The notes under the pieces were generated by a model that saw only the letters and a list, made by a program, of their open reading frames with translations, had not been told where the DNA came from and did no database searches. This document shows, piece after piece, positions 1 through 54,420 of a DNA stretch of 54,420 nucleotides. Every line of letters starts with the position of its first letter. Positions within the stretch are counted from its first letter, which is position 1. The translations under genes and the position numbers were made by a program. Origin of the DNA: Nitrospirota bacterium (lineage in GTDB: Bacteria; Nitrospirota; Nitrospiria; SBBL01; JAADHI01); assembly GCA_029261155.1 (NCBI GenBank), contig JAJDBW010000038.1, positions 71,706-126,125 on the forward strand. The letters run 5' to 3'.

Positions 1-2
1 TG

Positions 3-1439
3 GGCGCGGCCAGCGGGGTGATGGAAATCGGAAAGAACAAAGCCAAGGTCTATATGGAACGGATCACGGGCCTGACCTTTGACGACGTGGCCGGTATCGA
101 TGAGGCGCGCGAAGAATTGATGGAAGTGGTGTCCTTTTTAAAAACGCCGGAGAAGTACCGGCGCTTGGGCGGGAAAATCCCGAAAGGCGTGCTGCTCGTT
201 GGTGCGCCGGGAACGGGGAAGACCTTGTTGGCCAAGGCCGTCGCAGGCGAGGCGGGCGTCCCTTTTTTTAGTATCAGCGGCTCCGACTTCGTGGAGATGT
301 TCGTCGGAGTGGGCGCGGCGCGAGTGCGGGATCTCTTTGCCCGCGCGCAAGAAAAAGCGCCCTGCATTATTTTTATCGATGAATTGGATGCGATGGGCAA
401 AGCGCGCGGCATGGGCGGGAACGACGAACGCGAACAAACCCTCAATCAACTCTTGGTTGAGCTAGACGGCTTCGATACCAACAAGGGGGTCATTATCATG
501 GCGGCGACCAATCGACCGGAGATATTAGATCCGGCCTTGTTGCGTCCCGGCCGCTTCGACCGCCATGTGGCCATCGACCGCCCCGATTTAAAGGGGCGCG
601 AAATGATTCTGAAGGTGCACGCGAAAAATGTCACGCTGTCTAAAGAGATCGATCTGACCGCCATCGCGGCGAAGACCCCCGGTTTTGTCGGGGCCGATCT
701 CGCGAATCTGATCAACGAAGCGGCTTTACTGGCCGCACGGAAAGGCAAGGCGGGGGTCGAGATGAAAGATTTCGACGACGCCATCGATCGCGTTACTGCC
801 GGGCTCGAAAAGAAAAACCGGGTGATCAATCCGAAGGAAAAGGAAACTGTCGCCTATCACGAAGCGGGCCATGCCTTAGTGGCCATGTCGCGCAAATATG
901 CCGACCCGGTGTCGAAAGTCTCAATTATTCCGCGCGGCATTGCCGCCCTCGGCTACACGCAGCAACTGCCGACCGAAGATCGCTATCTGATGCGAAAAAC
1001 CGAACTCTTGGACCGGCTCGATGTCTTGCTGGGCGGTCGCGTGGCGGAGGAAGTCGTGTACGGCGACGTTTCCACCGGCGCGCAGAACGATCTGCAACGC
1101 GCCACCGACCTTTCACGCCACATGATCACGCAATACGGCATGAGCGAGGTCCTAGGCCTGGTGACCTTCGAGGCGACCCGTTCACCCACCGGCTTCAATT
1201 ATGGGTGGCCGCAAGGGCAAAAAGAGTATAGCGAGAAAACAGCGCAGACCATTGACGAGGAAATTCATCGCCTCTTGTCAGAATCACACGAACGCGTTAA
1301 AGCGACTTTGACGAAAAAAAGAAAAAGTCTCGAAGCGCTTCAAAGGCGGCTCATTGAGGTTGAGGTGGTCGATCAGCCTGAGCTAAAAAAAATACTTTCG
1401 GAAGCGGGGGAGGCCGACGATCTTGCACTGGCCTCATGA
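3..1439 (+). CDS. ftsH: ATP-dependent zinc metalloprotease FtsH (5' truncated by window edge)
   Basis: Membrane-anchored AAA+ protease that degrades membrane and short-lived cytosolic proteins. The reading frame is already open at the window edge, so the N-terminal membrane segments lie outside; the visible part starts just before the AAA domain. Walker A (GAPGTGKT), Walker B (CIIFIDELD), the second region of homology ([20 protein letters not shown]) and the zinc site HEAGH followed by the protease domain are all present. The internal ATG at 18 is not a real start. It stands alone on the plus strand and ends 51 nt before a convergent gene. Nothing in the visible part is degenerate. Confidence 0.97.
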
Positions 1440-1490
1440 AGACCGATTTTTCCGCCGAGGAAGGTCTGGTGTGAAGGGCTAGTGAACTTC

Positions 1491-1712
1491 TTAAAACGGT
1501 TTGGTTAGTTTGAAGCGCGGGCCTGTGTAATCTCCTTTTTCTACTTCTTCTAAGAACATGGCTTGAGGGCGGACGAAGAGCCCGTATTCCCCATAGAGGG
1601 CGCGGTAGACGACCATGGCTTCGTCGGTTTCGGAATGCAAGGCGAGACCGATCACTTCATAGTCTTTTCCTTTGTAGTGCCGGTAGATGCCAGGTAGGAT
1701 GTGTTGCTTCAA
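1491..1712 (-). CDS. DUF1653 domain protein
   Basis: A 73-residue cytosolic protein matching the small DUF1653 family (pattern PGIYRHYKGKDYEVIG near the start, then VVYRALYGEYGLFVRP). The family has no established biochemical role. The start used is TTG at 1712, preceded by an AAGGG ribosome site; no in-frame ATG or GTG fits the conserved N-terminus. It sits 17 nt behind the LolA-like gene and is probably the last gene of the carH-like operon. Confidence 0.85.
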   Translation of the reverse strand: MKQHILPGIYRHYKGKDYEVIGLALHSETDEAMVVYRALYGEYGLFVRPQAMFLEEVEKGDYTGPRFKLTKPF

Positions 1713-1729
1713 AATAATCCCTTCACGTT

Positions 1730-2530
1730 CTAGCGACGGAGGGCCCGTTCCGAAAATTGATCGTCGCGGAGGCCGACGTTGACCTTAATATCGCTGAGTT
1801 CCAAAAGCGTTTTCCTGCCGGTTCGTGCATTTATTGTTTCGGAGCGCTTCCAAACCCATTCTCCCTGTACTTCTTCCCAGTCGATCAATTGCGTTTTCAA
1901 TATTTCGCCTGTTTCCGAGAGGTATTCAATCTTTCGTAGGGTGCCGTTTTTTTTGGATAGATACTTAATCGTTTTGCGAAAGAGGCTCTCGCCTTGAATT
2001 TCTGTCTCAACCACATCGCAGGGTTCACCCGCCACATCTTGTTCGGGGCGCAGGCGGTGGATGTCCTTTTCGATGCGTCGTTGACGCACATCTTCGATAA
2101 CCAACTCCGATTCCAATTCGCCGTCGTGATGGTGGCGATGGGGTTGAACGCGGCGGACCTGGCGTAATTCCGGCAGATAGATCCATTGATCGGCCTTGCC
2201 TTCCTCGACATATTCCCAGACCAGGAATTTCTTGTCTTTATCTTTGATTGGACTATGGGTCACAAAAAGCGATTTACTGTTGATCCCTTCTTCTCCTTTA
2301 TAATTTTTCCAATATAGGGTGTAGGTGGATTCGCTCGATTTACCGTCGGTGTCGACCATTCGAAAACTGAGCGCTGCGCTTTGATCCTCCAAACGGTAGG
2401 TCTTTTTTTGGGAGGCCGCAAGAAGGGCGGCAGCCGAAGGCGGGTTTGCTTCTTCTGCGGAAGGGCTTGCGCCAAGAGAGAAAAAAAGGGCAATAATCAG
2501 GCAAACGAATCTTATTTGCGTCTCTTTCAT
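1730..2530 (-). CDS. LolA-like outer-membrane lipoprotein-sorting family protein
   Basis: A 266-residue exported protein. The start is ATG at 2530, whose first bases overlap the stop of the upstream regulator (ATGA), and it gives a clear signal peptide (MKETQIRFVCLIIALFFSLG, cleavage near SAEE). The body, with YTLYWKNYKG, FLVWEYVEEG, WIYLPELRQVRRV and a C-terminal DIKVNVGLRDDQFSERAL, matches the LolA-like 'outer membrane lipoprotein-sorting' family often found with RND transporters or regulators. A longer upstream reading exists but lies inside the regulator gene. The translational coupling to a CarH-like regulator suggests a shared signal. The ligand is unknown. Confidence 0.8.
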   Translation of the reverse strand: MKETQIRFVCLIIALFFSLGASPSAEEANPPSAAALLAASQKKTYRLEDQSAALSFRMVDTDGKSSESTYTLYWKNYKGEEGINSKSLFVTHSPIKDKDKKFLVWEYVEEGKADQWIYLPELRQVRRVQPHRHHHDGELESELVIEDVRQRRIEKDIHRLRPEQDVAGEPCDVVETEIQGESLFRKTIKYLSKKNGTLRKIEYLSETGEILKTQLIDWEEVQGEWVWKRSETINARTGRKTLLELSDIKVNVGLRDDQFSERALRR

Positions 2531-3480
2531 CGTCTTACTATACCTGATTTTTCCTGGCCTTGTCTTACCGCTTCCGATGATTGCGAGAAATGTTGCAGGA
2601 GCCGATGTTCCATTTCTTTGTTCGTATCGAGTACCTCTAAGCCTTTTTTTTGAAGCCGAGCCTTCGCGGTTTGTGCGGCCTGGCCGCCGATCCAGATTGG
2701 GCAAATTGCTAGGATGGATTTACTGTACGCCTCAATCGTTTCGCTCAGGTTTTCTTCAGGGGGATCAATAATCATCGAGATTAGGGTTAAGTCGGGTTGC
2801 ACCGCTTGGCACAAGGCGACAAGTGCATCTAGGGGGACATTGGCACCAAGAAAGTGGACGCGGTGACCCTGACGGCGGCAGAGGTAGGCACCTATCTGCG
2901 CAGCGATTTCATGTTCCTCTAAAGGGGCGCAGGCCACAACGATGTTTTTCCCCTCGGTTCGTATGTTGAAATGATTCATGGCGGAGAAGATTTTTTGTTG
3001 TACGTGTTTGGTGACATAATGTTCGACGGCAACACTTATTTTTCCCGCATGCCAAAGGCCACCCACGCGTTCTTGCAAGGGGATGAGAATGCGATAAAGC
3101 GCTTCTTCGAAAGGAACAACCGCCACCGCACCATTTAATCGGCGCTCAAATTGAAGCGGCTCGAGGGGATCGAGGTGTTCAACAAGTCGATCCACCAAAG
3201 CATCGTATGAAGGCATCGCCTCGGGCTCGACCTCCGGAATGGCCTGCATCTGTTCGATTAAGGCTTCTCGTCCCAATGTCGCCAAATCGCCTATCGGGGC
3301 CCCTTTTTCCATTTCCTTTTTCAGAAAACGGAGCAGGGCGACATCTTCGTCCGTGTAAATGCGGTAACGGTTTTCACCTCGGGAAGGCTGGATGAAGCCG
3401 TAGCGCCTTTCCCATATCCGGATGACATCCTTGCTCAGGCCCGTCAGTTTAGACACTCTATCGATACGATGCGTATTCAT
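2527..3480 (-). CDS. carH: MerR-family B12-binding transcriptional regulator (CarH-like photoreceptor)
   Basis: 317 residues: MerR winged helix (1-70, with WERRYGF and ENRYRIYTDEDV), a helical cap, then a cobalamin-binding Rossmann domain (about 180-300). Seen: W143-H144 followed by E153-H154, which is the W-H-x8-E-H signature of CarH, and H190 in EEHEIAA at the position of the cobalt ligand in the E/D-x-H-x-x-G motif (the Gly is Ala here). Known: CarH binds adenosylcobalamin, represses as a tetramer in the dark and is released by light. Inferred: this protein is a light/B12 sensor. Its operon lacks carotenoid genes, so the output is unusual. A B12-sensing non-photic MerR is the main alternative. 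Confidence 0.8.
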   Translation of the reverse strand: MNTHRIDRVSKLTGLSKDVIRIWERRYGFIQPSRGENRYRIYTDEDVALLRFLKKEMEKGAPIGDLATLGREALIEQMQAIPEVEPEAMPSYDALVDRLVEHLDPLEPLQFERRLNGAVAVVPFEEALYRILIPLQERVGGLWHAGKISVAVEHYVTKHVQQKIFSAMNHFNIRTEGKNIVVACAPLEEHEIAAQIGAYLCRRQGHRVHFLGANVPLDALVALCQAVQPDLTLISMIIDPPEENLSETIEAYSKSILAICPIWIGGQAAQTAKARLQKKGLEVLDTNKEMEHRLLQHFSQSSEAVRQGQEKSGIVRR

Positions 3481-3491
3481 GGTCGATTCCT

Positions 3492-3520
3492 ATCCTATTC
3501 AATTGTCCAATGATTGTCAA
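3492..3520 (-). promoter_or_regulatory. Candidate sigma-70 promoter of the carH-like operon
   Basis: TTGACA (3520-3515), 17-nt spacer, TAGGAT (3497-3492) on the minus strand. The predicted start is very near the ATG at 3480, so the transcript would be almost leaderless; an upstream promoter is possible. The direct repeats at 3501-3522 overlap it. Confidence 0.45.
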
Positions 3521-3522
3521 AT
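3501..3522 (-). promoter_or_regulatory. Tandem 11-bp direct repeats, candidate CarH operator
   Basis: Two abutting 11-mers on the minus strand, ATTTGACAATC (3522-3512) and ATTGGACAATT (3511-3501), are identical at 9 of 11 positions. They cover the -35 box and spacer of the candidate promoter of the regulator gene. CarH monomers are known to contact 11-bp direct repeats, so the period fits. Autorepression is inferred. Confidence 0.5.
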
Positions 3523-3539
3523 ATTTATACATATAACAC

Positions 3540-3569
3540 TTGACATACATTATTTTATGGTGATATAAG
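3540..3569 (+). promoter_or_regulatory. Candidate sigma-70 promoter of the zinc-ribbon gene
   Basis: Consensus -35 TTGACA (3540-3545), 18-nt spacer, TATAAG (3564-3569). It points at the gene starting at 3620 and lies in the divergent intergenic region shared with the carH-like gene. Confidence 0.5.
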
Positions 3570-3619
3570 TGGATTAAGAGTAGACAAACATTAGACTATC
3601 ATTAAACGGGAGGCGCGCC

Positions 3620-3865
3620 ATGAAGGACAAGCCGACATTAAACAAGAAAAAGCTTGAGGCCTACTTCAACGATCCACATTGTCATCGCTGTGGAGGTCTG
3701 ATGGTCAGTTCGTTTTACCTGGGTGAAGAAAAGTTCGTCGGCCGTACCTGCGTGAAGTGCGGAGAGGTGATCGATCTCTTTATCCTCATTAACCGTTTTG
3801 GTCTTGATGAAGACGATGTCCTGAAAATCTTTCTCTTTCCGGAAATCGAGATATATCTCAACTAA
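3620..3865 (+). CDS. Small zinc-ribbon protein
   Basis: An 81-residue protein with a strong GGGAGG ribosome site. Two CxxC pairs (HCHRCGG and CVKCGE) with FVG before the second pair form a zinc ribbon; the C-terminal tail is acidic and hydrophobic. It resembles the product at 28546-28737 (same CxxC...LMV...FVG...CGE...D...NR layout), so the two are probably paralogues. It is transcribed divergently from the carH-like regulator and may share its operator region. No function is known. Confidence 0.75.
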   Translation: MKDKPTLNKKKLEAYFNDPHCHRCGGLMVSSFYLGEEKFVGRTCVKCGEVIDLFILINRFGLDEDDVLKIFLFPEIEIYLN

Positions 3866-4005
3866 ATAAGGAGATGGACTCCTTCGCGCACGATAAACAA
3901 ATCAAGTATTGAAAAGGACGGTGTTTCAAACCTAGACCAAATACTTCGGAATCGATTGGAATATCCGCATTCAAGTCATTCGTTTTTGCGTTCGAGAAGT
4001 GGTGG

Positions 4006-4452
4006 TTACAAAGGGCGAAGGGTTTGGTCCAATGCGAACAAGGCCTCGGAGAGGGCCTCCCAACAAAGCATGACGCATTTGCGGCGTGCGGGGTATTCGC
4101 GCACGGCGGAAAGGGCTTCCAGGGCGGGCGGTGTGGGTTCGACTTTGGCTCCGTTTCCATTGCCAAACCAACGGTGCATGACAACGCTTAATTGGGCGGC
4201 TTCCGTTTTACTTCGTCCGCTGAGGGCTTCGGACATCATCGATGCGGCGGCGATGCAGATGGAACAGCCCCGCCCGCGAAATTGGACCCGGTCAAGCATA
4301 TTCCCATGAGAAAAAAGTCCGACCTCGATCTCGTCGCCGCAACGGGGGTTGCTGCCGCGGCCAACCACTCGCGCCCCGTCCAGATTCCCTTTGTTCCGGG
4401 GATGTCGATAATGGTCGAGCAAGACGTCTTTGTAGAGCTGATGTGTGGTCAT
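4006..4452 (-). CDS. sufU: SufU-type iron-sulfur assembly protein / sulfur acceptor
   Basis: 148 residues. The SufU signature is intact: C38-G-D40, C63 in GCSIC and C126 in RKCVMLCW, the zinc ligand set. Known SufU proteins accept persulfide sulfur from SufS through a zinc-bound cysteine. The gene starts 7 nt after the sufS stop, so the two are cotranscribed. No sufB, sufC or sufD accompanies it here; instead it ends the cox operon, which raises the possibility that the SufS-SufU pair supplies sulfur for the Mo/Cu cofactor as well as for Fe-S clusters. Confidence 0.88.
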   Translation of the reverse strand: MTTHQLYKDVLLDHYRHPRNKGNLDGARVVGRGSNPRCGDEIEVGLFSHGNMLDRVQFRGRGCSICIAAASMMSEALSGRSKTEAAQLSVVMHRWFGNGNGAKVEPTPPALEALSAVREYPARRKCVMLCWEALSEALFALDQTLRPL

Positions 4453-4459
4453 CGTCGGA

Positions 4460-5701
4460 TCAACCTATCAGCCGGCGGGCCTGGTCGAGGGCCAGCAAAA
4501 GCGCGTCCACATCCGCCGCGTCGTTGTAGAGTCCAAGGCTCAGGCGAGCGGTGCCATTTAGGCCCAGGGTGTTCATCAGGGGTTGGCAACAGTGGTGTCC
4601 GGCACGTATAGCCACCCCGGCTTCACCGGCGATTTGCGCGAGGTCGTGCGGATGGATGCCGTCCACAATAAATGAGATAATCGTGTGCCGTTGGGTGTTT
4701 CGGCCGGGCAACAAGCGGATGTCTGGACATTGAGAAAGGGCGTCCAGAGCCGCACGGCTCAGTTGCGATACTTGCGTATGAACCTGTGCTAATCCAATCT
4801 CCAAAAGATAATTGGCCGCCGCCGCAAAGCCGATGGCTCCGGCCAGATTCGGCGAGCCCGCCTCGAAACGTTCCGGTATGGATCCCAAAGTAAAATGCCG
4901 ATCGTCAACTTGATCGACTATGCCCCCGCCAAGGAGCAAGGGTTCCATCTCTTCAAGTCGTTCTATTTTTCCGTAGAGCGCGCCGATGCCGGTGGGGCCG
5001 TACATTTTATGGCCGGAAAAGGTGAAGAAATCGCAGTCTAATTCCCGCACGTTAACCGGCTGGTGGCCGACCGCTTGCGCCCCATCGACGAGCACCGGAA
5101 TGCCTGCTTGTTGGGCTTTCGCGCAAATCGCGCGGACCGGATTCTCGACCCCCAGTACGTTTGAGACCTGCGTCAGGACGATCAGGCGCGTGGGCCGGTC
5201 GAAGAGGCCCTCTGCACTTTCCCAATCCAACATCCCATCTTCCTTCAGTTCGACGATCTTCAAGTCGGCGCCTTTTTGCGAACAGATTCGTTGCCAGGGG
5301 AGGAAGTTCGAATGATGCTCCATGCGCGTGACCCAGATGCAATCGCCCTCGCGAAGCCGGGGACGCGCCCAGCCTTGGGCGACGAGGTTGATGGCCTCCG
5401 TTGCCGAGCGCGTGAAGATGAGTTCCTTGGAGGACGCTGCGCCGATAAAGTGCGCGAGTGTTTCCCTCGCCTCTTCGTAGGCCGCCGTGGCCGCTTCGGC
5501 CAGGGGATAGAGGCCGCGATGGATGGGGCCGTAGGTTTGGCTGTAAGCGTCGACGATCGCATCGATCACGCTTTGGGGTTTGTGGGTCGTTGCGGCATTG
5601 TCGAGGTAGTGCAGCTGGGGATGGGTGTCGTGGAGCAGGGGGAAATCTTTTTTATAGATATTGTGTGTCAGCGGTCTCTTAATTTTTAGTGCGCTCCCCA
5701 T
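4460..5701 (-). CDS. sufS: Cysteine desulfurase SufS (group II)
   Basis: 413 residues, full length. PLP lysine is K232 in FTFSGHKMYGPTG and the catalytic cysteine is in RAGHHCCQPLM (C371, with an extra C372 next to it). It converts cysteine to alanine and an enzyme persulfide. The ATG at 5701 follows the xdhC stop by 9 nt with AGGA as ribosome site, so it belongs to the same transcript as the cox maturation genes. Cysteine desulfurases are known partners of XdhC proteins in molybdenum cofactor sulfuration, which makes the location meaningful. Confidence 0.93.
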   Translation of the reverse strand: MGSALKIKRPLTHNIYKKDFPLLHDTHPQLHYLDNAATTHKPQSVIDAIVDAYSQTYGPIHRGLYPLAEAATAAYEEARETLAHFIGAASSKELIFTRSATEAINLVAQGWARPRLREGDCIWVTRMEHHSNFLPWQRICSQKGADLKIVELKEDGMLDWESAEGLFDRPTRLIVLTQVSNVLGVENPVRAICAKAQQAGIPVLVDGAQAVGHQPVNVRELDCDFFTFSGHKMYGPTGIGALYGKIERLEEMEPLLLGGGIVDQVDDRHFTLGSIPERFEAGSPNLAGAIGFAAAANYLLEIGLAQVHTQVSQLSRAALDALSQCPDIRLLPGRNTQRHTIISFIVDGIHPHDLAQIAGEAGVAIRAGHHCCQPLMNTLGLNGTARLSLGLYNDAADVDALLLALDQARRLIG

Positions 5702-5710
5702 TGCAGGATC

Positions 5711-6514
5711 CTAGGCCTCCCATTGCATGCGCAGCTTGTCGCGCAGCGGCATGCCGCTGCCGCCGCGCCGGAGGAGGACGATTTCGCTGATCACGCTGAG
5801 CGCGATTTCTTCCGGGGTCCGTCCACCGAGGTCGAGTCCGGAGGGGGCTCTGACGCGTCGGATGTCTTCCTCGGTCGTGCCACTTTCCCGAAGATAATTC
5901 AGCACAAGCCCCGAACGCTTGCGGCTGGCGATGAGGGCGATATAGACCGCCTCGGATTCCAGCGCTCGCTTGATGGACTCGTGATCGCCCTTGTGCTGTG
6001 TGGCAATGACAACGAAGTCGGTTTTTTTAGGTTGTAACTGCGTGTAATCCAAGTCGTCCGTAATCAAACTCGTCGCATTGGGGTACTTGCTCCAATCAAT
6101 GCCTGGATCGTTGACGACGACGCGGAAGCCCAACAGATCGCCCATGAGGCAAAGGCATTCGGCCACGCGTCCGTGACCCATGATCCAAAGCGCCGGTTTC
6201 GGCAGGACCGGTTCGATGTAGACTCGCATGCTGCCGCCGCAGGGCATGCCCACGCCGAGCATTTCGTCATTCAGGTCGATGTCGAGGATGGCCGTTTCGC
6301 CGCTTTCGATGCAGGCCAGGGCTTGCTCGCAGGTGGACGACTCGGCGCAACCGCCGCCCACCCAGCCCGCAACGATTTTTCCCTCATGGTCGATCACGGC
6401 CTTCGAGGCGGCCTTCGCGGAGGCGGAGCCTTCGGTTTCCACCACCGTCGCCACAGCGAAGGGCAAGCCGTCTGCCCGCAGGTCTTGAATAATGTCGAAG
6501 ATGTCTTTTGCCAT
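5711..6514 (-). CDS. XdhC/CoxI-family molybdenum cofactor maturation protein
   Basis: 267 residues. N-terminal XdhC/CoxI domain (ATVVETEGSASAK, GWVGGGCAE, MPCGGSMRVYIEP) followed by a Rossmann domain (LWIMGHGRVAE ... IASRKR ... PSGLDLGGRTPEEIALS). XdhC proteins bind the molybdenum cofactor, mediate its sulfuration and insert it into hydroxylases of the xanthine/CO dehydrogenase family. It is the second XdhC-type gene of the operon; the other carries an added YHS domain. Position between a MocA-like enzyme and sufS supports a cofactor maturation role. Confidence 0.88.
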   Translation of the reverse strand: MAKDIFDIIQDLRADGLPFAVATVVETEGSASAKAASKAVIDHEGKIVAGWVGGGCAESSTCEQALACIESGETAILDIDLNDEMLGVGMPCGGSMRVYIEPVLPKPALWIMGHGRVAECLCLMGDLLGFRVVVNDPGIDWSKYPNATSLITDDLDYTQLQPKKTDFVVIATQHKGDHESIKRALESEAVYIALIASRKRSGLVLNYLRESGTTEEDIRRVRAPSGLDLGGRTPEEIALSVISEIVLLRRGGSGMPLRDKLRMQWEA

Positions 6515-6522
6515 TTTTTATC

Positions 6523-7155
6523 CTAAGCTCTGGCTGGAACCGCTCTAATCTGTTTTTGTTGAAGGCGCAATTGGAGCTGCTTTAAATCCTCCGGCGTATC
6601 AAGATCGAAGACCACGTGGTCGTTTTCCATTTCGAGGCCTGTCACCAGCGCCGGATTTTTCTCGATGAAGTGCTTGCAGCCTAGGTTCCGTTCGCCGGAA
6701 AGGATGTCTTGCCGGTGACGATAAGAGAGGATGATCGGATTGCCGCGTTGCCCGCGATAGCTGGGAACCAATACGGAGATCCCCGGTTCCGAAAGAAAAC
6801 GATTCACGAGGTCGTCGATGTCCGCCGTCTCCAGCAAGGGCTGGTCCGAGAGGAAAATCATCACCCCTTCGCAAGGGGCGGAGAGTGCGGCCAAGCCGCA
6901 ATGCACGGAGCTCATTTGGCCTTCCCGATAACGCATGTTGGCGACGATCTTTAAGGGCAGGCCGTCTAGGAAGCCCCGCGCGACTTCTTCCTCGTGGCCG
7001 ACAACGGCGACGATCTCGCCGAGTTTCGATTGGATCAGGCTGTGGGCCGTCCGCCGCAGCAGCGGGACGCCGCCAATGGGAATCCCCAGTTTGTTGATCC
7101 CGCCCATGCGTCGGCTTTCACCGGCGGCGAGCAGAATAGCGGAAACCTGTTTCAT
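6523..7155 (-). CDS. MocA/MobA-like molybdenum cofactor nucleotidyltransferase
   Basis: 210 residues. Nucleotidyltransferase signature LAAGESRRMGG at the N-terminus and the metal-binding SDQPLL motif near residue 100. Family members link CMP or GMP to molybdopterin; CO dehydrogenase uses the cytosine dinucleotide form, so a MocA-type cytidylyltransferase is expected. The start is ATG at 7155, overlapping the stop of the upstream gene as ATGA; the longer reading is discarded because it would run into that gene. Confidence 0.87.
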   Translation of the reverse strand: MKQVSAILLAAGESRRMGGINKLGIPIGGVPLLRRTAHSLIQSKLGEIVAVVGHEEEVARGFLDGLPLKIVANMRYREGQMSSVHCGLAALSAPCEGVMIFLSDQPLLETADIDDLVNRFLSEPGISVLVPSYRGQRGNPIILSYRHRQDILSGERNLGCKHFIEKNPALVTGLEMENDHVVFDLDTPEDLKQLQLRLQQKQIRAVPARA

Positions 7156-8231
7156 GTGTCTTCTTTCGCGTTGGCGAGATAGATGTCGGGCGATTTTTCG
7201 AAAAGGTGCAGGCAGCCCGCACAGCAAAAATAATAGGTCTGTCCGGAATGGACGTAGCGAAAGTCCGCCGTGGCGATCTCAACCGTCATGCCGCAAATGG
7301 GGTCGATGGCGGTTTCGCCCGGTTTTCGCTCTGATTCCTGTTCCGATTTCCGTTCAGGGCTTTTTGCTCTATGGACCTGTTCCTCCCCCGGTCCGCCGAC
7401 CCGCGTTATTCCGGCTCCCGATATGGTTTCTGGGTCCACCCGTTTTTCGCGCCGCGATTTGACCAGGGCGGCCAGAACCGACAGGGCGATTTCCTCCGGC
7501 GTGACCGCGCCGATTTCGATCCCCGCCGGGGAAAGGATGCGATCGACCCGCGTGGGGTCGTGACCTTGCTCCTTTAAATAGGTCCGTAATTTTTCCGCTT
7601 TTCGTATACTAGCAATAAAGGCGATATAGTCGCTACCGGTGGATAGGGCCGCTTCCAATCCGGGCTCGTCGCGTTTTCCTTGGGTGGAAACCACGATAAA
7701 CTGCGGGGGGCTCGAAAGATCGATATTCAGCCCATCGACGATTTGGGCGGCATCCGGAAACATTTCCTGATTGGTGCCTGGAAAGGCGACCGAGACCTCA
7801 AAGCCAAGTTGAGTAGCGAGGCGCGAAAGGCTCTGCGCTGCTGGCGAAGCGCCGATAATCAGCAAGGCCGGTCGTGACAATATGGGTTCGATAAAGATAT
7901 CCAAGGTGCCTCCGCTGTGACAGGTCATCCCAAAATCGATAATGCCTTCTTCCACCTTTCCCTCTTGCCCCTCTCCCGCTTGCGTCGGGCTCACGCGAAT
8001 GAGACGGGCCTGCCCATCCGCCAGGCATTGTTTCGCCGTATTGATCACCGCCGGTTGCGCGCAGCCGCCGCCGATCCATCCTTCGATCGTGCCATCAGGA
8101 TAGACGATGGCCTTCGCGCCCGGCTTGGCCGAGGTGGGCGATTCGGCCCGCACCACCGTGGCCAGGGCGAAGGGGCGGCCTTGTTTTTTTAAACGATTTA
8201 CATTTTCGAAAAGTGCATCGGACGTGTGCAT
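7152..8231 (-). CDS. XdhC-family protein fused to a C-terminal YHS metal-binding domain
   Basis: 359 residues. Residues 1-265 are an XdhC/CoxI protein (ATVVRAESPTSAK, GWIGGGCAQ, SPAGIEIGAVTPEEIALS). A polar linker follows, then from about 309 a YHS domain (IDPICGMTVE, C313; YYFCCAGCLHLF, C336, C337, C340). YHS domains are small cysteine-rich domains in copper ATPases and other metal proteins. Since form I CO dehydrogenase contains a Mo-S-Cu centre, a copper role during maturation is a reasonable inference, taking the place of CoxF. It starts 43 nt after coxE. Confidence 0.85.
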   Translation of the reverse strand: MHTSDALFENVNRLKKQGRPFALATVVRAESPTSAKPGAKAIVYPDGTIEGWIGGGCAQPAVINTAKQCLADGQARLIRVSPTQAGEGQEGKVEEGIIDFGMTCHSGGTLDIFIEPILSRPALLIIGASPAAQSLSRLATQLGFEVSVAFPGTNQEMFPDAAQIVDGLNIDLSSPPQFIVVSTQGKRDEPGLEAALSTGSDYIAFIASIRKAEKLRTYLKEQGHDPTRVDRILSPAGIEIGAVTPEEIALSVLAALVKSRREKRVDPETISGAGITRVGGPGEEQVHRAKSPERKSEQESERKPGETAIDPICGMTVEIATADFRYVHSGQTYYFCCAGCLHLFEKSPDIYLANAKEDT

Positions 8232-8274
8232 GGTCTTGCCTCAGATAAGAATAGATTCATTATAGCGCAAGTGA

Positions 8275-9462
8275 CTATAGCGCAATCAATGCCGTCTCCA
8301 GTGCGATCAAGCTTTGCAGGTTGTGCGCGGGCGCGAAGAGGTCGATAAAGGGCAGTGCGGCCATCATGCTGCCGGTAAGCGGTTCGTAGCCCTCGCGTCC
8401 GAGCAAAGGGTTCAGCCAAACCAGTTTGCGGCAGCGTCTTTTTATTTTTTCCAATTGAGGCGGAATGCGGTCGGGCGCATCCGTATCCAAACCGTCGCTG
8501 ACGATGACGACGATGGAACGGTCGTTGAGCCGATGGGCATAGTCCCGGTTGAAGACGGTCAGCGATTCGGCAATGCGCGTACCGCCCGACCAGCCAAGCG
8601 AAATTAGCGAGAGGCTGTGCTGGAGTTTAATGGGGTCGGCCTGCCGAACGGCCTGCGTGATATTGATCAACCTTGTGTGGTAGGCGAAGGCCTCGGCATC
8701 GGCAAAGGCCTTGACGATGCCGCGCGCGAAGCGCAGAAAGACCGTGCTGTACATGGCCATCGACCGGCTGACATCGACCAGCAACACGAGGCGCGGTTGA
8801 AGCCGTATGCGGCGGCGAAAGGCCAATTGAATCGGCGTGCCGCCGTAGCGCAGGCTGTTTCGGACGGTCCGGCGCATGTGAATGCGGCGGCCCTGGCACT
8901 GCAGTTTTTCCCGCCGCGTGATTTTCCGGCGCATCCGGCGGGCCAAGTGCTCGACCCAATCTTCGACGATGCGCATCTGTCCCGCGTCCGCGAGAAAACG
9001 AAAGTCGGCTTGGCTGAGATTTTCCTGCCGGCTCGCGCCTTTTTGCACGCCCGTGTCGCCGGCATCCCGCCCCGTACCCACTCCGGAGCGGTCCACTTCG
9101 GCCGCCGCGCCTTGGCCTCCCCCCTTCTTATCTTCTCTCTGTGCCGCTTGCGGGGCTCCGGGTGCGCTCGGCGAGGGCTGGAATTTTCTTTGGGTCCTGA
9201 CCGGCCGCCAGTAGGCATTGAAGAGGGCGTCGAAACGTTCCCAATCGTCCCGGTCGGCGCACATTAAACTGCGGAGGCCCCAACGCAGGTGCTGGGGATG
9301 GGTGATGCCCGAAAATTGCGCGACGCGTTGCGCGTCGATTTCCTCGGCGATGCCGAGGGAAAACCCGTTTTCCCGGGCCGAACGGATGAACTCGATCAGT
9401 CGGGTTTGCAGGAGGGTATCGATGGCGAATTGCGGTTCGAGGCGGGCGGGTGCTTGTCTCAT
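8275..9462 (-). CDS. coxE: CoxE, VWA-domain protein for CO dehydrogenase maturation
   Basis: 395 residues. N-terminal helical part, a Gly/Ala-rich charged linker, then a von Willebrand A domain with the MIDAS start DVSRSMAM, a GGTRI segment and IVVIVSDGLD. CoxE partners the MoxR-type ATPase CoxD in forming the CuSMo centre of CO dehydrogenase. The ATG overlaps the coxD stop (ATGA at 9459-9462), so the two are translationally coupled. Confidence 0.9.
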   Translation of the reverse strand: MRQAPARLEPQFAIDTLLQTRLIEFIRSARENGFSLGIAEEIDAQRVAQFSGITHPQHLRWGLRSLMCADRDDWERFDALFNAYWRPVRTQRKFQPSPSAPGAPQAAQREDKKGGGQGAAAEVDRSGVGTGRDAGDTGVQKGASRQENLSQADFRFLADAGQMRIVEDWVEHLARRMRRKITRREKLQCQGRRIHMRRTVRNSLRYGGTPIQLAFRRRIRLQPRLVLLVDVSRSMAMYSTVFLRFARGIVKAFADAEAFAYHTRLINITQAVRQADPIKLQHSLSLISLGWSGGTRIAESLTVFNRDYAHRLNDRSIVVIVSDGLDTDAPDRIPPQLEKIKRRCRKLVWLNPLLGREGYEPLTGSMMAALPFIDLFAPAHNLQSLIALETALIAL

Positions 9463-10346
9463 AAAGCCCCCGCCACCAAGCGCTCCACTTCGCCGCGCGT
9501 CAATCCCGCACTGTCTTCACGGGTTTTTAAGAGACACACCAAGGAGTCCATCACCGTTTCGATGTCCTGGTCCAGAGACGATACCTTTAAGCGGAGGAGG
9601 GCCGCGGCCCAGTCGAGGCTTTCGGCGATGCCGGGATTTTTCCGAAGATCGGTCTTTCTCAAGGCCTGCACAAAGGCGACGACTTGCCGTGCGAGTTGCG
9701 GCCCGACTTCCGGCAGGCGGGTGTTGACGATGCGTAACTCTTTGTCGAAGGAGGGATATTCGATGTAATAATAGAGGCAGCGGCGGCGCAGCGCGTCGCT
9801 GAGTTCCCGAGTCGCGTTGGAGGTGAGCACCACATAGGGTTTGCAGCGGCCTTTGATGGTGCCCAACTCCGGCACGCTGATCTGAAAATCGGACAGGGTT
9901 TCCAAAAGGTAGGCCTCGAAGGCCTCGTCGGCGCGGTCGATTTCGTCGATGAGCAAAACCGGTGCGACGGATTCTGTGATGGCTTGCAGCAGCGGGCGTT
10001 TCAGCAGATATTTTTCGCTGAAGATGTCTTGCTCGGCCTTTGCCGGATTTATTTCGGTTTGTTCCAGCAGTTTGATGGCAAGGAGTTGGTGCTGATAGTT
10101 CCACTCGTAGACGGCGGTATTGACGTCGAGCCCTTCATAGCATTGGAGGCGGATTAAAGGGCAATCGAAGATCTTGGAGAGGGCGCGGGCGATCTCCGTC
10201 TTGCCGACGCCCGCGTCGCCTTCAACGAGCAGGGGGCGTTGCAGTTGCGTAAAGAGCAGCAGCGTGGCGGCAAGGCTGCGCTCGGCGATGTATCCGGCTT
10301 CCAGCAAGTTTTTCTGGAAGGCCTCGGTTTTTGGTGCTTTGGACAT
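9459..10346 (-). CDS. coxD: CoxD, MoxR-type AAA+ ATPase
   Basis: 295 residues. Walker A GDAGVGKTE, Walker B VLLIDEIDRADE, sensor segment VVLTSNATRELSDALRRRC. In Oligotropha CoxD is an AAA+ chaperone that remodels apo-CO dehydrogenase during introduction of sulfur and copper. Order coxL-coxG-coxD-coxE here is close to the classical cox cluster. Confidence 0.92.
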   Translation of the reverse strand: MSKAPKTEAFQKNLLEAGYIAERSLAATLLLFTQLQRPLLVEGDAGVGKTEIARALSKIFDCPLIRLQCYEGLDVNTAVYEWNYQHQLLAIKLLEQTEINPAKAEQDIFSEKYLLKRPLLQAITESVAPVLLIDEIDRADEAFEAYLLETLSDFQISVPELGTIKGRCKPYVVLTSNATRELSDALRRRCLYYYIEYPSFDKELRIVNTRLPEVGPQLARQVVAFVQALRKTDLRKNPGIAESLDWAAALLRLKVSSLDQDIETVMDSLVCLLKTREDSAGLTRGEVERLVAGAL

Positions 10347-10370
10347 TTAAACGTTCCACAAGGGCGGCAT

Positions 10371-10988
10371 TCAGTGCGTGTCGGGTTTCTTTGGAGAAAA
10401 CAAGCCCTTGATCAAACCCACGAAGACGGACCAGGCGAAGGACAAGCCATTGAGTTCGCTGGCCTTTGCCGGTGCCGTCGGAGCAGGGCTAGCCGTGCCG
10501 CTCGCGGATGGGTTTTCGGGGGAGGCGGACTCGCGGGCCATGACGCGCTCGACAAAATTTTTCCCAAACTGGTTAAGGATTTGATCGCTCACTTGGGTCA
10601 TCAGCCGCCCGCCCAGACTGGCCACCTTGCCGTTGACGGTGACGACGGCTTCGCCCTTGAGCTCGCAATGGTTTGCGTCGATGGCCAACATCCAGGCCTT
10701 GAGGTCGAGTTCGGCGGAAGAAGAGCCCTTGGAGTCCTGGCCTTTGCCGACCATGTGCATTTCTCGTTTTTTGTGGTCGATGTTTTTGAGGACGATCTCT
10801 CCGTTAAAGGCCATGGTGGCCGGACCCACCTTCGCCTTGACCTTGCCTTTGAAATGCGTGTCATCGACGGTCTCGGTGATTTCCGCGCCCGGCATGCAGG
10901 CGGCGACGCTGGGCAGATCGCTTAATAAGGTCCAAGCGGCCGAAGCGGGGAAGGGTAAGGGAAAGCTCTTTTCGAGATTGACCTGCAT
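10371..10988 (-). CDS. coxG: CoxG, SRPBCC-fold membrane-recruitment protein of CO dehydrogenase
   Basis: 205 residues from ATG at 10988 (MQVNLEKSF). SRPBCC/CoxG fold: FPASAAWTLLSDLP, CMPGAEITE, GPATMAFNGEIVLK, LGGRLMTQVSD. A Ser/Ala/Pro-rich linker is followed by a short hydrophobic C-terminal segment (LSFAWSVFVGLIKGLFSP) that can anchor to the membrane. CoxG docks CO dehydrogenase to the membrane and has been linked to quinone delivery. It ends 24 nt before coxD. Confidence 0.9.
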   Translation of the reverse strand: MQVNLEKSFPLPFPASAAWTLLSDLPSVAACMPGAEITETVDDTHFKGKVKAKVGPATMAFNGEIVLKNIDHKKREMHMVGKGQDSKGSSSAELDLKAWMLAIDANHCELKGEAVVTVNGKVASLGGRLMTQVSDQILNQFGKNFVERVMARESASPENPSASGTASPAPTAPAKASELNGLSFAWSVFVGLIKGLFSPKKPDTH

Positions 10989-11055
10989 GAATGATGTCCT
11001 TAAATGGGCCGGATCTCCGGGCAGTATCGTTGCCCGGAGATCCAAGCAATGGCAA

Positions 11056-13461
11056 TCAAGCTTGCTTGTCTAAGCCCAATTCGTGGATCTTTTGCCACAC
11101 GCGGTAGGCGGAGTGCGGCATGTCCATGTGCGTGACGCCCAAGTGGGCGAAGGCGTCCACGATGGCGGAGGTAAAGCAGGGGATGCTTCCCACATGCGGC
11201 GATTCTGCGACGCCCTTGGCCCCCAGCGGATGGTGCGGCGAAGGGGTGACCGTGTAATCGGTCTCCCAGTGCGGGGTCTCGACGAAGGTCGGGATGAAGT
11301 AATCCATAAAGGTGTTGCCGAGGAGATTGCCTTCGGCGTCGTAGGGCATTTCCTGTCCCATCGCGACGGCGAAGCCTTCAGTCAGGCCTCCGTGGATTTG
11401 ACCTTCGATGATCATCGGATTGATCCGGGTGCCGCAGTCGTCCAAGGCGTAAAAGCGCCGTACCTTCGTCTCGCCGGTGAGTTTGTCGATGTCCACCACG
11501 CAGAGGTAGGCCCCGAAGGGATAGGTGAAGTTGGGGGGATCGTAATAATCGACCGCCTCCAGGCCCATCTCCATGCCGTCCGGGACGTTGTTGTAAGCGG
11601 CCCAGGCGATCTCCTTCATCGTCTTTTCTTGGCCGGGTACGCCCTTCACCTTGAAACGATCGACGTCCCAATCGAGGTCGGCTTCGCTGACTTCGAGGAG
11701 ATGCGCGGCGATTTTTTGCGCCTTCGCGCGGATCTTCCGGGCGGCGACGGCCGTGGCTGCGCCGCCGACGGGCGTGGAGCGCGAACCGTAGGTGCCCAAT
11801 CCGTAAGGCGCGGTGTCTGTGTCGCCTTCTTCAATTTGGATATCTTCCGAAGGCAATCCGAGTTCCGTGGCGATGATTTGAGCGTAGGTGGTTTGGTGTG
11901 CTTGGCCTGTTGAAATGGTTCCCATGCGGGCGATGACGCTGCCCGTGGGATGCACGCGGATCTCGGCGCTTTCGAACATGCCGACGCCGAGCACGTCGCA
12001 GGCCTTGCTGGGGCCCGCGCCGACGATCTCGGTGAAAGTCACCAGCCCAATGCCCATGAGTTCGCCCCGGCTGCGTTTTTCGGCCTGTTCCTTGCGCAGG
12101 TCGTCGTAATGGACGGCGTCCAAGACCTTGGCTAAGGCCGCCTGATAATTGCCGCTGTCGACCTCCCAGCCCAAGGCCGTTTTATAGGGAAAGGCATCTG
12201 CCTTGATGAAATTCCGCCTACGAATCTCGGCCTTGTCGATGTTTAGTTTTTGGGCCAAGATGTCCATCATGCGTTCGATGAGGTAGACGGCCTCGGTCAC
12301 GCGGAAGGAACAGCGATAGGCCACGCCCCCAGGCGATTTGTTTGTGTAGACGCCGTCGACTTTCACGTGGGCCGTGGGGATGTCGTAGGACCCCGTGCAA
12401 ATGCTGAAGAGCCCCGCCGGCCACTTGGTGGGCTGGGCGTGCGAATTAAAGGCCCCGTGATCGGCGAGAACATTCACGCGCAGGCCCTTGATCCGGCCCG
12501 ATATATCTGCCGCCAGTTCGCCCGTCATGTGGTAGTCGCGGGCCCAGGCGGTGGTCGAGATATTTTCGATGCGGTCCTCGATCCACTTCACGGGTGTACC
12601 CAGAACAATAGAGGCGACGATGGCGGTGACATAGCCCGGATAAACGCCGACCTTGTTCCCGAAGCCGCCACCGATGTCCGGCGAAATAATCCGGATCTTG
12701 CTTTCGGCCACGCCCGACAAGATCGACACCACCGTGCGCACGATGTGAGGGGCCTGTGAGGTGATGTAGACGGTGAGCTGGCCCTTGACCTTGTCGAAGG
12801 AGGCCACACAGCCGCAGGTTTCGAGCGGGCTGGGATGGACGCGCGGGTAGAGCATGTCTTGTTTCACCACGACCTCCGCCGTATCCAAGGCGCTTTGGGT
12901 GGTGTCCCTGTCGCCGACTTCCCAGGAGAAAATATGATTCGGATGTTTGCGCGGCCCTTGTCCGACGTTGTCTTTTTCTTTGACGTCTTCGCGCAGGATG
13001 GGGGCGTCGGCGTCCAAGGCCTTGTGCGGATCGACCAGGGCGGGGAGGGCTTCGTATTCGACTTCGACGAGTTCCGTGGCGTCGGCGGCGATGTAGCGGT
13101 CGGTTGCGACGACGACGGCGACTTCCTGATATTGGAAGTGGACCTTTTCGTCCGCCAGCACGGCCTGCACGTCGCCGGCCAAGGTCGGCATCCAATGCAG
13201 CTTTAAGGGTTTGAGGTCCTCGGCGGTGAGCACGGCCAAGACGCCGGGCAGGGCGAGGGCCTTTTCTTTGTTGATGGATTTAATCCGGGCATGGGCGTAG
13301 GGACTGCGGACCATGTCGGCGTAAACCATGCCGGGCAGTTTGACGTCGTCGACATAATTCCCTTTGCCTTGAATAAAGCGGGGATCTTCCTTGCGTTTGC
13401 GCGAGCAGCCGATCCCTTCGAGTAAGGCTTGACGATCTAGTTCTTCCGCTGTCGTTGCCAT
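11056..13461 (-). CDS. coxL: Aerobic CO dehydrogenase large subunit, form I
   Basis: 801 residues. Molybdopterin-binding catalytic subunit that oxidises CO to CO2. The diagnostic form I active-site loop AYRCSFR is at 381-387, with C384 as the copper ligand, and the base Glu is E753 in GVAESPHVG. Other landmarks are GIGCSRKRKEDPRFIQG at the N-terminus and PDIGGGFGNK. These distinguish it from form II (AYRGAGR) and from xanthine dehydrogenases. It lies between coxS (18 nt) and coxG. Confidence 0.96.
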   Translation of the reverse strand: MATTAEELDRQALLEGIGCSRKRKEDPRFIQGKGNYVDDVKLPGMVYADMVRSPYAHARIKSINKEKALALPGVLAVLTAEDLKPLKLHWMPTLAGDVQAVLADEKVHFQYQEVAVVVATDRYIAADATELVEVEYEALPALVDPHKALDADAPILREDVKEKDNVGQGPRKHPNHIFSWEVGDRDTTQSALDTAEVVVKQDMLYPRVHPSPLETCGCVASFDKVKGQLTVYITSQAPHIVRTVVSILSGVAESKIRIISPDIGGGFGNKVGVYPGYVTAIVASIVLGTPVKWIEDRIENISTTAWARDYHMTGELAADISGRIKGLRVNVLADHGAFNSHAQPTKWPAGLFSICTGSYDIPTAHVKVDGVYTNKSPGGVAYRCSFRVTEAVYLIERMMDILAQKLNIDKAEIRRRNFIKADAFPYKTALGWEVDSGNYQAALAKVLDAVHYDDLRKEQAEKRSRGELMGIGLVTFTEIVGAGPSKACDVLGVGMFESAEIRVHPTGSVIARMGTISTGQAHQTTYAQIIATELGLPSEDIQIEEGDTDTAPYGLGTYGSRSTPVGGAATAVAARKIRAKAQKIAAHLLEVSEADLDWDVDRFKVKGVPGQEKTMKEIAWAAYNNVPDGMEMGLEAVDYYDPPNFTYPFGAYLCVVDIDKLTGETKVRRFYALDDCGTRINPMIIEGQIHGGLTEGFAVAMGQEMPYDAEGNLLGNTFMDYFIPTFVETPHWETDYTVTPSPHHPLGAKGVAESPHVGSIPCFTSAIVDAFAHLGVTHMDMPHSAYRVWQKIHELGLDKQA

Positions 13462-13479
13462 AATATTCGCCCCCTTATG

Positions 13480-13956
13480 CTAAGCCGGTTGCATTTTTGC
13501 CGCTGCCGATTTCACGGCCTTGACGATATTCTGATAACCCGTGCAGCGGCAGAGATTGCCCGCCATGCCGCTGCGGATTTCTTCCTCCGTCGGGTCCGGG
13601 TTTTCCTGTAAAAAACGAAAAGAGCGCATCAGCATGCCGGGCGTGCAAAACCCGCATTGCAAGCCGTGGTCTTGCATGAAGGCCTCTTGAAGCGGATGCA
13701 GCGTGCCGTTTTGGGCCAGGCCCTCGACGGTGAGCACTTCGCCGCCATTGGCTTGAATGGCCAGCACCGTGCACGATTTAACGGATTCGCCGTTGAAATC
13801 GACGGTGCAGGCCCCACAGTGACTCGTCTCGCAGCCGATGTGGGTGCCGGTCTGAGCCAGTTGTTCGCGCAGGACATGCACCAGCAGCTCGCGTGCTTCG
13901 ATCAAGACTTCGACTGGTTGGTTGTTGAGTTTGAATGCAATCAGTTTTTTCGCCAT
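13480..13956 (-). CDS. coxS: Aerobic CO dehydrogenase small subunit, 2x[2Fe-2S]
   Basis: 158 residues from ATG at 13956, chosen because AAGGGGAA precedes it and it lies 2 nt after the coxM stop. Cluster ligands C42, C47, C50, C62 (plant-type ferredoxin fold) and C101, C104, C136, C138 (CGFCTPG ... LCRCTGY). It passes electrons from the Mo/Cu site to the FAD of CoxM. Confidence 0.95.
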
Positions 13957-13958
13957 CG

Positions 13959-14828
13959 TCAATTCCCCTTTGCTCGGGCCAAGGCATCGCGAATGGAACG
14001 CCGCGCCATTTCGGCCGCCATGTGGCATTTGTATTCAGCGTCGCCCCGGAGGTCTTCCGCAGGTGCGCAGCTTTCCATGACTTTGATCGCCGCTTGTTCG
14101 ATCAGTGCGTCGTCGATCTCACGGCCTTGAAGCAGGGCCTCCGGCGCTTCCGCGCGAAAGGCGGTGGGCCCGACGTTGGTGAGGGCGATGCGGATTTCAT
14201 CGCAGGTGTTTCCCTTGAGATGAAGCACGACCGTTGCGCCGGCAGTTGCGAAATCGCCCGTCTTGCGTTTGAGCTTGTTGAAGCCGTAGCCGGTTCCCGG
14301 AGTTGAAGCAGGGACACGGATGGCGGTGATGATTTCGTTGGGTTCCAATGCGGTGACATAGGTGCCGAGGAAGAAGTCCTTTGCGGCGATTGTCCGTTCG
14401 CCCTGGGGGCCTTTGACGACGATGTCCGCGTCTAAGGCCAACATGACGGCGGGGTGATCGTTACCGGGATCGCCGTGGGCGATGTCTCCGCCAATCGTGC
14501 CGCGATTACGCACTTGCGGGTCGGCGATCATTTTGGCCGCTTCCACAATCAAAGGGCATTTTTGGTTGATGAGCGCGGAGCGGATGAGTTCGCTTTCCGT
14601 GGTCATGGCGCCAATCCGAAGCATGCTCCCTTCTTCTGTGATGCCTTTTAATTCTGGGATTTCAAAGATGTTGATGAGATGCGCCGGTTCCGCAAAGCGG
14701 AGTTTCATCATCGGGAGCAGGCTGTGCCCGCCGGCGATGATCTTTCCGTCATCTGGGTGTTGCGCGAGGAGCTGAATGGCGTCGTCCACTGTGGCCGGTG
14801 CGTGGTATTCGAATTCGCCTGGAATCAT
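13959..14828 (-). CDS. coxM: Aerobic CO dehydrogenase medium subunit, FAD-binding
   Basis: 289 residues. The start is ATG at 14828 ([11 protein letters not shown]), preceded by GGAGG; two further in-frame upstream ATGs lack a ribosome site. FAD-binding signatures are [13 protein letters not shown] and [14 protein letters not shown], both standard for CoxM. It is the first structural gene of the cox operon, downstream of rcoM with a 287-nt gap that holds a likely RcoM operator. Confidence 0.94.
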
Positions 14829-14919
14829 GATTTCCTCCACTAGTGTCATGAAAGCGATCCCGTACGCGATAAGCTGAGCGAACTCGCGTCCGTCACTTTC
14901 CGATGGGCGCATACAAGGT

Positions 14920-14950
14920 ATAAACCGTATGGAGCATTTATTTTAACGGT
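14920..14950 (-). promoter_or_regulatory. LytTR-type direct repeat, candidate RcoM operator of coxMSL
   Basis: On the minus strand ACCGTTAAA (14950-14942) and ACGGTTTAT (14928-14920) each match 8 of 9 positions of the LytTR half-site consensus and are 22 bp apart start to start, two helical turns, the usual LytTR spacing. They lie about 90-120 bp upstream of the coxM ATG. No strong -35/-10 pair follows, as expected for an activated promoter. Confidence 0.6.
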
Positions 14951-15115
14951 TCGGCCTAAGAAAGCAATAGGAAATGCATGAAAGGCCCGATTTTGAACGT
15001 GAATGGCAGTATTTGGGAATGAAGGGGGGAGAAACACTTAAAAGTTGGAAAAGCACTGACCTCCGATTAAGAGGCTCAAAACCGGCGGGCCTTTCAAAAT
15101 CCGTCAGAAGGGTGC

Positions 15116-15847
15116 TTAGGAGAGTCCCAAGGCCTGTTTAATAGTATTGACCTTTACCTTACTGATTGGGATTTTGATGTCTTCGCAGTGTTCTACAGTT
15201 AAAAAGAAGTTTTCATCGACTTTTTCGAATATTTTCGCGTATCGCAGGTTGACGATGAAGCTCCGATGGACGCGATGAAAATATTTAGACATGAGTCGCC
15301 CTTCCAAATCGGAAAGGGATAAGTTACAGAGATATTTTTCTTTTTCGGAGTAGAGCGTGGAATAATGCCCGTCGGCTTGGATGGCGCTCACCGTTTCCAA
15401 GTCGATCAGTAAGACTTGGTTGTTTTTATAGATCGGAAGCTTAAAGAGCTGTCGCCGTTCTTTGCCCGATGATTTCTTATTGGGCAGCGTTTCTTGTGGG
15501 CGCGTGGTGAGATCCGTTACATCGTAGAAGATCATGCAAGTGCCAATATGTCTTTCTTCGTTGAGCATTTTTGAGACTTTGATCAAGAGTAATCGTTCGG
15601 GGATGTTGATCATCATGCTCATCGGCGGAAGCGCTTCTGCGGGACATGTGGATCTTTCGATAAGGAATTTGACCTTTTCCCTGCTTTTTTCGGGGTGAAG
15701 TTGCAGGACTTCTTGCCCGATGAGTTCTCCGGCATAACCCCCGAGCGTTTCGTAGGCGAAGTCATTTAGGGCGATGACTTTATTTTGTGCATCGAGCCAA
15801 ACGATGCCGGGATTAAATTCCTGGAGCTTATGTTGTAAAGATTCCAA
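15116..15847 (-). CDS. rcoM: RcoM, haem-PAS/LytTR carbon monoxide-sensing transcription activator
   Basis: 243 residues. PAS domain (about 1-115) then a LytTR DNA-binding domain (about 135-240; YFHRVHRSFIVNL). The PAS part closely follows Burkholderia xenovorans RcoM as I remember it: FNPGIVWLD, QLHPEKSR, MMINIP, IKVSKM, GTCMIFYDVTDLTT. The haem residues known there as His74, Cys94 and Met104 correspond to H51, C68 and M78 here. RcoM turns on cox genes at low, persistent CO. The start is TTG at 15847; no in-frame ATG or GTG is seen in the 60 nt upstream. It lies directly upstream of the cox operon on the same strand. Confidence 0.92.
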   Translation of the reverse strand: MESLQHKLQEFNPGIVWLDAQNKVIALNDFAYETLGGYAGELIGQEVLQLHPEKSREKVKFLIERSTCPAEALPPMSMMINIPERLLLIKVSKMLNEERHIGTCMIFYDVTDLTTRPQETLPNKKSSGKERRQLFKLPIYKNNQVLLIDLETVSAIQADGHYSTLYSEKEKYLCNLSLSDLEGRLMSKYFHRVHRSFIVNLRYAKIFEKVDENFFLTVEHCEDIKIPISKVKVNTIKQALGLS

Positions 15848-16169
15848 TGGACGCTTCCCAATAGATAGAGGCGAACTGCTCTCCAGGCTAAAGGCATGGC
15901 CTGTGTAAAATGATTGAAATAAATGTGGAAAATTCTAACACGATTTTGCAGCAATAGAAAGTTCTCAAAAAAATCTATCTCGGCTACGGGCGGGTTCGCC
16001 TTGGGCGGGGCTGGCGCACCCTGGATGTTTATTCTAGGGATAAATTCATAATTGTGGCTGAAAGTTTGATTGTATTTGCGATACAATGGAGTGGCTTGCT
16101 GAGAAAGAAAATATCGGCTGCTCGTACCTATGGGTTTTCCCGTCTGGGCTGCCTGGAGGAGATTTTATC
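15848..16169. other. Intergenic region between divergent rcoM and a secreted protein gene
   Basis: 322 nt without a gene. It is AT-rich except for a G/C-rich patch at about 15985-16022 (repeated GGGCGGG-type runs) and contains a 19-bp inverted repeat at 16069-16087. No LytTR half-site pair and no convincing sigma-70 promoter was seen. Confidence 0.6.
16069..16087. repeat. Perfect inverted repeat ATTGTAT-N5-ATACAAT
   Basis: Seven-base arms (16069-16075 and 16081-16087) separated by TTGCG, 82 nt upstream of the GTG start at 16170. It could be an operator for a dimeric repressor; the regulator is unknown. Confidence 0.5.
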
Positions 16170-16571
16170 GTGAAAAAGGTAATCGGTGGTTTTCGTCTTC
16201 CCTCGCTTATATTGTCCATGGCTCTGGTCATTGGGCTTACCCAGGTACCCGGTCGAGTGTTCGCAAAAGACTTACCGCTCCTGCTTGAACTCTCTGAGGT
16301 GGGTGAGGCTTACGATGGAAAGCGGATCACGGTCTTTGGCTGGGTGCGGTCGGCGGAGGTGAAAAGGGGACGCCGGGGGAGCATTCACTTGGAGATTGTG
16401 GTCGGCGAGGGGGATCACAGCATTTTTGTCTATACGGTCCGACCCGTTCCCAATATTATTAACCGTGAGGTCATCGTTCAAGGGGTCTATCACGAAAGCG
16501 GTCGCTTTGCGGGACTATCCGCAGAACATTACATCGTGGCGGAGGCCATTGTCCGGGATTGGCCCGAATAA
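16170..16571 (+). CDS. Secreted OB-fold-like hypothetical protein
   Basis: 133 residues from GTG at 16170, preceded by GGAGGA. Signal peptide (VKKVIGGFRLPSLILSMALV..., cleavage near VFA-KD). The mature part, with DGKRITVFGWVRSAEV, HLEIVVGEG, VIVQGVYHESGRF and HYIVAEAIVRDW, has the rhythm of an OB-fold of the tRNA_anti type seen in small periplasmic proteins. Function unknown. The longer reading from 16086 lacks a ribosome site and breaks the signal peptide. Confidence 0.7.
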   Translation: MKKVIGGFRLPSLILSMALVIGLTQVPGRVFAKDLPLLLELSEVGEAYDGKRITVFGWVRSAEVKRGRRGSIHLEIVVGEGDHSIFVYTVRPVPNIINREVIVQGVYHESGRFAGLSAEHYIVAEAIVRDWPE

Positions 16572-16630
16572 GAAAACAGGCACTGATTTTTCGACCAATC
16601 TTGCCCCCTTGTGGATTTTGTCCTAAGCTA

Positions 16631-16654
16631 GATTCGGTTCCTTTGAACCGGATC
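16631..16654 (+). terminator. Hairpin after the secreted protein gene
   Basis: GATTCGGTTC / GAACCGGATC form a 10-bp stem (one G-U pair) with a CTTT loop, 60 nt after the stop at 16571. There is no T-run, so it is at best a weak terminator or an RNA-protecting hairpin. Confidence 0.35.
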
Positions 16655-16757
16655 TGTGGTAGACGTTCACGAAGGAGGGCGATTGCCTTTTCTCTTTACG
16701 GATGTTACCTTCTGTATACGTTTATTATCCATTTTTTAAGAATTAAGGAGAACTCAG

Positions 16758-17435
16758 GTGTTAAAAAATATTCGAGAAGGGGCGATATCCAAGCCCTGGT
16801 TTTTTCGGTTGCTGATGCTTTGCGTTGCCGTCGTTTTTGCAGTTTCAATGGGTTGGTGGGGCTTCGGTGGCGATTCCCGTGAAGAAAATTATATTGCAAA
16901 AGTCTCAGAGGAGCACATCTCAATAGAAGATTACCAAGTCGCCTACAGACGGACCTCAAGGTTTTATCGTGAGGTGCTTCAAAGCGAATACGACGACGAA
17001 AAAGTTCGCAGGCAAGTGATTGATGGTTTGGTGGACAACAAGCTCTGGGCGCAAGAGGCCAAAAGAATGGGGCTCGCCATTGGCGATGCGGCCTTAAAGG
17101 AAGCCTTCGTAACCACAGCGGCCTTTCAGACCGAAGGAAAGTTCGATCCGGAACGCTATACCCGTTTTCTGGGCATTCAGAAAATGACGCCAAAAACTTT
17201 TGAAGAAAAGCAGAGGGAAGGGCTCTTAGTTGAGAAGGTTAAGGTGGTGGTGAAAGATGGCGTTGCCCTCACGCCCAGGGAGATTAAAGATATTGAAGAA
17301 AGTGATCCGCCAAACACTGACCTCGATCAGGCCATTGAGGACCGTTTAGCACGTAAAAAAGATCGCGCAGTTTTTGCCTATATTCTCGCCTTGCGGGAGA
17401 AGGCAAATATTGTGATTAAAGAAGATCTTCTTTAG
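16758..17435 (+). CDS. SurA/PpiD N-terminal-like periplasmic protein without a parvulin domain
   Basis: 225 residues, GTG start with GGAG upstream. One N-terminal membrane segment (WFFRLLMLCVAVVFAVSMGWWGF), then the SurA_N pattern (YIAKVSEEHISIEDYQVAYRR, VRRQVIDGLVDNKLWAQEAKRMGL) and a short C-terminal helix resembling the SurA/PpiD tail. The PPIase (parvulin) domain normally between these parts is absent. Inferred role: membrane-anchored chaperone for exported proteins. The gene ends 21 nt from the convergent M23 gene. Confidence 0.75.
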   Translation: MLKNIREGAISKPWFFRLLMLCVAVVFAVSMGWWGFGGDSREENYIAKVSEEHISIEDYQVAYRRTSRFYREVLQSEYDDEKVRRQVIDGLVDNKLWAQEAKRMGLAIGDAALKEAFVTTAAFQTEGKFDPERYTRFLGIQKMTPKTFEEKQREGLLVEKVKVVVKDGVALTPREIKDIEESDPPNTDLDQAIEDRLARKKDRAVFAYILALREKANIVIKEDLL

Positions 17436-17456
17436 AGATCCAGATCGGTTTTCTCG

Positions 17457-18323
17457 CTAGTCCAACTTTTTCATCACAAGCGCGTAGGGGTCAATCCTGG
17501 CCCCGTTCAAGCGCATTCCCCAATGCAGATGCGGGCCGGTCACCCGGCCCGATTGACCTACCCGGCCGATGACCTCACCTTTTTTGACTTGCATTCCTTC
17601 CTTAACAGTCACATCCAATAAATGAAAATACATACTGAACAGACCGAGACCGTGGTCGATGATGACGGAACGGCCGTTAAAAAAGAAGTCGCCCACCAGC
17701 ACGACTTTTCCCCCGTTTGTGGCCGCGATGGGTGTGCCTTCGGCTGCGGAAATGTCCTCCCCGGTGTGCGGATTTCGGGGCTTCCCGTTGAGTATTCTCC
17801 GCCGCCCGAATGTGCCCTGTTTTTTTCCTTCGACCGGAACAATAAACTCGCCTTCCCAGAGTTTTTGGTTGAAGCTCTCACCAAAAGCCGCCTTGACCAA
17901 TCCTTGCTCTCTTCTCACGCGTGTTAAGGTCGGCGGATCGAGATCAACCTTTCCTTTGGGAAGCGTTAATTCTTGCACCCCGAAGGCCGCCTGCCCAACT
18001 TCGATCTTGTATTCTTGGCGGCTTGTTATTCCATCTTTCGTCCATGTAACCACAAAGGGGCTTGTTCCTTTCTTCTGCGACAAGTCAATCCCGACGAGTG
18101 TGGTATAGCGTCCCTTTTCCGTTTCAAAAAAGGGAATAATCTGTCCTTGGAATTCTCCTTTTAATGCATCGATTCCAGGACCAGGAGAGAGGGAAAGATG
18201 GGCGATACCGCCTTGCTTAACCTTGAGACTCGGCTCGGCACCGACTGAGGCAGGGAAGAAGATAAAGAAAAGAATAAAATAAAAGCCGAATACGCCTTTA
18301 TTTCTGGTTGCCCGCTGCTGCAA
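17457..18323 (-). CDS. M23-family (LytM-type) peptidoglycan endopeptidase, exported
   Basis: 288 residues. Signal peptide (GVFGFYFILFFIFFPASVGA), an N-terminal all-beta part, then the LytM domain with zinc ligands in NPHTGEDI (H...D) and GPHLHWGM, and GRVGQSGRVTGPHLHWG. The motif set is complete, so it should be active. The start is TTG at 18323, inside pafA: the two genes overlap by 26 nt, so it is probably translationally coupled to the proteasome operon, although no functional link is known. Confidence 0.85.
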   Translation of the reverse strand: MQQRATRNKGVFGFYFILFFIFFPASVGAEPSLKVKQGGIAHLSLSPGPGIDALKGEFQGQIIPFFETEKGRYTTLVGIDLSQKKGTSPFVVTWTKDGITSRQEYKIEVGQAAFGVQELTLPKGKVDLDPPTLTRVRREQGLVKAAFGESFNQKLWEGEFIVPVEGKKQGTFGRRRILNGKPRNPHTGEDISAAEGTPIAATNGGKVVLVGDFFFNGRSVIIDHGLGLFSMYFHLLDVTVKEGMQVKKGEVIGRVGQSGRVTGPHLHWGMRLNGARIDPYALVMKKLD

Positions 18324-19665
18324 TGAGTTCCTTTACACGTACGTTTTCGGATGAAAAGGGATCCATACAGAGGATGGTTTCTTCCCAGTATCCATTTAAT
18401 TTTAAGTAGGTCCAGTCGACCGTATACGATCTGTTTTTTTCTTTCGCAAAGCGGACAAAATCGCCTCTAACTTTTGCGCGTGTCGTTTGTGGCGGAAACT
18501 CCAAGGCTTTTATTACGTCGGATTCCGTGGCGATCCGTTCCGTTAAGCCCTCCTTGCACAACAGATAATACAGTCCCCGATCGCGGCTGATGTCGTGATA
18601 TTGAAGATCGATCATGCCCACGCGTGGATCGTCGAGTCCACAACCTTCTTTTTCCATATAGGAGTCGATCAGTCCTTTTTTAGTTACCCAATCGATTTCC
18701 CGGTCTAGCCGCATCGGATCGTCTTCCAATTCGTCGAGGACGTATTCCCAGCGTTCTAGAATATCGCTGCTGATGGGATCTTCTTCTTCGGACGCAAGAT
18801 ATTTTTTTACTCGCTCTAAATACAGACGCTGGACTTGGATTGCCGTCAATTCCTTGCCTTTTTCCAAGCGGATCTTTTTCTTCAGGGTCGGATCCCGTGA
18901 AATTTCGCGCATGGCCTTGACGGGATCTTCTAATTCGATGCCAGGCACTCGAAAGCCGCTTTCGATCATCGAAAGAATTAAGGCCGTCGCGCCCACTTTG
19001 AGATAGGTTGCGTATTCCGACATATTGGAATCGCCAATAATGATGTGAAGGCGGCGATACTTTTCGGCATCCGCATGAGGCTCGTCACGTGTGTTGATAA
19101 TACTACGCGAGGAGGTGGTGGAAGAAGAGGTTTTTTCATGAATATGTTGGGCGCGTTGAGAAATAAAAAAATGACTTCGTCCGGAGATGTTTAGGACCTT
19201 TCCAGAGCCCGTATAAATTTGGCGGGTGACGAAAAAGGGGATAAGCTGTTCCGTGACTTTCCAGAAGTCGATGTCGCGCCGCATTAAATAATTTTCATGG
19301 CAGCCGTAGGTATTGCCCATGGAGTCGGTATTGTTTTTGTAGATGAAGATGTTTCCGGCGAGTCCTTCTTCTTTTAATTTTTTTTGTGCGATCGGCAGGC
19401 TTTTTTCCAGCAGGCGTTCCCCTGCTTTGTCATGAACAACGACGTCGAAGACTTGGTCACATTCGGGCGTTGCGTATTCCGGATGACAACCGGTGTCTTG
19501 GTAAAACCGGGCACCGTTACACAAGAAGGCATTCGAGGGCCAGCTGTTGGGAATAAGGCCTTCAAAGACGTAACCCAAGATCTTTTCCATCGGAAGGTAA
19601 ACCTTGCCGTGGGGAATGAAAATAAGACCATACTCCGTTTCAATGCCGAAGATGCGATTTTTCAT
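18298..19665 (-). CDS. pafA: Pup-protein ligase PafA
   Basis: 455 residues. Glutamine-synthetase-like ligase that joins the deamidated C-terminal Glu of Pup to lysines of target proteins. Seen: GIETEYGL at the N-terminus, D57 in ARFYQDTGCHPEYATPE, IYKNNTDSMGNTYGCHENYL, IINTRDEPHADAEKYRRLH, PPQTTRAKVRG and the PafA-type C-terminus. It lacks the long N-terminal loop of Dop. The start is ATG at 19665 with AGGG upstream; an in-frame GTG 9 nt earlier overlaps that site. It follows prcA by 23 nt. Confidence 0.95.
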   Translation of the reverse strand: MKNRIFGIETEYGLIFIPHGKVYLPMEKILGYVFEGLIPNSWPSNAFLCNGARFYQDTGCHPEYATPECDQVFDVVVHDKAGERLLEKSLPIAQKKLKEEGLAGNIFIYKNNTDSMGNTYGCHENYLMRRDIDFWKVTEQLIPFFVTRQIYTGSGKVLNISGRSHFFISQRAQHIHEKTSSSTTSSRSIINTRDEPHADAEKYRRLHIIIGDSNMSEYATYLKVGATALILSMIESGFRVPGIELEDPVKAMREISRDPTLKKKIRLEKGKELTAIQVQRLYLERVKKYLASEEEDPISSDILERWEYVLDELEDDPMRLDREIDWVTKKGLIDSYMEKEGCGLDDPRVGMIDLQYHDISRDRGLYYLLCKEGLTERIATESDVIKALEFPPQTTRAKVRGDFVRFAKEKNRSYTVDWTYLKLNGYWEETILCMDPFSSENVRVKELIAAAGNQK

Positions 19666-19688
19666 GGAGGGCACCCTACGATTTGGTG

Positions 19689-20366
19689 CTAGGCGCTGAG
19701 GGCGGCGCTAAGCTCATCCGCGCCAAGCCTTCTAAATTGCCGCTCTGCGCGATGACGATCGAGAATAGCCACCTCGAGGCTTGTCGGAGGGACTTTTTGT
19801 TGATCGCTGTCTTCCATTGCTTCGACGCAGATTTTGATGGCGGCCTCAAGACCAGTGAGCTGGTATCGTGTCTTCAAGGCTTCGTATAGGGGTTCGGCTT
19901 TCCCGCCGACCACGGTAAAGGACTTTTCATCGAAAATGCTTCCATCGAATTGAATCCGGAAGATCTCATTTTCTGCTGCCGTTTCTCCCAGTTCAACGAC
20001 GAGGATTTCGACTTCAAGGGGCTTCGCTTCTTGACTGAAGATGGTTCCCAGTGTTTGGGAATAGGCATTTGCAAGCGAACGGGCGTTGACATCTTTTCGG
20101 CTGTAAATAAACCCCTTCATGTCGGCATGCCGAATGCCGGCCTTGCGTAGATTTTCGAACTCGCTGTATTTTCCAGCGGCGGCGAAGGCGATTTTGTCAT
20201 AAACTTCGGAGATTTTATTGAGGGAGCTGGCATTGTCCGCGAGTAGTAATATGCCGGCATCGTATTCCATAACCACAGTCGATTTTCCGCGGGCGATCCC
20301 CTTTTTCGCATACTCCGCCTTATCCTGCATCATCTGTTCGGGGGAAACGTAATAGGGCATGGCCAT
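19689..20366 (-). CDS. prcA: Proteasome alpha subunit PrcA
   Basis: 225 residues. N-terminus YYVSPEQMMQDKAEYAKKGIARGKS is the alpha-subunit gate pattern; it has no catalytic N-terminal Thr, as expected. Alpha rings cap the 20S core and receive the ATPase tail. The ATG at 20366 has GAGGAAG 10 nt upstream and lies 6 nt after the prcB stop. Confidence 0.94.
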   Translation of the reverse strand: MAMPYYVSPEQMMQDKAEYAKKGIARGKSTVVMEYDAGILLLADNASSLNKISEVYDKIAFAAAGKYSEFENLRKAGIRHADMKGFIYSRKDVNARSLANAYSQTLGTIFSQEAKPLEVEILVVELGETAAENEIFRIQFDGSIFDEKSFTVVGGKAEPLYEALKTRYQLTGLEAAIKICVEAMEDSDQQKVPPTSLEVAILDRHRAERQFRRLGADELSAALSA

Positions 20367-20372
20367 TGGGCT

Positions 20373-21182
20373 TTAACTTCCTCCTTGTTTTTGTGGGGGG
20401 ATAATCGTTTGGTAGGCCGTCGCAATCTTTTCGTCGGCGATGTCTTCGACCCCTTTTTCGGTGATGACCTTTACATTGGGGTAGATGCCACGAATGAGAT
20501 CGGGGCCGCCAGTACCCACATCGGCTTCGGCGGCATCGTAAAGCGCTTCGAGTGCGACACGAATCGCTTTGTCTTTTGTAAGCCCGGGGGCAAAGATTTT
20601 CTTCATCGTTCCGCGAGCATCCTTACCTCCGGAGCCGATGGCATAATATTCCGTCTCTTCATATTGTCCACCCGCAATGTCGTATTTGAAGATTCGGCCC
20701 TTCTTTTGGGCGAGATCGTAACCGACAAAGATGGGAATCACAACTAAACCCTGCATGGCCATGGGTAGGTTGGCCTTCACCATTTGGGCGAGCTTATTTG
20801 CCTTCCCATCCAATGAAAGCTCCTCACCTTCTAACTTTTCGTAATGTTCCAGTTCGACCTGGAAAAGTCGAATCAAATCGAGACAGGGACCCGCCGCGCC
20901 CGCGATCGCAATCGCCGATGTCGCATCGGTTTTATGGACTTTTTTAATCCGTCTTTCCGAAATCGAGTAGCCCTCGGTTGCCCGTCGGTCTCCGGCGATA
21001 ATCACGCCATCCCGATGTTGGAGCGCCAACACGGTTGTCCCATGAGGAAGCTGCTTGGAGAGATCCTTGATGTTGGGTATTGCGTTTGCTTGGTCGAGAC
21101 GTGGTGAGAGCATGTCCGGGTGTTGCGACGCCAGCAGCCGATGAAAGCTGGAGCCGGGATCGTCGAAATCAAAGTCCCCCAC
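20373..21182 (-). CDS. prcB: Proteasome beta subunit PrcB (proenzyme)
   Basis: 269 residues with a 48-residue propeptide. The catalytic Thr is T49 after LPHG; relative to it, D17 (AGD) and K33 (RRIKK) of the active site are in place. Autocleavage is predicted at G48-T49. The start is GTG at 21182, which shares its first G with the pup stop (TAGTG) and is preceded by GGAGG, so translation is coupled to pup. Confidence 0.95.
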   Translation of the reverse strand: MGDFDFDDPGSSFHRLLASQHPDMLSPRLDQANAIPNIKDLSKQLPHGTTVLALQHRDGVIIAGDRRATEGYSISERRIKKVHKTDATSAIAIAGAAGPCLDLIRLFQVELEHYEKLEGEELSLDGKANKLAQMVKANLPMAMQGLVVIPIFVGYDLAQKKGRIFKYDIAGGQYEETEYYAIGSGGKDARGTMKKIFAPGLTKDKAIRVALEALYDAAEADVGTGGPDLIRGIYPNVKVITEKGVEDIADEKIATAYQTIIPPQKQGGS

Positions 21183-21388
21183 TACTGGCCTCCTTTTTGA
21201 ACGTAATTTTTCACAAATTCTTCGGCGTTTTCTTCTAAGACATCGTCGATTTTATCCATGATATTATCAAGGTCCTCACTGATTTTCTTTCCTTTTTCTA
21301 CAACCTCAGACTTCGCACTTGCCGCCTCTTCTTTCCCTTTTTCATCGACGGTTTTTTTTGCTTCTTTCTTTTTACCTTGTTTTTTCAT
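21182..21388 (-). CDS. pup: Prokaryotic ubiquitin-like protein Pup (UBact-type)
   Basis: 68 residues, extremely rich in Lys and Glu, with a disordered N-terminus, a helical segment around EDLDNIMDKIDDVLEEN, and a C-terminus YVQKGGQ. The Gly-Gly-Gln end means Dop must deamidate the final Gln to Glu before ligation, as in mycobacteria. Position between dop and prcB and the flanking pafA make the call firm despite low sequence complexity. Such Pup-like modifiers in Gram-negative phyla have been called UBact. Confidence 0.94.
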   Translation of the reverse strand: MKKQGKKKEAKKTVDEKGKEEAASAKSEVVEKGKKISEDLDNIMDKIDDVLEENAEEFVKNYVQKGGQ

Positions 21389-21399
21389 TGAGAATATCC

Positions 21400-22875
21400 T
21401 TATGTTGCGATCATTTCAAGTAATGCGTCTACAGAATCTGCTTTTTTGAGCAGGGGGCCGACGAGGGCTTCCCCGCCTTTCCATGGATCGACGAGCGGGA
21501 TCTTTTTAATGCTTGAATTGCCGATATCAAAAAGAATGGTGCTCCAACTTGCGGCGTAAATTTCTTTCGGAAATTTCTTCAGACAGGCACCGCGAAAATA
21601 GGCACGGGTATCAGTGGGTGGGTTTTCCTGTGCATTTTTTATTTGCTCGTTGGTAACGAGTCGTTCGACATAGCCTCCACGTTCGAGGGAAAAGAAGAGG
21701 CCTTTATCCTGCAATACATTATGGTATTGCAGGTTCATCATTGCAATGCGCGGGTCGTCCCAGTCGCAGCCTTTGCGCGTCATATACGATTCGATGAGCT
21801 CCTTCTTGATGACCCAGTCGATTTCGCGTGTCAGTTGCATCGGATCTTCCGCCAGTTTGTCCAGAACGCTTCGCCATCGTCGAAGCAGGTCTTGAGTGAC
21901 AGGGTTTTGACTTTCCGAAAAATGATCTTCTGCCGCTTCCAGATAGGCCCGTTGTACTTCGACTGCAGTCCATTTTAGTCCTCGGGAGAGTTTGATCTTT
22001 TTCTTCATGCTCAAATCGCGGGAAACTTCTTTGATGCTGCGTACGGGATCGTCGAGGTCGACACCTGCAACTTCACATCCTGCCTCTAACATCCCCAAGA
22101 CAAGAGATAGGGTGCCGACCTTGAGGTAGGTTGTGACCTCGGACATATTGGTGTCCCCGACGATTACATGCAATCGTCGGAAGCGTTCTGCATCGGCATG
22201 GGGTTCGTCACGGGTGTTAATAATTGGCCGTTTGACCATGGTGTTGAGGTCGACTCGCGTTTCAAAAAAATCGGCCCGTTGCGAAATTTGATAATGCGCC
22301 GGTTCGGTGCGGTTTTCGGCACCAACCTTTCCGGAGCCAGCAAAAATTTGGCGTGTCACCAAGAATGGGGTGAGCTGGTCGACTAACTTTTTAAAGGGCA
22401 GTTGTCGCGAGACCAGGTAGTTTTCGTGGTAGCCGTAGCTGTTTCCCTTTCCATCAGAATTGTTTTTGTAAATCGAGAGGTCGATGGTTCCTTGTTTCAG
22501 GGGACGGGTCATTTCGATGGCGAGTTCCATGATTCGCTCGCCGACTTTTTCGAAGGCGATGAGATCGAGAGGACTGGCACATTCAGGCGTTGCATATTCG
22601 GGGTGGGCACCGTCCACATAGAGGCGGCCGCCGTTGGGAAGTAATTTATTGAGGAGACGATTGTAATCTCGACCGGGCCGCTCGCGTTCGCCATCCGCTT
22701 CAAAGCCGCGGGCATCAAGCAGCGGGTTCTCGTTTTCGTAATCCCAAAGCGTTGTCGATGAAGGTAAATAAGGGTAGCTGTTGACGAGCAGAATGGAATT
22801 TGAAACGGGGTCTGAGGCATCGGCGTGGTTGGACGCGATTCCGAATTCAGTCTCTGTCCCTAAAATAATCTTCAT
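21400..22875 (-). CDS. dop: Pup deamidase/depupylase Dop
   Basis: 491 residues. Paralogue of PafA with GTETEFGIAS at the N-terminus, the Dop-specific insertion between about residues 40 and 80 (containing ENPLLDARGFEADGERERPG) and D88 in LYVDGAHPEYATPE, the catalytic Asp position. IYKNNSDGKGNSYGYHENYL and IINTRDEPHADAERFRRLH are conserved. It deamidates the C-terminal Gln of Pup and removes Pup from substrates. It ends 11 nt before pup. Confidence 0.94.
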   Translation of the reverse strand: MKIILGTETEFGIASNHADASDPVSNSILLVNSYPYLPSSTTLWDYENENPLLDARGFEADGERERPGRDYNRLLNKLLPNGGRLYVDGAHPEYATPECASPLDLIAFEKVGERIMELAIEMTRPLKQGTIDLSIYKNNSDGKGNSYGYHENYLVSRQLPFKKLVDQLTPFLVTRQIFAGSGKVGAENRTEPAHYQISQRADFFETRVDLNTMVKRPIINTRDEPHADAERFRRLHVIVGDTNMSEVTTYLKVGTLSLVLGMLEAGCEVAGVDLDDPVRSIKEVSRDLSMKKKIKLSRGLKWTAVEVQRAYLEAAEDHFSESQNPVTQDLLRRWRSVLDKLAEDPMQLTREIDWVIKKELIESYMTRKGCDWDDPRIAMMNLQYHNVLQDKGLFFSLERGGYVERLVTNEQIKNAQENPPTDTRAYFRGACLKKFPKEIYAASWSTILFDIGNSSIKKIPLVDPWKGGEALVGPLLKKADSVDALLEMIAT

Positions 22876-22911
22876 CGCCGTCCGTTCCTCGGTGGACGTG
22901 GTCTGTGATGC

Positions 22912-24678
22912 TTATAGATAATGCCCCGTTGCAACGGTTTCTATTTTATGTGCCTCTGTAGCGGACCTTCCGGCCATGGTTCTGACATGTATGATTTTTT
23001 CACTTTTTCTGCCTGCGATTTTTGCCCAGTCATCCGGGTTGGTTGTATTTGGGAGGTCTTCGTTTTCTTTAAATTCTTCTTGTATGGCCTGAATCAAATC
23101 TTGGCATTTCAGACCTTTTTCCTCATTATTCAAAACACGTTTGATGGCATGTTTTTTTGCTCGGGAGACAATGCCTTCAATCATCGCACCACTTGAGAAA
23201 TCTTTAAAGTAGAGGGTTTCTTTTTCACCGTTTGCGTAAGTGACTTCCAAAAATTTATTTTCTTCGCGAGGGCTGTACATTTCTTCGACGGCTTCGTAAA
23301 TAATCTTAGCCACTGCTTTTGCGGGATCGCCGCCAGCCTGTTTAAGGTCCTCTGGGTGAAAGGGTAGATCCGCCGTGAGATATTTTTGGAAGATGGTTGT
23401 TGCCGCTTCTTTGTTTGGACGTTCTATTTTTATTTTGATGTCGAGGCGGCCGGCGCGAAGAATGGCCGGATCCAATAGGTCTTGCCTGTTGGTCGCGCCA
23501 ATAACAATGACATTGCGCAACTGTTCGACGCCGTCAATTTCAGAAAGGAATTGAGGGACTATCGTGGCTTCCATATCCGAAGAGACGCCGGTCCCTCGGG
23601 TCCTAAACAGGGCATCCATTTCATCGAAAAAGATAATGACCGGATGGCCGGCTTCCGCGCGTTCTTTTGCCTTCTTGAAGACTTCCCGAATCTGTCGTTC
23701 ACTTTCTCCGACATATTTATTGAGGAGTTCCGGTCCTTTAACATGGAGGAAAAAGCTGCGGATTTCTTTTCCAGAGCGTTTTTCTAACTTTTTAGCAAGG
23801 GAGGCCGCGACCGCTTTCGCGATCAATGTTTTCCCGCAGCCCGGAGGCCCATATAAAAGAACCCCTTTTGGTGGGAGGAGCTTGTGTTCGGAAAAAAGAT
23901 TCGGATGAAGAAAGGGGAGCTCTACGGCATCGCGTACCAACTCGATTTGCTCGTCCAATCCACCGATGTTTTCGTAGGTTACGTCTGGGATTTCTTCGAG
24001 AACGACTTCTTCGATCTCCGACTTCGGTAGTTTCTCGAGGACATAACCTGAACGTGCATCAAAGAGTAGATGATCTCCTGCGGAGATGTGTTCGTTCGAA
24101 AGCGGTTCGGCCAATTCGACCACTCGTTCTTCTTCGCCGCGAAGGGTTACGACAGCCCGCATGCCTTCCAACAAGTCTTTTACGCGCACCACTTCTCCGT
24201 GGAGGTCAAAGCCACAGGCCTCGATGGCGTTTAGGGCTTCGTTTAAGATGAGCTCCTGCCCTTTTTTTAATGCGGTAATCGCAATGCTCGGGTGAAGATT
24301 CACTTTCATTTTACGGCCCGAGACGTAAACATTAACTGTGCCGTCCTCGTTGGTGCCGGAGAAGATTGCATAGCTTGCAGGTGGGGCGGTGAGTTTCTCG
24401 ATCTCTTGCTTTAGTAATCCAATTTGGTTTTTTGCTTCGATTAAAGAAGCAGTCAATTTTTCGTTTTGTTTGAAGGCTTGGTCGAGCTGTGTTCTTGAGA
24501 GGCGCAGCTCTTTTAACTCTTGCTCCATTGAGGAGATTTGTACGAGGAGTTTTTCTCTTTCGCGCTCAAAGTCCTTTAGCGTTTCCTCATCATGATCATT
24601 TCCGAACTGTCCTGAAAGCTTTTTCATTGTACTTCGGAAAGGATTCGATTTTCCTTGGTGCTTTCTCGATTCGGCCAT
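22912..24678 (-). CDS. arc: Proteasome-activating AAA+ ATPase ARC/Mpa
   Basis: 588 residues. N-terminal coiled coil (about 30-98) that binds Pup, two OB domains (about 100-225), then AAA: Walker A GPPGCGKT (277-284), Walker B VIIFFDEMD (347-355). The C-terminus HYL carries the penultimate Tyr needed to dock on the 20S alpha ring. It is the first gene of the proteasome operon, ahead of dop by 36 nt. Confidence 0.95.
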   Translation of the reverse strand: MAESRKHQGKSNPFRSTMKKLSGQFGNDHDEETLKDFEREREKLLVQISSMEQELKELRLSRTQLDQAFKQNEKLTASLIEAKNQIGLLKQEIEKLTAPPASYAIFSGTNEDGTVNVYVSGRKMKVNLHPSIAITALKKGQELILNEALNAIEACGFDLHGEVVRVKDLLEGMRAVVTLRGEEERVVELAEPLSNEHISAGDHLLFDARSGYVLEKLPKSEIEEVVLEEIPDVTYENIGGLDEQIELVRDAVELPFLHPNLFSEHKLLPPKGVLLYGPPGCGKTLIAKAVAASLAKKLEKRSGKEIRSFFLHVKGPELLNKYVGESERQIREVFKKAKERAEAGHPVIIFFDEMDALFRTRGTGVSSDMEATIVPQFLSEIDGVEQLRNVIVIGATNRQDLLDPAILRAGRLDIKIKIERPNKEAATTIFQKYLTADLPFHPEDLKQAGGDPAKAVAKIIYEAVEEMYSPREENKFLEVTYANGEKETLYFKDFSSGAMIEGIVSRAKKHAIKRVLNNEEKGLKCQDLIQAIQEEFKENEDLPNTTNPDDWAKIAGRKSEKIIHVRTMAGRSATEAHKIETVATGHYL

Positions 24679-24717
24679 GGGAAACCCCCAGATCTTCTTC
24701 TTGTTTGCTTAGAATTT

Positions 24718-24746
24718 AGTCTATCACCCTTCCAAAAGTTGGTCAA
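24718..24746 (-). promoter_or_regulatory. Candidate sigma-70 promoter of the proteasome operon
   Basis: On the minus strand TTGACC (24746-24741), 17-nt spacer, TAGACT (24723-24718), 40 nt upstream of the arc ATG. It would drive arc-dop-pup-prcB-prcA-pafA and perhaps the M23 gene. Confidence 0.55.
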
Positions 24747-24825
24747 CTATGCCCATTGGCAAGAAATCATTTCTCTTTATTTAACAAGATGAGGCCAGGC
24801 ATGTTAGGTGGGCTGATGCGATACT

Positions 24826-25464
24826 TTAGTTTTTTGAAAGTGTAGCGATGACTTGATGTATTTTTTGACATTGGGATTTAATATTTTTATTAGAAATAAT
24901 GCCAGAGATCATGGCAACCCCATCAGCGCCGGCATCGAAGACTTCTTTGAGTCGGTTTAAATTGACACCTCCGATGGCAAGAACCGGGATTCCTGCATTC
25001 TTTTTCACACGACGGAAATAGTCGAGACCCAGTGGCGAACCATAGTGGCGTTTTGAGGGCGTGTCGTACACAGGTCCTAGGAGGGCGAAATCGGCCCCTT
25101 TACGCTCAGCCCTTTTAAGGTCTTCTTCGTTGTGGCAAGAGAGGCCGATCCATTTGTGTTTTCCTAATAGCTTTCGTGCCATACCCACAGGGAATCCGTC
25201 GATGGGGAGCTGAACGCCATCGGCATTCAATGCGAGGCAGAGGTCTATCCGCCCATTGATAAGGACATGCATGCCGTAATTTTTTGCTGTTTGTGTTATT
25301 TCCATTGCCAGTTCGTATTGCATTCGATGGGAAAGGTCTTTTTCTCGAAATTGTAGTATTCGAATCCCGCCTTCCGCCGCCTCGCGAATGACTTTTGAGA
25401 AGCCTTGTTTCGGTACTTGTCGCCGGTCGCCAATGAGATAGACTTTAAAAGGAAATGGGGCCAT
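24826..25464 (-). CDS. thiE: Thiamine phosphate synthase ThiE
   Basis: 212 residues. TIM-barrel enzyme that joins HMP-PP and the thiazole phosphate. Family landmarks: ILQFREKDL, VLINGRIDLCLALNADGVQLP, GLSCHN, DFALLGPVYDTPSK, IPVLAIGGV, GVAMISGI. It lies 147 nt downstream of thiG on the same strand. No thiC, thiD or thiF is in the window. Confidence 0.93.
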   Translation of the reverse strand: MAPFPFKVYLIGDRRQVPKQGFSKVIREAAEGGIRILQFREKDLSHRMQYELAMEITQTAKNYGMHVLINGRIDLCLALNADGVQLPIDGFPVGMARKLLGKHKWIGLSCHNEEDLKRAERKGADFALLGPVYDTPSKRHYGSPLGLDYFRRVKKNAGIPVLAIGGVNLNRLKEVFDAGADGVAMISGIISNKNIKSQCQKIHQVIATLSKN

Positions 25465-25611
25465 GAGGTTTTTTGTACTAGAAGAAGAGAATTGGAGGCT
25501 GAGCCCCCCGTGTATTTTTTTCCTGAATCGTAGTTCGGGTTACGGGCTCGGAGCTATCGAAGATCCATTTCCAATTCATTCAAACCATAAAAAAACAAAG
25601 TGTGCGATAGA

Positions 25612-26391
25612 CTATTCGATCATGTCTTCGATGGGGCTGCTGGCTTGGGCGTATAGCTTCTTTGGGATCCGTCCGGCAAGATAGGCGAGTCGTCCGGCGA
25701 CCACAGCGTGCTTCATGGCTTCCGCCATTTGCATTGGGTTTTTCGCACCTGCGATCGCGGTATTCATCAAGATGCCGTCACATCCGAGCTCCATGGCGAT
25801 CGCAGCATCGGATGCCGTGCCCACACCTGCATCGACAATGATTGGGACCGAAATCGTTTCCATGATGATTCTGAGGTTATAGGGATTGCGAATGCCAAGG
25901 CCTGACCCAATGGGTGCTGCCAAAGGCATTACGACGGCTGCCCCGGCATCGACTAGTTTTCTTGCCATAATGGGATCGTCATTCGTATAAGGAAGAACGA
26001 TAAACCCTTCCTTCGCCAAGACACGCGTTGCTTCGAGTAGGGCTTCGTTATCTGGGAACAAGGTTTTTTGATCGCCGATGACCTCGAGCTTTATCATGTC
26101 CGATACCCCTGAAGCACGGGCCAAGCGTGCGGTCCGAATTGCTTCTTCTGCGGTATAACATCCGGCCGTATTCGGGAGAATTTTATAGACCTTGGGATCG
26201 AGGTAGTCGAGAAGGTTTTCTTTGGAAGGGTCAGTGATGTTGACCCGCCGCACTGCGACCGTGACACAATCGGCTCCCGATATCTCTACGGCCTTCTTGG
26301 TTTCCTCAAAAGATGCATATTTGCCTGTTCCTACAATTAATCGCGAACGAAATTCGATGTCTCCGACAACCAAGGGTGTGTCAGTCGGCAT
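25612..26391 (-). CDS. thiG: Thiazole synthase ThiG
   Basis: 259 residues, full length. [65 protein letters not shown] and [12 protein letters not shown] are all typical of ThiG. It builds the thiazole ring from DXP, dehydroglycine and sulfur carried on ThiS. The ATG at 26391 lies inside the end of thiS (11-nt overlap). Confidence 0.95.
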
Positions 26392-26593
26392 GCTCTCCCC
26401 CTCCTATAAAACTGATGATTTCGATTTGGTCTCCTGGATGAAGCAAGGTGCTATGATAATCCTCTCTGTGAATGACAGTCAAATTAATCTCAACGGCGAT
26501 ACGCTCCGCGGAAAGATTTAGCTGCGTTAAGAAGGCGGCGAGTGTGGTATTTGGTCCGGTTTCGTGCGGGTCGCCGTTTACGGTAATTTGCAT
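26381..26593 (-). CDS. thiS: Sulfur carrier protein ThiS with a C-terminal tail
   Basis: 70 residues, beta-grasp sulfur carrier. The fold pattern ([40 protein letters not shown]) is clear. Unusually, the reading frame goes on for four residues (EHAD) after the Gly-Gly-Gly before TGA, because the gene runs into thiG. ThiS must expose a terminal Gly for adenylation, so the tail would have to be removed or the gene carries an extension. No strong ribosome site is visible; a small hairpin precedes the start. Confidence 0.85.
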
Positions 26594-26603
26594 TAGGTTT
26601 CCA

Positions 26604-26620
26604 GCCGACGCGATGTCGGC
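26604..26620 (-). promoter_or_regulatory. Hairpin just upstream of thiS start
   Basis: GCCGAC / GTCGGC with a 5-nt loop, 10 nt before the thiS ATG. It could limit ribosome access. The conserved TPP riboswitch sequences were looked for in the 204-nt leader and not found. Confidence 0.35.
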
Positions 26621-26797
26621 AATCGAATTAGAAAATAGGGTTTCGGACCTTGTCTGACCTGAAGATTAAAAGCAGGCGGGTTGTATCACAAAGAAGTAGT
26701 CGAAGCAAGGCGATGAATTGGACGAAAAGATGATAACTGACATTGAACACGTCTGGCGACAACAAGCAACAAGCGCGGCGCTCTCCTAGGGCATGGT

Positions 26798-27118
26798 TTA
26801 ACTGAAGGATTGACCACAGCCACAGGTGGTTTTTGCATTTGGATTCTTGATTGAGAAGCCCGCTTGTTCGAGTTCGTCTTTATAATCCACCTCGGTACCG
26901 GTCAGCATGGGTGCGCTGTAAGGATCGACAAAGACTCTCAGTCCGTGAATTTCGGTGACTTCATCCTCTTCCGTTTCGTTCTCTTCAAAGGCCATCCCAT
27001 ATTGGAAGCCCGAACACCCACCGCCTTCGACATAGACTCGGAGTCCAAAGCCTTCTTTATCTTCCGCCTTCATAATTTCTCTGAGCTTAACGCTCGCTTG
27101 CTCTGTAACAACGACCAT
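26798..27118 (-). CDS. erpA: ErpA/IscA-type iron-sulfur cluster insertion protein
   Basis: 106 residues. A-type carrier with the three cluster cysteines C35 (GGGCSG), C99 and C101 (CGCG). An acidic insertion (EENETEEDEVTE) is common in the ErpA branch. It delivers Fe-S clusters to apoproteins, which fits the many Fe-S enzymes around it (NuoF-like protein, CoxS). It has its own extended -10 promoter. Confidence 0.9.
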   Translation of the reverse strand: MVVVTEQASVKLREIMKAEDKEGFGLRVYVEGGGCSGFQYGMAFEENETEEDEVTEIHGLRVFVDPYSAPMLTGTEVDYKDELEQAGFSIKNPNAKTTCGCGQSFS

Positions 27119-27157
27119 TGTTCTTCTCCTCTATCAAGGGTGTTTCCGTAGAACTTA

Positions 27158-27163
27158 ATTATA
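27158..27163 (-). promoter_or_regulatory. Extended -10 promoter of erpA
   Basis: TGGTATAAT on the minus strand: a perfect TATAAT with the TGn extension, about 40 nt upstream of the erpA ATG. The -35 region is poor. Confidence 0.5.
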
Positions 27164-27183
27164 CCAAATATTGAGTACGTTAT

Positions 27184-28482
27184 CTAATGCTGAATGGCGA
27201 AGGGGCACCGACCGATATTGACATGCTGCTCGAATTCTTCTCTAAAGTGATGAAAGATACTTTCGACTGCGATCGCTGCTCCGGTTAGAAGAAAGCATTG
27301 CCCACGGCCCTTAATCATGGTGCAAACCTGCATCACTTGGTCTATTTCTTTTTCGCTCCCCGAGCCTGATTCAATTTTCTCAAGGATCTCTGCGAGGTGG
27401 ACTGTTCCTAGTTCACAAGGCGGGCATTGCCCGCAGCTTTCTCTCGCAAAAAATCGTGTATATTCAATGGCGGCACGGATCATACAGGCCTCTTCGGCCA
27501 TGACGATAACCGCGCCCGTGCCAAGGCCGGATCCCGCTTCTTTCAGCGTGTCGAAATCAAGTGGCACATCAACTTGATTTGCAGGAAGTATAGAAGTCGA
27601 GGGTCCTCCCGGAAAAAACGCTTTTAAAACGGCCCCATCTTTAATGCCGCCACCGCAGTCTTCGATCAATGTTCTGAGGGGCGTACCCAGGGGAAGCTCG
27701 TACAAACCGGGCCGGTTTACGTCCCCGGTTAAAGTGAAGATCATGGTACCCGGACTACTGTTTGTTCCGATTGAGCGAAAACGCTCAGTTCCCTCGCGGA
27801 CAATCCCGGGGATGTTCGAAATCGATTCAGCATTATTGACGACAGTGGGTTTTCCGAAGAGCCCGTGCATTGCAGGGTAATATGGCGGTTTTTGCCGCGG
27901 CTTAGCCACTTTACCTTCGATGACTTCCAGCAATGCCGTTTCTTCTCCGGCAACATAGGTTCCAGGGCTCGGACAAATTTTTAATGATACGCCTAAGCCA
28001 GGAGAACTCGGCATTTTCCCCCAATGTCCCTGCGCTTTCGATTCTTGAAGCGCCTCTTCCATAAATTGAATTTCTTGCTCGTAACGGCCGTTGATGTAGA
28101 TGTAGGCCTCCGAAGCACCGATGGCGTAGGCCGCTAAAATAACGCCCTCAATCAGCTGGTGCGGGTTGGTCCGGAGTAGAAATCGATCTTTAAAGGTGCC
28201 GGGCTCGTCTTCGGCAGCGTTACAGCAGAGGTAGCGTTCCGTTTCTTTTTGCTGGACGACAAAGTCCCATTTTTTCCAAGTTGGAAATCCGGCTCCGCCG
28301 CGTCCGCGGAGACCGGAAGATTTGACGGCCTCTAAAACACCGGAAGGACCCAGTGTTTCGATTGCTTTGTTCAAGCCCGCGTACCCTCCTTTTTGAAGGT
28401 AAGCTTTATAGCTCAGCGGCTCAACCTTTAATAGGTCTTCTAAAGAGACATCATGGTCGGTTAATATCCGCCAGCTATTCAC
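27184..28482 (-). CDS. Orphan NuoF-like NADH-oxidising flavoprotein
   Basis: 432 residues. FMN and NADH sites GLRGRGGAGFPT, CCNAAEDEPGTFKDR and GEETALLEVIEG, then the SLBB-like region and the [4Fe-4S] ligands ESCGQCPPC ... GRGQC near the C-terminus. It belongs to the 51-kDa complex I / FdsB / HoxF family. No nuoE, nuoG or formate dehydrogenase gene is adjacent, so its partner is unknown. The FMN motif is followed by WKKW instead of the usual GLKW. GTG start at 28482; it follows the zinc-ribbon gene by 63 nt, probably in the same sigma-54 transcript. Confidence 0.85.
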   Translation of the reverse strand: MNSWRILTDHDVSLEDLLKVEPLSYKAYLQKGGYAGLNKAIETLGPSGVLEAVKSSGLRGRGGAGFPTWKKWDFVVQQKETERYLCCNAAEDEPGTFKDRFLLRTNPHQLIEGVILAAYAIGASEAYIYINGRYEQEIQFMEEALQESKAQGHWGKMPSSPGLGVSLKICPSPGTYVAGEETALLEVIEGKVAKPRQKPPYYPAMHGLFGKPTVVNNAESISNIPGIVREGTERFRSIGTNSSPGTMIFTLTGDVNRPGLYELPLGTPLRTLIEDCGGGIKDGAVLKAFFPGGPSTSILPANQVDVPLDFDTLKEAGSGLGTGAVIVMAEEACMIRAAIEYTRFFARESCGQCPPCELGTVHLAEILEKIESGSGSEKEIDQVMQVCTMIKGRGQCFLLTGAAIAVESIFHHFREEFEQHVNIGRCPFAIQH

Positions 28483-28545
28483 AAAGGCAACCCTTACAGC
28501 ACTTGGGGGCGAGTTGGTTATATTTTTAGAGTAGACGATGTCGTT

Positions 28546-28737
28546 TTAGTACGACATCAATTTACGGTTTCTCGCCTGAAGGTGTGGCCTATGCTGTCTG
28601 TTCGAATCGATTAATGGGTCTGTAATCTCACCGCAGACCATACATCGGTACCCGACGAAACAAAGTTTACCGGTGTCATCTTTCAAATCTTGAAAAGACT
28701 CTGAAACCATAAAGCCACTACATCGTGGACAACTCAT
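28546..28737 (-). CDS. Small zinc-ribbon protein under a sigma-54 promoter
   Basis: 63 residues with ribosome site AAGGAGG. CxxC pairs are SCPRCSG and RCMVCGE, with FVG between, like the protein at 3620-3865. The gene follows a consensus -24/-12 promoter and lies directly downstream of a sigma-54 activator gene. Function unknown; a redox or metal role is only a guess. Confidence 0.75.
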   Translation of the reverse strand: MSCPRCSGFMVSESFQDLKDDTGKLCFVGYRCMVCGEITDPLIDSNRQHRPHLQARNRKLMSY

Positions 28738-28781
28738 TTCCGACCTCCTTGTTTTGGTTCAATGCTACTACCTCTAAGGAA

Positions 28782-28797
28782 AGCAAAATAAGTGCCA
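28782..28797 (-). promoter_or_regulatory. Sigma-54 (-24/-12) promoter
   Basis: TGGCAC-TTATT-TTGCT on the minus strand, a full match to TGGCACN5TTGCW, about 45-60 nt upstream of the zinc-ribbon ATG at 28737. Neighbouring sigma-54 activator gene supports function. Confidence 0.8.
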
Positions 28798-28822
28798 CAT
28801 TCTAAAACTGAAGTATCTGTTT

Positions 28823-28837
28823 TAAATCAATGATTTA
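28823..28837. promoter_or_regulatory. 15-bp palindrome upstream of the sigma-54 promoter
   Basis: TAAATCA-A-TGATTTA, perfect 7-base arms. A half-site copy ATGATTTA recurs at 28845-28852. It lies 26 bp upstream of the -24 element, close for an enhancer but possible as an activator or repressor site. Confidence 0.4.
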
Positions 28838-28882
28838 GTGTCTAATGATTTATACAGTATTGTTTTGTTTTGAAACGTTTTG

Positions 28883-28899
28883 ATTGAACGTGGTTCAAT
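28883..28899. promoter_or_regulatory. 17-bp inverted repeat, candidate activator-binding site
   Basis: ATTGAAC-GTG-GTTCAAT, perfect 7-base arms, immediately after the stop of the sigma-54 activator and 86 bp upstream of the -24 element, a typical enhancer distance. It has no T-run on the minus strand, so it is not an obvious terminator. Confidence 0.5.
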
Positions 28900-28900
28900 A

Positions 28901-30208
28901 TTAAACGTTTTTTTGGGTCTTGGTCAAACCGTAAGTTTTTAATTTTCGCCACAATGTGGTCCGGCTCATCTTAAGTTTCTCTGCTGTTTTTTTGTAATTC
29001 CATGAAGTTTGATTTAACACTTTTACGATGAGTTCTTGCTCCATGGTTTGCAAAGGGTCTTCTCCTTCGACAGCAACGCCGATCATATCTTTTCGAGTCG
29101 GTTGGATATTTTTCTGTATATGCTCCGCTTCGAGGACCTCTCCTGAGCAAAAAACCATTACGTGTTCTATGATGTTTTCAAGCTCTCGAATATTGCCTGG
29201 GAAATCATAGGCCATGAGAATCTCCATGGCCTCGGGTGCGACTCGAATAACCTTCCTTCCCATTTCTGTATTGAAGCGGTGAATAAAATGGTTTACGAGA
29301 AGAGGGATGTCGTCCTTTCGTTCCCGCAGGGGTGGTAGCTCGATGGGTACAACCCGCAATCGGTAGTAAAGGTCTTGCCGAAATTCTTTCGTCTCGACCG
29401 CCTTTTTTAAATCTTTATTCGTTGCCGCGATGAGACGGATATCGACTTTAATCCGCCGAGTGTCCCCAACCTTTTCGAGCTCTCCCTCTTGAACGACGCG
29501 AAGCAGTTTCGCTTGGGTCGATAAACTGATTTCCCCAATTTCGTCTAAAAACAGCGTTCCGCCGTCGGCCAGTTCGAAGCGGCCTAATTTATGGGTGACG
29601 GCTCCGGTAAAGGCACCTCGGACATGGCCGAAAAGTTCACTTTCGAGCAGGCTTTCGGCGAGAGCGGCGCAATTGACGCGGATAAAAGGCTTGTCTTCAC
29701 GCGTGCTGTGTTGGTGAATGGAATGGGCCACCAATTCTTTGCCCGTGCCGCTTTCACCCTCAATTAAAACTGTCGCATTCGTTTTGGCAATTTTGGGGAT
29801 GAGGTCGTAAATGGTTTGCATCTTCTGGCTTTTACCGACCATGTTTTCAAAGGAATAACGTGCGCGGATGGCCTCGGTCATCACTTTGCTTTTAATTTTT
29901 TCTTCAATCAGCTGCCACATAAATTTTGCCGCCAGGCCACCGATGACTTCGACACCTCCATGATCTTTTTCCAATGCGTCTCGGACCTCGTTGTTTCCGG
30001 TGACATCGATAATTAGATCCACCTTGCCTTTCAAGAGCTGTCGGTAATCTGTTGCTGTCGGAATTTTATAGCGTCGTGCGAGATCGATGCCGGGGGTTTT
30101 TGGATAGATGTCCGCAATGCCCACGATCTTGACGAGCGGATCTTTGTGTAGGATTTCAATGAGAGCTGCGCCGCCTCTTCCAGCGCCGATAATGACGACT
30201 TGGGTCAA
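28901..30208 (-). CDS. Sigma-54-dependent activator with N-terminal NAD-type Rossmann domain
   Basis: 435 residues. Residues 1-95 form a dinucleotide-binding Rossmann fold (VVIIGAGRGGAAL, G8-x-G10-x-x-G13; GIADIYP; DLIIDVTGN). Then a sigma-54 AAA+ domain: Walker A GESGTGKE (151-158), the sigma-54 contact loop GAFTGA (198-203), Walker B TLFLDEIGE. A Fis-type helix-turn-helix closes it (KKTAEKLKMSRTTLWRKL). Inferred: senses NAD(H) or a related ligand and activates the divergently readable sigma-54 promoter at 28782-28797, i.e. zinc-ribbon protein and NuoF-like flavoprotein. Confidence 0.88.
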   Translation of the reverse strand: MTQVVIIGAGRGGAALIEILHKDPLVKIVGIADIYPKTPGIDLARRYKIPTATDYRQLLKGKVDLIIDVTGNNEVRDALEKDHGGVEVIGGLAAKFMWQLIEEKIKSKVMTEAIRARYSFENMVGKSQKMQTIYDLIPKIAKTNATVLIEGESGTGKELVAHSIHQHSTREDKPFIRVNCAALAESLLESELFGHVRGAFTGAVTHKLGRFELADGGTLFLDEIGEISLSTQAKLLRVVQEGELEKVGDTRRIKVDIRLIAATNKDLKKAVETKEFRQDLYYRLRVVPIELPPLRERKDDIPLLVNHFIHRFNTEMGRKVIRVAPEAMEILMAYDFPGNIRELENIIEHVMVFCSGEVLEAEHIQKNIQPTRKDMIGVAVEGEDPLQTMEQELIVKVLNQTSWNYKKTAEKLKMSRTTLWRKLKTYGLTKTQKNV

Positions 30209-30265
30209 TTTATTCGATCTCCATGACTCGCTTTGGAGAAGCCGAGGCGCATCGGGGCTAGCGGT

Positions 30266-31222
30266 TTAGGATGAGATGACGGTGTCGACTTCCTTGCAGA
30301 GTGCTTTTACTGCGTTTGCCGAACGCAGGAGGCTGCGACTTTCGTCAGCCGTTAATTCGATTTCAAGAATTTCTTCAATGCCGTCCTTCCCGAGCTTAAC
30401 CGGAACACCGATGAAAACGTCTTCAAGTTTATATTCGCTTTGGCAGAGTGCAGAACAGGGCAGGATTTTTTTCTTATCTTTTAAGATCGCTTCAACCATT
30501 TCGATAATTGCCGCAGAAGGCGCAAAATAGGCTGATCCCGTTTTGAGCAGTTTTACGATCTCCGCACCACCATCACGCGTTCTTTGTAGGATGGTATCGA
30601 GTTTTTCTTTGGAAAGTAGGTCCATGATCGGTATGCCTGCCACCGTTGTATAGCGGGGCAGCGGCACCATGCTGTCGCCGTGGCCTCCTAAAACGAGCGT
30701 CTGAATGTTTTCGACCGAAACCTTGAGTTCCATGGCGAGAAAAGATCGAAAGCGCGCCGAATCAAGCACTCCGGCCATCCCCATGACGCGTTCTTTGGGA
30801 AAGCCGCTCGTTCGATAGGCCACATAGGTTATGGCGTCTAGGGGATTTGAAACCACGATCAAAATAGATTCGGGTGAGCGCTTCACAACTGCTTGGGTCA
30901 CTTCTTTTACGATTTTTGCATTGACGCGGAGCAGATCTCCTCGGCTCATGCCCGGTTTTCTTGGAATACCGGAAGTGATCACCACGACATCGGAGCCCGC
31001 GGTTGTTTCATAATCGTCCGAACCGGTCAAGAGGCTATCGTAGCCATAAATAGGCGCTGTTTCGGACAGGTCGAGGGCTTTTCCTTTCGGCATGTCGGCT
31101 GCGATGTCAATTAACACCACATCGGCAATTTCTTTTTCGGCGAGGCGTTGGGCCGCGGTACCCCCAACATGTCCAGCACCGATAATGGTGACCTTATTCC
31201 TTTTTCGCATTAATCCGTCCAT
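30266..31222 (-). CDS. mdh: Malate dehydrogenase (LDH-like type)
   Basis: 318 residues. Interconverts malate and oxaloacetate with NAD. NAD fold [22 protein letters not shown]-type Asp at VLIDI, substrate Arg in [38 protein letters not shown] and the active-site [11 protein letters not shown]. This is the LDH-like MDH group. A second ATG 12 nt inside (MRKRNKV) is an equally possible start. Adjacent upstream of the Rossmann-sigma54 activator, 57 nt apart. Confidence 0.94.
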
Positions 31223-31352
31223 TCCAAAGCGAACTTCCTCGGTTATTCATGAGGGTGTTAAAAAAACAATCCAGAATATTACCGCAAATGGAGAAATGAA
31301 GCAAGACCGTGAATTAAAATGTGAAACAAGATCAATAACCTTATCACATCGA

Positions 31353-32177
31353 TCACTGTCTTTCTGGCAGTTGATCTGTTGTTCCTTGAATTGAGCTCGA
31401 TTTTAGATGGAGTAATACGGTTTCTGCTGCCTTTCTGTCATATTGGGCTTGAATGGGGTCTTCCGGCTTTGTGATCGATAACAAGTGTTCGAGTGCTGCG
31501 ATGGCCGCCTCTTTTTTTTCTTGAAGAAGATAACTCTGTGCCAGTTCCAGGTAATGCTGCGTTCGGAACGCATTCTCCTCTACTGCACGCTCGAGCAAGG
31601 TGACCGATTTTTCGATTGATCCACCCAAAAGGCGGGGAAGCTTGCGATATAAGACGCCGAGTACATGGTGGGCTACGTCGTTTGTCGGATCTAATTCAAG
31701 CACCATCCGGATTTCCGTTTTGATTTTTGTAATGAGAAAGAGTGATTTGATGACCCCCTTTAATTCTCCGATACGTCCATAAGCGATTGCGAGCATCAAG
31801 TGGCCCCCGAGGCTCTTTGGATTTACGGTAATGGCGGCCTGGGCATGGTGCTGTGCCCTATTGTAGGCGGTGATCTTCGCTTCTGTTTCTGCACTTTCGG
31901 CGCGATCACCCTTCCATAGAAAAGAGCGCGCCTGTTTCCAGTGGGCTTCTTCCTGTTGGGGATCGTCTGTTATGATTTTTTTGTAAAGCGCGATTGCCTG
32001 CTCGGCATGATCGGCTTGATCTCGACTCCGGTATAGCGCTTCCGCTTTGAGCAAAGTCGCAGTGACAAAGGCCTCGCGGTCACTGGGATCAATGGCCTGG
32101 GTCACTGATGCTGCAGAGAATGACGCCGCCAAAAAGAGATAAAGGATGAGGAGAGGGCTAAGACCCGGGCGGGTCAC
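31353..32177 (-). CDS. Exported TPR protein (TatT/RMDN-like)
   Basis: 274 residues. Signal peptide (LSPLLILYLFLAASFSAASVTQA), then TPR-like helices: ALYKKIITDDPQQEEAHWKQAR, HAQAAITVNPKSLGGHLMLA and VLELDPTNDVAHHVLGVLYR, with a LPRLLGGSIEKSV stretch typical of the TatT/RMDN set. Probably a periplasmic scaffold. Its ATG overlaps the upstream stop (ATGA), so it is coupled to the transglycosylase. Confidence 0.75.
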   Translation of the reverse strand: MTRPGLSPLLILYLFLAASFSAASVTQAIDPSDREAFVTATLLKAEALYRSRDQADHAEQAIALYKKIITDDPQQEEAHWKQARSFLWKGDRAESAETEAKITAYNRAQHHAQAAITVNPKSLGGHLMLAIAYGRIGELKGVIKSLFLITKIKTEIRMVLELDPTNDVAHHVLGVLYRKLPRLLGGSIEKSVTLLERAVEENAFRTQHYLELAQSYLLQEKKEAAIAALEHLLSITKPEDPIQAQYDRKAAETVLLHLKSSSIQGTTDQLPERQ

Positions 32178-33220
32178 CCGATCCCATTGCTAGAAAAAAT
32201 CCGGGACAGTTGAACGATGGTCAGGGCGTAATGAACAGAGATGTTGTAGCGGGTGATGGCGCGGAAATTGTCGAACAAGGCCAGTAAGGCTTCTTCTCCC
32301 GGTTCCGGTTCATAGAAGGCGAAGGAGACGTCATCATCCCCCTTCGCCGGGGCGGGGACTTCGATGCCTAGTTTCAGGGCCTTCGCCACCGGAAGGGTCT
32401 TTCGGAAGCCGGCTTTGGCGACTTTTTGGGCTTCTGGGGAGTCCTTCAGGATGCGAGCGGGAAGGTAGGTGAGTTGGCCTGGTTTCCAGCCGAAAGTTTT
32501 AAGGTAGTTGGCAACGCTGCCATAGATATCGCCCTTCGAATGCCAAAGATCTTTTTTGCCGTCTTCGTCAAAATCGACGGCATATCTTAAATAACTGGAT
32601 GGAATAAATTGTGGCACGCCAAAGGCCCCGGCATACGAACTTTTTATAGAAAGGGGGTCGATCCCTTCCTCTCTGCAGAGGCGAAGAAAGGCGATAAGTT
32701 CTTCCCGGTAGAACTTTTCTCGCCGCGGGTAGATGGAATAGGCCGTGTTGTAAATATCGAAAGCCCGGTATTTTTCGATGCCGGGCTTTCCAAAGCGCGT
32801 CTCGACGCCGAGTATGCTGGTGATGACTTCCTTATCTACACCATATTTTTTTTCGACGGTCGTCATGAGCGTCTTGTTTTTTTCGAGGTAGGCTTTACCG
32901 AGTTGGATCATGTCGTCTTTGATGAATATTTTTCGATATTTGTAATAAGGAAGGTGTTCAGCCGGTCGCTCAAACTTTTCAACAATATCTTCTTGAAAGA
33001 CCACCTTTTTAAAAAGCGCCGTCAGTTCCTCCGCTTTGAATTTATGTTTTTGCGTGAGTTCTTTAAGGAGTTCCCGATATTTTGGGTCTTCTAAATTCAC
33101 GCCGCGTGAGGTCTCGGCCGAAAAGATGGAATTCGGTATGACTGCGGAGAGGGAGAGCAGGCTTCCCATGCCAATGAGGCGCGGCAGCGCTTGCTTTAAA
33201 AATGTTCGACGGCATTCCAT
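32174..33220 (-). CDS. MltB-type lytic murein transglycosylase with Tat-like signal
   Basis: 348 residues. The catalytic Glu is in SILGVETRFGK; SSYAGAFGVPQFIPSSYLRYAVDFDEDG and SVANYLKTFGW are standard for the SLT_2/MltB fold. It cleaves glycan strands to 1,6-anhydromuropeptides. The N-terminus CRRTFLKQALPRLIG has a twin-arginine RRxFLK motif before a hydrophobic stretch, suggesting Tat export, which is unusual for this family. No lipobox is seen. Confidence 0.87.
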   Translation of the reverse strand: MECRRTFLKQALPRLIGMGSLLSLSAVIPNSIFSAETSRGVNLEDPKYRELLKELTQKHKFKAEELTALFKKVVFQEDIVEKFERPAEHLPYYKYRKIFIKDDMIQLGKAYLEKNKTLMTTVEKKYGVDKEVITSILGVETRFGKPGIEKYRAFDIYNTAYSIYPRREKFYREELIAFLRLCREEGIDPLSIKSSYAGAFGVPQFIPSSYLRYAVDFDEDGKKDLWHSKGDIYGSVANYLKTFGWKPGQLTYLPARILKDSPEAQKVAKAGFRKTLPVAKALKLGIEVPAPAKGDDDVSFAFYEPEPGEEALLALFDNFRAITRYNISVHYALTIVQLSRIFSSNGIG

Positions 33221-33335
33221 AAATAGGCTCCTTCAATTCGAGAAACGACAATTCGTTTTGCTTGTAAGTATTGTCGCACGCAGAGGGTGATGATGTTCTC
33301 CATAACCGCAAGTCGGGAAGGCGAAGTGTTGCTGC

Positions 33336-33352
33336 GCGTCTGAATCAGACGC
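33336..33352. repeat. 17-bp palindrome between HD protein and transglycosylase genes
   Basis: GCGTCTGA-A-TCAGACGC, perfect 8-base arms, in the 183-nt gap between two minus-strand genes. Too tight for a hairpin loop, so more likely an operator than a terminator. No regulator is assigned. Confidence 0.4.
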
Positions 33353-33403
33353 TTAACCTTTGCCATAATGTATTGAAAGCCACGCCTTTTGTCAATCCGA
33401 TGT

Positions 33404-34846
33404 TCAGTTCTTTTTTACAGGCTTTGTTCCCGTAATGGTTTCGGCTAAAATGCGTTCGGCCGTTTCGGAGAGCAGGTTGTCGTGCGTGTGGTTTAGGGCG
33501 TAGACACGGCATTGAATTAGGCGTGAGGGGATGGCATCGACGTGTTCACTCAAGGCTTCTTTCGAAACCGATCCGGTGGAGGGGTTGAAGACATAAATCT
33601 GTCGCTCGCCCATGCCCATAGGGTCGGTCGGCCTCGGATCTTGGCTGGCAATGTCGACGCGGAAGGAAAGTCGGCTGTGTTTTTTAGGGAGCTTTTTCCG
33701 CATGCGCTTTTCGATTCGATCTGGATCGAAGGCCGGATCTTCGCTGACATCTCGACCGGGTGATAGTGTCGTGTCGTAGGCCATCTTCCATTTTACATCC
33801 CTGGCCCAAATTTTTTCCCATTCAAGAAACAGCGCCCGTCTTTTTTTCGACCGGGACATTCGCCATGACTTCACCTTGAGCAAGAGGGACCAATCTGAGA
33901 GATCGACATAGGCCTTGAGGCGTTCGAGTGGATTATATGGAAAGACCTCTTTAATGGTCGCCCGAAAAATGTCTTTCATGTGCAAGTCGAGCGATCGGGT
34001 GGTCCGATGATAGTAAACATTAAAATATAAATAGGAGCGGGCGTTTAAAAACATGGTTAAGGCCGGTAAGCCCGCTTTGTGAAGCGTTAGGCCTTGTTTG
34101 GTGAAAAAGGTATAGTGCATCAAACGATTAAGATCTACTGGTCCGATCGCCACTCCGCACATAAAGGAATCGCGCAGGACATAGTCGAGGTTGTCAGCCG
34201 TAAAGATGCCGGAAAAAAGCGGCTTCAGCATAACCAGCCAGCGCGGGTATGATTTGGGGGTTTTATAATGCTTGTCTTTATGGATAAGAAAGGCGACGTG
34301 CTCCGGATCCAAGATTTCATTCGATTCGAAAGGTCCACTAGGACTTCGCCTGATGCCTTTGATGAGTCCGGCCAATTCCCGCCGAATAATCGCCTGACCG
34401 AGCTTTTCATGCGTTAGATTGAATTCGTCTAAAAAATTGTGATCGAAAAAATGGCAGAAAGGTCCATGGCCGATGTCGTGCACTAAGACTGAAATCCGAA
34501 GAAGGGCCTCGATAAAGTTGAAGGAGGGCAGCTCGGGCTCAACTTCCTTTAAGGATGGATAGAGGTGTTTGGCAAAGCGGCCGGCCACATGCATCGCCCC
34601 CAAAGAATGTACAAAGCGAGAATGCTCGGCGGAGGGATAAACCCAACGCGCCGATTGGAGCTGGCTGATATAGCGGAGCCGTTGCATCCATTTTGAGTCG
34701 ATCAAATCTTTTTCTGTGTATTCGTCGCTCTGGCCGTAAGGCACCGTAAAGGGAATATAGTTATGAATTGGGTCGGCAAGAAGCGCCTGGCCTTCGTAGA
34801 GCATCTCCTTGCTGTTGCGAGACCTTGGATCCTTAGTGTCTTCCAT
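33404..34846 (-). CDS. HD-domain phosphohydrolase (SAMHD1/dGTPase-like)
   Basis: 480 residues. The N-terminal half holds the HD superfamily metal set: SRFVHSLGAMHVA, then LVHDIGHGPFCHFFDH, then GIFTADNLDYVLRDS, arranged as in SAMHD1-type deoxynucleotide triphosphohydrolases (YVH-like proteins). The C-terminal half is basic and not recognised. Likely acts on nucleotides; the substrate cannot be told. It is divergent from the DUF3108 gene. Confidence 0.8.
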   Translation of the reverse strand: MEDTKDPRSRNSKEMLYEGQALLADPIHNYIPFTVPYGQSDEYTEKDLIDSKWMQRLRYISQLQSARWVYPSAEHSRFVHSLGAMHVAGRFAKHLYPSLKEVEPELPSFNFIEALLRISVLVHDIGHGPFCHFFDHNFLDEFNLTHEKLGQAIIRRELAGLIKGIRRSPSGPFESNEILDPEHVAFLIHKDKHYKTPKSYPRWLVMLKPLFSGIFTADNLDYVLRDSFMCGVAIGPVDLNRLMHYTFFTKQGLTLHKAGLPALTMFLNARSYLYFNVYYHRTTRSLDLHMKDIFRATIKEVFPYNPLERLKAYVDLSDWSLLLKVKSWRMSRSKKRRALFLEWEKIWARDVKWKMAYDTTLSPGRDVSEDPAFDPDRIEKRMRKKLPKKHSRLSFRVDIASQDPRPTDPMGMGERQIYVFNPSTGSVSKEALSEHVDAIPSRLIQCRVYALNHTHDNLLSETAERILAETITGTKPVKKN

Positions 34847-35025
34847 GCTTTGCCTCTTTTACGGAATTTTGATCATATCCGATTTAAGATAAGCCCGCAA
34901 GGGAGCAACAGGAAGGGGGCGACGGATGCTTTGTCCTTCAATGTTCGCGCGGCATTCCCGGGTTTTTAGATTTCCTACATTTGAATTGGAATTCCTTTAA
35001 CTGACAAAATACATAGGCTAAACCC

Positions 35026-35055
35026 TTGACCTTTCAGGTAAAAGTCTGGTATTAA
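35026..35055 (+). promoter_or_regulatory. Candidate sigma-70 promoter of the DUF3108 gene
   Basis: TTGACC (35026-35031), 18-nt spacer, TATTAA (35050-35055) with a TGn extension. The gene begins about 25 nt downstream. Confidence 0.5.
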
Positions 35056-35079
35056 AAGTAGACTAAAAATACTTCACTT

Positions 35080-35949
35080 ATGCGTGTTTTCTTCACAAAC
35101 TTGAAAAAATCGAACAAAATTAAAACGATGACGCTTAAACGCTTGCTCCCCTTCCTTGGGTTTTTCTTTATAATTTCACAGACCTACGCCACGGAACTCG
35201 TCTCCACGCCCCCCCTCAACCTTGCGCAATCGACTGTTTACCAGCCGGGTGAACGACTGGTCTACAAGGTGACTTACATGGGCATTCCGGCGGGAGAGGC
35301 CGTAATGGCCGTGCTCGATAAAACTGAAATGAATGGCCGGGAAAGCTTTCACATTTTATCGACGGTGGAGTCAAACGATTTTGTCTCTTTTTTCTATCCC
35401 GTGCAAGACCGCATTGAAAGTTTTATTGATGCCGAGGCGCTCTACTCCCATGCAATTAAAATTAAACAACGCCAAGGGAAAAAAAGAAGAGAGAAGGTCA
35501 TTGACTTTGATCAGGTTGAGCACCGGGCCCTACAAACCAAGAAAGACAAAGGTGGATTGAAAGAAGAGGTCTTTGACATCCCGCCTCAGGTTCAAGATTC
35601 TTTAAGCGCTTTGTATTACTTCAGGATGCACCAGGACTTAGTGGTAGGACAGTCCGTTTATATCCCGGTCCACGAAAGCGATAAAAATTGGAAGTTGGAG
35701 ATCAAGGTCTTAAGCAGAGAATCCTTAAAGACCGCCCTTGGCACTTTCGATACCATTAAAGTGAAAGCCCTGGTTCGTTATCAAGGCGTTTTTATGGATA
35801 AAGGGGATGTGACCCTTTGGTTAACGGATGATGAAAAGCATATTCCCGTTCATATCGAAACCAAGATTAAAATTGGCCATATTGACGCCAGCCTTGTGTC
35901 GATGGATGAGGCCAATCGCACCTTCGCTAGAATAGAAGCGTCCATGTAG
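35080..35949 (+). CDS. DUF3108 family exported protein
   Basis: 289 residues. Signal peptide within MTLKRLLPFLGFFFIISQTYA, then the DUF3108 pattern (YQPGERLVYKVTYMGIPAGEAVM, FYPVQDRIESFIDAEAL, KKRREKVIDFDQ, LGTFDTIKVKALV, WLTDDEKHIPVHIETKIKIG). Periplasmic, function unknown. ATG at 35128 would give a more normal signal peptide; neither ATG has a clear ribosome site. A strong terminator follows. Confidence 0.82.
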   Translation: MRVFFTNLKKSNKIKTMTLKRLLPFLGFFFIISQTYATELVSTPPLNLAQSTVYQPGERLVYKVTYMGIPAGEAVMAVLDKTEMNGRESFHILSTVESNDFVSFFYPVQDRIESFIDAEALYSHAIKIKQRQGKKRREKVIDFDQVEHRALQTKKDKGGLKEEVFDIPPQVQDSLSALYYFRMHQDLVVGQSVYIPVHESDKNWKLEIKVLSRESLKTALGTFDTIKVKALVRYQGVFMDKGDVTLWLTDDEKHIPVHIETKIKIGHIDASLVSMDEANRTFARIEASM

Positions 35950-36003
35950 CGCATCGCATGACAGACACCGAGGAGATCGGTCTCTCCGATATTAAAATTC
36001 CCC

Positions 36004-36033
36004 CCCGGCTTATCAAACTAAGCCGGGTTTTTT
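36004..36033 (+). terminator. Rho-independent terminator after the DUF3108 gene
   Basis: CCCGGCTTA / TAAGCCGGG stem (9 bp), 7-nt or smaller loop, followed by six T and ATTT. Confidence 0.9.
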
Positions 36034-36048
36034 ATTTCAACATTAAAG

Positions 36049-36246
36049 GTGAAGGACTGTTCTTTGAAAGCGAATTGTCCAATTTGCAAAAAAAAGGTTG
36101 AATGGGAGGGAAACCGTTTTCGCCCCTTCTGTTCAGAACGCTGTCGACTCGTCGACCTTGGCCGCTGGGCGGAGGGAACCTATGTCTTCCAAACGGAGGA
36201 GGGGCCAGAATCCGAGGACGAGACGGAAGATCACTCAGATGTTTAA
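36049..36246 (+). CDS. yacG: YacG-type zinc-finger protein (DNA gyrase inhibitor family)
   Basis: 65 residues. The four zinc cysteines are in [11 protein letters not shown] and [15 protein letters not shown], followed by an acidic tail, the YacG layout. In E. coli YacG binds gyrase. The start could be GTG at 36049 or TTG at 36064, the latter with AAGGA upstream. It lies just after the terminator at 36004-36033. Confidence 0.85.
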
Positions 36247-36326
36247 GAAGCCTAAGCGCGTTTCTTTTGAAGGTGCCCGGGTGCCCACGCGTTTATCCAT
36301 TGCGTGTGCTGAAAGAACACAGCGTG

Positions 36327-37142
36327 ATGAATAAGCCGCTTTGGTTTTTTATATGTTTCGTCTTCCTGTCTTTTTTAGCGGGAAGTGCGCATGCGGCGTC
36401 CGACTTACTTAAAAGAGAATACAAAGGCTTCACGCTTTGGCTCGATTGTGAAGTCCATCATGGCGCGACCGCTTTTTATTATGAAATTGGGCGGGATCGG
36501 GGCCGCGTCCGCCAAAAAAATAGGGCCTTTAAGTTTGATCGAAAAGTAAACCTTTCTTGCCAGCCTCAATCCTGGCGCTCTTACCGCACGACAACGGTCA
36601 ACCCAGGCGATGGCACTTGGGAAAGAGGCTTTTTGGTTCCGCCCCGCCACATGGATCAACACGCCGATAGGCTCAAAGAAACCTACTACCTGACCAATAC
36701 ACTCCCTCAGTCTACGACCCTGAAAAAAGCGGAAGGCGCCTGGCACCAAACGGAAATTATTTCCGAGTGCTACCGAGAACATACACAACTGAAAATCTGG
36801 GGCGGGGTGATCTGGGGACGAAATAAGGAAAATGATTACTTCATAGCGACCCATGGCATTGAAACCCCAGATTATTGGTGGAAGTTGATTTATCGTAGTG
36901 ACAACAAACATTATGTCGCCTGGATTTTTCCGAACAATCGTTCGGCCAAAGCCGCCAATATTGATCGGTTTATCGTCAACTTCGACGCGCTTAAGGTCCG
37001 CGTGCCCTTCATCCCCTTATTGGCGATCCTCGAAAGCAGCGAAGCCGGAGAAGTCTTTCTAAAGCCCTCGGACAAAAGTTGGCCCGTAGAGAAATTAGGA
37101 CAAGAACTCCGTTGCGAAGGGAAGACGACTTCACGCGACTAA
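36327..37142 (+). CDS. Exported DNA/RNA non-specific endonuclease-like protein, catalytic residues replaced
   Basis: 271 residues. Signal peptide MNKPLWFFICFVFLSFLAGS (cleavage AHA-AS). The fold matches the NUC family: FTLWLDCEVHHGATAFYYE, ERGFLVPPRHMD (98-110) and YYLTNTLPQST...EGAW. The family motif DRGH is ERGF here, so the general-base His is Phe102, and the metal-binding Asn that usually lies just before GAW is not seen. Probably not a standard nuclease; a binding role is possible. The start at 36327 is chosen for the signal peptide; a longer in-frame reading overlaps yacG. Confidence 0.7.
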   Translation: MNKPLWFFICFVFLSFLAGSAHAASDLLKREYKGFTLWLDCEVHHGATAFYYEIGRDRGRVRQKNRAFKFDRKVNLSCQPQSWRSYRTTTVNPGDGTWERGFLVPPRHMDQHADRLKETYYLTNTLPQSTTLKKAEGAWHQTEIISECYREHTQLKIWGGVIWGRNKENDYFIATHGIETPDYWWKLIYRSDNKHYVAWIFPNNRSAKAANIDRFIVNFDALKVRVPFIPLLAILESSEAGEVFLKPSDKSWPVEKLGQELRCEGKTTSRD

Positions 37143-37340
37143 ATAAACTTGTCTTGAATAATTCGTCTCGAAATACTCGACCGCATCTAGGATAAAAGCC
37201 GCCATCTATGCGATTTATATTGTCTATTGGAAGCAACGATCGAATCATTTTTACTTGCTTTTGACTGAATTGACTTTTAGGAATCGTTATGTTAAAAAAA
37301 ACTTAGTCCATTGTAGAAAGTGAGCAGAAAATATTATATT

Positions 37341-37379
37341 TGCTGCAGCTCTTTTAAATGTGCTGCAGCATTTTTTTTT
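37341..37379 (+). terminator. Terminator-like hairpin upstream of the cold-shock gene
   Basis: TGCTGCAGC / GCTGCAGCA, perfect 9-bp stem, 12-nt loop, then nine T. It is 199 nt after the preceding stop and 66 nt before the csp start, so it is either the terminator of the upstream gene or part of the csp leader. The rest of the 302-nt gap (37143-37444) shows no gene. Confidence 0.8.
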
Positions 37380-37385
37380 CTGTGT

Positions 37386-37416
37386 TTGCATACTTTGGAC
37401 ATCCCGTCGGTATGAT
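37386..37416 (+). promoter_or_regulatory. Candidate promoter of the cold-shock gene
   Basis: TTGCAT (37386-37391), 19-nt spacer, TATGAT (37411-37416). Spacer is long; a promoter upstream of the hairpin (TTGACT at 37270) is the alternative. Confidence 0.35.
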
Positions 37417-37444
37417 GCCGGCCCCAAAACAGGAGAAAGCCTCA

Positions 37445-37648
37445 GTGAGCACAGGAACAGTAAAATGGTTTAACGGAAGCAAAGGTTATGGTTTTATCAC
37501 CCCTGAAAGTGGGGACGATTTATTCGTCCACTACTCAGCCATCGTCGGAGACGGCTATAAATCCCTTGATGAGGGAGACAAAGTCGAATTCGAGGTGAGT
37601 CAAGGCCAGAAAGGCCCGCAAGCCATCAATGTGACTAAAGTTTCGTAA
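37445..37648 (+). CDS. Cold-shock protein, CspA family
   Basis: 67 residues from GTG at 37445, with AGGAG upstream. [18 protein letters not shown] contains RNP1 and DLFVHYSAI contains RNP2. Single-strand RNA/DNA-binding chaperone and transcription antiterminator. An in-frame longer reading is discarded because the family starts exactly at STGTVKWF. A strong terminator follows. Confidence 0.95.
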
Positions 37649-37670
37649 CCGAAATTTTAATTGATTTAAA

Positions 37671-37711
37671 AGCGCCCTGTCGAATTAATTTTTGGCAGGG
37701 CGCTTTTTTTT
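37671..37711 (+). terminator. Rho-independent terminator after the cold-shock gene
   Basis: AGCGCCCTG / CAGGGCGCT, 9-bp GC-rich stem, followed by eight T. Confidence 0.93.
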
Positions 37712-38128
37712 GCGCTGTGGTATGCCGAAGTCGTGTTTTCGGGCGTCTCACGTCGTCTCTAATTGGAAATAAAGTTCGGTGCCCAATTACTCACAATACC
37801 GACTGTCATGTGAAAGCGCAGAGCCTGCAAATCGATGGACGCAATCACGGTGAGAGGAAAAAAGATCGAACGAGGGAGGGATCGGGGCAAATCCGTGAAG
37901 CGCGGATGAACGAATTGGGAATCCCTAAACGCCAACTTAAATGGCGTGTGTTCTATTTTGACTTTTGGCGATTCGTGACCTATTCTGTCGAAAAGGAATC
38001 CCATTTTAATCTGAATTTTCAGGCGATTTTCGGAAGCTGCATAGAGTAAGAAATTAGACGGAATGATTTCCGTATAAAACCAATACACCTTTGTTTGCTC
38101 CCACGAATGATATAAAGAGGAGAAAGCT
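37712..38128. other. Intergenic leader of the Mrr-type gene
   Basis: 417 nt without a supported gene. Short frames exist on both strands but lack ribosome sites and family resemblance. It contains the promoter at 37958-37986, leaving a leader of about 135 nt. Confidence 0.6.
37958..37986 (+). promoter_or_regulatory. Candidate sigma-70 promoter of the Mrr-type gene
   Basis: TTGACT (37958-37963), 17-nt spacer, TATTCT (37981-37986). Confidence 0.45.
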
Positions 38129-39886
38129 ATGTCTACTTCATTAAGCTTTGAATGTAACATTCCGGACCTACTCACTGGCAAAATTGACATATCTGATCCA
38201 TACCAGAACTACAATTCAAGAGGTATCCCCACAAGTTTTGGAGTCGATTTAGATTTTCTGGAGATGCACCTTTCCAAGACGCTGAAATCGAGCGAATTTT
38301 ATGTTTTGAGAGGTAAAATTGAGGATACGCTTCGCAACTGGGAAAGTAAGTATCAGCGTCAACTTGATAAATTACACAAAGAAAATCGCGAGGAACATGT
38401 TGACGAATTAAGTCAAGAAGCGAAGCTTACATTTGAAGCTTTAAACAATATTCTTGTTCATACGTTAAGTATCGACGATACGGTTGATTGGAATGCTATT
38501 AAGCGGAAGGATGCATTTCGAGCAAAACCTAACGAACTCTTCAACGATGGAAAACAACCTGACTTTATCCAATTCAATTCGTATGGAAGGCCAAACGATT
38601 TTGAAAAAATTACTTTACCAATTGAGCCGAATTTTGAAGAAGTAAAAAATCAATACGGCTTTTTTAGTAAGTTATTCCGTGCTCAAGCTATAAAAGAAGA
38701 TTTTGAGGGCAGGCTAGAAGAATGGGAACAACAGAAAGAGCAAATTAATAAATCCAATATAGATCAAGAGTTGTTATTTAATCAGTCTGTTTCAACCTTT
38801 GAAAATAAAAAAAAACAATTCGAAGAAGAAAAACAACGGGATAATGAAGCCCTTGAAAATATCAAAGCCCGATATAAACACGGAGACCCCAAAGCCATTG
38901 AAGAATACTGTGACTTGGTTTTAAACACTTCTGAATACCCAGACTACTTTCCCCAAAATTGGGTGCTTGAATACAGGCAAGAAAACAAGATAGCGGTTGT
39001 CGAATATAGCCTTCCGACTCCAGGCCAACTCCCTACGATTGAATCTTACAAATATATCAAATCCCGTGACGAGGTTTCAGAGAAAGTTTTCACGCAAGCT
39101 GTACTAAAAAATCTTTTTAATAGTGTAATGTATCAAATTTGTATTCGAACGATACATGAATTATTTGAAGCTGACGTAATCAATGCGTTGGACGCAGTTG
39201 CGTTCAACGGACTTGTAACTAACAAAAACCCGGCAACAGGCATCGAAGAAACAAAGGTCATTATGTCCGTCATGGCAAATAAAGACCAGTTTATATCCTT
39301 TGATTTAGCGCAAGTGGACCCAAAGGCAACTTTCAAACACATGAAAGGTGTAGCAGCCTCCAGTCTTGTTGATCTGACACCCATCCCCCCAATTATTCAA
39401 TTAGATAAATCGGACAAGCGCTTTATTAGCGGCAGAAACGTTGTCGGGAATCTGGATGAGTCTATAAATCTTGCGGCAATGCATTGGGATGATTTTGAGC
39501 ATTTAATAAGAGAACTATTTGAGAAGGAATTTGCATCCAATGGTGGAGAAGTAAAGGTCACTCAGGCAAGCTCGGATGGCGGTGTAGATGCTATAGCATT
39601 TGACCCTGATCCAATCAGGGGAGGAAAAATTGTGATTCAAGCAAAGCGGTATACGAATGTGGTAGGCGTAGCTGCTGTGAGAGATTTATACGGTACTGTG
39701 ATGAATGAAGGTGCTACAAAAGGAATCTTGGTAACAACCTCTGACTACGGAAGAGACTCCTACGAATTCGCAAAAGAGAAGCCTCTCACGCTTTTAAATG
39801 GCGGCAATTTGCTTTCATTGCTTGAAAAGCATGGCCACAAGGCTCGAATCAATGTGGCAGAAGCAAAAAAGATATTGAAGGCATAA
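38129..39886 (+). CDS. Mrr-type restriction endonuclease with long N-terminal region
   Basis: 585 residues, ribosome site AGAGGAG. The C-terminal 110 residues are an Mrr catalytic domain of the PD-(D/E)xK fold: HWDDFEHLIRELFEKEF, then SSDGGVDAIAFD (D487) and IVIQAKRY (Q504-A-K506), then GTVMNEGATKGILVTTSDYGRDS. The rest holds a coiled coil (about 195-250) and unrecognised domains. Mrr-type enzymes cut modified or foreign DNA. The gene is much richer in A/T than its neighbours and has no methylase partner, consistent with a type IV or solitary defence gene gained by transfer. Confidence 0.82.
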   Translation: MSTSLSFECNIPDLLTGKIDISDPYQNYNSRGIPTSFGVDLDFLEMHLSKTLKSSEFYVLRGKIEDTLRNWESKYQRQLDKLHKENREEHVDELSQEAKLTFEALNNILVHTLSIDDTVDWNAIKRKDAFRAKPNELFNDGKQPDFIQFNSYGRPNDFEKITLPIEPNFEEVKNQYGFFSKLFRAQAIKEDFEGRLEEWEQQKEQINKSNIDQELLFNQSVSTFENKKKQFEEEKQRDNEALENIKARYKHGDPKAIEEYCDLVLNTSEYPDYFPQNWVLEYRQENKIAVVEYSLPTPGQLPTIESYKYIKSRDEVSEKVFTQAVLKNLFNSVMYQICIRTIHELFEADVINALDAVAFNGLVTNKNPATGIEETKVIMSVMANKDQFISFDLAQVDPKATFKHMKGVAASSLVDLTPIPPIIQLDKSDKRFISGRNVVGNLDESINLAAMHWDDFEHLIRELFEKEFASNGGEVKVTQASSDGGVDAIAFDPDPIRGGKIVIQAKRYTNVVGVAAVRDLYGTVMNEGATKGILVTTSDYGRDSYEFAKEKPLTLLNGGNLLSLLEKHGHKARINVAEAKKILKA

Positions 39887-40158
39887 GCAGCCCGTTAATG
39901 CTGTCCAAACGAATCGCTAAACCTGACCGCAAAAAGATTGGTTCGGTATTAAAAAATAGTGTCTGTCCAATTTATTCCCCCCCTCAACCACCGGAAGTCG
40001 AGAAGTCGGGACGGCGTAAACGCTTCGGTTTTGGATTTTGAATCGGCATTGACATTGAAAAGGGGCTCCTTCAATATGAACGAAGCTGATATCGGTGTTC
40101 AAGGTAGAACGCTGCTATGTAGATTCGCGGGTCTACAGACTTAAATAGGAGAGCCATC

Positions 40159-40524
40159 ATGGGGACATCCCAAAACGAAGAAGTGTTGACGGCGGCGGTC
40201 GCCATCGAAAACTACTATGCCTTTCTTGCCCAAGTGCTCCGAGTCGTCATTAAACCGGAAGCAGGCATCGGCATGACGGAAGATCAATTTAACGAACAAC
40301 TCGGGAAGATTCGAAAAGTATTAGAACCGATCTTGGCAAAAAACGCAGTCGTCCAGAAAAACATATGGGAAATGGATCAAAACGTCATGAGGATACAGGA
40401 AGCCGCCGCGGATAAAACAAGCCGAAAGCCTGCTCTTGAAGAGGCAATCCGCTATCTCCCCATCATAGAGGAGCGCACTCGAACAGTCAGTGATCTTGTG
40501 GCCTTGTTTAAACCCATCCGCTAA
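40159..40524 (+). CDS. Hypothetical helical protein
   Basis: 121 residues with ribosome site AGGAGAG, 8 nt before the ATG. Predicted all-alpha, charged, no signal peptide or Cys. Not recognised. The 272 nt between it and the Mrr gene hold no supported gene. Confidence 0.6.
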   Translation: MGTSQNEEVLTAAVAIENYYAFLAQVLRVVIKPEAGIGMTEDQFNEQLGKIRKVLEPILAKNAVVQKNIWEMDQNVMRIQEAAADKTSRKPALEEAIRYLPIIEERTRTVSDLVALFKPIR

Positions 40525-40697
40525 AAACGCATTACCAATTTGATCGGCGCCGACTTCCGGAGACGCACTACTTCATTCCGTCTTCGCTTCGGTACCGGTT
40601 TTCTACGATAAAGCATCCACCCCGAAAGAGACGGATGCCTTGCCGCAAAACGAAAGCCTCTTCTCCGCCGTGCCCTCTTCAGAAATAGGTGTCATGA

Positions 40698-40798
40698 CTT
40701 CCCCCTTTGCAAAAGGGGGATTGAGGGGGATTTGTTTTTGTCCTGGACCGGTGCCCCGCTTAAATCCCCCCTAGCCCCCCTTTGTTAAAGTGGGGGAT
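40698..40798. repeat. Inverted pair of REP-like poly-C/poly-G intergenic repeats
   Basis: Left arm 40698-40733 (TTCCCCCTTTGCAAAAGGGG...) and right arm 40762-40798 are imperfect reverse complements; each also folds on itself through CCCCC/GGGGG. This resembles dispersed extragenic repeats common in environmental bacteria. Convergent genes flank it, so it may also serve as a terminator for RNase R. The rest of 40525-40820 shows nothing else. Confidence 0.7.
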
Positions 40799-40820
40799 AA
40801 AACACAAGGAAAACTTTTTT

Positions 40821-42974
40821 TTAAGATTTTTTCCTGCGCCGCTGTTTTTGTTGGACGATATTCAAATCGATCTGCCATTTTTCCACATCCGCCTGGGCGA
40901 CGACGACATTAACCGTTTGTCCCAATTGGTAGCTGCGCTTTCGGCTTCTTCCCACAAGCCGATGGCTTTTTTCATCATGGACGTAGTAGTCGTCGTGCAG
41001 GCTGCTGATATGAACTAAGCCTTCCACGAAAACATCTTCAAGCAGGACAAAGAGGCCGAAAGCGGTGACGCCGGTAATCAATCCCGTATAGGCAAAGCCG
41101 ATTTTATTGGCCATGAATCTCACCTTTTTCTGTTGAATCAACTCGCGTTCGGCATCGACGGCGATGCGTTCACGTTCGGAGGCTTGCCGGGCGATTTCGG
41201 GCAATTTCTCTTTCCAGGCGTTTTTTTTCTCATCGGATTGGGGCCCCCGCATTGTCTCTTTTAAGATGCGATGGATCACGAGATCGGGATAGCGCCGGAT
41301 GGGTGAGGTGAAATGGGTGTAGGCTTCAGAAGCCAGGCCAAAGTGACCGGTATTGTCTTCCGCATAGCGCGCTTGACGCATGGACCTTAGGAGGACTTGG
41401 TTAATCAGGGGTTCTTCCCGGTGTCCTTTGATGTCTTCTAGAATTTTGGAGAGGGCCTTCGAGTTCACTTGATTTCCAATTTTGTGTTGGCCCAGGCCGC
41501 AAAGAACGATGAGTTCGTTAAAGGCCGCGATGCGTTCAGGAGACGGCGGTTCGTGAATGCGATAAAGCATGGGGATATGCCGATCCGTCAAATGACGGGC
41601 AACGGTTTCGTTGGCGGCCAGCATGAACTCTTCAATGAGTTGATGGGCGAAATTTCGTTCGTCCCGAAGGATGTCCAGTGTTTCTCCATCGGGGCCGACC
41701 AAGATCTTCGGCTCGGGGAGGTCGAAATCGAGACAGCCCCGTTGCAGGCGACCTTTGTGCAGGTTTTTAGCCAAGGCTTCCATCCATTCGAATTGCGGCA
41801 AGAGTGCGACATAGCGCATGCGGAGTGCTGGGTCCAAATGGCGGATGATTTTCCAGACGGCGGTATAGGTCATGCGTTCGTCGCTTCGGATAACGCTTTC
41901 GAAGAGTTGATATGCGCGTGGCTTGCCCTGGGAATCGAAATCGATTTGTGCCGAGAGGCATAGCCGGTCTTCATTGGGTTTGAGACTACAAATCCCGTTC
42001 GAGAGTTGTTCCGGAAGCATCGGAAGCACCTTATCCGGAAAATAGATCGAAGTGCCCCGTTGGAAGGCTTCTACATCGAGCGCGCCACCCTCGGGGACAA
42101 AGTGGGCGACATCGGCGATGTGCACCCACAAGCGGATGCCGTCCTCTGTTTTTTCGATGGAAACGGCATCGTCGAAATCCCGCGCGTCTTCGCCGTCTAT
42201 TGTCACGGTGGGCAGGGCGCGTAAATCGATCCTTTGTTGGATGACCTCCGGGCTGAGGCCTTCTTCGACTTGCTTTGCCGCTTCAATGACCTCCTTTGGA
42301 AAGCGATCGGTAAGGGCGTAGGAATGAATGACGATCTCGGTGTCTATTCCGGTGGTTTCTGCATCGCCAAGAACTTGGAGTATCTTTCCTTCAGGATTTC
42401 GTCGTTTTGTCGGATACTTTATGATTTCGGTCAGGACGATATCGTTCGGTTTGGCGACCCCGCGGTGTTCTGGGGAGATCAGGACATCATGAACGATCCG
42501 ATTATCGGAGGGCACGACGAAGCCGTAGTTGGGTGCCTCTTCGTAGCGACCCACCAGCTGTTTTCGGGCATGCTCCAAGACGCGAATGATCCGTCCTTCG
42601 CGTTTCCCATCGGCCTTTCTCTCTTCAATCCTGACCCCGACGCGGTCTCCATGCATGGCTTCATTCAAATGTTTGGCACCGATGTAGATATCGCTCTCGC
42701 CCGGGTCATCGGGAATCACGAAGCCATAGCCTTCCCGGTGTCCTTTAAATCGTCCGATCACCAGGTCCATTTTTTCGGGGAGGCCGTAGCGGTTTCCACC
42801 CACCCGGACGATCTCACCCTTTTTTACCCTCTTTCGAAGCCGACGCTTGAGTTCCCCTTGATTCGACTTGGACGTTTTGAGCAAATGCATCAATTCTTTA
42901 AAGAGGAGAGGATGGTCGGCTTGAAGTAGGATGTGGTGTAAATGCTTGTTTTCTTTTTCCCAGATCGGTTTCAT
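40821..42974 (-). CDS. rnr: Ribonuclease R
   Basis: 717 residues from ATG at 42974 (MKPIWEKENK). Order: N-terminal helix-turn-helix, two cold-shock domains (YGFVIPDDPGESDIYIG, NYGFVVPSD), RNB catalytic domain (TIDGEDARDFDDAVSIE with the metal Asp set; FTSPIRRYPDLVIHR) and S1 domain near the C-terminus (VTAFGLFVLLEDVFVEGLVHIS) with a basic tail. Processive 3'-5' exoribonuclease that degrades structured RNA. The upstream 24-codon extension has no ribosome site. Confidence 0.95.
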   Translation of the reverse strand: MKPIWEKENKHLHHILLQADHPLLFKELMHLLKTSKSNQGELKRRLRKRVKKGEIVRVGGNRYGLPEKMDLVIGRFKGHREGYGFVIPDDPGESDIYIGAKHLNEAMHGDRVGVRIEERKADGKREGRIIRVLEHARKQLVGRYEEAPNYGFVVPSDNRIVHDVLISPEHRGVAKPNDIVLTEIIKYPTKRRNPEGKILQVLGDAETTGIDTEIVIHSYALTDRFPKEVIEAAKQVEEGLSPEVIQQRIDLRALPTVTIDGEDARDFDDAVSIEKTEDGIRLWVHIADVAHFVPEGGALDVEAFQRGTSIYFPDKVLPMLPEQLSNGICSLKPNEDRLCLSAQIDFDSQGKPRAYQLFESVIRSDERMTYTAVWKIIRHLDPALRMRYVALLPQFEWMEALAKNLHKGRLQRGCLDFDLPEPKILVGPDGETLDILRDERNFAHQLIEEFMLAANETVARHLTDRHIPMLYRIHEPPSPERIAAFNELIVLCGLGQHKIGNQVNSKALSKILEDIKGHREEPLINQVLLRSMRQARYAEDNTGHFGLASEAYTHFTSPIRRYPDLVIHRILKETMRGPQSDEKKNAWKEKLPEIARQASERERIAVDAERELIQQKKVRFMANKIGFAYTGLITGVTAFGLFVLLEDVFVEGLVHISSLHDDYYVHDEKSHRLVGRSRKRSYQLGQTVNVVVAQADVEKWQIDLNIVQQKQRRRKKS

Positions 42975-43200
42975 GTCTCGATTATACGGGAGCGCTTGTA
43001 TCGGTGCAATCCAAAGTGGCCGAGTCCCAGGTCCTGTTGACTGCATGCCCGGATTCTGATACCCATAGTCTCATGAAGCAAACAAGCTTGAGCGGGCACT
43101 TTCGGAGATTTATAAAAACAAAACAAGATCGGTCTGGCAGCGGTGTGGCTTTAGCGTGTAAAGGCATCGTTTTCGAAAGCAGCAAACCAGGAGAATGGGC

Positions 43201-43650
43201 ATGAGACAAATTGACTATATGCTGGGCGGTGAAGATTTTAAAGATATGATCGCCGCCCACTTTATGCAGACCGATGTTTACTATTATCCCATCAAGGCTA
43301 CGGGGGATAAACTGGCAACGGCAATTACCATGGGCGGTTTTGGAAGCGTACCGATTGTGGATCAAAAAAAGAAACTGGTCGGGATTGTTAGCGAGTTTGA
43401 TCTCTTGGGCGCCATTATGGGGGGGAAGGAGTTGGAGAAGGTGACGGCGGAGGAGATCATGACCAAGGACCCCATCTCTATCGTCGAGTATGCCACTTCG
43501 GGCGAGGTGATTGCCTTGTTGCAAGAAAAACGTTTGCTCCGGGTTCCGGTGGTCGATAAACAAGGCACCTTGGTTGGGGTTGTTTCTCGAAAGGATATTC
43601 TTCAGGGCTACTTAAAGTCTCGGGAAAATCCGCCTCCCTGGTGGTCGTAG
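43201..43650 (+). CDS. Tandem CBS-domain protein
   Basis: 150 residues. Two CBS motifs: FGSVPIVDQKKKLVGIVSEFDLLGAI and LLRVPVVDKQGTLVGVVSRKDILQGYL. CBS pairs bind adenine nucleotides and regulate partners. The start is ATG at 43201, seven nt after AGGAG; the ATG two codons earlier is too close to that site. No partner domain is present; stand-alone sensor. Confidence 0.88.
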   Translation: MRQIDYMLGGEDFKDMIAAHFMQTDVYYYPIKATGDKLATAITMGGFGSVPIVDQKKKLVGIVSEFDLLGAIMGGKELEKVTAEEIMTKDPISIVEYATSGEVIALLQEKRLLRVPVVDKQGTLVGVVSRKDILQGYLKSRENPPPWWS

Positions 43651-43713
43651 ATCATTATGAAGAAAGCGTCGTCATAAGACCAACATCTTCTAAGAATTGC
43701 ATTGAGGCCCAGG

Positions 43714-45270
43714 TTAGGAAACGATCAGGGAGTCGTGATCCATTTCCTGTGGTTTGGGAATCTTCATGAGCCCGAGTATGGTGGGGGCGATGTTGGCATG
43801 GGTGCCGGGGTGTAATTCAGGTGTGTCCGGCGAAATGCATATGAAGGGGACCAGGTGGGTGGTGTGCGCGGTGTGGGGCTTACCTGTTTCGTAATCCATC
43901 ATTTGTTCTAAATTACCGTGATCTGCCGTGATCAGCACAATGCTGTGGGCCGCGATCGCCGTCTCGACGATGCTCTTGAGACAGACATCGATGGTTTCCA
44001 CGGCCTTAACCGCTGCGCTTAATATGCCCGAATGTCCTACCATGTCCGGGTTGGCAAAGTTCAAGCAGATAAAATCGAAACGATCCATTTTGATGGCCTC
44101 GACCACCTTCTCCGTGACCTCTAGCGCGCTCATTTCCGGTTTTTGATCATAGGTCTTCACCTCTTTTGGGGACGGGACCAATATCCGTTCTTCGCCTTCA
44201 AAAGGGGTTTCACGTCCGCCGCTAAAGAAGTAGGTAACGTGGGCGTATTTTTCGGTCTCTGCAATCCGCAATTGTTTTAATCCTTGCTCGCTTAATACCT
44301 CTCCCAAGGTTTGATGAAGCACCGAGGCTTCAAAGGCGACCGGCACATCGAGGGTTTCATCATAATCGGTCATCGTCGTTAAGTTCAGTTGCGGAACCTC
44401 TGTGCCGCGCGAAAAGTGGTTGAAGGATTTGTCGACGAAGGCATGACTCAGCTGGCGTGCACGGTCCGCCCGAAAATTGAAAAAAATGAGGGCATCACCT
44501 TGTTGAATGGGTCCGACCGCCTTACCATCTTTGCAAATCACGATGGGCGCAACAAACTCGTCGGTAATGCCGGCCTCATAACTTTCTTTAATCGCCTCGG
44601 CGGCCGCAGTCGCTTGATGTCCTTCTCCGGCAAGGAGGGCGTGGTAGGCCTTTTCCGTACGTTCCCATCGTTTATCGCGATCCATGGCATAAAATCGCCC
44701 GCATACCGTAGCGATTTTCCAGTCGGTGCCTTTCGGTGCGATCTGCTTAAGCAGGGTTTCGATCTCTGTGATATAAGCGAGTGCACTTTGGGGCGGTGTG
44801 TCTCGGCCATCTAGAAAAGGATGGACCCGTAGATCTTGAATTCCCACCTGTGCGGCCATTTCGAGTAGGGCCTTCAGATGCTTGATGTGGCTATGGACGC
44901 CTCCATCGGATAGTAAACCCAGGAGGTGGAGTGTTCCCGCTTTTTCCTTCGCCGCATTCATGGCCGTAAGCAAAGTACGGTTTTTATAGAAATCGCCTTC
45001 GGCAATGGCCTTGGAAATCCGAGTGAGTTCTTGATAGACAATCCGTCCCGCGCCGATGTTGAGATGACCCACTTCTGAATTACCCATCTGGCCTTTAGGC
45101 AGCCCGACGGCTTCGCCGGAGGCATCCAAGGTGGTGTGGGCATAGCGATCGAGGAGCGAACGATAAAAAGGCGGCGCCGCTTCCGCGATGGCATTTGCAT
45201 TTTCATCGGGATTAATTCCCCAGCCGTCGAGGATAATTAGGATGAGGGGTTTGGGTCGTGAAGCAGACAT
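43714..45270 (-). CDS. gpmI: 2,3-bisphosphoglycerate-independent phosphoglycerate mutase
   Basis: 518 residues. LIILDGWG at the N-terminus, the phosphorylated Ser in MGNSEVGHLNIGAGR, the phosphotransferase domain with DGRDTPP and the metal sites ITADHGNLEQM and TAHTTHLVPF. Interconverts 3- and 2-phosphoglycerate using two Mn ions. It follows the LapA-LapB gene by 3 nt, so it is the end of the large rplU operon. Confidence 0.95.
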   Translation of the reverse strand: MSASRPKPLILIILDGWGINPDENANAIAEAAPPFYRSLLDRYAHTTLDASGEAVGLPKGQMGNSEVGHLNIGAGRIVYQELTRISKAIAEGDFYKNRTLLTAMNAAKEKAGTLHLLGLLSDGGVHSHIKHLKALLEMAAQVGIQDLRVHPFLDGRDTPPQSALAYITEIETLLKQIAPKGTDWKIATVCGRFYAMDRDKRWERTEKAYHALLAGEGHQATAAAEAIKESYEAGITDEFVAPIVICKDGKAVGPIQQGDALIFFNFRADRARQLSHAFVDKSFNHFSRGTEVPQLNLTTMTDYDETLDVPVAFEASVLHQTLGEVLSEQGLKQLRIAETEKYAHVTYFFSGGRETPFEGEERILVPSPKEVKTYDQKPEMSALEVTEKVVEAIKMDRFDFICLNFANPDMVGHSGILSAAVKAVETIDVCLKSIVETAIAAHSIVLITADHGNLEQMMDYETGKPHTAHTTHLVPFICISPDTPELHPGTHANIAPTILGLMKIPKPQEMDHDSLIVS

Positions 45271-45273
45271 GGT

Positions 45274-46656
45274 CTAAACGGTTTCTTTGAGGGCTTCTTC
45301 AATCGTGTCCTCCTGGGTGTTTCCGTAGGGTGCATCCAGGAGTCCCCCGCTCTTGTCGACAAGAATCGGGGAGGCTTTATAGCTGTTCCATTTACCGCAT
45401 CGTGTACAACGTCCACTCCACTCCACCGTGTGAAAATCGCAAAGCGGACAGTAATAAGGGATGGTCACACGCTTCCTTAATTTTAATCCTTTTTTGAATG
45501 CATGAACGGCCAAATCGAGGTCGCCGCGCCGGACATGGATATTCCCGATAATTTTAAAAAGGTCGGGAAAGGATTCGACCTGAGGCTCGATCTCCGACAA
45601 GGTTTCATAGGCATCGTCGATCATTTCCAGGCGATAATAAAGCCGTCCCAAAAAGAATTTTAAGACCAGGTCTTGGGAGTTTTTTCTGATCTTGTTTTTG
45701 TAAATGTTCAGGATGCGGTCCGGGTTTCCCGTTTCGATATAAAAGTCTTCCAAACGGAGCAGTAGGATGAGGTTGCCGGTTAGCTCGTACGATTTTTCGA
45801 GAAGCGCCGCTGCGACCTTGGTTTTGCCTTCGCTAAAGTGCGTATCGCCCAGGCCGATATGCGCGGGCAAAAAGGTTTTATCGATCTTGATGGCTGTCTT
45901 AAAATGACGCCTTGCCAAGTCAGATTTTCCTTTTTGTAAGAGCAGTTTTCCGATCTCATAATGGATGCCTAATAAAAGTTGTTGCTCCTTGTCATGCTCT
46001 TCCTTAGGGAGATGAAGCTTGAGAATCCGTTCCTGCAGGGGCAGCGTCTCTTCCCACTCTTGGATCCGAATGGTCAGATCGCGCAAGCGCATTAGCGCAG
46101 AGAGATTGGTCCCATCCAAATGAAGAATTTCTCTGAGCGATTGCATGGCTTCTTCGTAGCGTTCCGCCGTTTCAAGAGAATGAGACAAAGACAACAAAAC
46201 TTCTATGTTATGATCGGCCTGGCTCCGCGCCTTTCGGTGAAGGCGAATGGCCTCATTAAAATTGCCTTCAATACGATAGATCTTTCCCAATTTCAGCAGT
46301 GTATTTATATGATTGGGGTTGAGCGACAGAATCTTTTTAAACAATGAGGTGGCGTCACGATAGCGTTTGGCCAGATAAGCGTTGACGGCGTCGGTGTAAT
46401 AAACTTGGATTTGCGCGTCTCGTTTTTTATGACGGGTTTCTCTCCAATTTAAAAAGAGATGCTTGATCTCACGGACGCCGAAGGAGAGGATGACCAAGAG
46501 CCCGCCCAGGGCGGTCGCAAATAGAATAAGCGCAGTAATTGAAAGCTCGACGGATCGATCTTGGCTCAGATAGAGTGTGACTTTGGAGGGGTTCAAGGTG
46601 GCCAGGTATCCGGCACCCCCCATCAGAAGAAAAAATAGAAGAATAAAAAGTGGCAT
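45274..46656 (-). CDS. LapA-LapB fusion: two membrane segments, TPRs and rubredoxin-like end
   Basis: 460 residues from ATG at 46656. Residues 1-75 resemble LapA (DUF1049): two hydrophobic segments around a LNPSKVTLYL stretch. Residues about 85-415 are TPRs (DATSLFKKILSLNPNHINTLLKLG and following). The end carries YYCPLCDFHTVEW and RCTRCGKW, the rubredoxin-like zinc domain of LapB/YciM. LapA and LapB are separate neighbouring genes in Proteobacteria and control LPS synthesis through FtsH and LpxC. A longer reading upstream overlaps rsfS and is not used. Confidence 0.8.
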   Translation of the reverse strand: MPLFILLFFLLMGGAGYLATLNPSKVTLYLSQDRSVELSITALILFATALGGLLVILSFGVREIKHLFLNWRETRHKKRDAQIQVYYTDAVNAYLAKRYRDATSLFKKILSLNPNHINTLLKLGKIYRIEGNFNEAIRLHRKARSQADHNIEVLLSLSHSLETAERYEEAMQSLREILHLDGTNLSALMRLRDLTIRIQEWEETLPLQERILKLHLPKEEHDKEQQLLLGIHYEIGKLLLQKGKSDLARRHFKTAIKIDKTFLPAHIGLGDTHFSEGKTKVAAALLEKSYELTGNLILLLRLEDFYIETGNPDRILNIYKNKIRKNSQDLVLKFFLGRLYYRLEMIDDAYETLSEIEPQVESFPDLFKIIGNIHVRRGDLDLAVHAFKKGLKLRKRVTIPYYCPLCDFHTVEWSGRCTRCGKWNSYKASPILVDKSGGLLDAPYGNTQEDTIEEALKETV

Positions 46657-46660
46657 CTTG

Positions 46661-47116
46661 TTAGCCCTTGTCTCTGGTAAGCGATGTATCGTCTTTGGGT
46701 TGACTCGAAAAAATAATTTGTGGTGCGTCCGCCCAAAGCCGGTCGAGGTTATAAAACGATCGGGCCTCTTCTTTAAAGATATGGACAATCACGTCGTCGT
46801 AATCGATTAGCAACCAGAGACCCGCTTCACGGCCTTCGATCCCCAGAGGCCGGTAGCCGTGTTTGGAAAGCGAGACTTGAATCGCATCGGCAATAGCCAG
46901 GATCTGTGGTTCTGATTCTGCTGAACAGATGACAAAATAGTCGGCGAGCGAGGTTAAGGCGTCGACTTGGAAGAGCACGATCTCTTCGGCATGTTTCGAC
47001 TGAGCAATTTCTCCGATCTGGAGGGCCTTCTGCTTTGCGCTCCAGCTGCTGTTTTTATTCGGACGCTCCCTTGAATCCTTCGAAATTGTTATCCTCGTTA
47101 TAGATTTTGTTTTCAA
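46661..47116 (-). CDS. rsfS: Ribosomal silencing factor RsfS
   Basis: 151 residues. RsfS domain: AEEIVLFQVDALTSLADYFVICSAES, GREAGLWLLIDYDDVIVHIF and FYNLDRLWADAP. It binds ribosomal protein L14 and blocks subunit joining when nutrients fall. The start at 47116 overlaps nadD by 62 nt; no alternative start codon exists before the domain. nadD-rsfS is a widespread pair. Confidence 0.93.
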   Translation of the reverse strand: MKTKSITRITISKDSRERPNKNSSWSAKQKALQIGEIAQSKHAEEIVLFQVDALTSLADYFVICSAESEPQILAIADAIQVSLSKHGYRPLGIEGREAGLWLLIDYDDVIVHIFKEEARSFYNLDRLWADAPQIIFSSQPKDDTSLTRDKG

Positions 47117-47762
47117 TTATATAGGACATCACAGACTGAGGCAAGCGCTTTTTGGTTTCTTTTCCGGCTTTAATCAATGCCCGGATCTCGGTGGCTGAGA
47201 CTTCGGTAGGCGGGATCGAGAGGAAATGCATGCGAGTTTTCGAGGGTGTTTCGAAGCGATAGGACGAGCGTGATTCCCGGTCCAATTCCCGAAGCGCCGC
47301 CCGGTTGATCCTTAAAAAAGGGCCGAACTTCGGCAGGGCTTCAAAGGGATGTCCTGGTCGCGAAAGGATTGCAAAGTTGCACAAGGTGAGCAGTCGCTCC
47401 GGTTCCTTCCAGCTTTGAATCTGGGCAAAGGCATCCATGCCGATGATAAAAAAAAGATCGTCATCCGAGTACTCGACTTTGAGTGCTTCAAGGGTATCGA
47501 TGGTGTATGAGGGGCCGGTCTTTTTGATTTCGACATCGCAGGGTTTAAATTGGGATGTCCCGGAAACTGCCAAGCGCAGCATGGCCATCCGATGCCTAGG
47601 GCTCGGGATGCCTCGATTCTCTTTGTGTGGAGGGATACCGCTGGGAATGAAAAGAATGAGATCGAGTTGAAGCCCTTTGAGTACCTCGCCTGCGATATGA
47701 AGATGACCCAGATGGACGGGATTGAATGTGCCGCCCAAGAGGCCGATGCGTCGTGGCTTCAT
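47055..47762 (-). CDS. nadD: Nicotinate-nucleotide adenylyltransferase NadD
   Basis: 235 residues. Nucleotidyltransferase signature GLLGGTFNPVHLGHLHIA, PSGIPPHKEN, YTIDTL, FIIGMDAF and the C-terminal ISATEIR-like VSATEIRALIKAG. Makes nicotinic acid adenine dinucleotide in NAD synthesis. Confidence 0.95.
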   Translation of the reverse strand: MKPRRIGLLGGTFNPVHLGHLHIAGEVLKGLQLDLILFIPSGIPPHKENRGIPSPRHRMAMLRLAVSGTSQFKPCDVEIKKTGPSYTIDTLEALKVEYSDDDLFFIIGMDAFAQIQSWKEPERLLTLCNFAILSRPGHPFEALPKFGPFLRINRAALRELDRESRSSYRFETPSKTRMHFLSIPPTEVSATEIRALIKAGKETKKRLPQSVMSYIIENKIYNEDNNFEGFKGASE

Positions 47763-47842
47763 CGCCTATGGCCAGACTTTGTCTGAAAGATGGATTGAGA
47801 GGTGTCGTTTCTGAGCCCGATGACGTATCGCCCTCCGGAAGG

Positions 47843-49111
47843 CTACTCCCGTATTTGGCCTTCGCCGAAGACAATGTATTTTTTGCAGGTGAGGTCGCTT
47901 AAGCCCACCGGGCCTCTGGCATGAAGGCGGCTGGTCGAAATGCCCATTTCCGCGCCGAGACCAAAGGCATATCCGTCGTTAAAGCGCGTCGAACTGTTAA
48001 TAAATACAGCAGAGGCATCGACCTGATTTAAAAAATGCATGGCATTGGCGTGGTCCCTTGTCACGATGGCCTCGGAATGCTGGGAGCCGTAGCGGGCAAT
48101 ATGCGCCATTGCCGCCTCGAGGGAGTCGACGACTTTGATCGATAGGATCAAATCGAGATATTCTGTCGTCCAGTCGGCCTCCGCTGCGGGGCTGAGGCCT
48201 TCTTGGGTCGGTCCGAGTAGAGCCATCGTTTTGTTGCACCCTCGGACTTCGACAGAGGCCTTTCTGAGCAGGGCGACGATGCGGGGAAGAAAATCCGGTG
48301 CAATCGCTTCGTGTACAAGTAGGGTTTCCATGGCATTGCACACGGCGGGGCGCTGCACCTTGGCATTCATGCAGATGGCTTCGGCCATTTCAATGTTGGC
48401 GGAAGCGTCCACAAAGGTATGGCAGAGGCCCTTATCGTGTTTCATGACCGGGATGCGGGAGTTTTCCGTAACGGTGCGGATGAGGCCTTCACCACCGCGG
48501 GGGATGATGAGGTCGATGAGCGCGTCCATTTTGAGCAACTCGAAGATCGCCTGCCGGTCGGTTGTTTTAATTAGCGCAACAGCCCCTTGGGGAAGCCCGG
48601 AGGCAAGCGCGGCTTTTTCCAAAATTGCGGCGATGGCCGTATTGGAGTGAATGGCTTCGGAACCGCCTCGAAGAATGACGCCGTTCCCCGACTTAATACA
48701 CAATGCGGCCACATCGGCCGTGACGTTCGGACGCGATTCGTAGATGATCCCGATGACGCCGATAGGAACGCGCATCTGACCAATCTGAAGGCCGTTTGGG
48801 CGGCGTTTCATCTCGACGATTTCGCCCACGGGGTCGGGCAAGGCCGCCACTTCGCGCAGGCCGTCCGCCATGGCGGACACGCGCTTTGGCGTGAGACTTA
48901 GACGTTCCAGCAGGGCTGGGCTTAGTCCTTTTTCCGCCCCATGTTTAAGGTCTTTTTTATTTTCTGAAATGAGGTGTTCGGATGCGGCTTCAAGGCTTTT
49001 GGCCATCGCGAGGAGGGCCTTATTTTTGATCGCCGATGAAAGGGTGGCGAGTTTTTTTGAGGCCCTGCGTGTTTCCTCGGCGCTAGCTTTGAGTTCATCA
49101 TAAAGTTTCAT
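47843..49111 (-). CDS. proA: Gamma-glutamyl phosphate reductase ProA
   Basis: 422 residues. Aldehyde dehydrogenase fold; KDLKHGAEKGLSPALLERLSL at the N-terminus, VIYESRPNVTADVAAL, IPRGGEGLIR, and the active-site cysteine region VQRPAVCNAMETLLV. Second step of proline synthesis. It overlaps the end of proB by 14 nt. Confidence 0.96.
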   Translation of the reverse strand: MKLYDELKASAEETRRASKKLATLSSAIKNKALLAMAKSLEAASEHLISENKKDLKHGAEKGLSPALLERLSLTPKRVSAMADGLREVAALPDPVGEIVEMKRRPNGLQIGQMRVPIGVIGIIYESRPNVTADVAALCIKSGNGVILRGGSEAIHSNTAIAAILEKAALASGLPQGAVALIKTTDRQAIFELLKMDALIDLIIPRGGEGLIRTVTENSRIPVMKHDKGLCHTFVDASANIEMAEAICMNAKVQRPAVCNAMETLLVHEAIAPDFLPRIVALLRKASVEVRGCNKTMALLGPTQEGLSPAAEADWTTEYLDLILSIKVVDSLEAAMAHIARYGSQHSEAIVTRDHANAMHFLNQVDASAVFINSSTRFNDGYAFGLGAEMGISTSRLHARGPVGLSDLTCKKYIVFGEGQIRE

Positions 49112-50237
49112 TGACGATCACCAAATTATCGCGATGAATGACTTCATCCATCCCTTTGTAACCCAGTTTCGCTTCGATTTGCGCGGAACGTAAACCTTTG
49201 ATTTGAATCATCTCAGATGCATTATAGTTCGTCAAGCCTTTCGCGATTTCCTTCTCATCCGGCGAAAAACACAAGACGGCGTCGCCGACTTCGAAGCTCC
49301 CCTCCACGCGTGTAATGCCGGAAGGGAGAAGTGATCGGCCTTTTTTTAAAAGGGCTTCGGTTGCACCGGCATCGAGCCACACTCGCCCTCTGGCTTTTAG
49401 AGAATAGGCGATCCATTGTTTTTTTGAGGAGCGGCGGCCCGATTGTGGAAGAAAGAGTGTCCCGACCGCTTCGCCCTCAAAGGCGCGTTGAATCAAGCCG
49501 GATGTCTTCCCGTTAATGATCAAGGTCGTCACCCCGTAAGAGGCGACATTTTTTGCCATTTTTACTTTGGAGGCCATGCCGCCCGTACCGCCCTGTTTTC
49601 CCGTATCGCCCGCGATGGCTTGAATTTGGTCCGTGACCTGTTCCACGAGCGGAATCCGTTCGGCCTGGGGGTTTAAGGTGGGATCCTCAGTATAGAGTCC
49701 GTCGACATCGGAGAGGGCGATCAAGAGAGAGGCATCCACCAGGTGCGTCGTTTGTGCGGCCAAGTCGTCATTGTCGCCCATCTTGAGTTCGCTGACCGTG
49801 ACCGTGTCATTCTCATTAATTATGGGAAGAATACCGTGTTCTTGTAGGGTCATCAGGGTATTGCGTGCATTGATAAAACGCTTGCGGTCTGAGATGTCGC
49901 CGTGGGTTAAAAGGATCTGGGCGACCTTGATGCCGGATTGTTCGAAGAATTTTTCATAGGCCCACATAAGCCGACTTTGGCCGACTGCCGCTGCGGCTTG
50001 TTTCATGGGAATGGTCTGGGGCGGCTTGGCCAGTCCCAATTTTTCAGTGCCGCATAAGATGGCCCCCGAGGAGACGATAAAGAGTTCGTGGCCTTGGTTA
50101 CGGAGGGTGGAGAGTTCTTCGGCGATCTCTTTTAAGCGCGTTTCATCCAAACCTCGATCCCGCGAGGCGATGACCTTGCTTCCAATTTTAATGACGATGC
50201 GTTTGTTTTTTGATAGCGCAGGGCGTTTCAGTGTCAT
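49098..50237 (-). CDS. proB: Glutamate 5-kinase ProB with PUA domain
   Basis: 379 residues. Amino-acid kinase domain (VIKIGSKVIASRDRGLDE, FIVSSGAI, NARNTL, INENDTVTV, GDNDDLAAQTTHLVDASLLI, GTGGMASKV) followed by a C-terminal PUA domain (about 285-375). First step of proline synthesis, feedback-inhibited by proline. Its ATG overlaps the obgE stop (ATGA at 50234-50237). Confidence 0.96.
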   Translation of the reverse strand: MTLKRPALSKNKRIVIKIGSKVIASRDRGLDETRLKEIAEELSTLRNQGHELFIVSSGAILCGTEKLGLAKPPQTIPMKQAAAAVGQSRLMWAYEKFFEQSGIKVAQILLTHGDISDRKRFINARNTLMTLQEHGILPIINENDTVTVSELKMGDNDDLAAQTTHLVDASLLIALSDVDGLYTEDPTLNPQAERIPLVEQVTDQIQAIAGDTGKQGGTGGMASKVKMAKNVASYGVTTLIINGKTSGLIQRAFEGEAVGTLFLPQSGRRSSKKQWIAYSLKARGRVWLDAGATEALLKKGRSLLPSGITRVEGSFEVGDAVLCFSPDEKEIAKGLTNYNASEMIQIKGLRSAQIEAKLGYKGMDEVIHRDNLVIVNETL

Positions 50238-51295
50238 AAGGTGTCGGGTGTTCCTTTTGAATTGATGATTTTTCCGGCAGCGCTTCTCAGGCGTTTGACC
50301 GCGTGGCCCATCGATTGAGCCAAAGTGTTCAGGCCTTGTCCAGTGGCCGAGGAGATTTCGAAAAATGGAATTTCTTTTGCTTCACAATGTTTGCGAAGCA
50401 GCGCAAGGTTTTCCCCTGCCCCGGCGATGTCGACCTTGGTGCCGGCCACCATGAAGGGTTTTTTCTTGATCTCGCCCGGGTATTGGTCGATTTCTTCGCG
50501 GATGACTTCGAAGTCGTGAATGGGATCTCCGCCGGCCATTTCGGAAATATCGATTAAGTGCAGCAAAATAGAAGTCCGTTCCAAATGTTTTAAAAATTGA
50601 ATACCCAAACCCTTGCCTTCATGCGCGCCTTCGATAAGGCCGGGGACATCGGCCACGGTAAAATGTTCCGATCGATGGCCGTCTCCTTTCCACTTTGCGA
50701 CACCCAATTTGGGTTCCAAGGTTGTAAACGGATAGTCGGCGACTTTGGGGTGGGCATGGGTCAAGGCCGCGGTGAGCGAGGATTTTCCGGCATTCGGAAG
50801 ACCGAGGAGACCGACATCGGCCAAGAGTTTCAGTTCGATCCACAACCAGCGTTCCTCGCCGATTTCGCCCTCTTCCGCCGTTCTCGGGCTTTGGTGCGTG
50901 GGCGATTTGAAGTGGGTATTGCCGCGTCCGCCTTTCCCGCCCTTGGCGACAACAATTTCTTGGTCGGGCTCGCACAAATCGGCCAAAATTTCTTTGGATT
51001 CTTGGTCTCGAACGACGGTTCCCACCGGAACGGGGATGATGCGTTCGGGGCTGCCTCTCCCCGAGGCTTTTTTCCCCCCGCCGTGGTCGGCGCGTTTTAC
51101 CATGTAATGTTGTTGATAACGAAGATCGATGAGTGTGGAAAGATGGAGGGAGGCTTTGAGGATCACATCGCCGCCGTTACCGCCGTTGCCGCCGTCGGGC
51201 CCGCCATGCGGGACGTATTTCTCCCTTCGGAAGCTCACGGCGCCGTTTCCACCGTCTCCGGCTTTAACATAAATTTTGCATTGATCGATAAACAT
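50234..51295 (-). CDS. obgE: GTPase ObgE/CgtA
   Basis: 353 residues. Glycine-rich Obg fold (GGDGGNGAVSFRREKYVPHGGPDGG), then the G domain with GLPNAGKSSLTAAL, DVPGLIEGAHEGKGLG and TKVD. No C-terminal OCT domain. Essential GTPase acting on the 50S subunit; position next to L21 and L27 is standard. Confidence 0.96.
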   Translation of the reverse strand: MFIDQCKIYVKAGDGGNGAVSFRREKYVPHGGPDGGNGGNGGDVILKASLHLSTLIDLRYQQHYMVKRADHGGGKKASGRGSPERIIPVPVGTVVRDQESKEILADLCEPDQEIVVAKGGKGGRGNTHFKSPTHQSPRTAEEGEIGEERWLWIELKLLADVGLLGLPNAGKSSLTAALTHAHPKVADYPFTTLEPKLGVAKWKGDGHRSEHFTVADVPGLIEGAHEGKGLGIQFLKHLERTSILLHLIDISEMAGGDPIHDFEVIREEIDQYPGEIKKKPFMVAGTKVDIAGAGENLALLRKHCEAKEIPFFEISSATGQGLNTLAQSMGHAVKRLRSAAGKIINSKGTPDTL

Positions 51296-51339
51296 TGAGA
51301 AGAAGTGGCTGCGGGGAGGAGTAGTCTTGAAACGCTTAT

Positions 51340-51597
51340 TTAGGGCGTTGGATAAATGCTGACGCGTTTTTTGTCGCGGCCCGCACGCTCGAACTTCACG
51401 AATCCGGGGGCTTTGGCAAAAAGGGTATCGTCTTTACCGATGCCGACATTGGTTCCAGGGTGAAAACGGGTTCCCCTTTGACGCACCAAAATATTCCCCG
51501 CCAAGACCTGTTGTCCGCCGAAGCGTTTTACGCCGAGTCGTTGTGAATTACTATCACGGCCGTTTCGGGTGGAGCCACCCCCTTTTTTGTGTGCCAT
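51340..51597 (-). CDS. rpmA: 50S ribosomal protein L27
   Basis: 85 residues. [23 protein letters not shown] and [15 protein letters not shown] are conserved. The N-terminus begins directly with the mature AHKKG form, so no Firmicutes-type propeptide. Confidence 0.97.
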
Positions 51598-51600
51598 ATC

Positions 51601-51915
51601 CTACCCCTTTATAATTTCTTCGATTTTAAGACGCGTGAACGATTGGCGGTGGCCCTGCGTTCTTCGGTAGTTCTTCCGGCGTTTCTTTTTAAAGACATGG
51701 ACTTTCTTGGCACGATCTTGGCGGAGCACCTCACCGATAACTTTCGCGCCTGCAAGGGCATCCGGCGCCAGTGTGATTCCCTCGTCGTCTTGTAAGAGGA
51801 GAACCGACTCCAAGCTAAGCTTATCGCCGACTTCGCCCGCGCATTTTTCGACATCAATCCAATCGCCGACGGCCACCCGGTATTGCTTACCCCCTGTTTC
51901 GACTACTGCACGCAT
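51601..51915 (-). CDS. rplU: 50S ribosomal protein L21
   Basis: 104 residues. AVVETGGKQYRVAVGDWIDVEK at the N-terminus and VHVFKKKRRKNYRRTQGHRQ near the end. The start is ATG at 51915 with GGGG upstream; the TTG one codon earlier is less likely. First gene of the operon that runs through rpmA to gpmI. Confidence 0.96.
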   Translation of the reverse strand: MRAVVETGGKQYRVAVGDWIDVEKCAGEVGDKLSLESVLLLQDDEGITLAPDALAGAKVIGEVLRQDRAKKVHVFKKKRRKNYRRTQGHRQSFTRLKIEEIIKG

Positions 51916-51958
51916 CAAACTGCCCCTTTCAATAAAGAAGTCCTTCTTAAAACTGTAG

Positions 51959-51988
51959 TTTCTACCATATGGCTCCTTGGCCTGTCAA
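51959..51988 (-). promoter_or_regulatory. Sigma-70 promoter of the rplU operon
   Basis: Consensus TTGACA (51988-51983), 18-nt spacer, TAGAAA (51964-51959) with a TGn extension, about 45 nt before the rplU ATG. Confidence 0.65.
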
Positions 51989-52122
51989 GACAAACTGAGG
52001 GCATTTAAGGCTAAGGGTATGAAGCGCTTGTCCTTTTTTCATCCTGATCATGGTTTTTCGAGGTTGCCTTACAAAGTGGCGGCATGCGAAGATAAATCAA
52101 TTTATATCGATTGCGAGGCCGA

Positions 52123-53952
52123 ATGCAAGTTAAACCCTTTGATATGAGTGCGATTTTATCCACCCTGCCCAAAGGCCCCGGCGTCTATTTAATGAAAGGA
52201 TCCCGGGGCAAAATCCTCTATGTCGGTAAAGCCAAGGTGCTGGCGAACCGGGTGCGGAGCTACTTTCAATCGGGCGGCGAGGCCACGCCAAAAATTCAAT
52301 CACTGGTCTCCCAGATTACGGCCATCGAAACCATGGTCACTGCGTCGGAACTGGAGGCCCTCATCCTCGAAAACAACCTGATTAAACGGCATCGCCCGAA
52401 ATACAATGTTATTTTGCGCGACGATAAGAATTATCCTCTCCTACGTCTGGCAGTTAAAGACGATTTTCCAAGGCTGGAAATCGTCCGGCGCATCAAGAAA
52501 GACGGGGCGCTGTATTTCGGTCCTTATGTCTCGGCCGGGGGGCTCCGTTCGGTGGTTCGGCTCTTGAGAAAGATTTTCCCCATTCCCAATTGTACAATTC
52601 TCATCGACGGAAAGGCCGATCGGCACTGCATCGAATTCGAAATCAAGCGCTGCCTTGCCCCTTGCACGGGCAACCAATCCAAGGCGGATTATCACAAAAT
52701 GATCGCCCAAGTCCGGATGTTTTTGGAGGGCAAGGATCGTGCGCTCGTTAAAACCCTGAAAAAAACGATGGCCGCCCGGGCCGATGCCCTCGATTTCGAA
52801 TCGGCGGCCCGCCTGCGAGATCAGGTCAAAAGGGTCGAACGCGCCATGGAGCAGCAACGCGTTACTTCATCGAAAATGGAGGATCAAGACGTCATTGCCC
52901 TGGCTCGCAAGGGCACAGCGGCCGACGTCCAAATTCTGTTTATCCGGGGCGGAATGGTCATTGGGCGCAAGGACTTTTTTCTGGAGGACGTGGCCGAGAC
53001 CCCCGACGCCGAATTATGCACCGCTTTTCTCCAACGCTTTTATCATAAGGAAGGCATCATTCCCAAAACGATTATGATTCCGCTTGCCGTTCCAGACCGT
53101 TCGGTGTTGGAAGCCTGGCTTTCCGAGCGCCGGGGCGCCGCAGTTCATCTTCGCACCCCTTCGCGCGGGAAGGGCCTGGGGCTCATCCGTTTGGCAGAAG
53201 AGAATGCCGAGAGCGGCTTGGACGGCCACCTCAAAATCCGAGAGGGCGGCGAAGCGCAGCTGGCCGCGCTTCAAGAGCTGCTGGGGCTTAAACGCCTGCC
53301 TCGGCGGATCGAGGGCTACGATATCTCGAATATCATGGGCACAAGCGCCGTTGGCTCGATGGTGGTCTTCGAAAATGGAAAAGCCAAAAAGGCGAACTAC
53401 CGACATTTTCGTATTAAGACGATCGAAGGGTCCGACGATTTTGCGATGATGGCGGAGGTGATGACCCGCCGCATTGAGGCTTTGAAAAAAGGGGGGGAAG
53501 ATCAAGGGCCGGACTTGATTTTGATTGATGGCGGCAAGGGCCAGCTCTCATCCGTTTGCACCGTCCTCGAAAAGTTTGGCCAGCCTCCGATGGACGTCAT
53601 CGGCCTCGCAAAGGAACGGGACGACCGCGGCGAGCGGGTTTTTCTCCCCGGCGCCTCCGAAGCGATAGACCTGCCCCTTGGCGCGCCCGCGACTCACCTC
53701 CTCATGCAAGTCCGCGACGAGGCCCACCGCTTCGCCGTTTCGTATCACCGGAAGGTTCGGAGCAAAGCAATGATGGCCACGCCCCTGCAAGAAATCGAAG
53801 GCATTGGCCCAGTGCGCCGAAAAGCCCTGCTCAAGCATTTTGGCAGCCTCACCAAAATTCGGGCGGCCACAGTGGAGGATTTAGCGAGCGCGCCTTCGAT
53901 GAATCAAAGCTTGGCTCAGCGGATTTTTGATGCCTTGCAGGAAAATGGCTAG
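52123..53952 (+). CDS. uvrC: Excinuclease ABC subunit C
   Basis: 609 residues. GIY-YIG nuclease (GPGVYLMKG...ILYVGKAKVLANRVRSYF), cysteine patch (HCIEFEIKRCLAPCTG), UVR motif (ALDFESAARLRDQV), RNase H-like nuclease (IEGYDISNIMGTSAVGSMVVFENG, LILIDGGKGQLSS, HRFAVSYHR) and two C-terminal HhH motifs. Makes both incisions in nucleotide excision repair. ATG at 52123 with GAGG upstream is preferred over TTG at 52111. Confidence 0.96.
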   Translation: MQVKPFDMSAILSTLPKGPGVYLMKGSRGKILYVGKAKVLANRVRSYFQSGGEATPKIQSLVSQITAIETMVTASELEALILENNLIKRHRPKYNVILRDDKNYPLLRLAVKDDFPRLEIVRRIKKDGALYFGPYVSAGGLRSVVRLLRKIFPIPNCTILIDGKADRHCIEFEIKRCLAPCTGNQSKADYHKMIAQVRMFLEGKDRALVKTLKKTMAARADALDFESAARLRDQVKRVERAMEQQRVTSSKMEDQDVIALARKGTAADVQILFIRGGMVIGRKDFFLEDVAETPDAELCTAFLQRFYHKEGIIPKTIMIPLAVPDRSVLEAWLSERRGAAVHLRTPSRGKGLGLIRLAEENAESGLDGHLKIREGGEAQLAALQELLGLKRLPRRIEGYDISNIMGTSAVGSMVVFENGKAKKANYRHFRIKTIEGSDDFAMMAEVMTRRIEALKKGGEDQGPDLILIDGGKGQLSSVCTVLEKFGQPPMDVIGLAKERDDRGERVFLPGASEAIDLPLGAPATHLLMQVRDEAHRFAVSYHRKVRSKAMMATPLQEIEGIGPVRRKALLKHFGSLTKIRAATVEDLASAPSMNQSLAQRIFDALQENG

Positions 53953-54103
53953 CCCGAGCCTGGCGACCATTTTTTATTGCGGTTTGATTGGATGAATCAC
54001 GTCAAATGAAAGCGCTTGATGCATATTGGATGCTAATAGCAATAATTGAAACTTGTATCTCCTACTATCAATTCATGTTATTAAAGGTGTGGAATTGAAA
54101 TTT

Positions 54104-54251
54104 GAAAGGCAGGGAAACTTAAGTTTCATCTGGGTCTGTGAATCCTTATTTAAGTGTGTTTCCTGTCTCCCCTAACCCTAGTAAGTTGATTGGGTCATAA
54201 GAACCCTTGTAATAATGGAGATTGGGTTGGGAGACAGCGCCTGCCTCTTTC
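54104..54251 (+). ncRNA. Putative IS110 bridge RNA
   Basis: Strongly structured non-coding stretch just upstream of the transposase. Outer stem AGGCAG (54107-54112) / CTGCCT (54241-54246). Arm 1: GGAAAC (54113-54118) / GTTTCC (54158-54163) around a large loop. Arm 2: CTGTCTCCC (54163-54171) / GGGAGACAG (54229-54237), continued by AACCC (54174-54178) / GGGTT (54224-54228), an internal loop with strands 54179-54191 and 54207-54223, and an apical stem GGGT/ACCC. Two arms with large loops fit the target- and donor-binding loops of known bridge RNAs. Size and place also fit. Confidence 0.65.
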
Positions 54252-54273
54252 AGATATATATGGAGGTGGAACA

Positions 54274-54420
54274 ATGCAAAAACTTTATGTAGGGATTGAT
54301 GTCTCAAAAAACAGCTCTTCTGCGCAAGGCATAGACTCCCAGGGAGAGAAGCGCTTCTATCTCAGCTTTAAGATGGATGCCAAAGGGTTCTCCGATCTGA
54401 TTAGATCAATCCGATCCCAC
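54274..54420 (+). CDS. IS110-family transposase (N-terminal fragment, runs off the window)
   Basis: ATG at 54274 with ribosome site GGAGGTGG. The first 49 residues start MQKLYVGIDVSKNSSSAQG and contain the GIDVSK motif whose Asp is the first acidic residue of the DEDD catalytic set, diagnostic of IS110 transposases (bridge-RNA-guided recombinases). Confidence 0.9.
   Translation, partial: MQKLYVGIDVSKNSSSAQGIDSQGEKRFYLSFKMDAKGFSDLIRSIRSH

What the first reader, a model, noticed from the sequence alone, without database searches (positions are those of the whole stretch)
54104..54251. Bridge RNA candidate with two loop-bearing arms in an IS110 element
The leader between uvrC and the IS110 transposase folds into an outer stem and two arms. 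The second arm has a 14-bp stem with a 2-nt bulge, an internal loop with two single strands (54179-54191 and 54207-54223) and a small apical hairpin. This is the layout of programmable bridge RNAs, whose loop strands pair with target and donor DNA. A segment 54207-54221 resembles 54037-54051 near the presumed left end (11 of 15), which may or may not reflect donor pairing; its orientation does not fit the simple model.
Basis: partly seen in the sequence, partly recalled or inferred. Interest (0 to 1): 0.75.

Follow-up and report, generated by a model that had tools for sequence, protein, structure and literature searches.

The report
Bridge RNA of an IS110 element
The stretch encodes a small guide RNA (a 'bridge RNA') of a jumping gene of the IS110 family: one loop recognises the DNA site to insert into and the other the element's own ends; the mechanism is known, but this branch is uncatalogued and some of its relatives aim at the translation start signals of genes.

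Summary
The RNA spans 54103-54252, between the element's left end (core CT, 54059-54060) and a 394-aa IS110 transposase that starts at 54274 and runs off the contig. Seventeen homologous leaders give a consensus of an outer stem plus two looped arms; 16 of 32 pairs show compensatory changes (0 of 500 shuffles reach this). Other copies in the same genome fix both ends: element 1424 bp, RE ...TAGTTGA, LE CTCCTAC..., core CT.

Arm 1 is the target-binding loop. Its two strands pair with the flanks by the published LTG/RTG rule. Across relatives each guide fits its own flank better than others' (own vs cross 4.64 vs 3.02 left and 4.38 vs 2.24 right, of 7; p about 1e-5). A held-out set of 21 left flanks repeats this (4.71 vs 3.00, p 5e-6); slid registers drop to 1.5-2.0. 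Arm 2 pairs with the RE/LE ends; changes in the ends are matched in the RNA. RE and LE together form a TTGACT-N17-TTATTA junction promoter.

So it is a genuine IS110-type bridge RNA: a new member of a known kind, with an unusually long IS1111-like inverted repeat. One related clade targets Shine-Dalgarno/start-codon sites.

The parts
54059..54060 (+). Core dinucleotide CT at the left end of the element
   Evidence: Left flanks of C32, C44, C45 diverge upstream of (C)TCCTACTATC; RE copies end TTGA|CT; LTG, RTG, LDG and RDG all meet at this dinucleotide.
54062..54074 (+). Left subterminal inverted repeat CTACTATCAATTC; partner in RE (CTACTATCGATTC on the reverse strand), 12 of 13
54078..54083 (+). 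-10 box TTATTA of the promoter predicted to form in the circle (RE TTGACT, 17-nt spacer)
   Evidence: junction sequence; consensus match, inferred
54103..54252 (+). Bridge RNA, structured part
   Evidence: covariance model R1, 143 bits; covariation
54107..54113 (+). Outer stem, 5' side (pairs with 54240-54246)
   Evidence: helix 1: 4 of 7 pairs with double changes
54115..54118 (+). Arm 1 (target loop) stem, 5' side (pairs with 54158-54161)
   Evidence: helix 2
54123..54131 (+). Left target guide GUUUCAUCU, ending in the core
   Evidence: rule from PMC11208160; pairs with left flanks of empty repeats (5-7 of 7 with wobbles) and of occupied sites (3-5 of 7)
54132..54145 (+). Apical hairpin of arm 1 (54132-54135 with 54142-54145)
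   Evidence: helix 3
54146..54154 (+). Right target guide UUAUUUAAG, ending in the core complement AG
   Evidence: reverse complement CTTAAATAA; right flanks CTTATAT (C1), CTTAAGT (C60), CTTAAAT (empty C8, C55, C70)
54164..54170 (+). Arm 2 (donor loop) lower stem, 5' side (pairs with 54230-54236)
   Evidence: helix 4
54175..54178 (+). Arm 2 upper stem, 5' side (pairs with 54224-54227)
   Evidence: helix 5
54185..54191 (+). [quoted passage not shown]
   Evidence: co-changes to GAUGAUU / GATGACT in L027, L109, L117
54192..54206 (+). Apical hairpin of arm 2 (54192-54195 with 54203-54206)
   Evidence: helix 7
54214..54220 (+). Right donor guide, GGAG at 54217-54220 pairs with LE CTCC
   Evidence: co-changes to GGUG / CACC in the CA-core members L063, L066, L113
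54274..54420 (+). IS110 transposase (recombinase) gene, 394 aa, cut by the contig end; rest on contig C1
   Evidence: PF01548 131 bits, PF02371 94 bits, NF033542 226 bits; 141-bp identical overlap with C1

Best explanation
The 54103-54252 RNA is the bridge RNA of an intact-looking IS110-type insertion sequence. Excision makes a circle in which RE and LE join over the core CT and form a promoter (TTGACT-N17-TTATTA) that transcribes the leader (inferred). The transposase binds the RNA (inferred). Arm 1 holds the target: LTG GUUUCAUCU pairs with the bottom strand left of the cut and RTG UUAUUUAAG with the top strand right of it, so the element inserts at sites like TTCAT-CT-TAAAT, found at the edge of a dispersed hairpin repeat of this genome. 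Arm 2 holds the donor: LDG GUUGAUU pairs with RE GTTGACT and RDG GGAG with LE CTCC. Shown by sequence: the ends, the core, conserved and covarying structure, and guide-flank and guide-end correspondence. Inferred: transcription, RNP formation, strand exchange.
For: Structure covaries. Guides track their own flanks in 14 left and 13 right junctions and in 21 held-out left junctions, only in the exact register. In genome G262, 15 right flanks match one RTG at 14-15 of 15 sites for the first six positions. Donor guides co-change with the ends. Transposase is IS110, related to solved IS621/ISCro4, with the D, E, DD and S positions present. Guide orientation and core overlap are as published in PMC11208160.
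Against: No expression or activity data. The window copy itself is cut at a contig end; the right end comes from other contigs (C1, C60), so which left and right ends belong together is unknown. The three occupied left flanks of this genome fit the LTG only moderately (3-4 of 7 Watson-Crick; C45 worst). No clean empty site for the uvrC copy was found in relatives.
Confidence: 0.96

Rival explanations
1. The leader is only a structured 5' UTR that regulates transposase translation; the loops do not guide anything.
For: It lies directly upstream of the transposase and could also act on its mRNA; the outer stem closes 27 nt before the start codon.
Against: A cis-regulator would not need loop strands that track the flanking DNA of each insertion or element ends.
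Confidence: 0.02
2. The guide-flank match reflects shared ancestry of elements and insertion sites, not RNA guidance.
For: Related elements share guides and targets, so the permutation treats non-independent items.
Against: Flanks are host DNA of unrelated loci; 13 left and 15 right flanks of one element in G262 are different loci that share only the guide-matching bases; the fit vanishes when slid by 1 nt; distinct guides such as L122, L121, L110 match their flanks at 8-9 of 9 non-core positions.
Confidence: 0.02
3. It is an IS1111-group element with an atypical arrangement, because it has a long subterminal inverted repeat; the RNA would still be a guide RNA (seekRNA).
For: 12 of 13 bp subterminal repeat, in the IS1111 range of 7-17 bp; a few IS1111 members have an upstream NCR (PMC11187229).
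Against: RNA in LE, 24-nt RE non-coding part, bottom-strand guide first, NF033542 IS110 match; the repeat is only 4-5 bp in most homologues (ATAGT/ACTA).
Confidence: 0.1

Closest known systems
IS621 / ISCro4 bridge RNA and recombinase (IS110 group; PMC11208160, PDB 8wt6, 9t56)
   Same: LE-encoded RNA with a target loop then a donor loop, LTG/RTG/LDG/RDG overlapping a CT core, junction promoter, DEDD-plus-serine recombinase, insertion at dispersed hairpin repeats
   Different: Transposase 394 aa instead of about 330 and sequence similarity low; 13-bp subterminal repeat instead of 2-3 bp; LDG meets the core through a U-G wobble; the RNA is matched by no Rfam 15 family
IS1111-group seekRNA elements (ISEc11, ISKpn4, ISPst6, ISPa11; PMC11187229)
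   Same: Long subterminal inverted repeats; RNA guides to repeats such as REP or attC
   Different: There the RNA is downstream of the gene and the strand order is reversed; here it is upstream and in IS110 order
ISEc21 (IS110 type, PMC11187229)
   Same: Upstream NCR giving a guide RNA; IS110 strand order
   Different: Different target and RNA sequence

Membership tests
IS110 family transposase | DEDD RuvC-like domain plus Transposase_20 domain, curated IS110 match | tested here: met
   PF01548 131 vs cutoff 29, PF02371 93.7 vs 21.3, NF033542 226 vs 140
IS110 family transposase | Catalytic D, E, D, D and serine | tested here: met
   GIDVSK, MESTG, KTDKKDA, QSG aligned to IS621/ISCro4; activity not tested
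IS110 bridge RNA | Two looped arms, conserved by covariation | tested here: met
IS110 bridge RNA | First loop pairs with target, 5' strand with bottom left and 3' strand with top right, including the core | tested here: met
IS110 bridge RNA | Second loop pairs with donor ends, including the core | tested here: met
   Conserved complementarity with two co-changes; no permutation test because the ends vary little
IS110 bridge RNA | Promoter formed across the RE-LE junction | tested here: met
   TTGACT-N17-TTATTA in the joined sequence; by consensus only
IS110 bridge RNA | RNA expressed and bound by the recombinase | not testable with these tools
   needs RNA-seq and a binding assay
IS110 group (versus IS1111) | RNA in LE, short RE | tested here: met
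   215 nt LE non-coding, 24 nt RE non-coding
IS110 group (versus IS1111) | Very short subterminal repeat (2-3 bp) | tested here: not met
   12 of 13 bp; 4-5 bp in most homologues
IS1111 group | RNA in RE, downstream of the gene | tested here: not met
IS1111 group | Subterminal inverted repeat of 7-17 bp | tested here: met
   12 of 13 bp

The most novel reading that the evidence does not exclude
This LE-RNA branch of IS110, widespread in the window's phylum, includes a clade whose bridge RNA is programmed to the consensus translation-initiation site (TTAAAGGAGGTGAAATGG on the gene strand). It inserts within the Shine-Dalgarno sequence while its own left end (CTCCTAC, reverse GTAGGAG) rebuilds AGGAGG, so it can land before many genes without silencing them.
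Probability: 0.65. Interest if true: 0.65.

Novelty: new member of a known kind. Interest (0 to 1): 0.42.

Why it matters
It shows that a bridge RNA can be recognised from raw sequence and validated in silico down to the guide bases, in a divergent branch of IS110 with longer inverted repeats than the type elements and no Rfam model. A different, larger recombinase with natural guide sets (CT and CA cores, different targets) adds material for programmable recombination, and the relatives that aim at ribosome-binding sites suggest a low-damage insertion strategy that is directly testable.

Tried and rejected
Rfam search of the region and of three relatives: no family. First idea that LTG is complementary to the top strand (the C45 flank fits well with wobbles): dropped because the published strand rule fits many loci and this one does not generalise. 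Empty uvrC site in relatives: intergenic DNA too diverged. Searching the class of G262 duplicated the class of G087. attC-like nature of the target repeat: looked for by eye in the site alignment, no convincing attC boxes.

Full report
What was checked. The window is the end of contig C32 of a 90-contig genome. The finding lies between uvrC (stop at 53952) and a transposase start at 54274. Three more pieces of the same element were found at contig ends: left ends on C44 and C45, a right end on C1, and a second right end on C60. Comparing left ends, identity starts at (C)TCCTACTATC, window 54059. Right ends are ...GAATCGATAGTAGTTGA followed by CTTATAT (C1) or CTTAAGT (C60). C32 and C1 share a 141-bp identical overlap; joined, the element is 1424 bp with an intact 394-aa ORF, 215 nt before it and 24 nt after it. 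The joining is an inference: the copies cannot be paired from this assembly.

The protein. It matches DEDD_Tnp_IS110, Transposase_20 and the NCBI model for IS110 RNA-guided transposase well above cut-offs, and among solved structures only IS621 and ISCro4. The motifs carrying D, E, D, D and S are present.

The RNA. On its own the fold is not remarkable (z -1.8). Homologous transposases were collected from the phylum and public genomes. Seventeen leaders align over 159 columns. Counting on that structure: 95.4% of cells paired, 16 of 32 pairs with double changes, covariation score 0.321 against 0.205 in shuffles, and 51-56% paired when slid by one column. A model built from it finds one place in the window, three in the genome and RNAs in 33 of 230 genomes of another class.

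Target guides. Under the published rule (LTG with the bottom strand left, RTG with the top strand right, core in both; PMC11208160), LTG ends just before the arm 1 hairpin and RTG ends at the conserved AG. For 14 elements with a left flank and 13 with a right flank, mean Watson-Crick fit over 7 non-core positions is 4.64 and 4.38 for own flanks against 3.02 and 2.24 for other elements' flanks; no permutation of 100,000 reached the observed sum. I then took 21 elements not used to build the alignment: 4.71 against 3.00, p 5e-6, and 1.5-2.0 when slid by 1-3 nt. Individual cases are striking: L122 matches 9 of 9; L094, L101, L110, L118 and L121 match 8 of 9. Flanks were read by eye from printed sequence, with the register set by the LE and RE motifs. 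The permutations treat related elements as independent, so the p values are optimistic; the register control and the multicopy element in G262 do not have that weakness.

Target of the window element. Its guides predict TTTCAT-CT-TAAATAA. A search with the C1 right end also hit C63 and C8 outside the element. These and C55, C70 and C35 are unoccupied copies of a dispersed repeat of about 60 bp with an internal inverted repeat, whose left edge reads CATCTTA. The right half was used to find them, so it is not independent; the left half (TTCAT or close to it) was a real prediction and is met. The two known right flanks of the element (C1, C60) are members of the same repeat. The three known left flanks end in TATCT, CATCT and AAACT, a moderate fit. 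This resembles IS621, which inserts in REP elements.

Donor guides. RE GTTGACT and LE CTCC are matched by GUUGAUU (54185-54191) and GGAG (54217-54220). Two co-changes support this: L027, L109 and L117 have RE GATGACT with GAUGAUU; L063, L066 and L113 have LE CACC with RDG GGUG, and L063 and L066 also show the right-flank core CA with an RTG ending UG. Joined RE-LE gives TTGACT-17-TTATTA, a sigma-70-like junction promoter, as reported for IS110 circles.

Classification. Guide order, leader position and short RE are IS110-type. The subterminal repeat of 12 of 13 bp is in the IS1111 range, but most homologues have only 4-5 bp, so I read it as an IS110-type element with an extended repeat. No tree against curated IS110 and IS1111 references was built.

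A related clade. In G262 one element has 13 left and 15 right ends. All right flanks begin CTCC and most CTCCTTT; all left flanks end CCT, and 9 of 13 have CAT within 16 nt before it. On the other strand this is AGGAGG-spacer-ATG. About ten of the 13 open a reading frame from that start (the script misplaced the left end in L132-L134, L068, L075, L103 and L141, so those rows should be ignored or read by eye). The guide strings CCAUUUCACCU and UUAAAGGAG together spell the reverse complement of TTAAAGGAGGTGAAATGG. I found no mention of ribosome or start codon in the bridge RNA paper and no relevant paper joining IS110 with Shine-Dalgarno targeting (one hit judged by its title and abstract only); the library is partial. 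That insertion spares the gene is inference.

Verdict. A real, well-supported bridge RNA; known mechanism; new member. Interest 0.42, mostly for the quality of the natural test and for the relatives.

Noticed in passing
L057, L127-L138, L147-L162 (genome G262); also L139, L140, L058, L064, L101, L118: A multicopy related IS110 whose guides spell the consensus Shine-Dalgarno plus start codon; insertions sit at AGGAGG upstream of genes, and the element's left end restores AGGAGG.
   Followed up: partly
G000 C8:29063, C55:48476, C63:5743, C70:98, C35:8478 (L012, L015, L018, L020, L019); occupied C1, C60: Dispersed repeat of about 60 bp with an internal inverted repeat and left edge CATCTTA; serves as the insertion target; its nature is unknown.
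   Followed up: partly
L063, L066, L113: Members with a CA core instead of CT, with matching changes in RDG and RTG, while LTG keeps CU.
   Followed up: partly
L092, L094 (genomes G139, G396): The same RNA occurs in one same-genus and one same-family genome, but only 4 of 270 genomes of the class carry it, against 33 of 230 in another class of the phylum: patchy, perhaps horizontally spread.
   Followed up: no
L104/L137 (G262 C27): A copy with changes in the target loop (GAACGCCATTTCACCTTGG), possibly decaying or being reprogrammed.
   Followed up: no
L057 (G262 C63): A copy whose leader is truncated inside arm 2 and fused to the transposase reading frame: an internal deletion that removes the donor loop and the start of the gene.
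   Followed up: no
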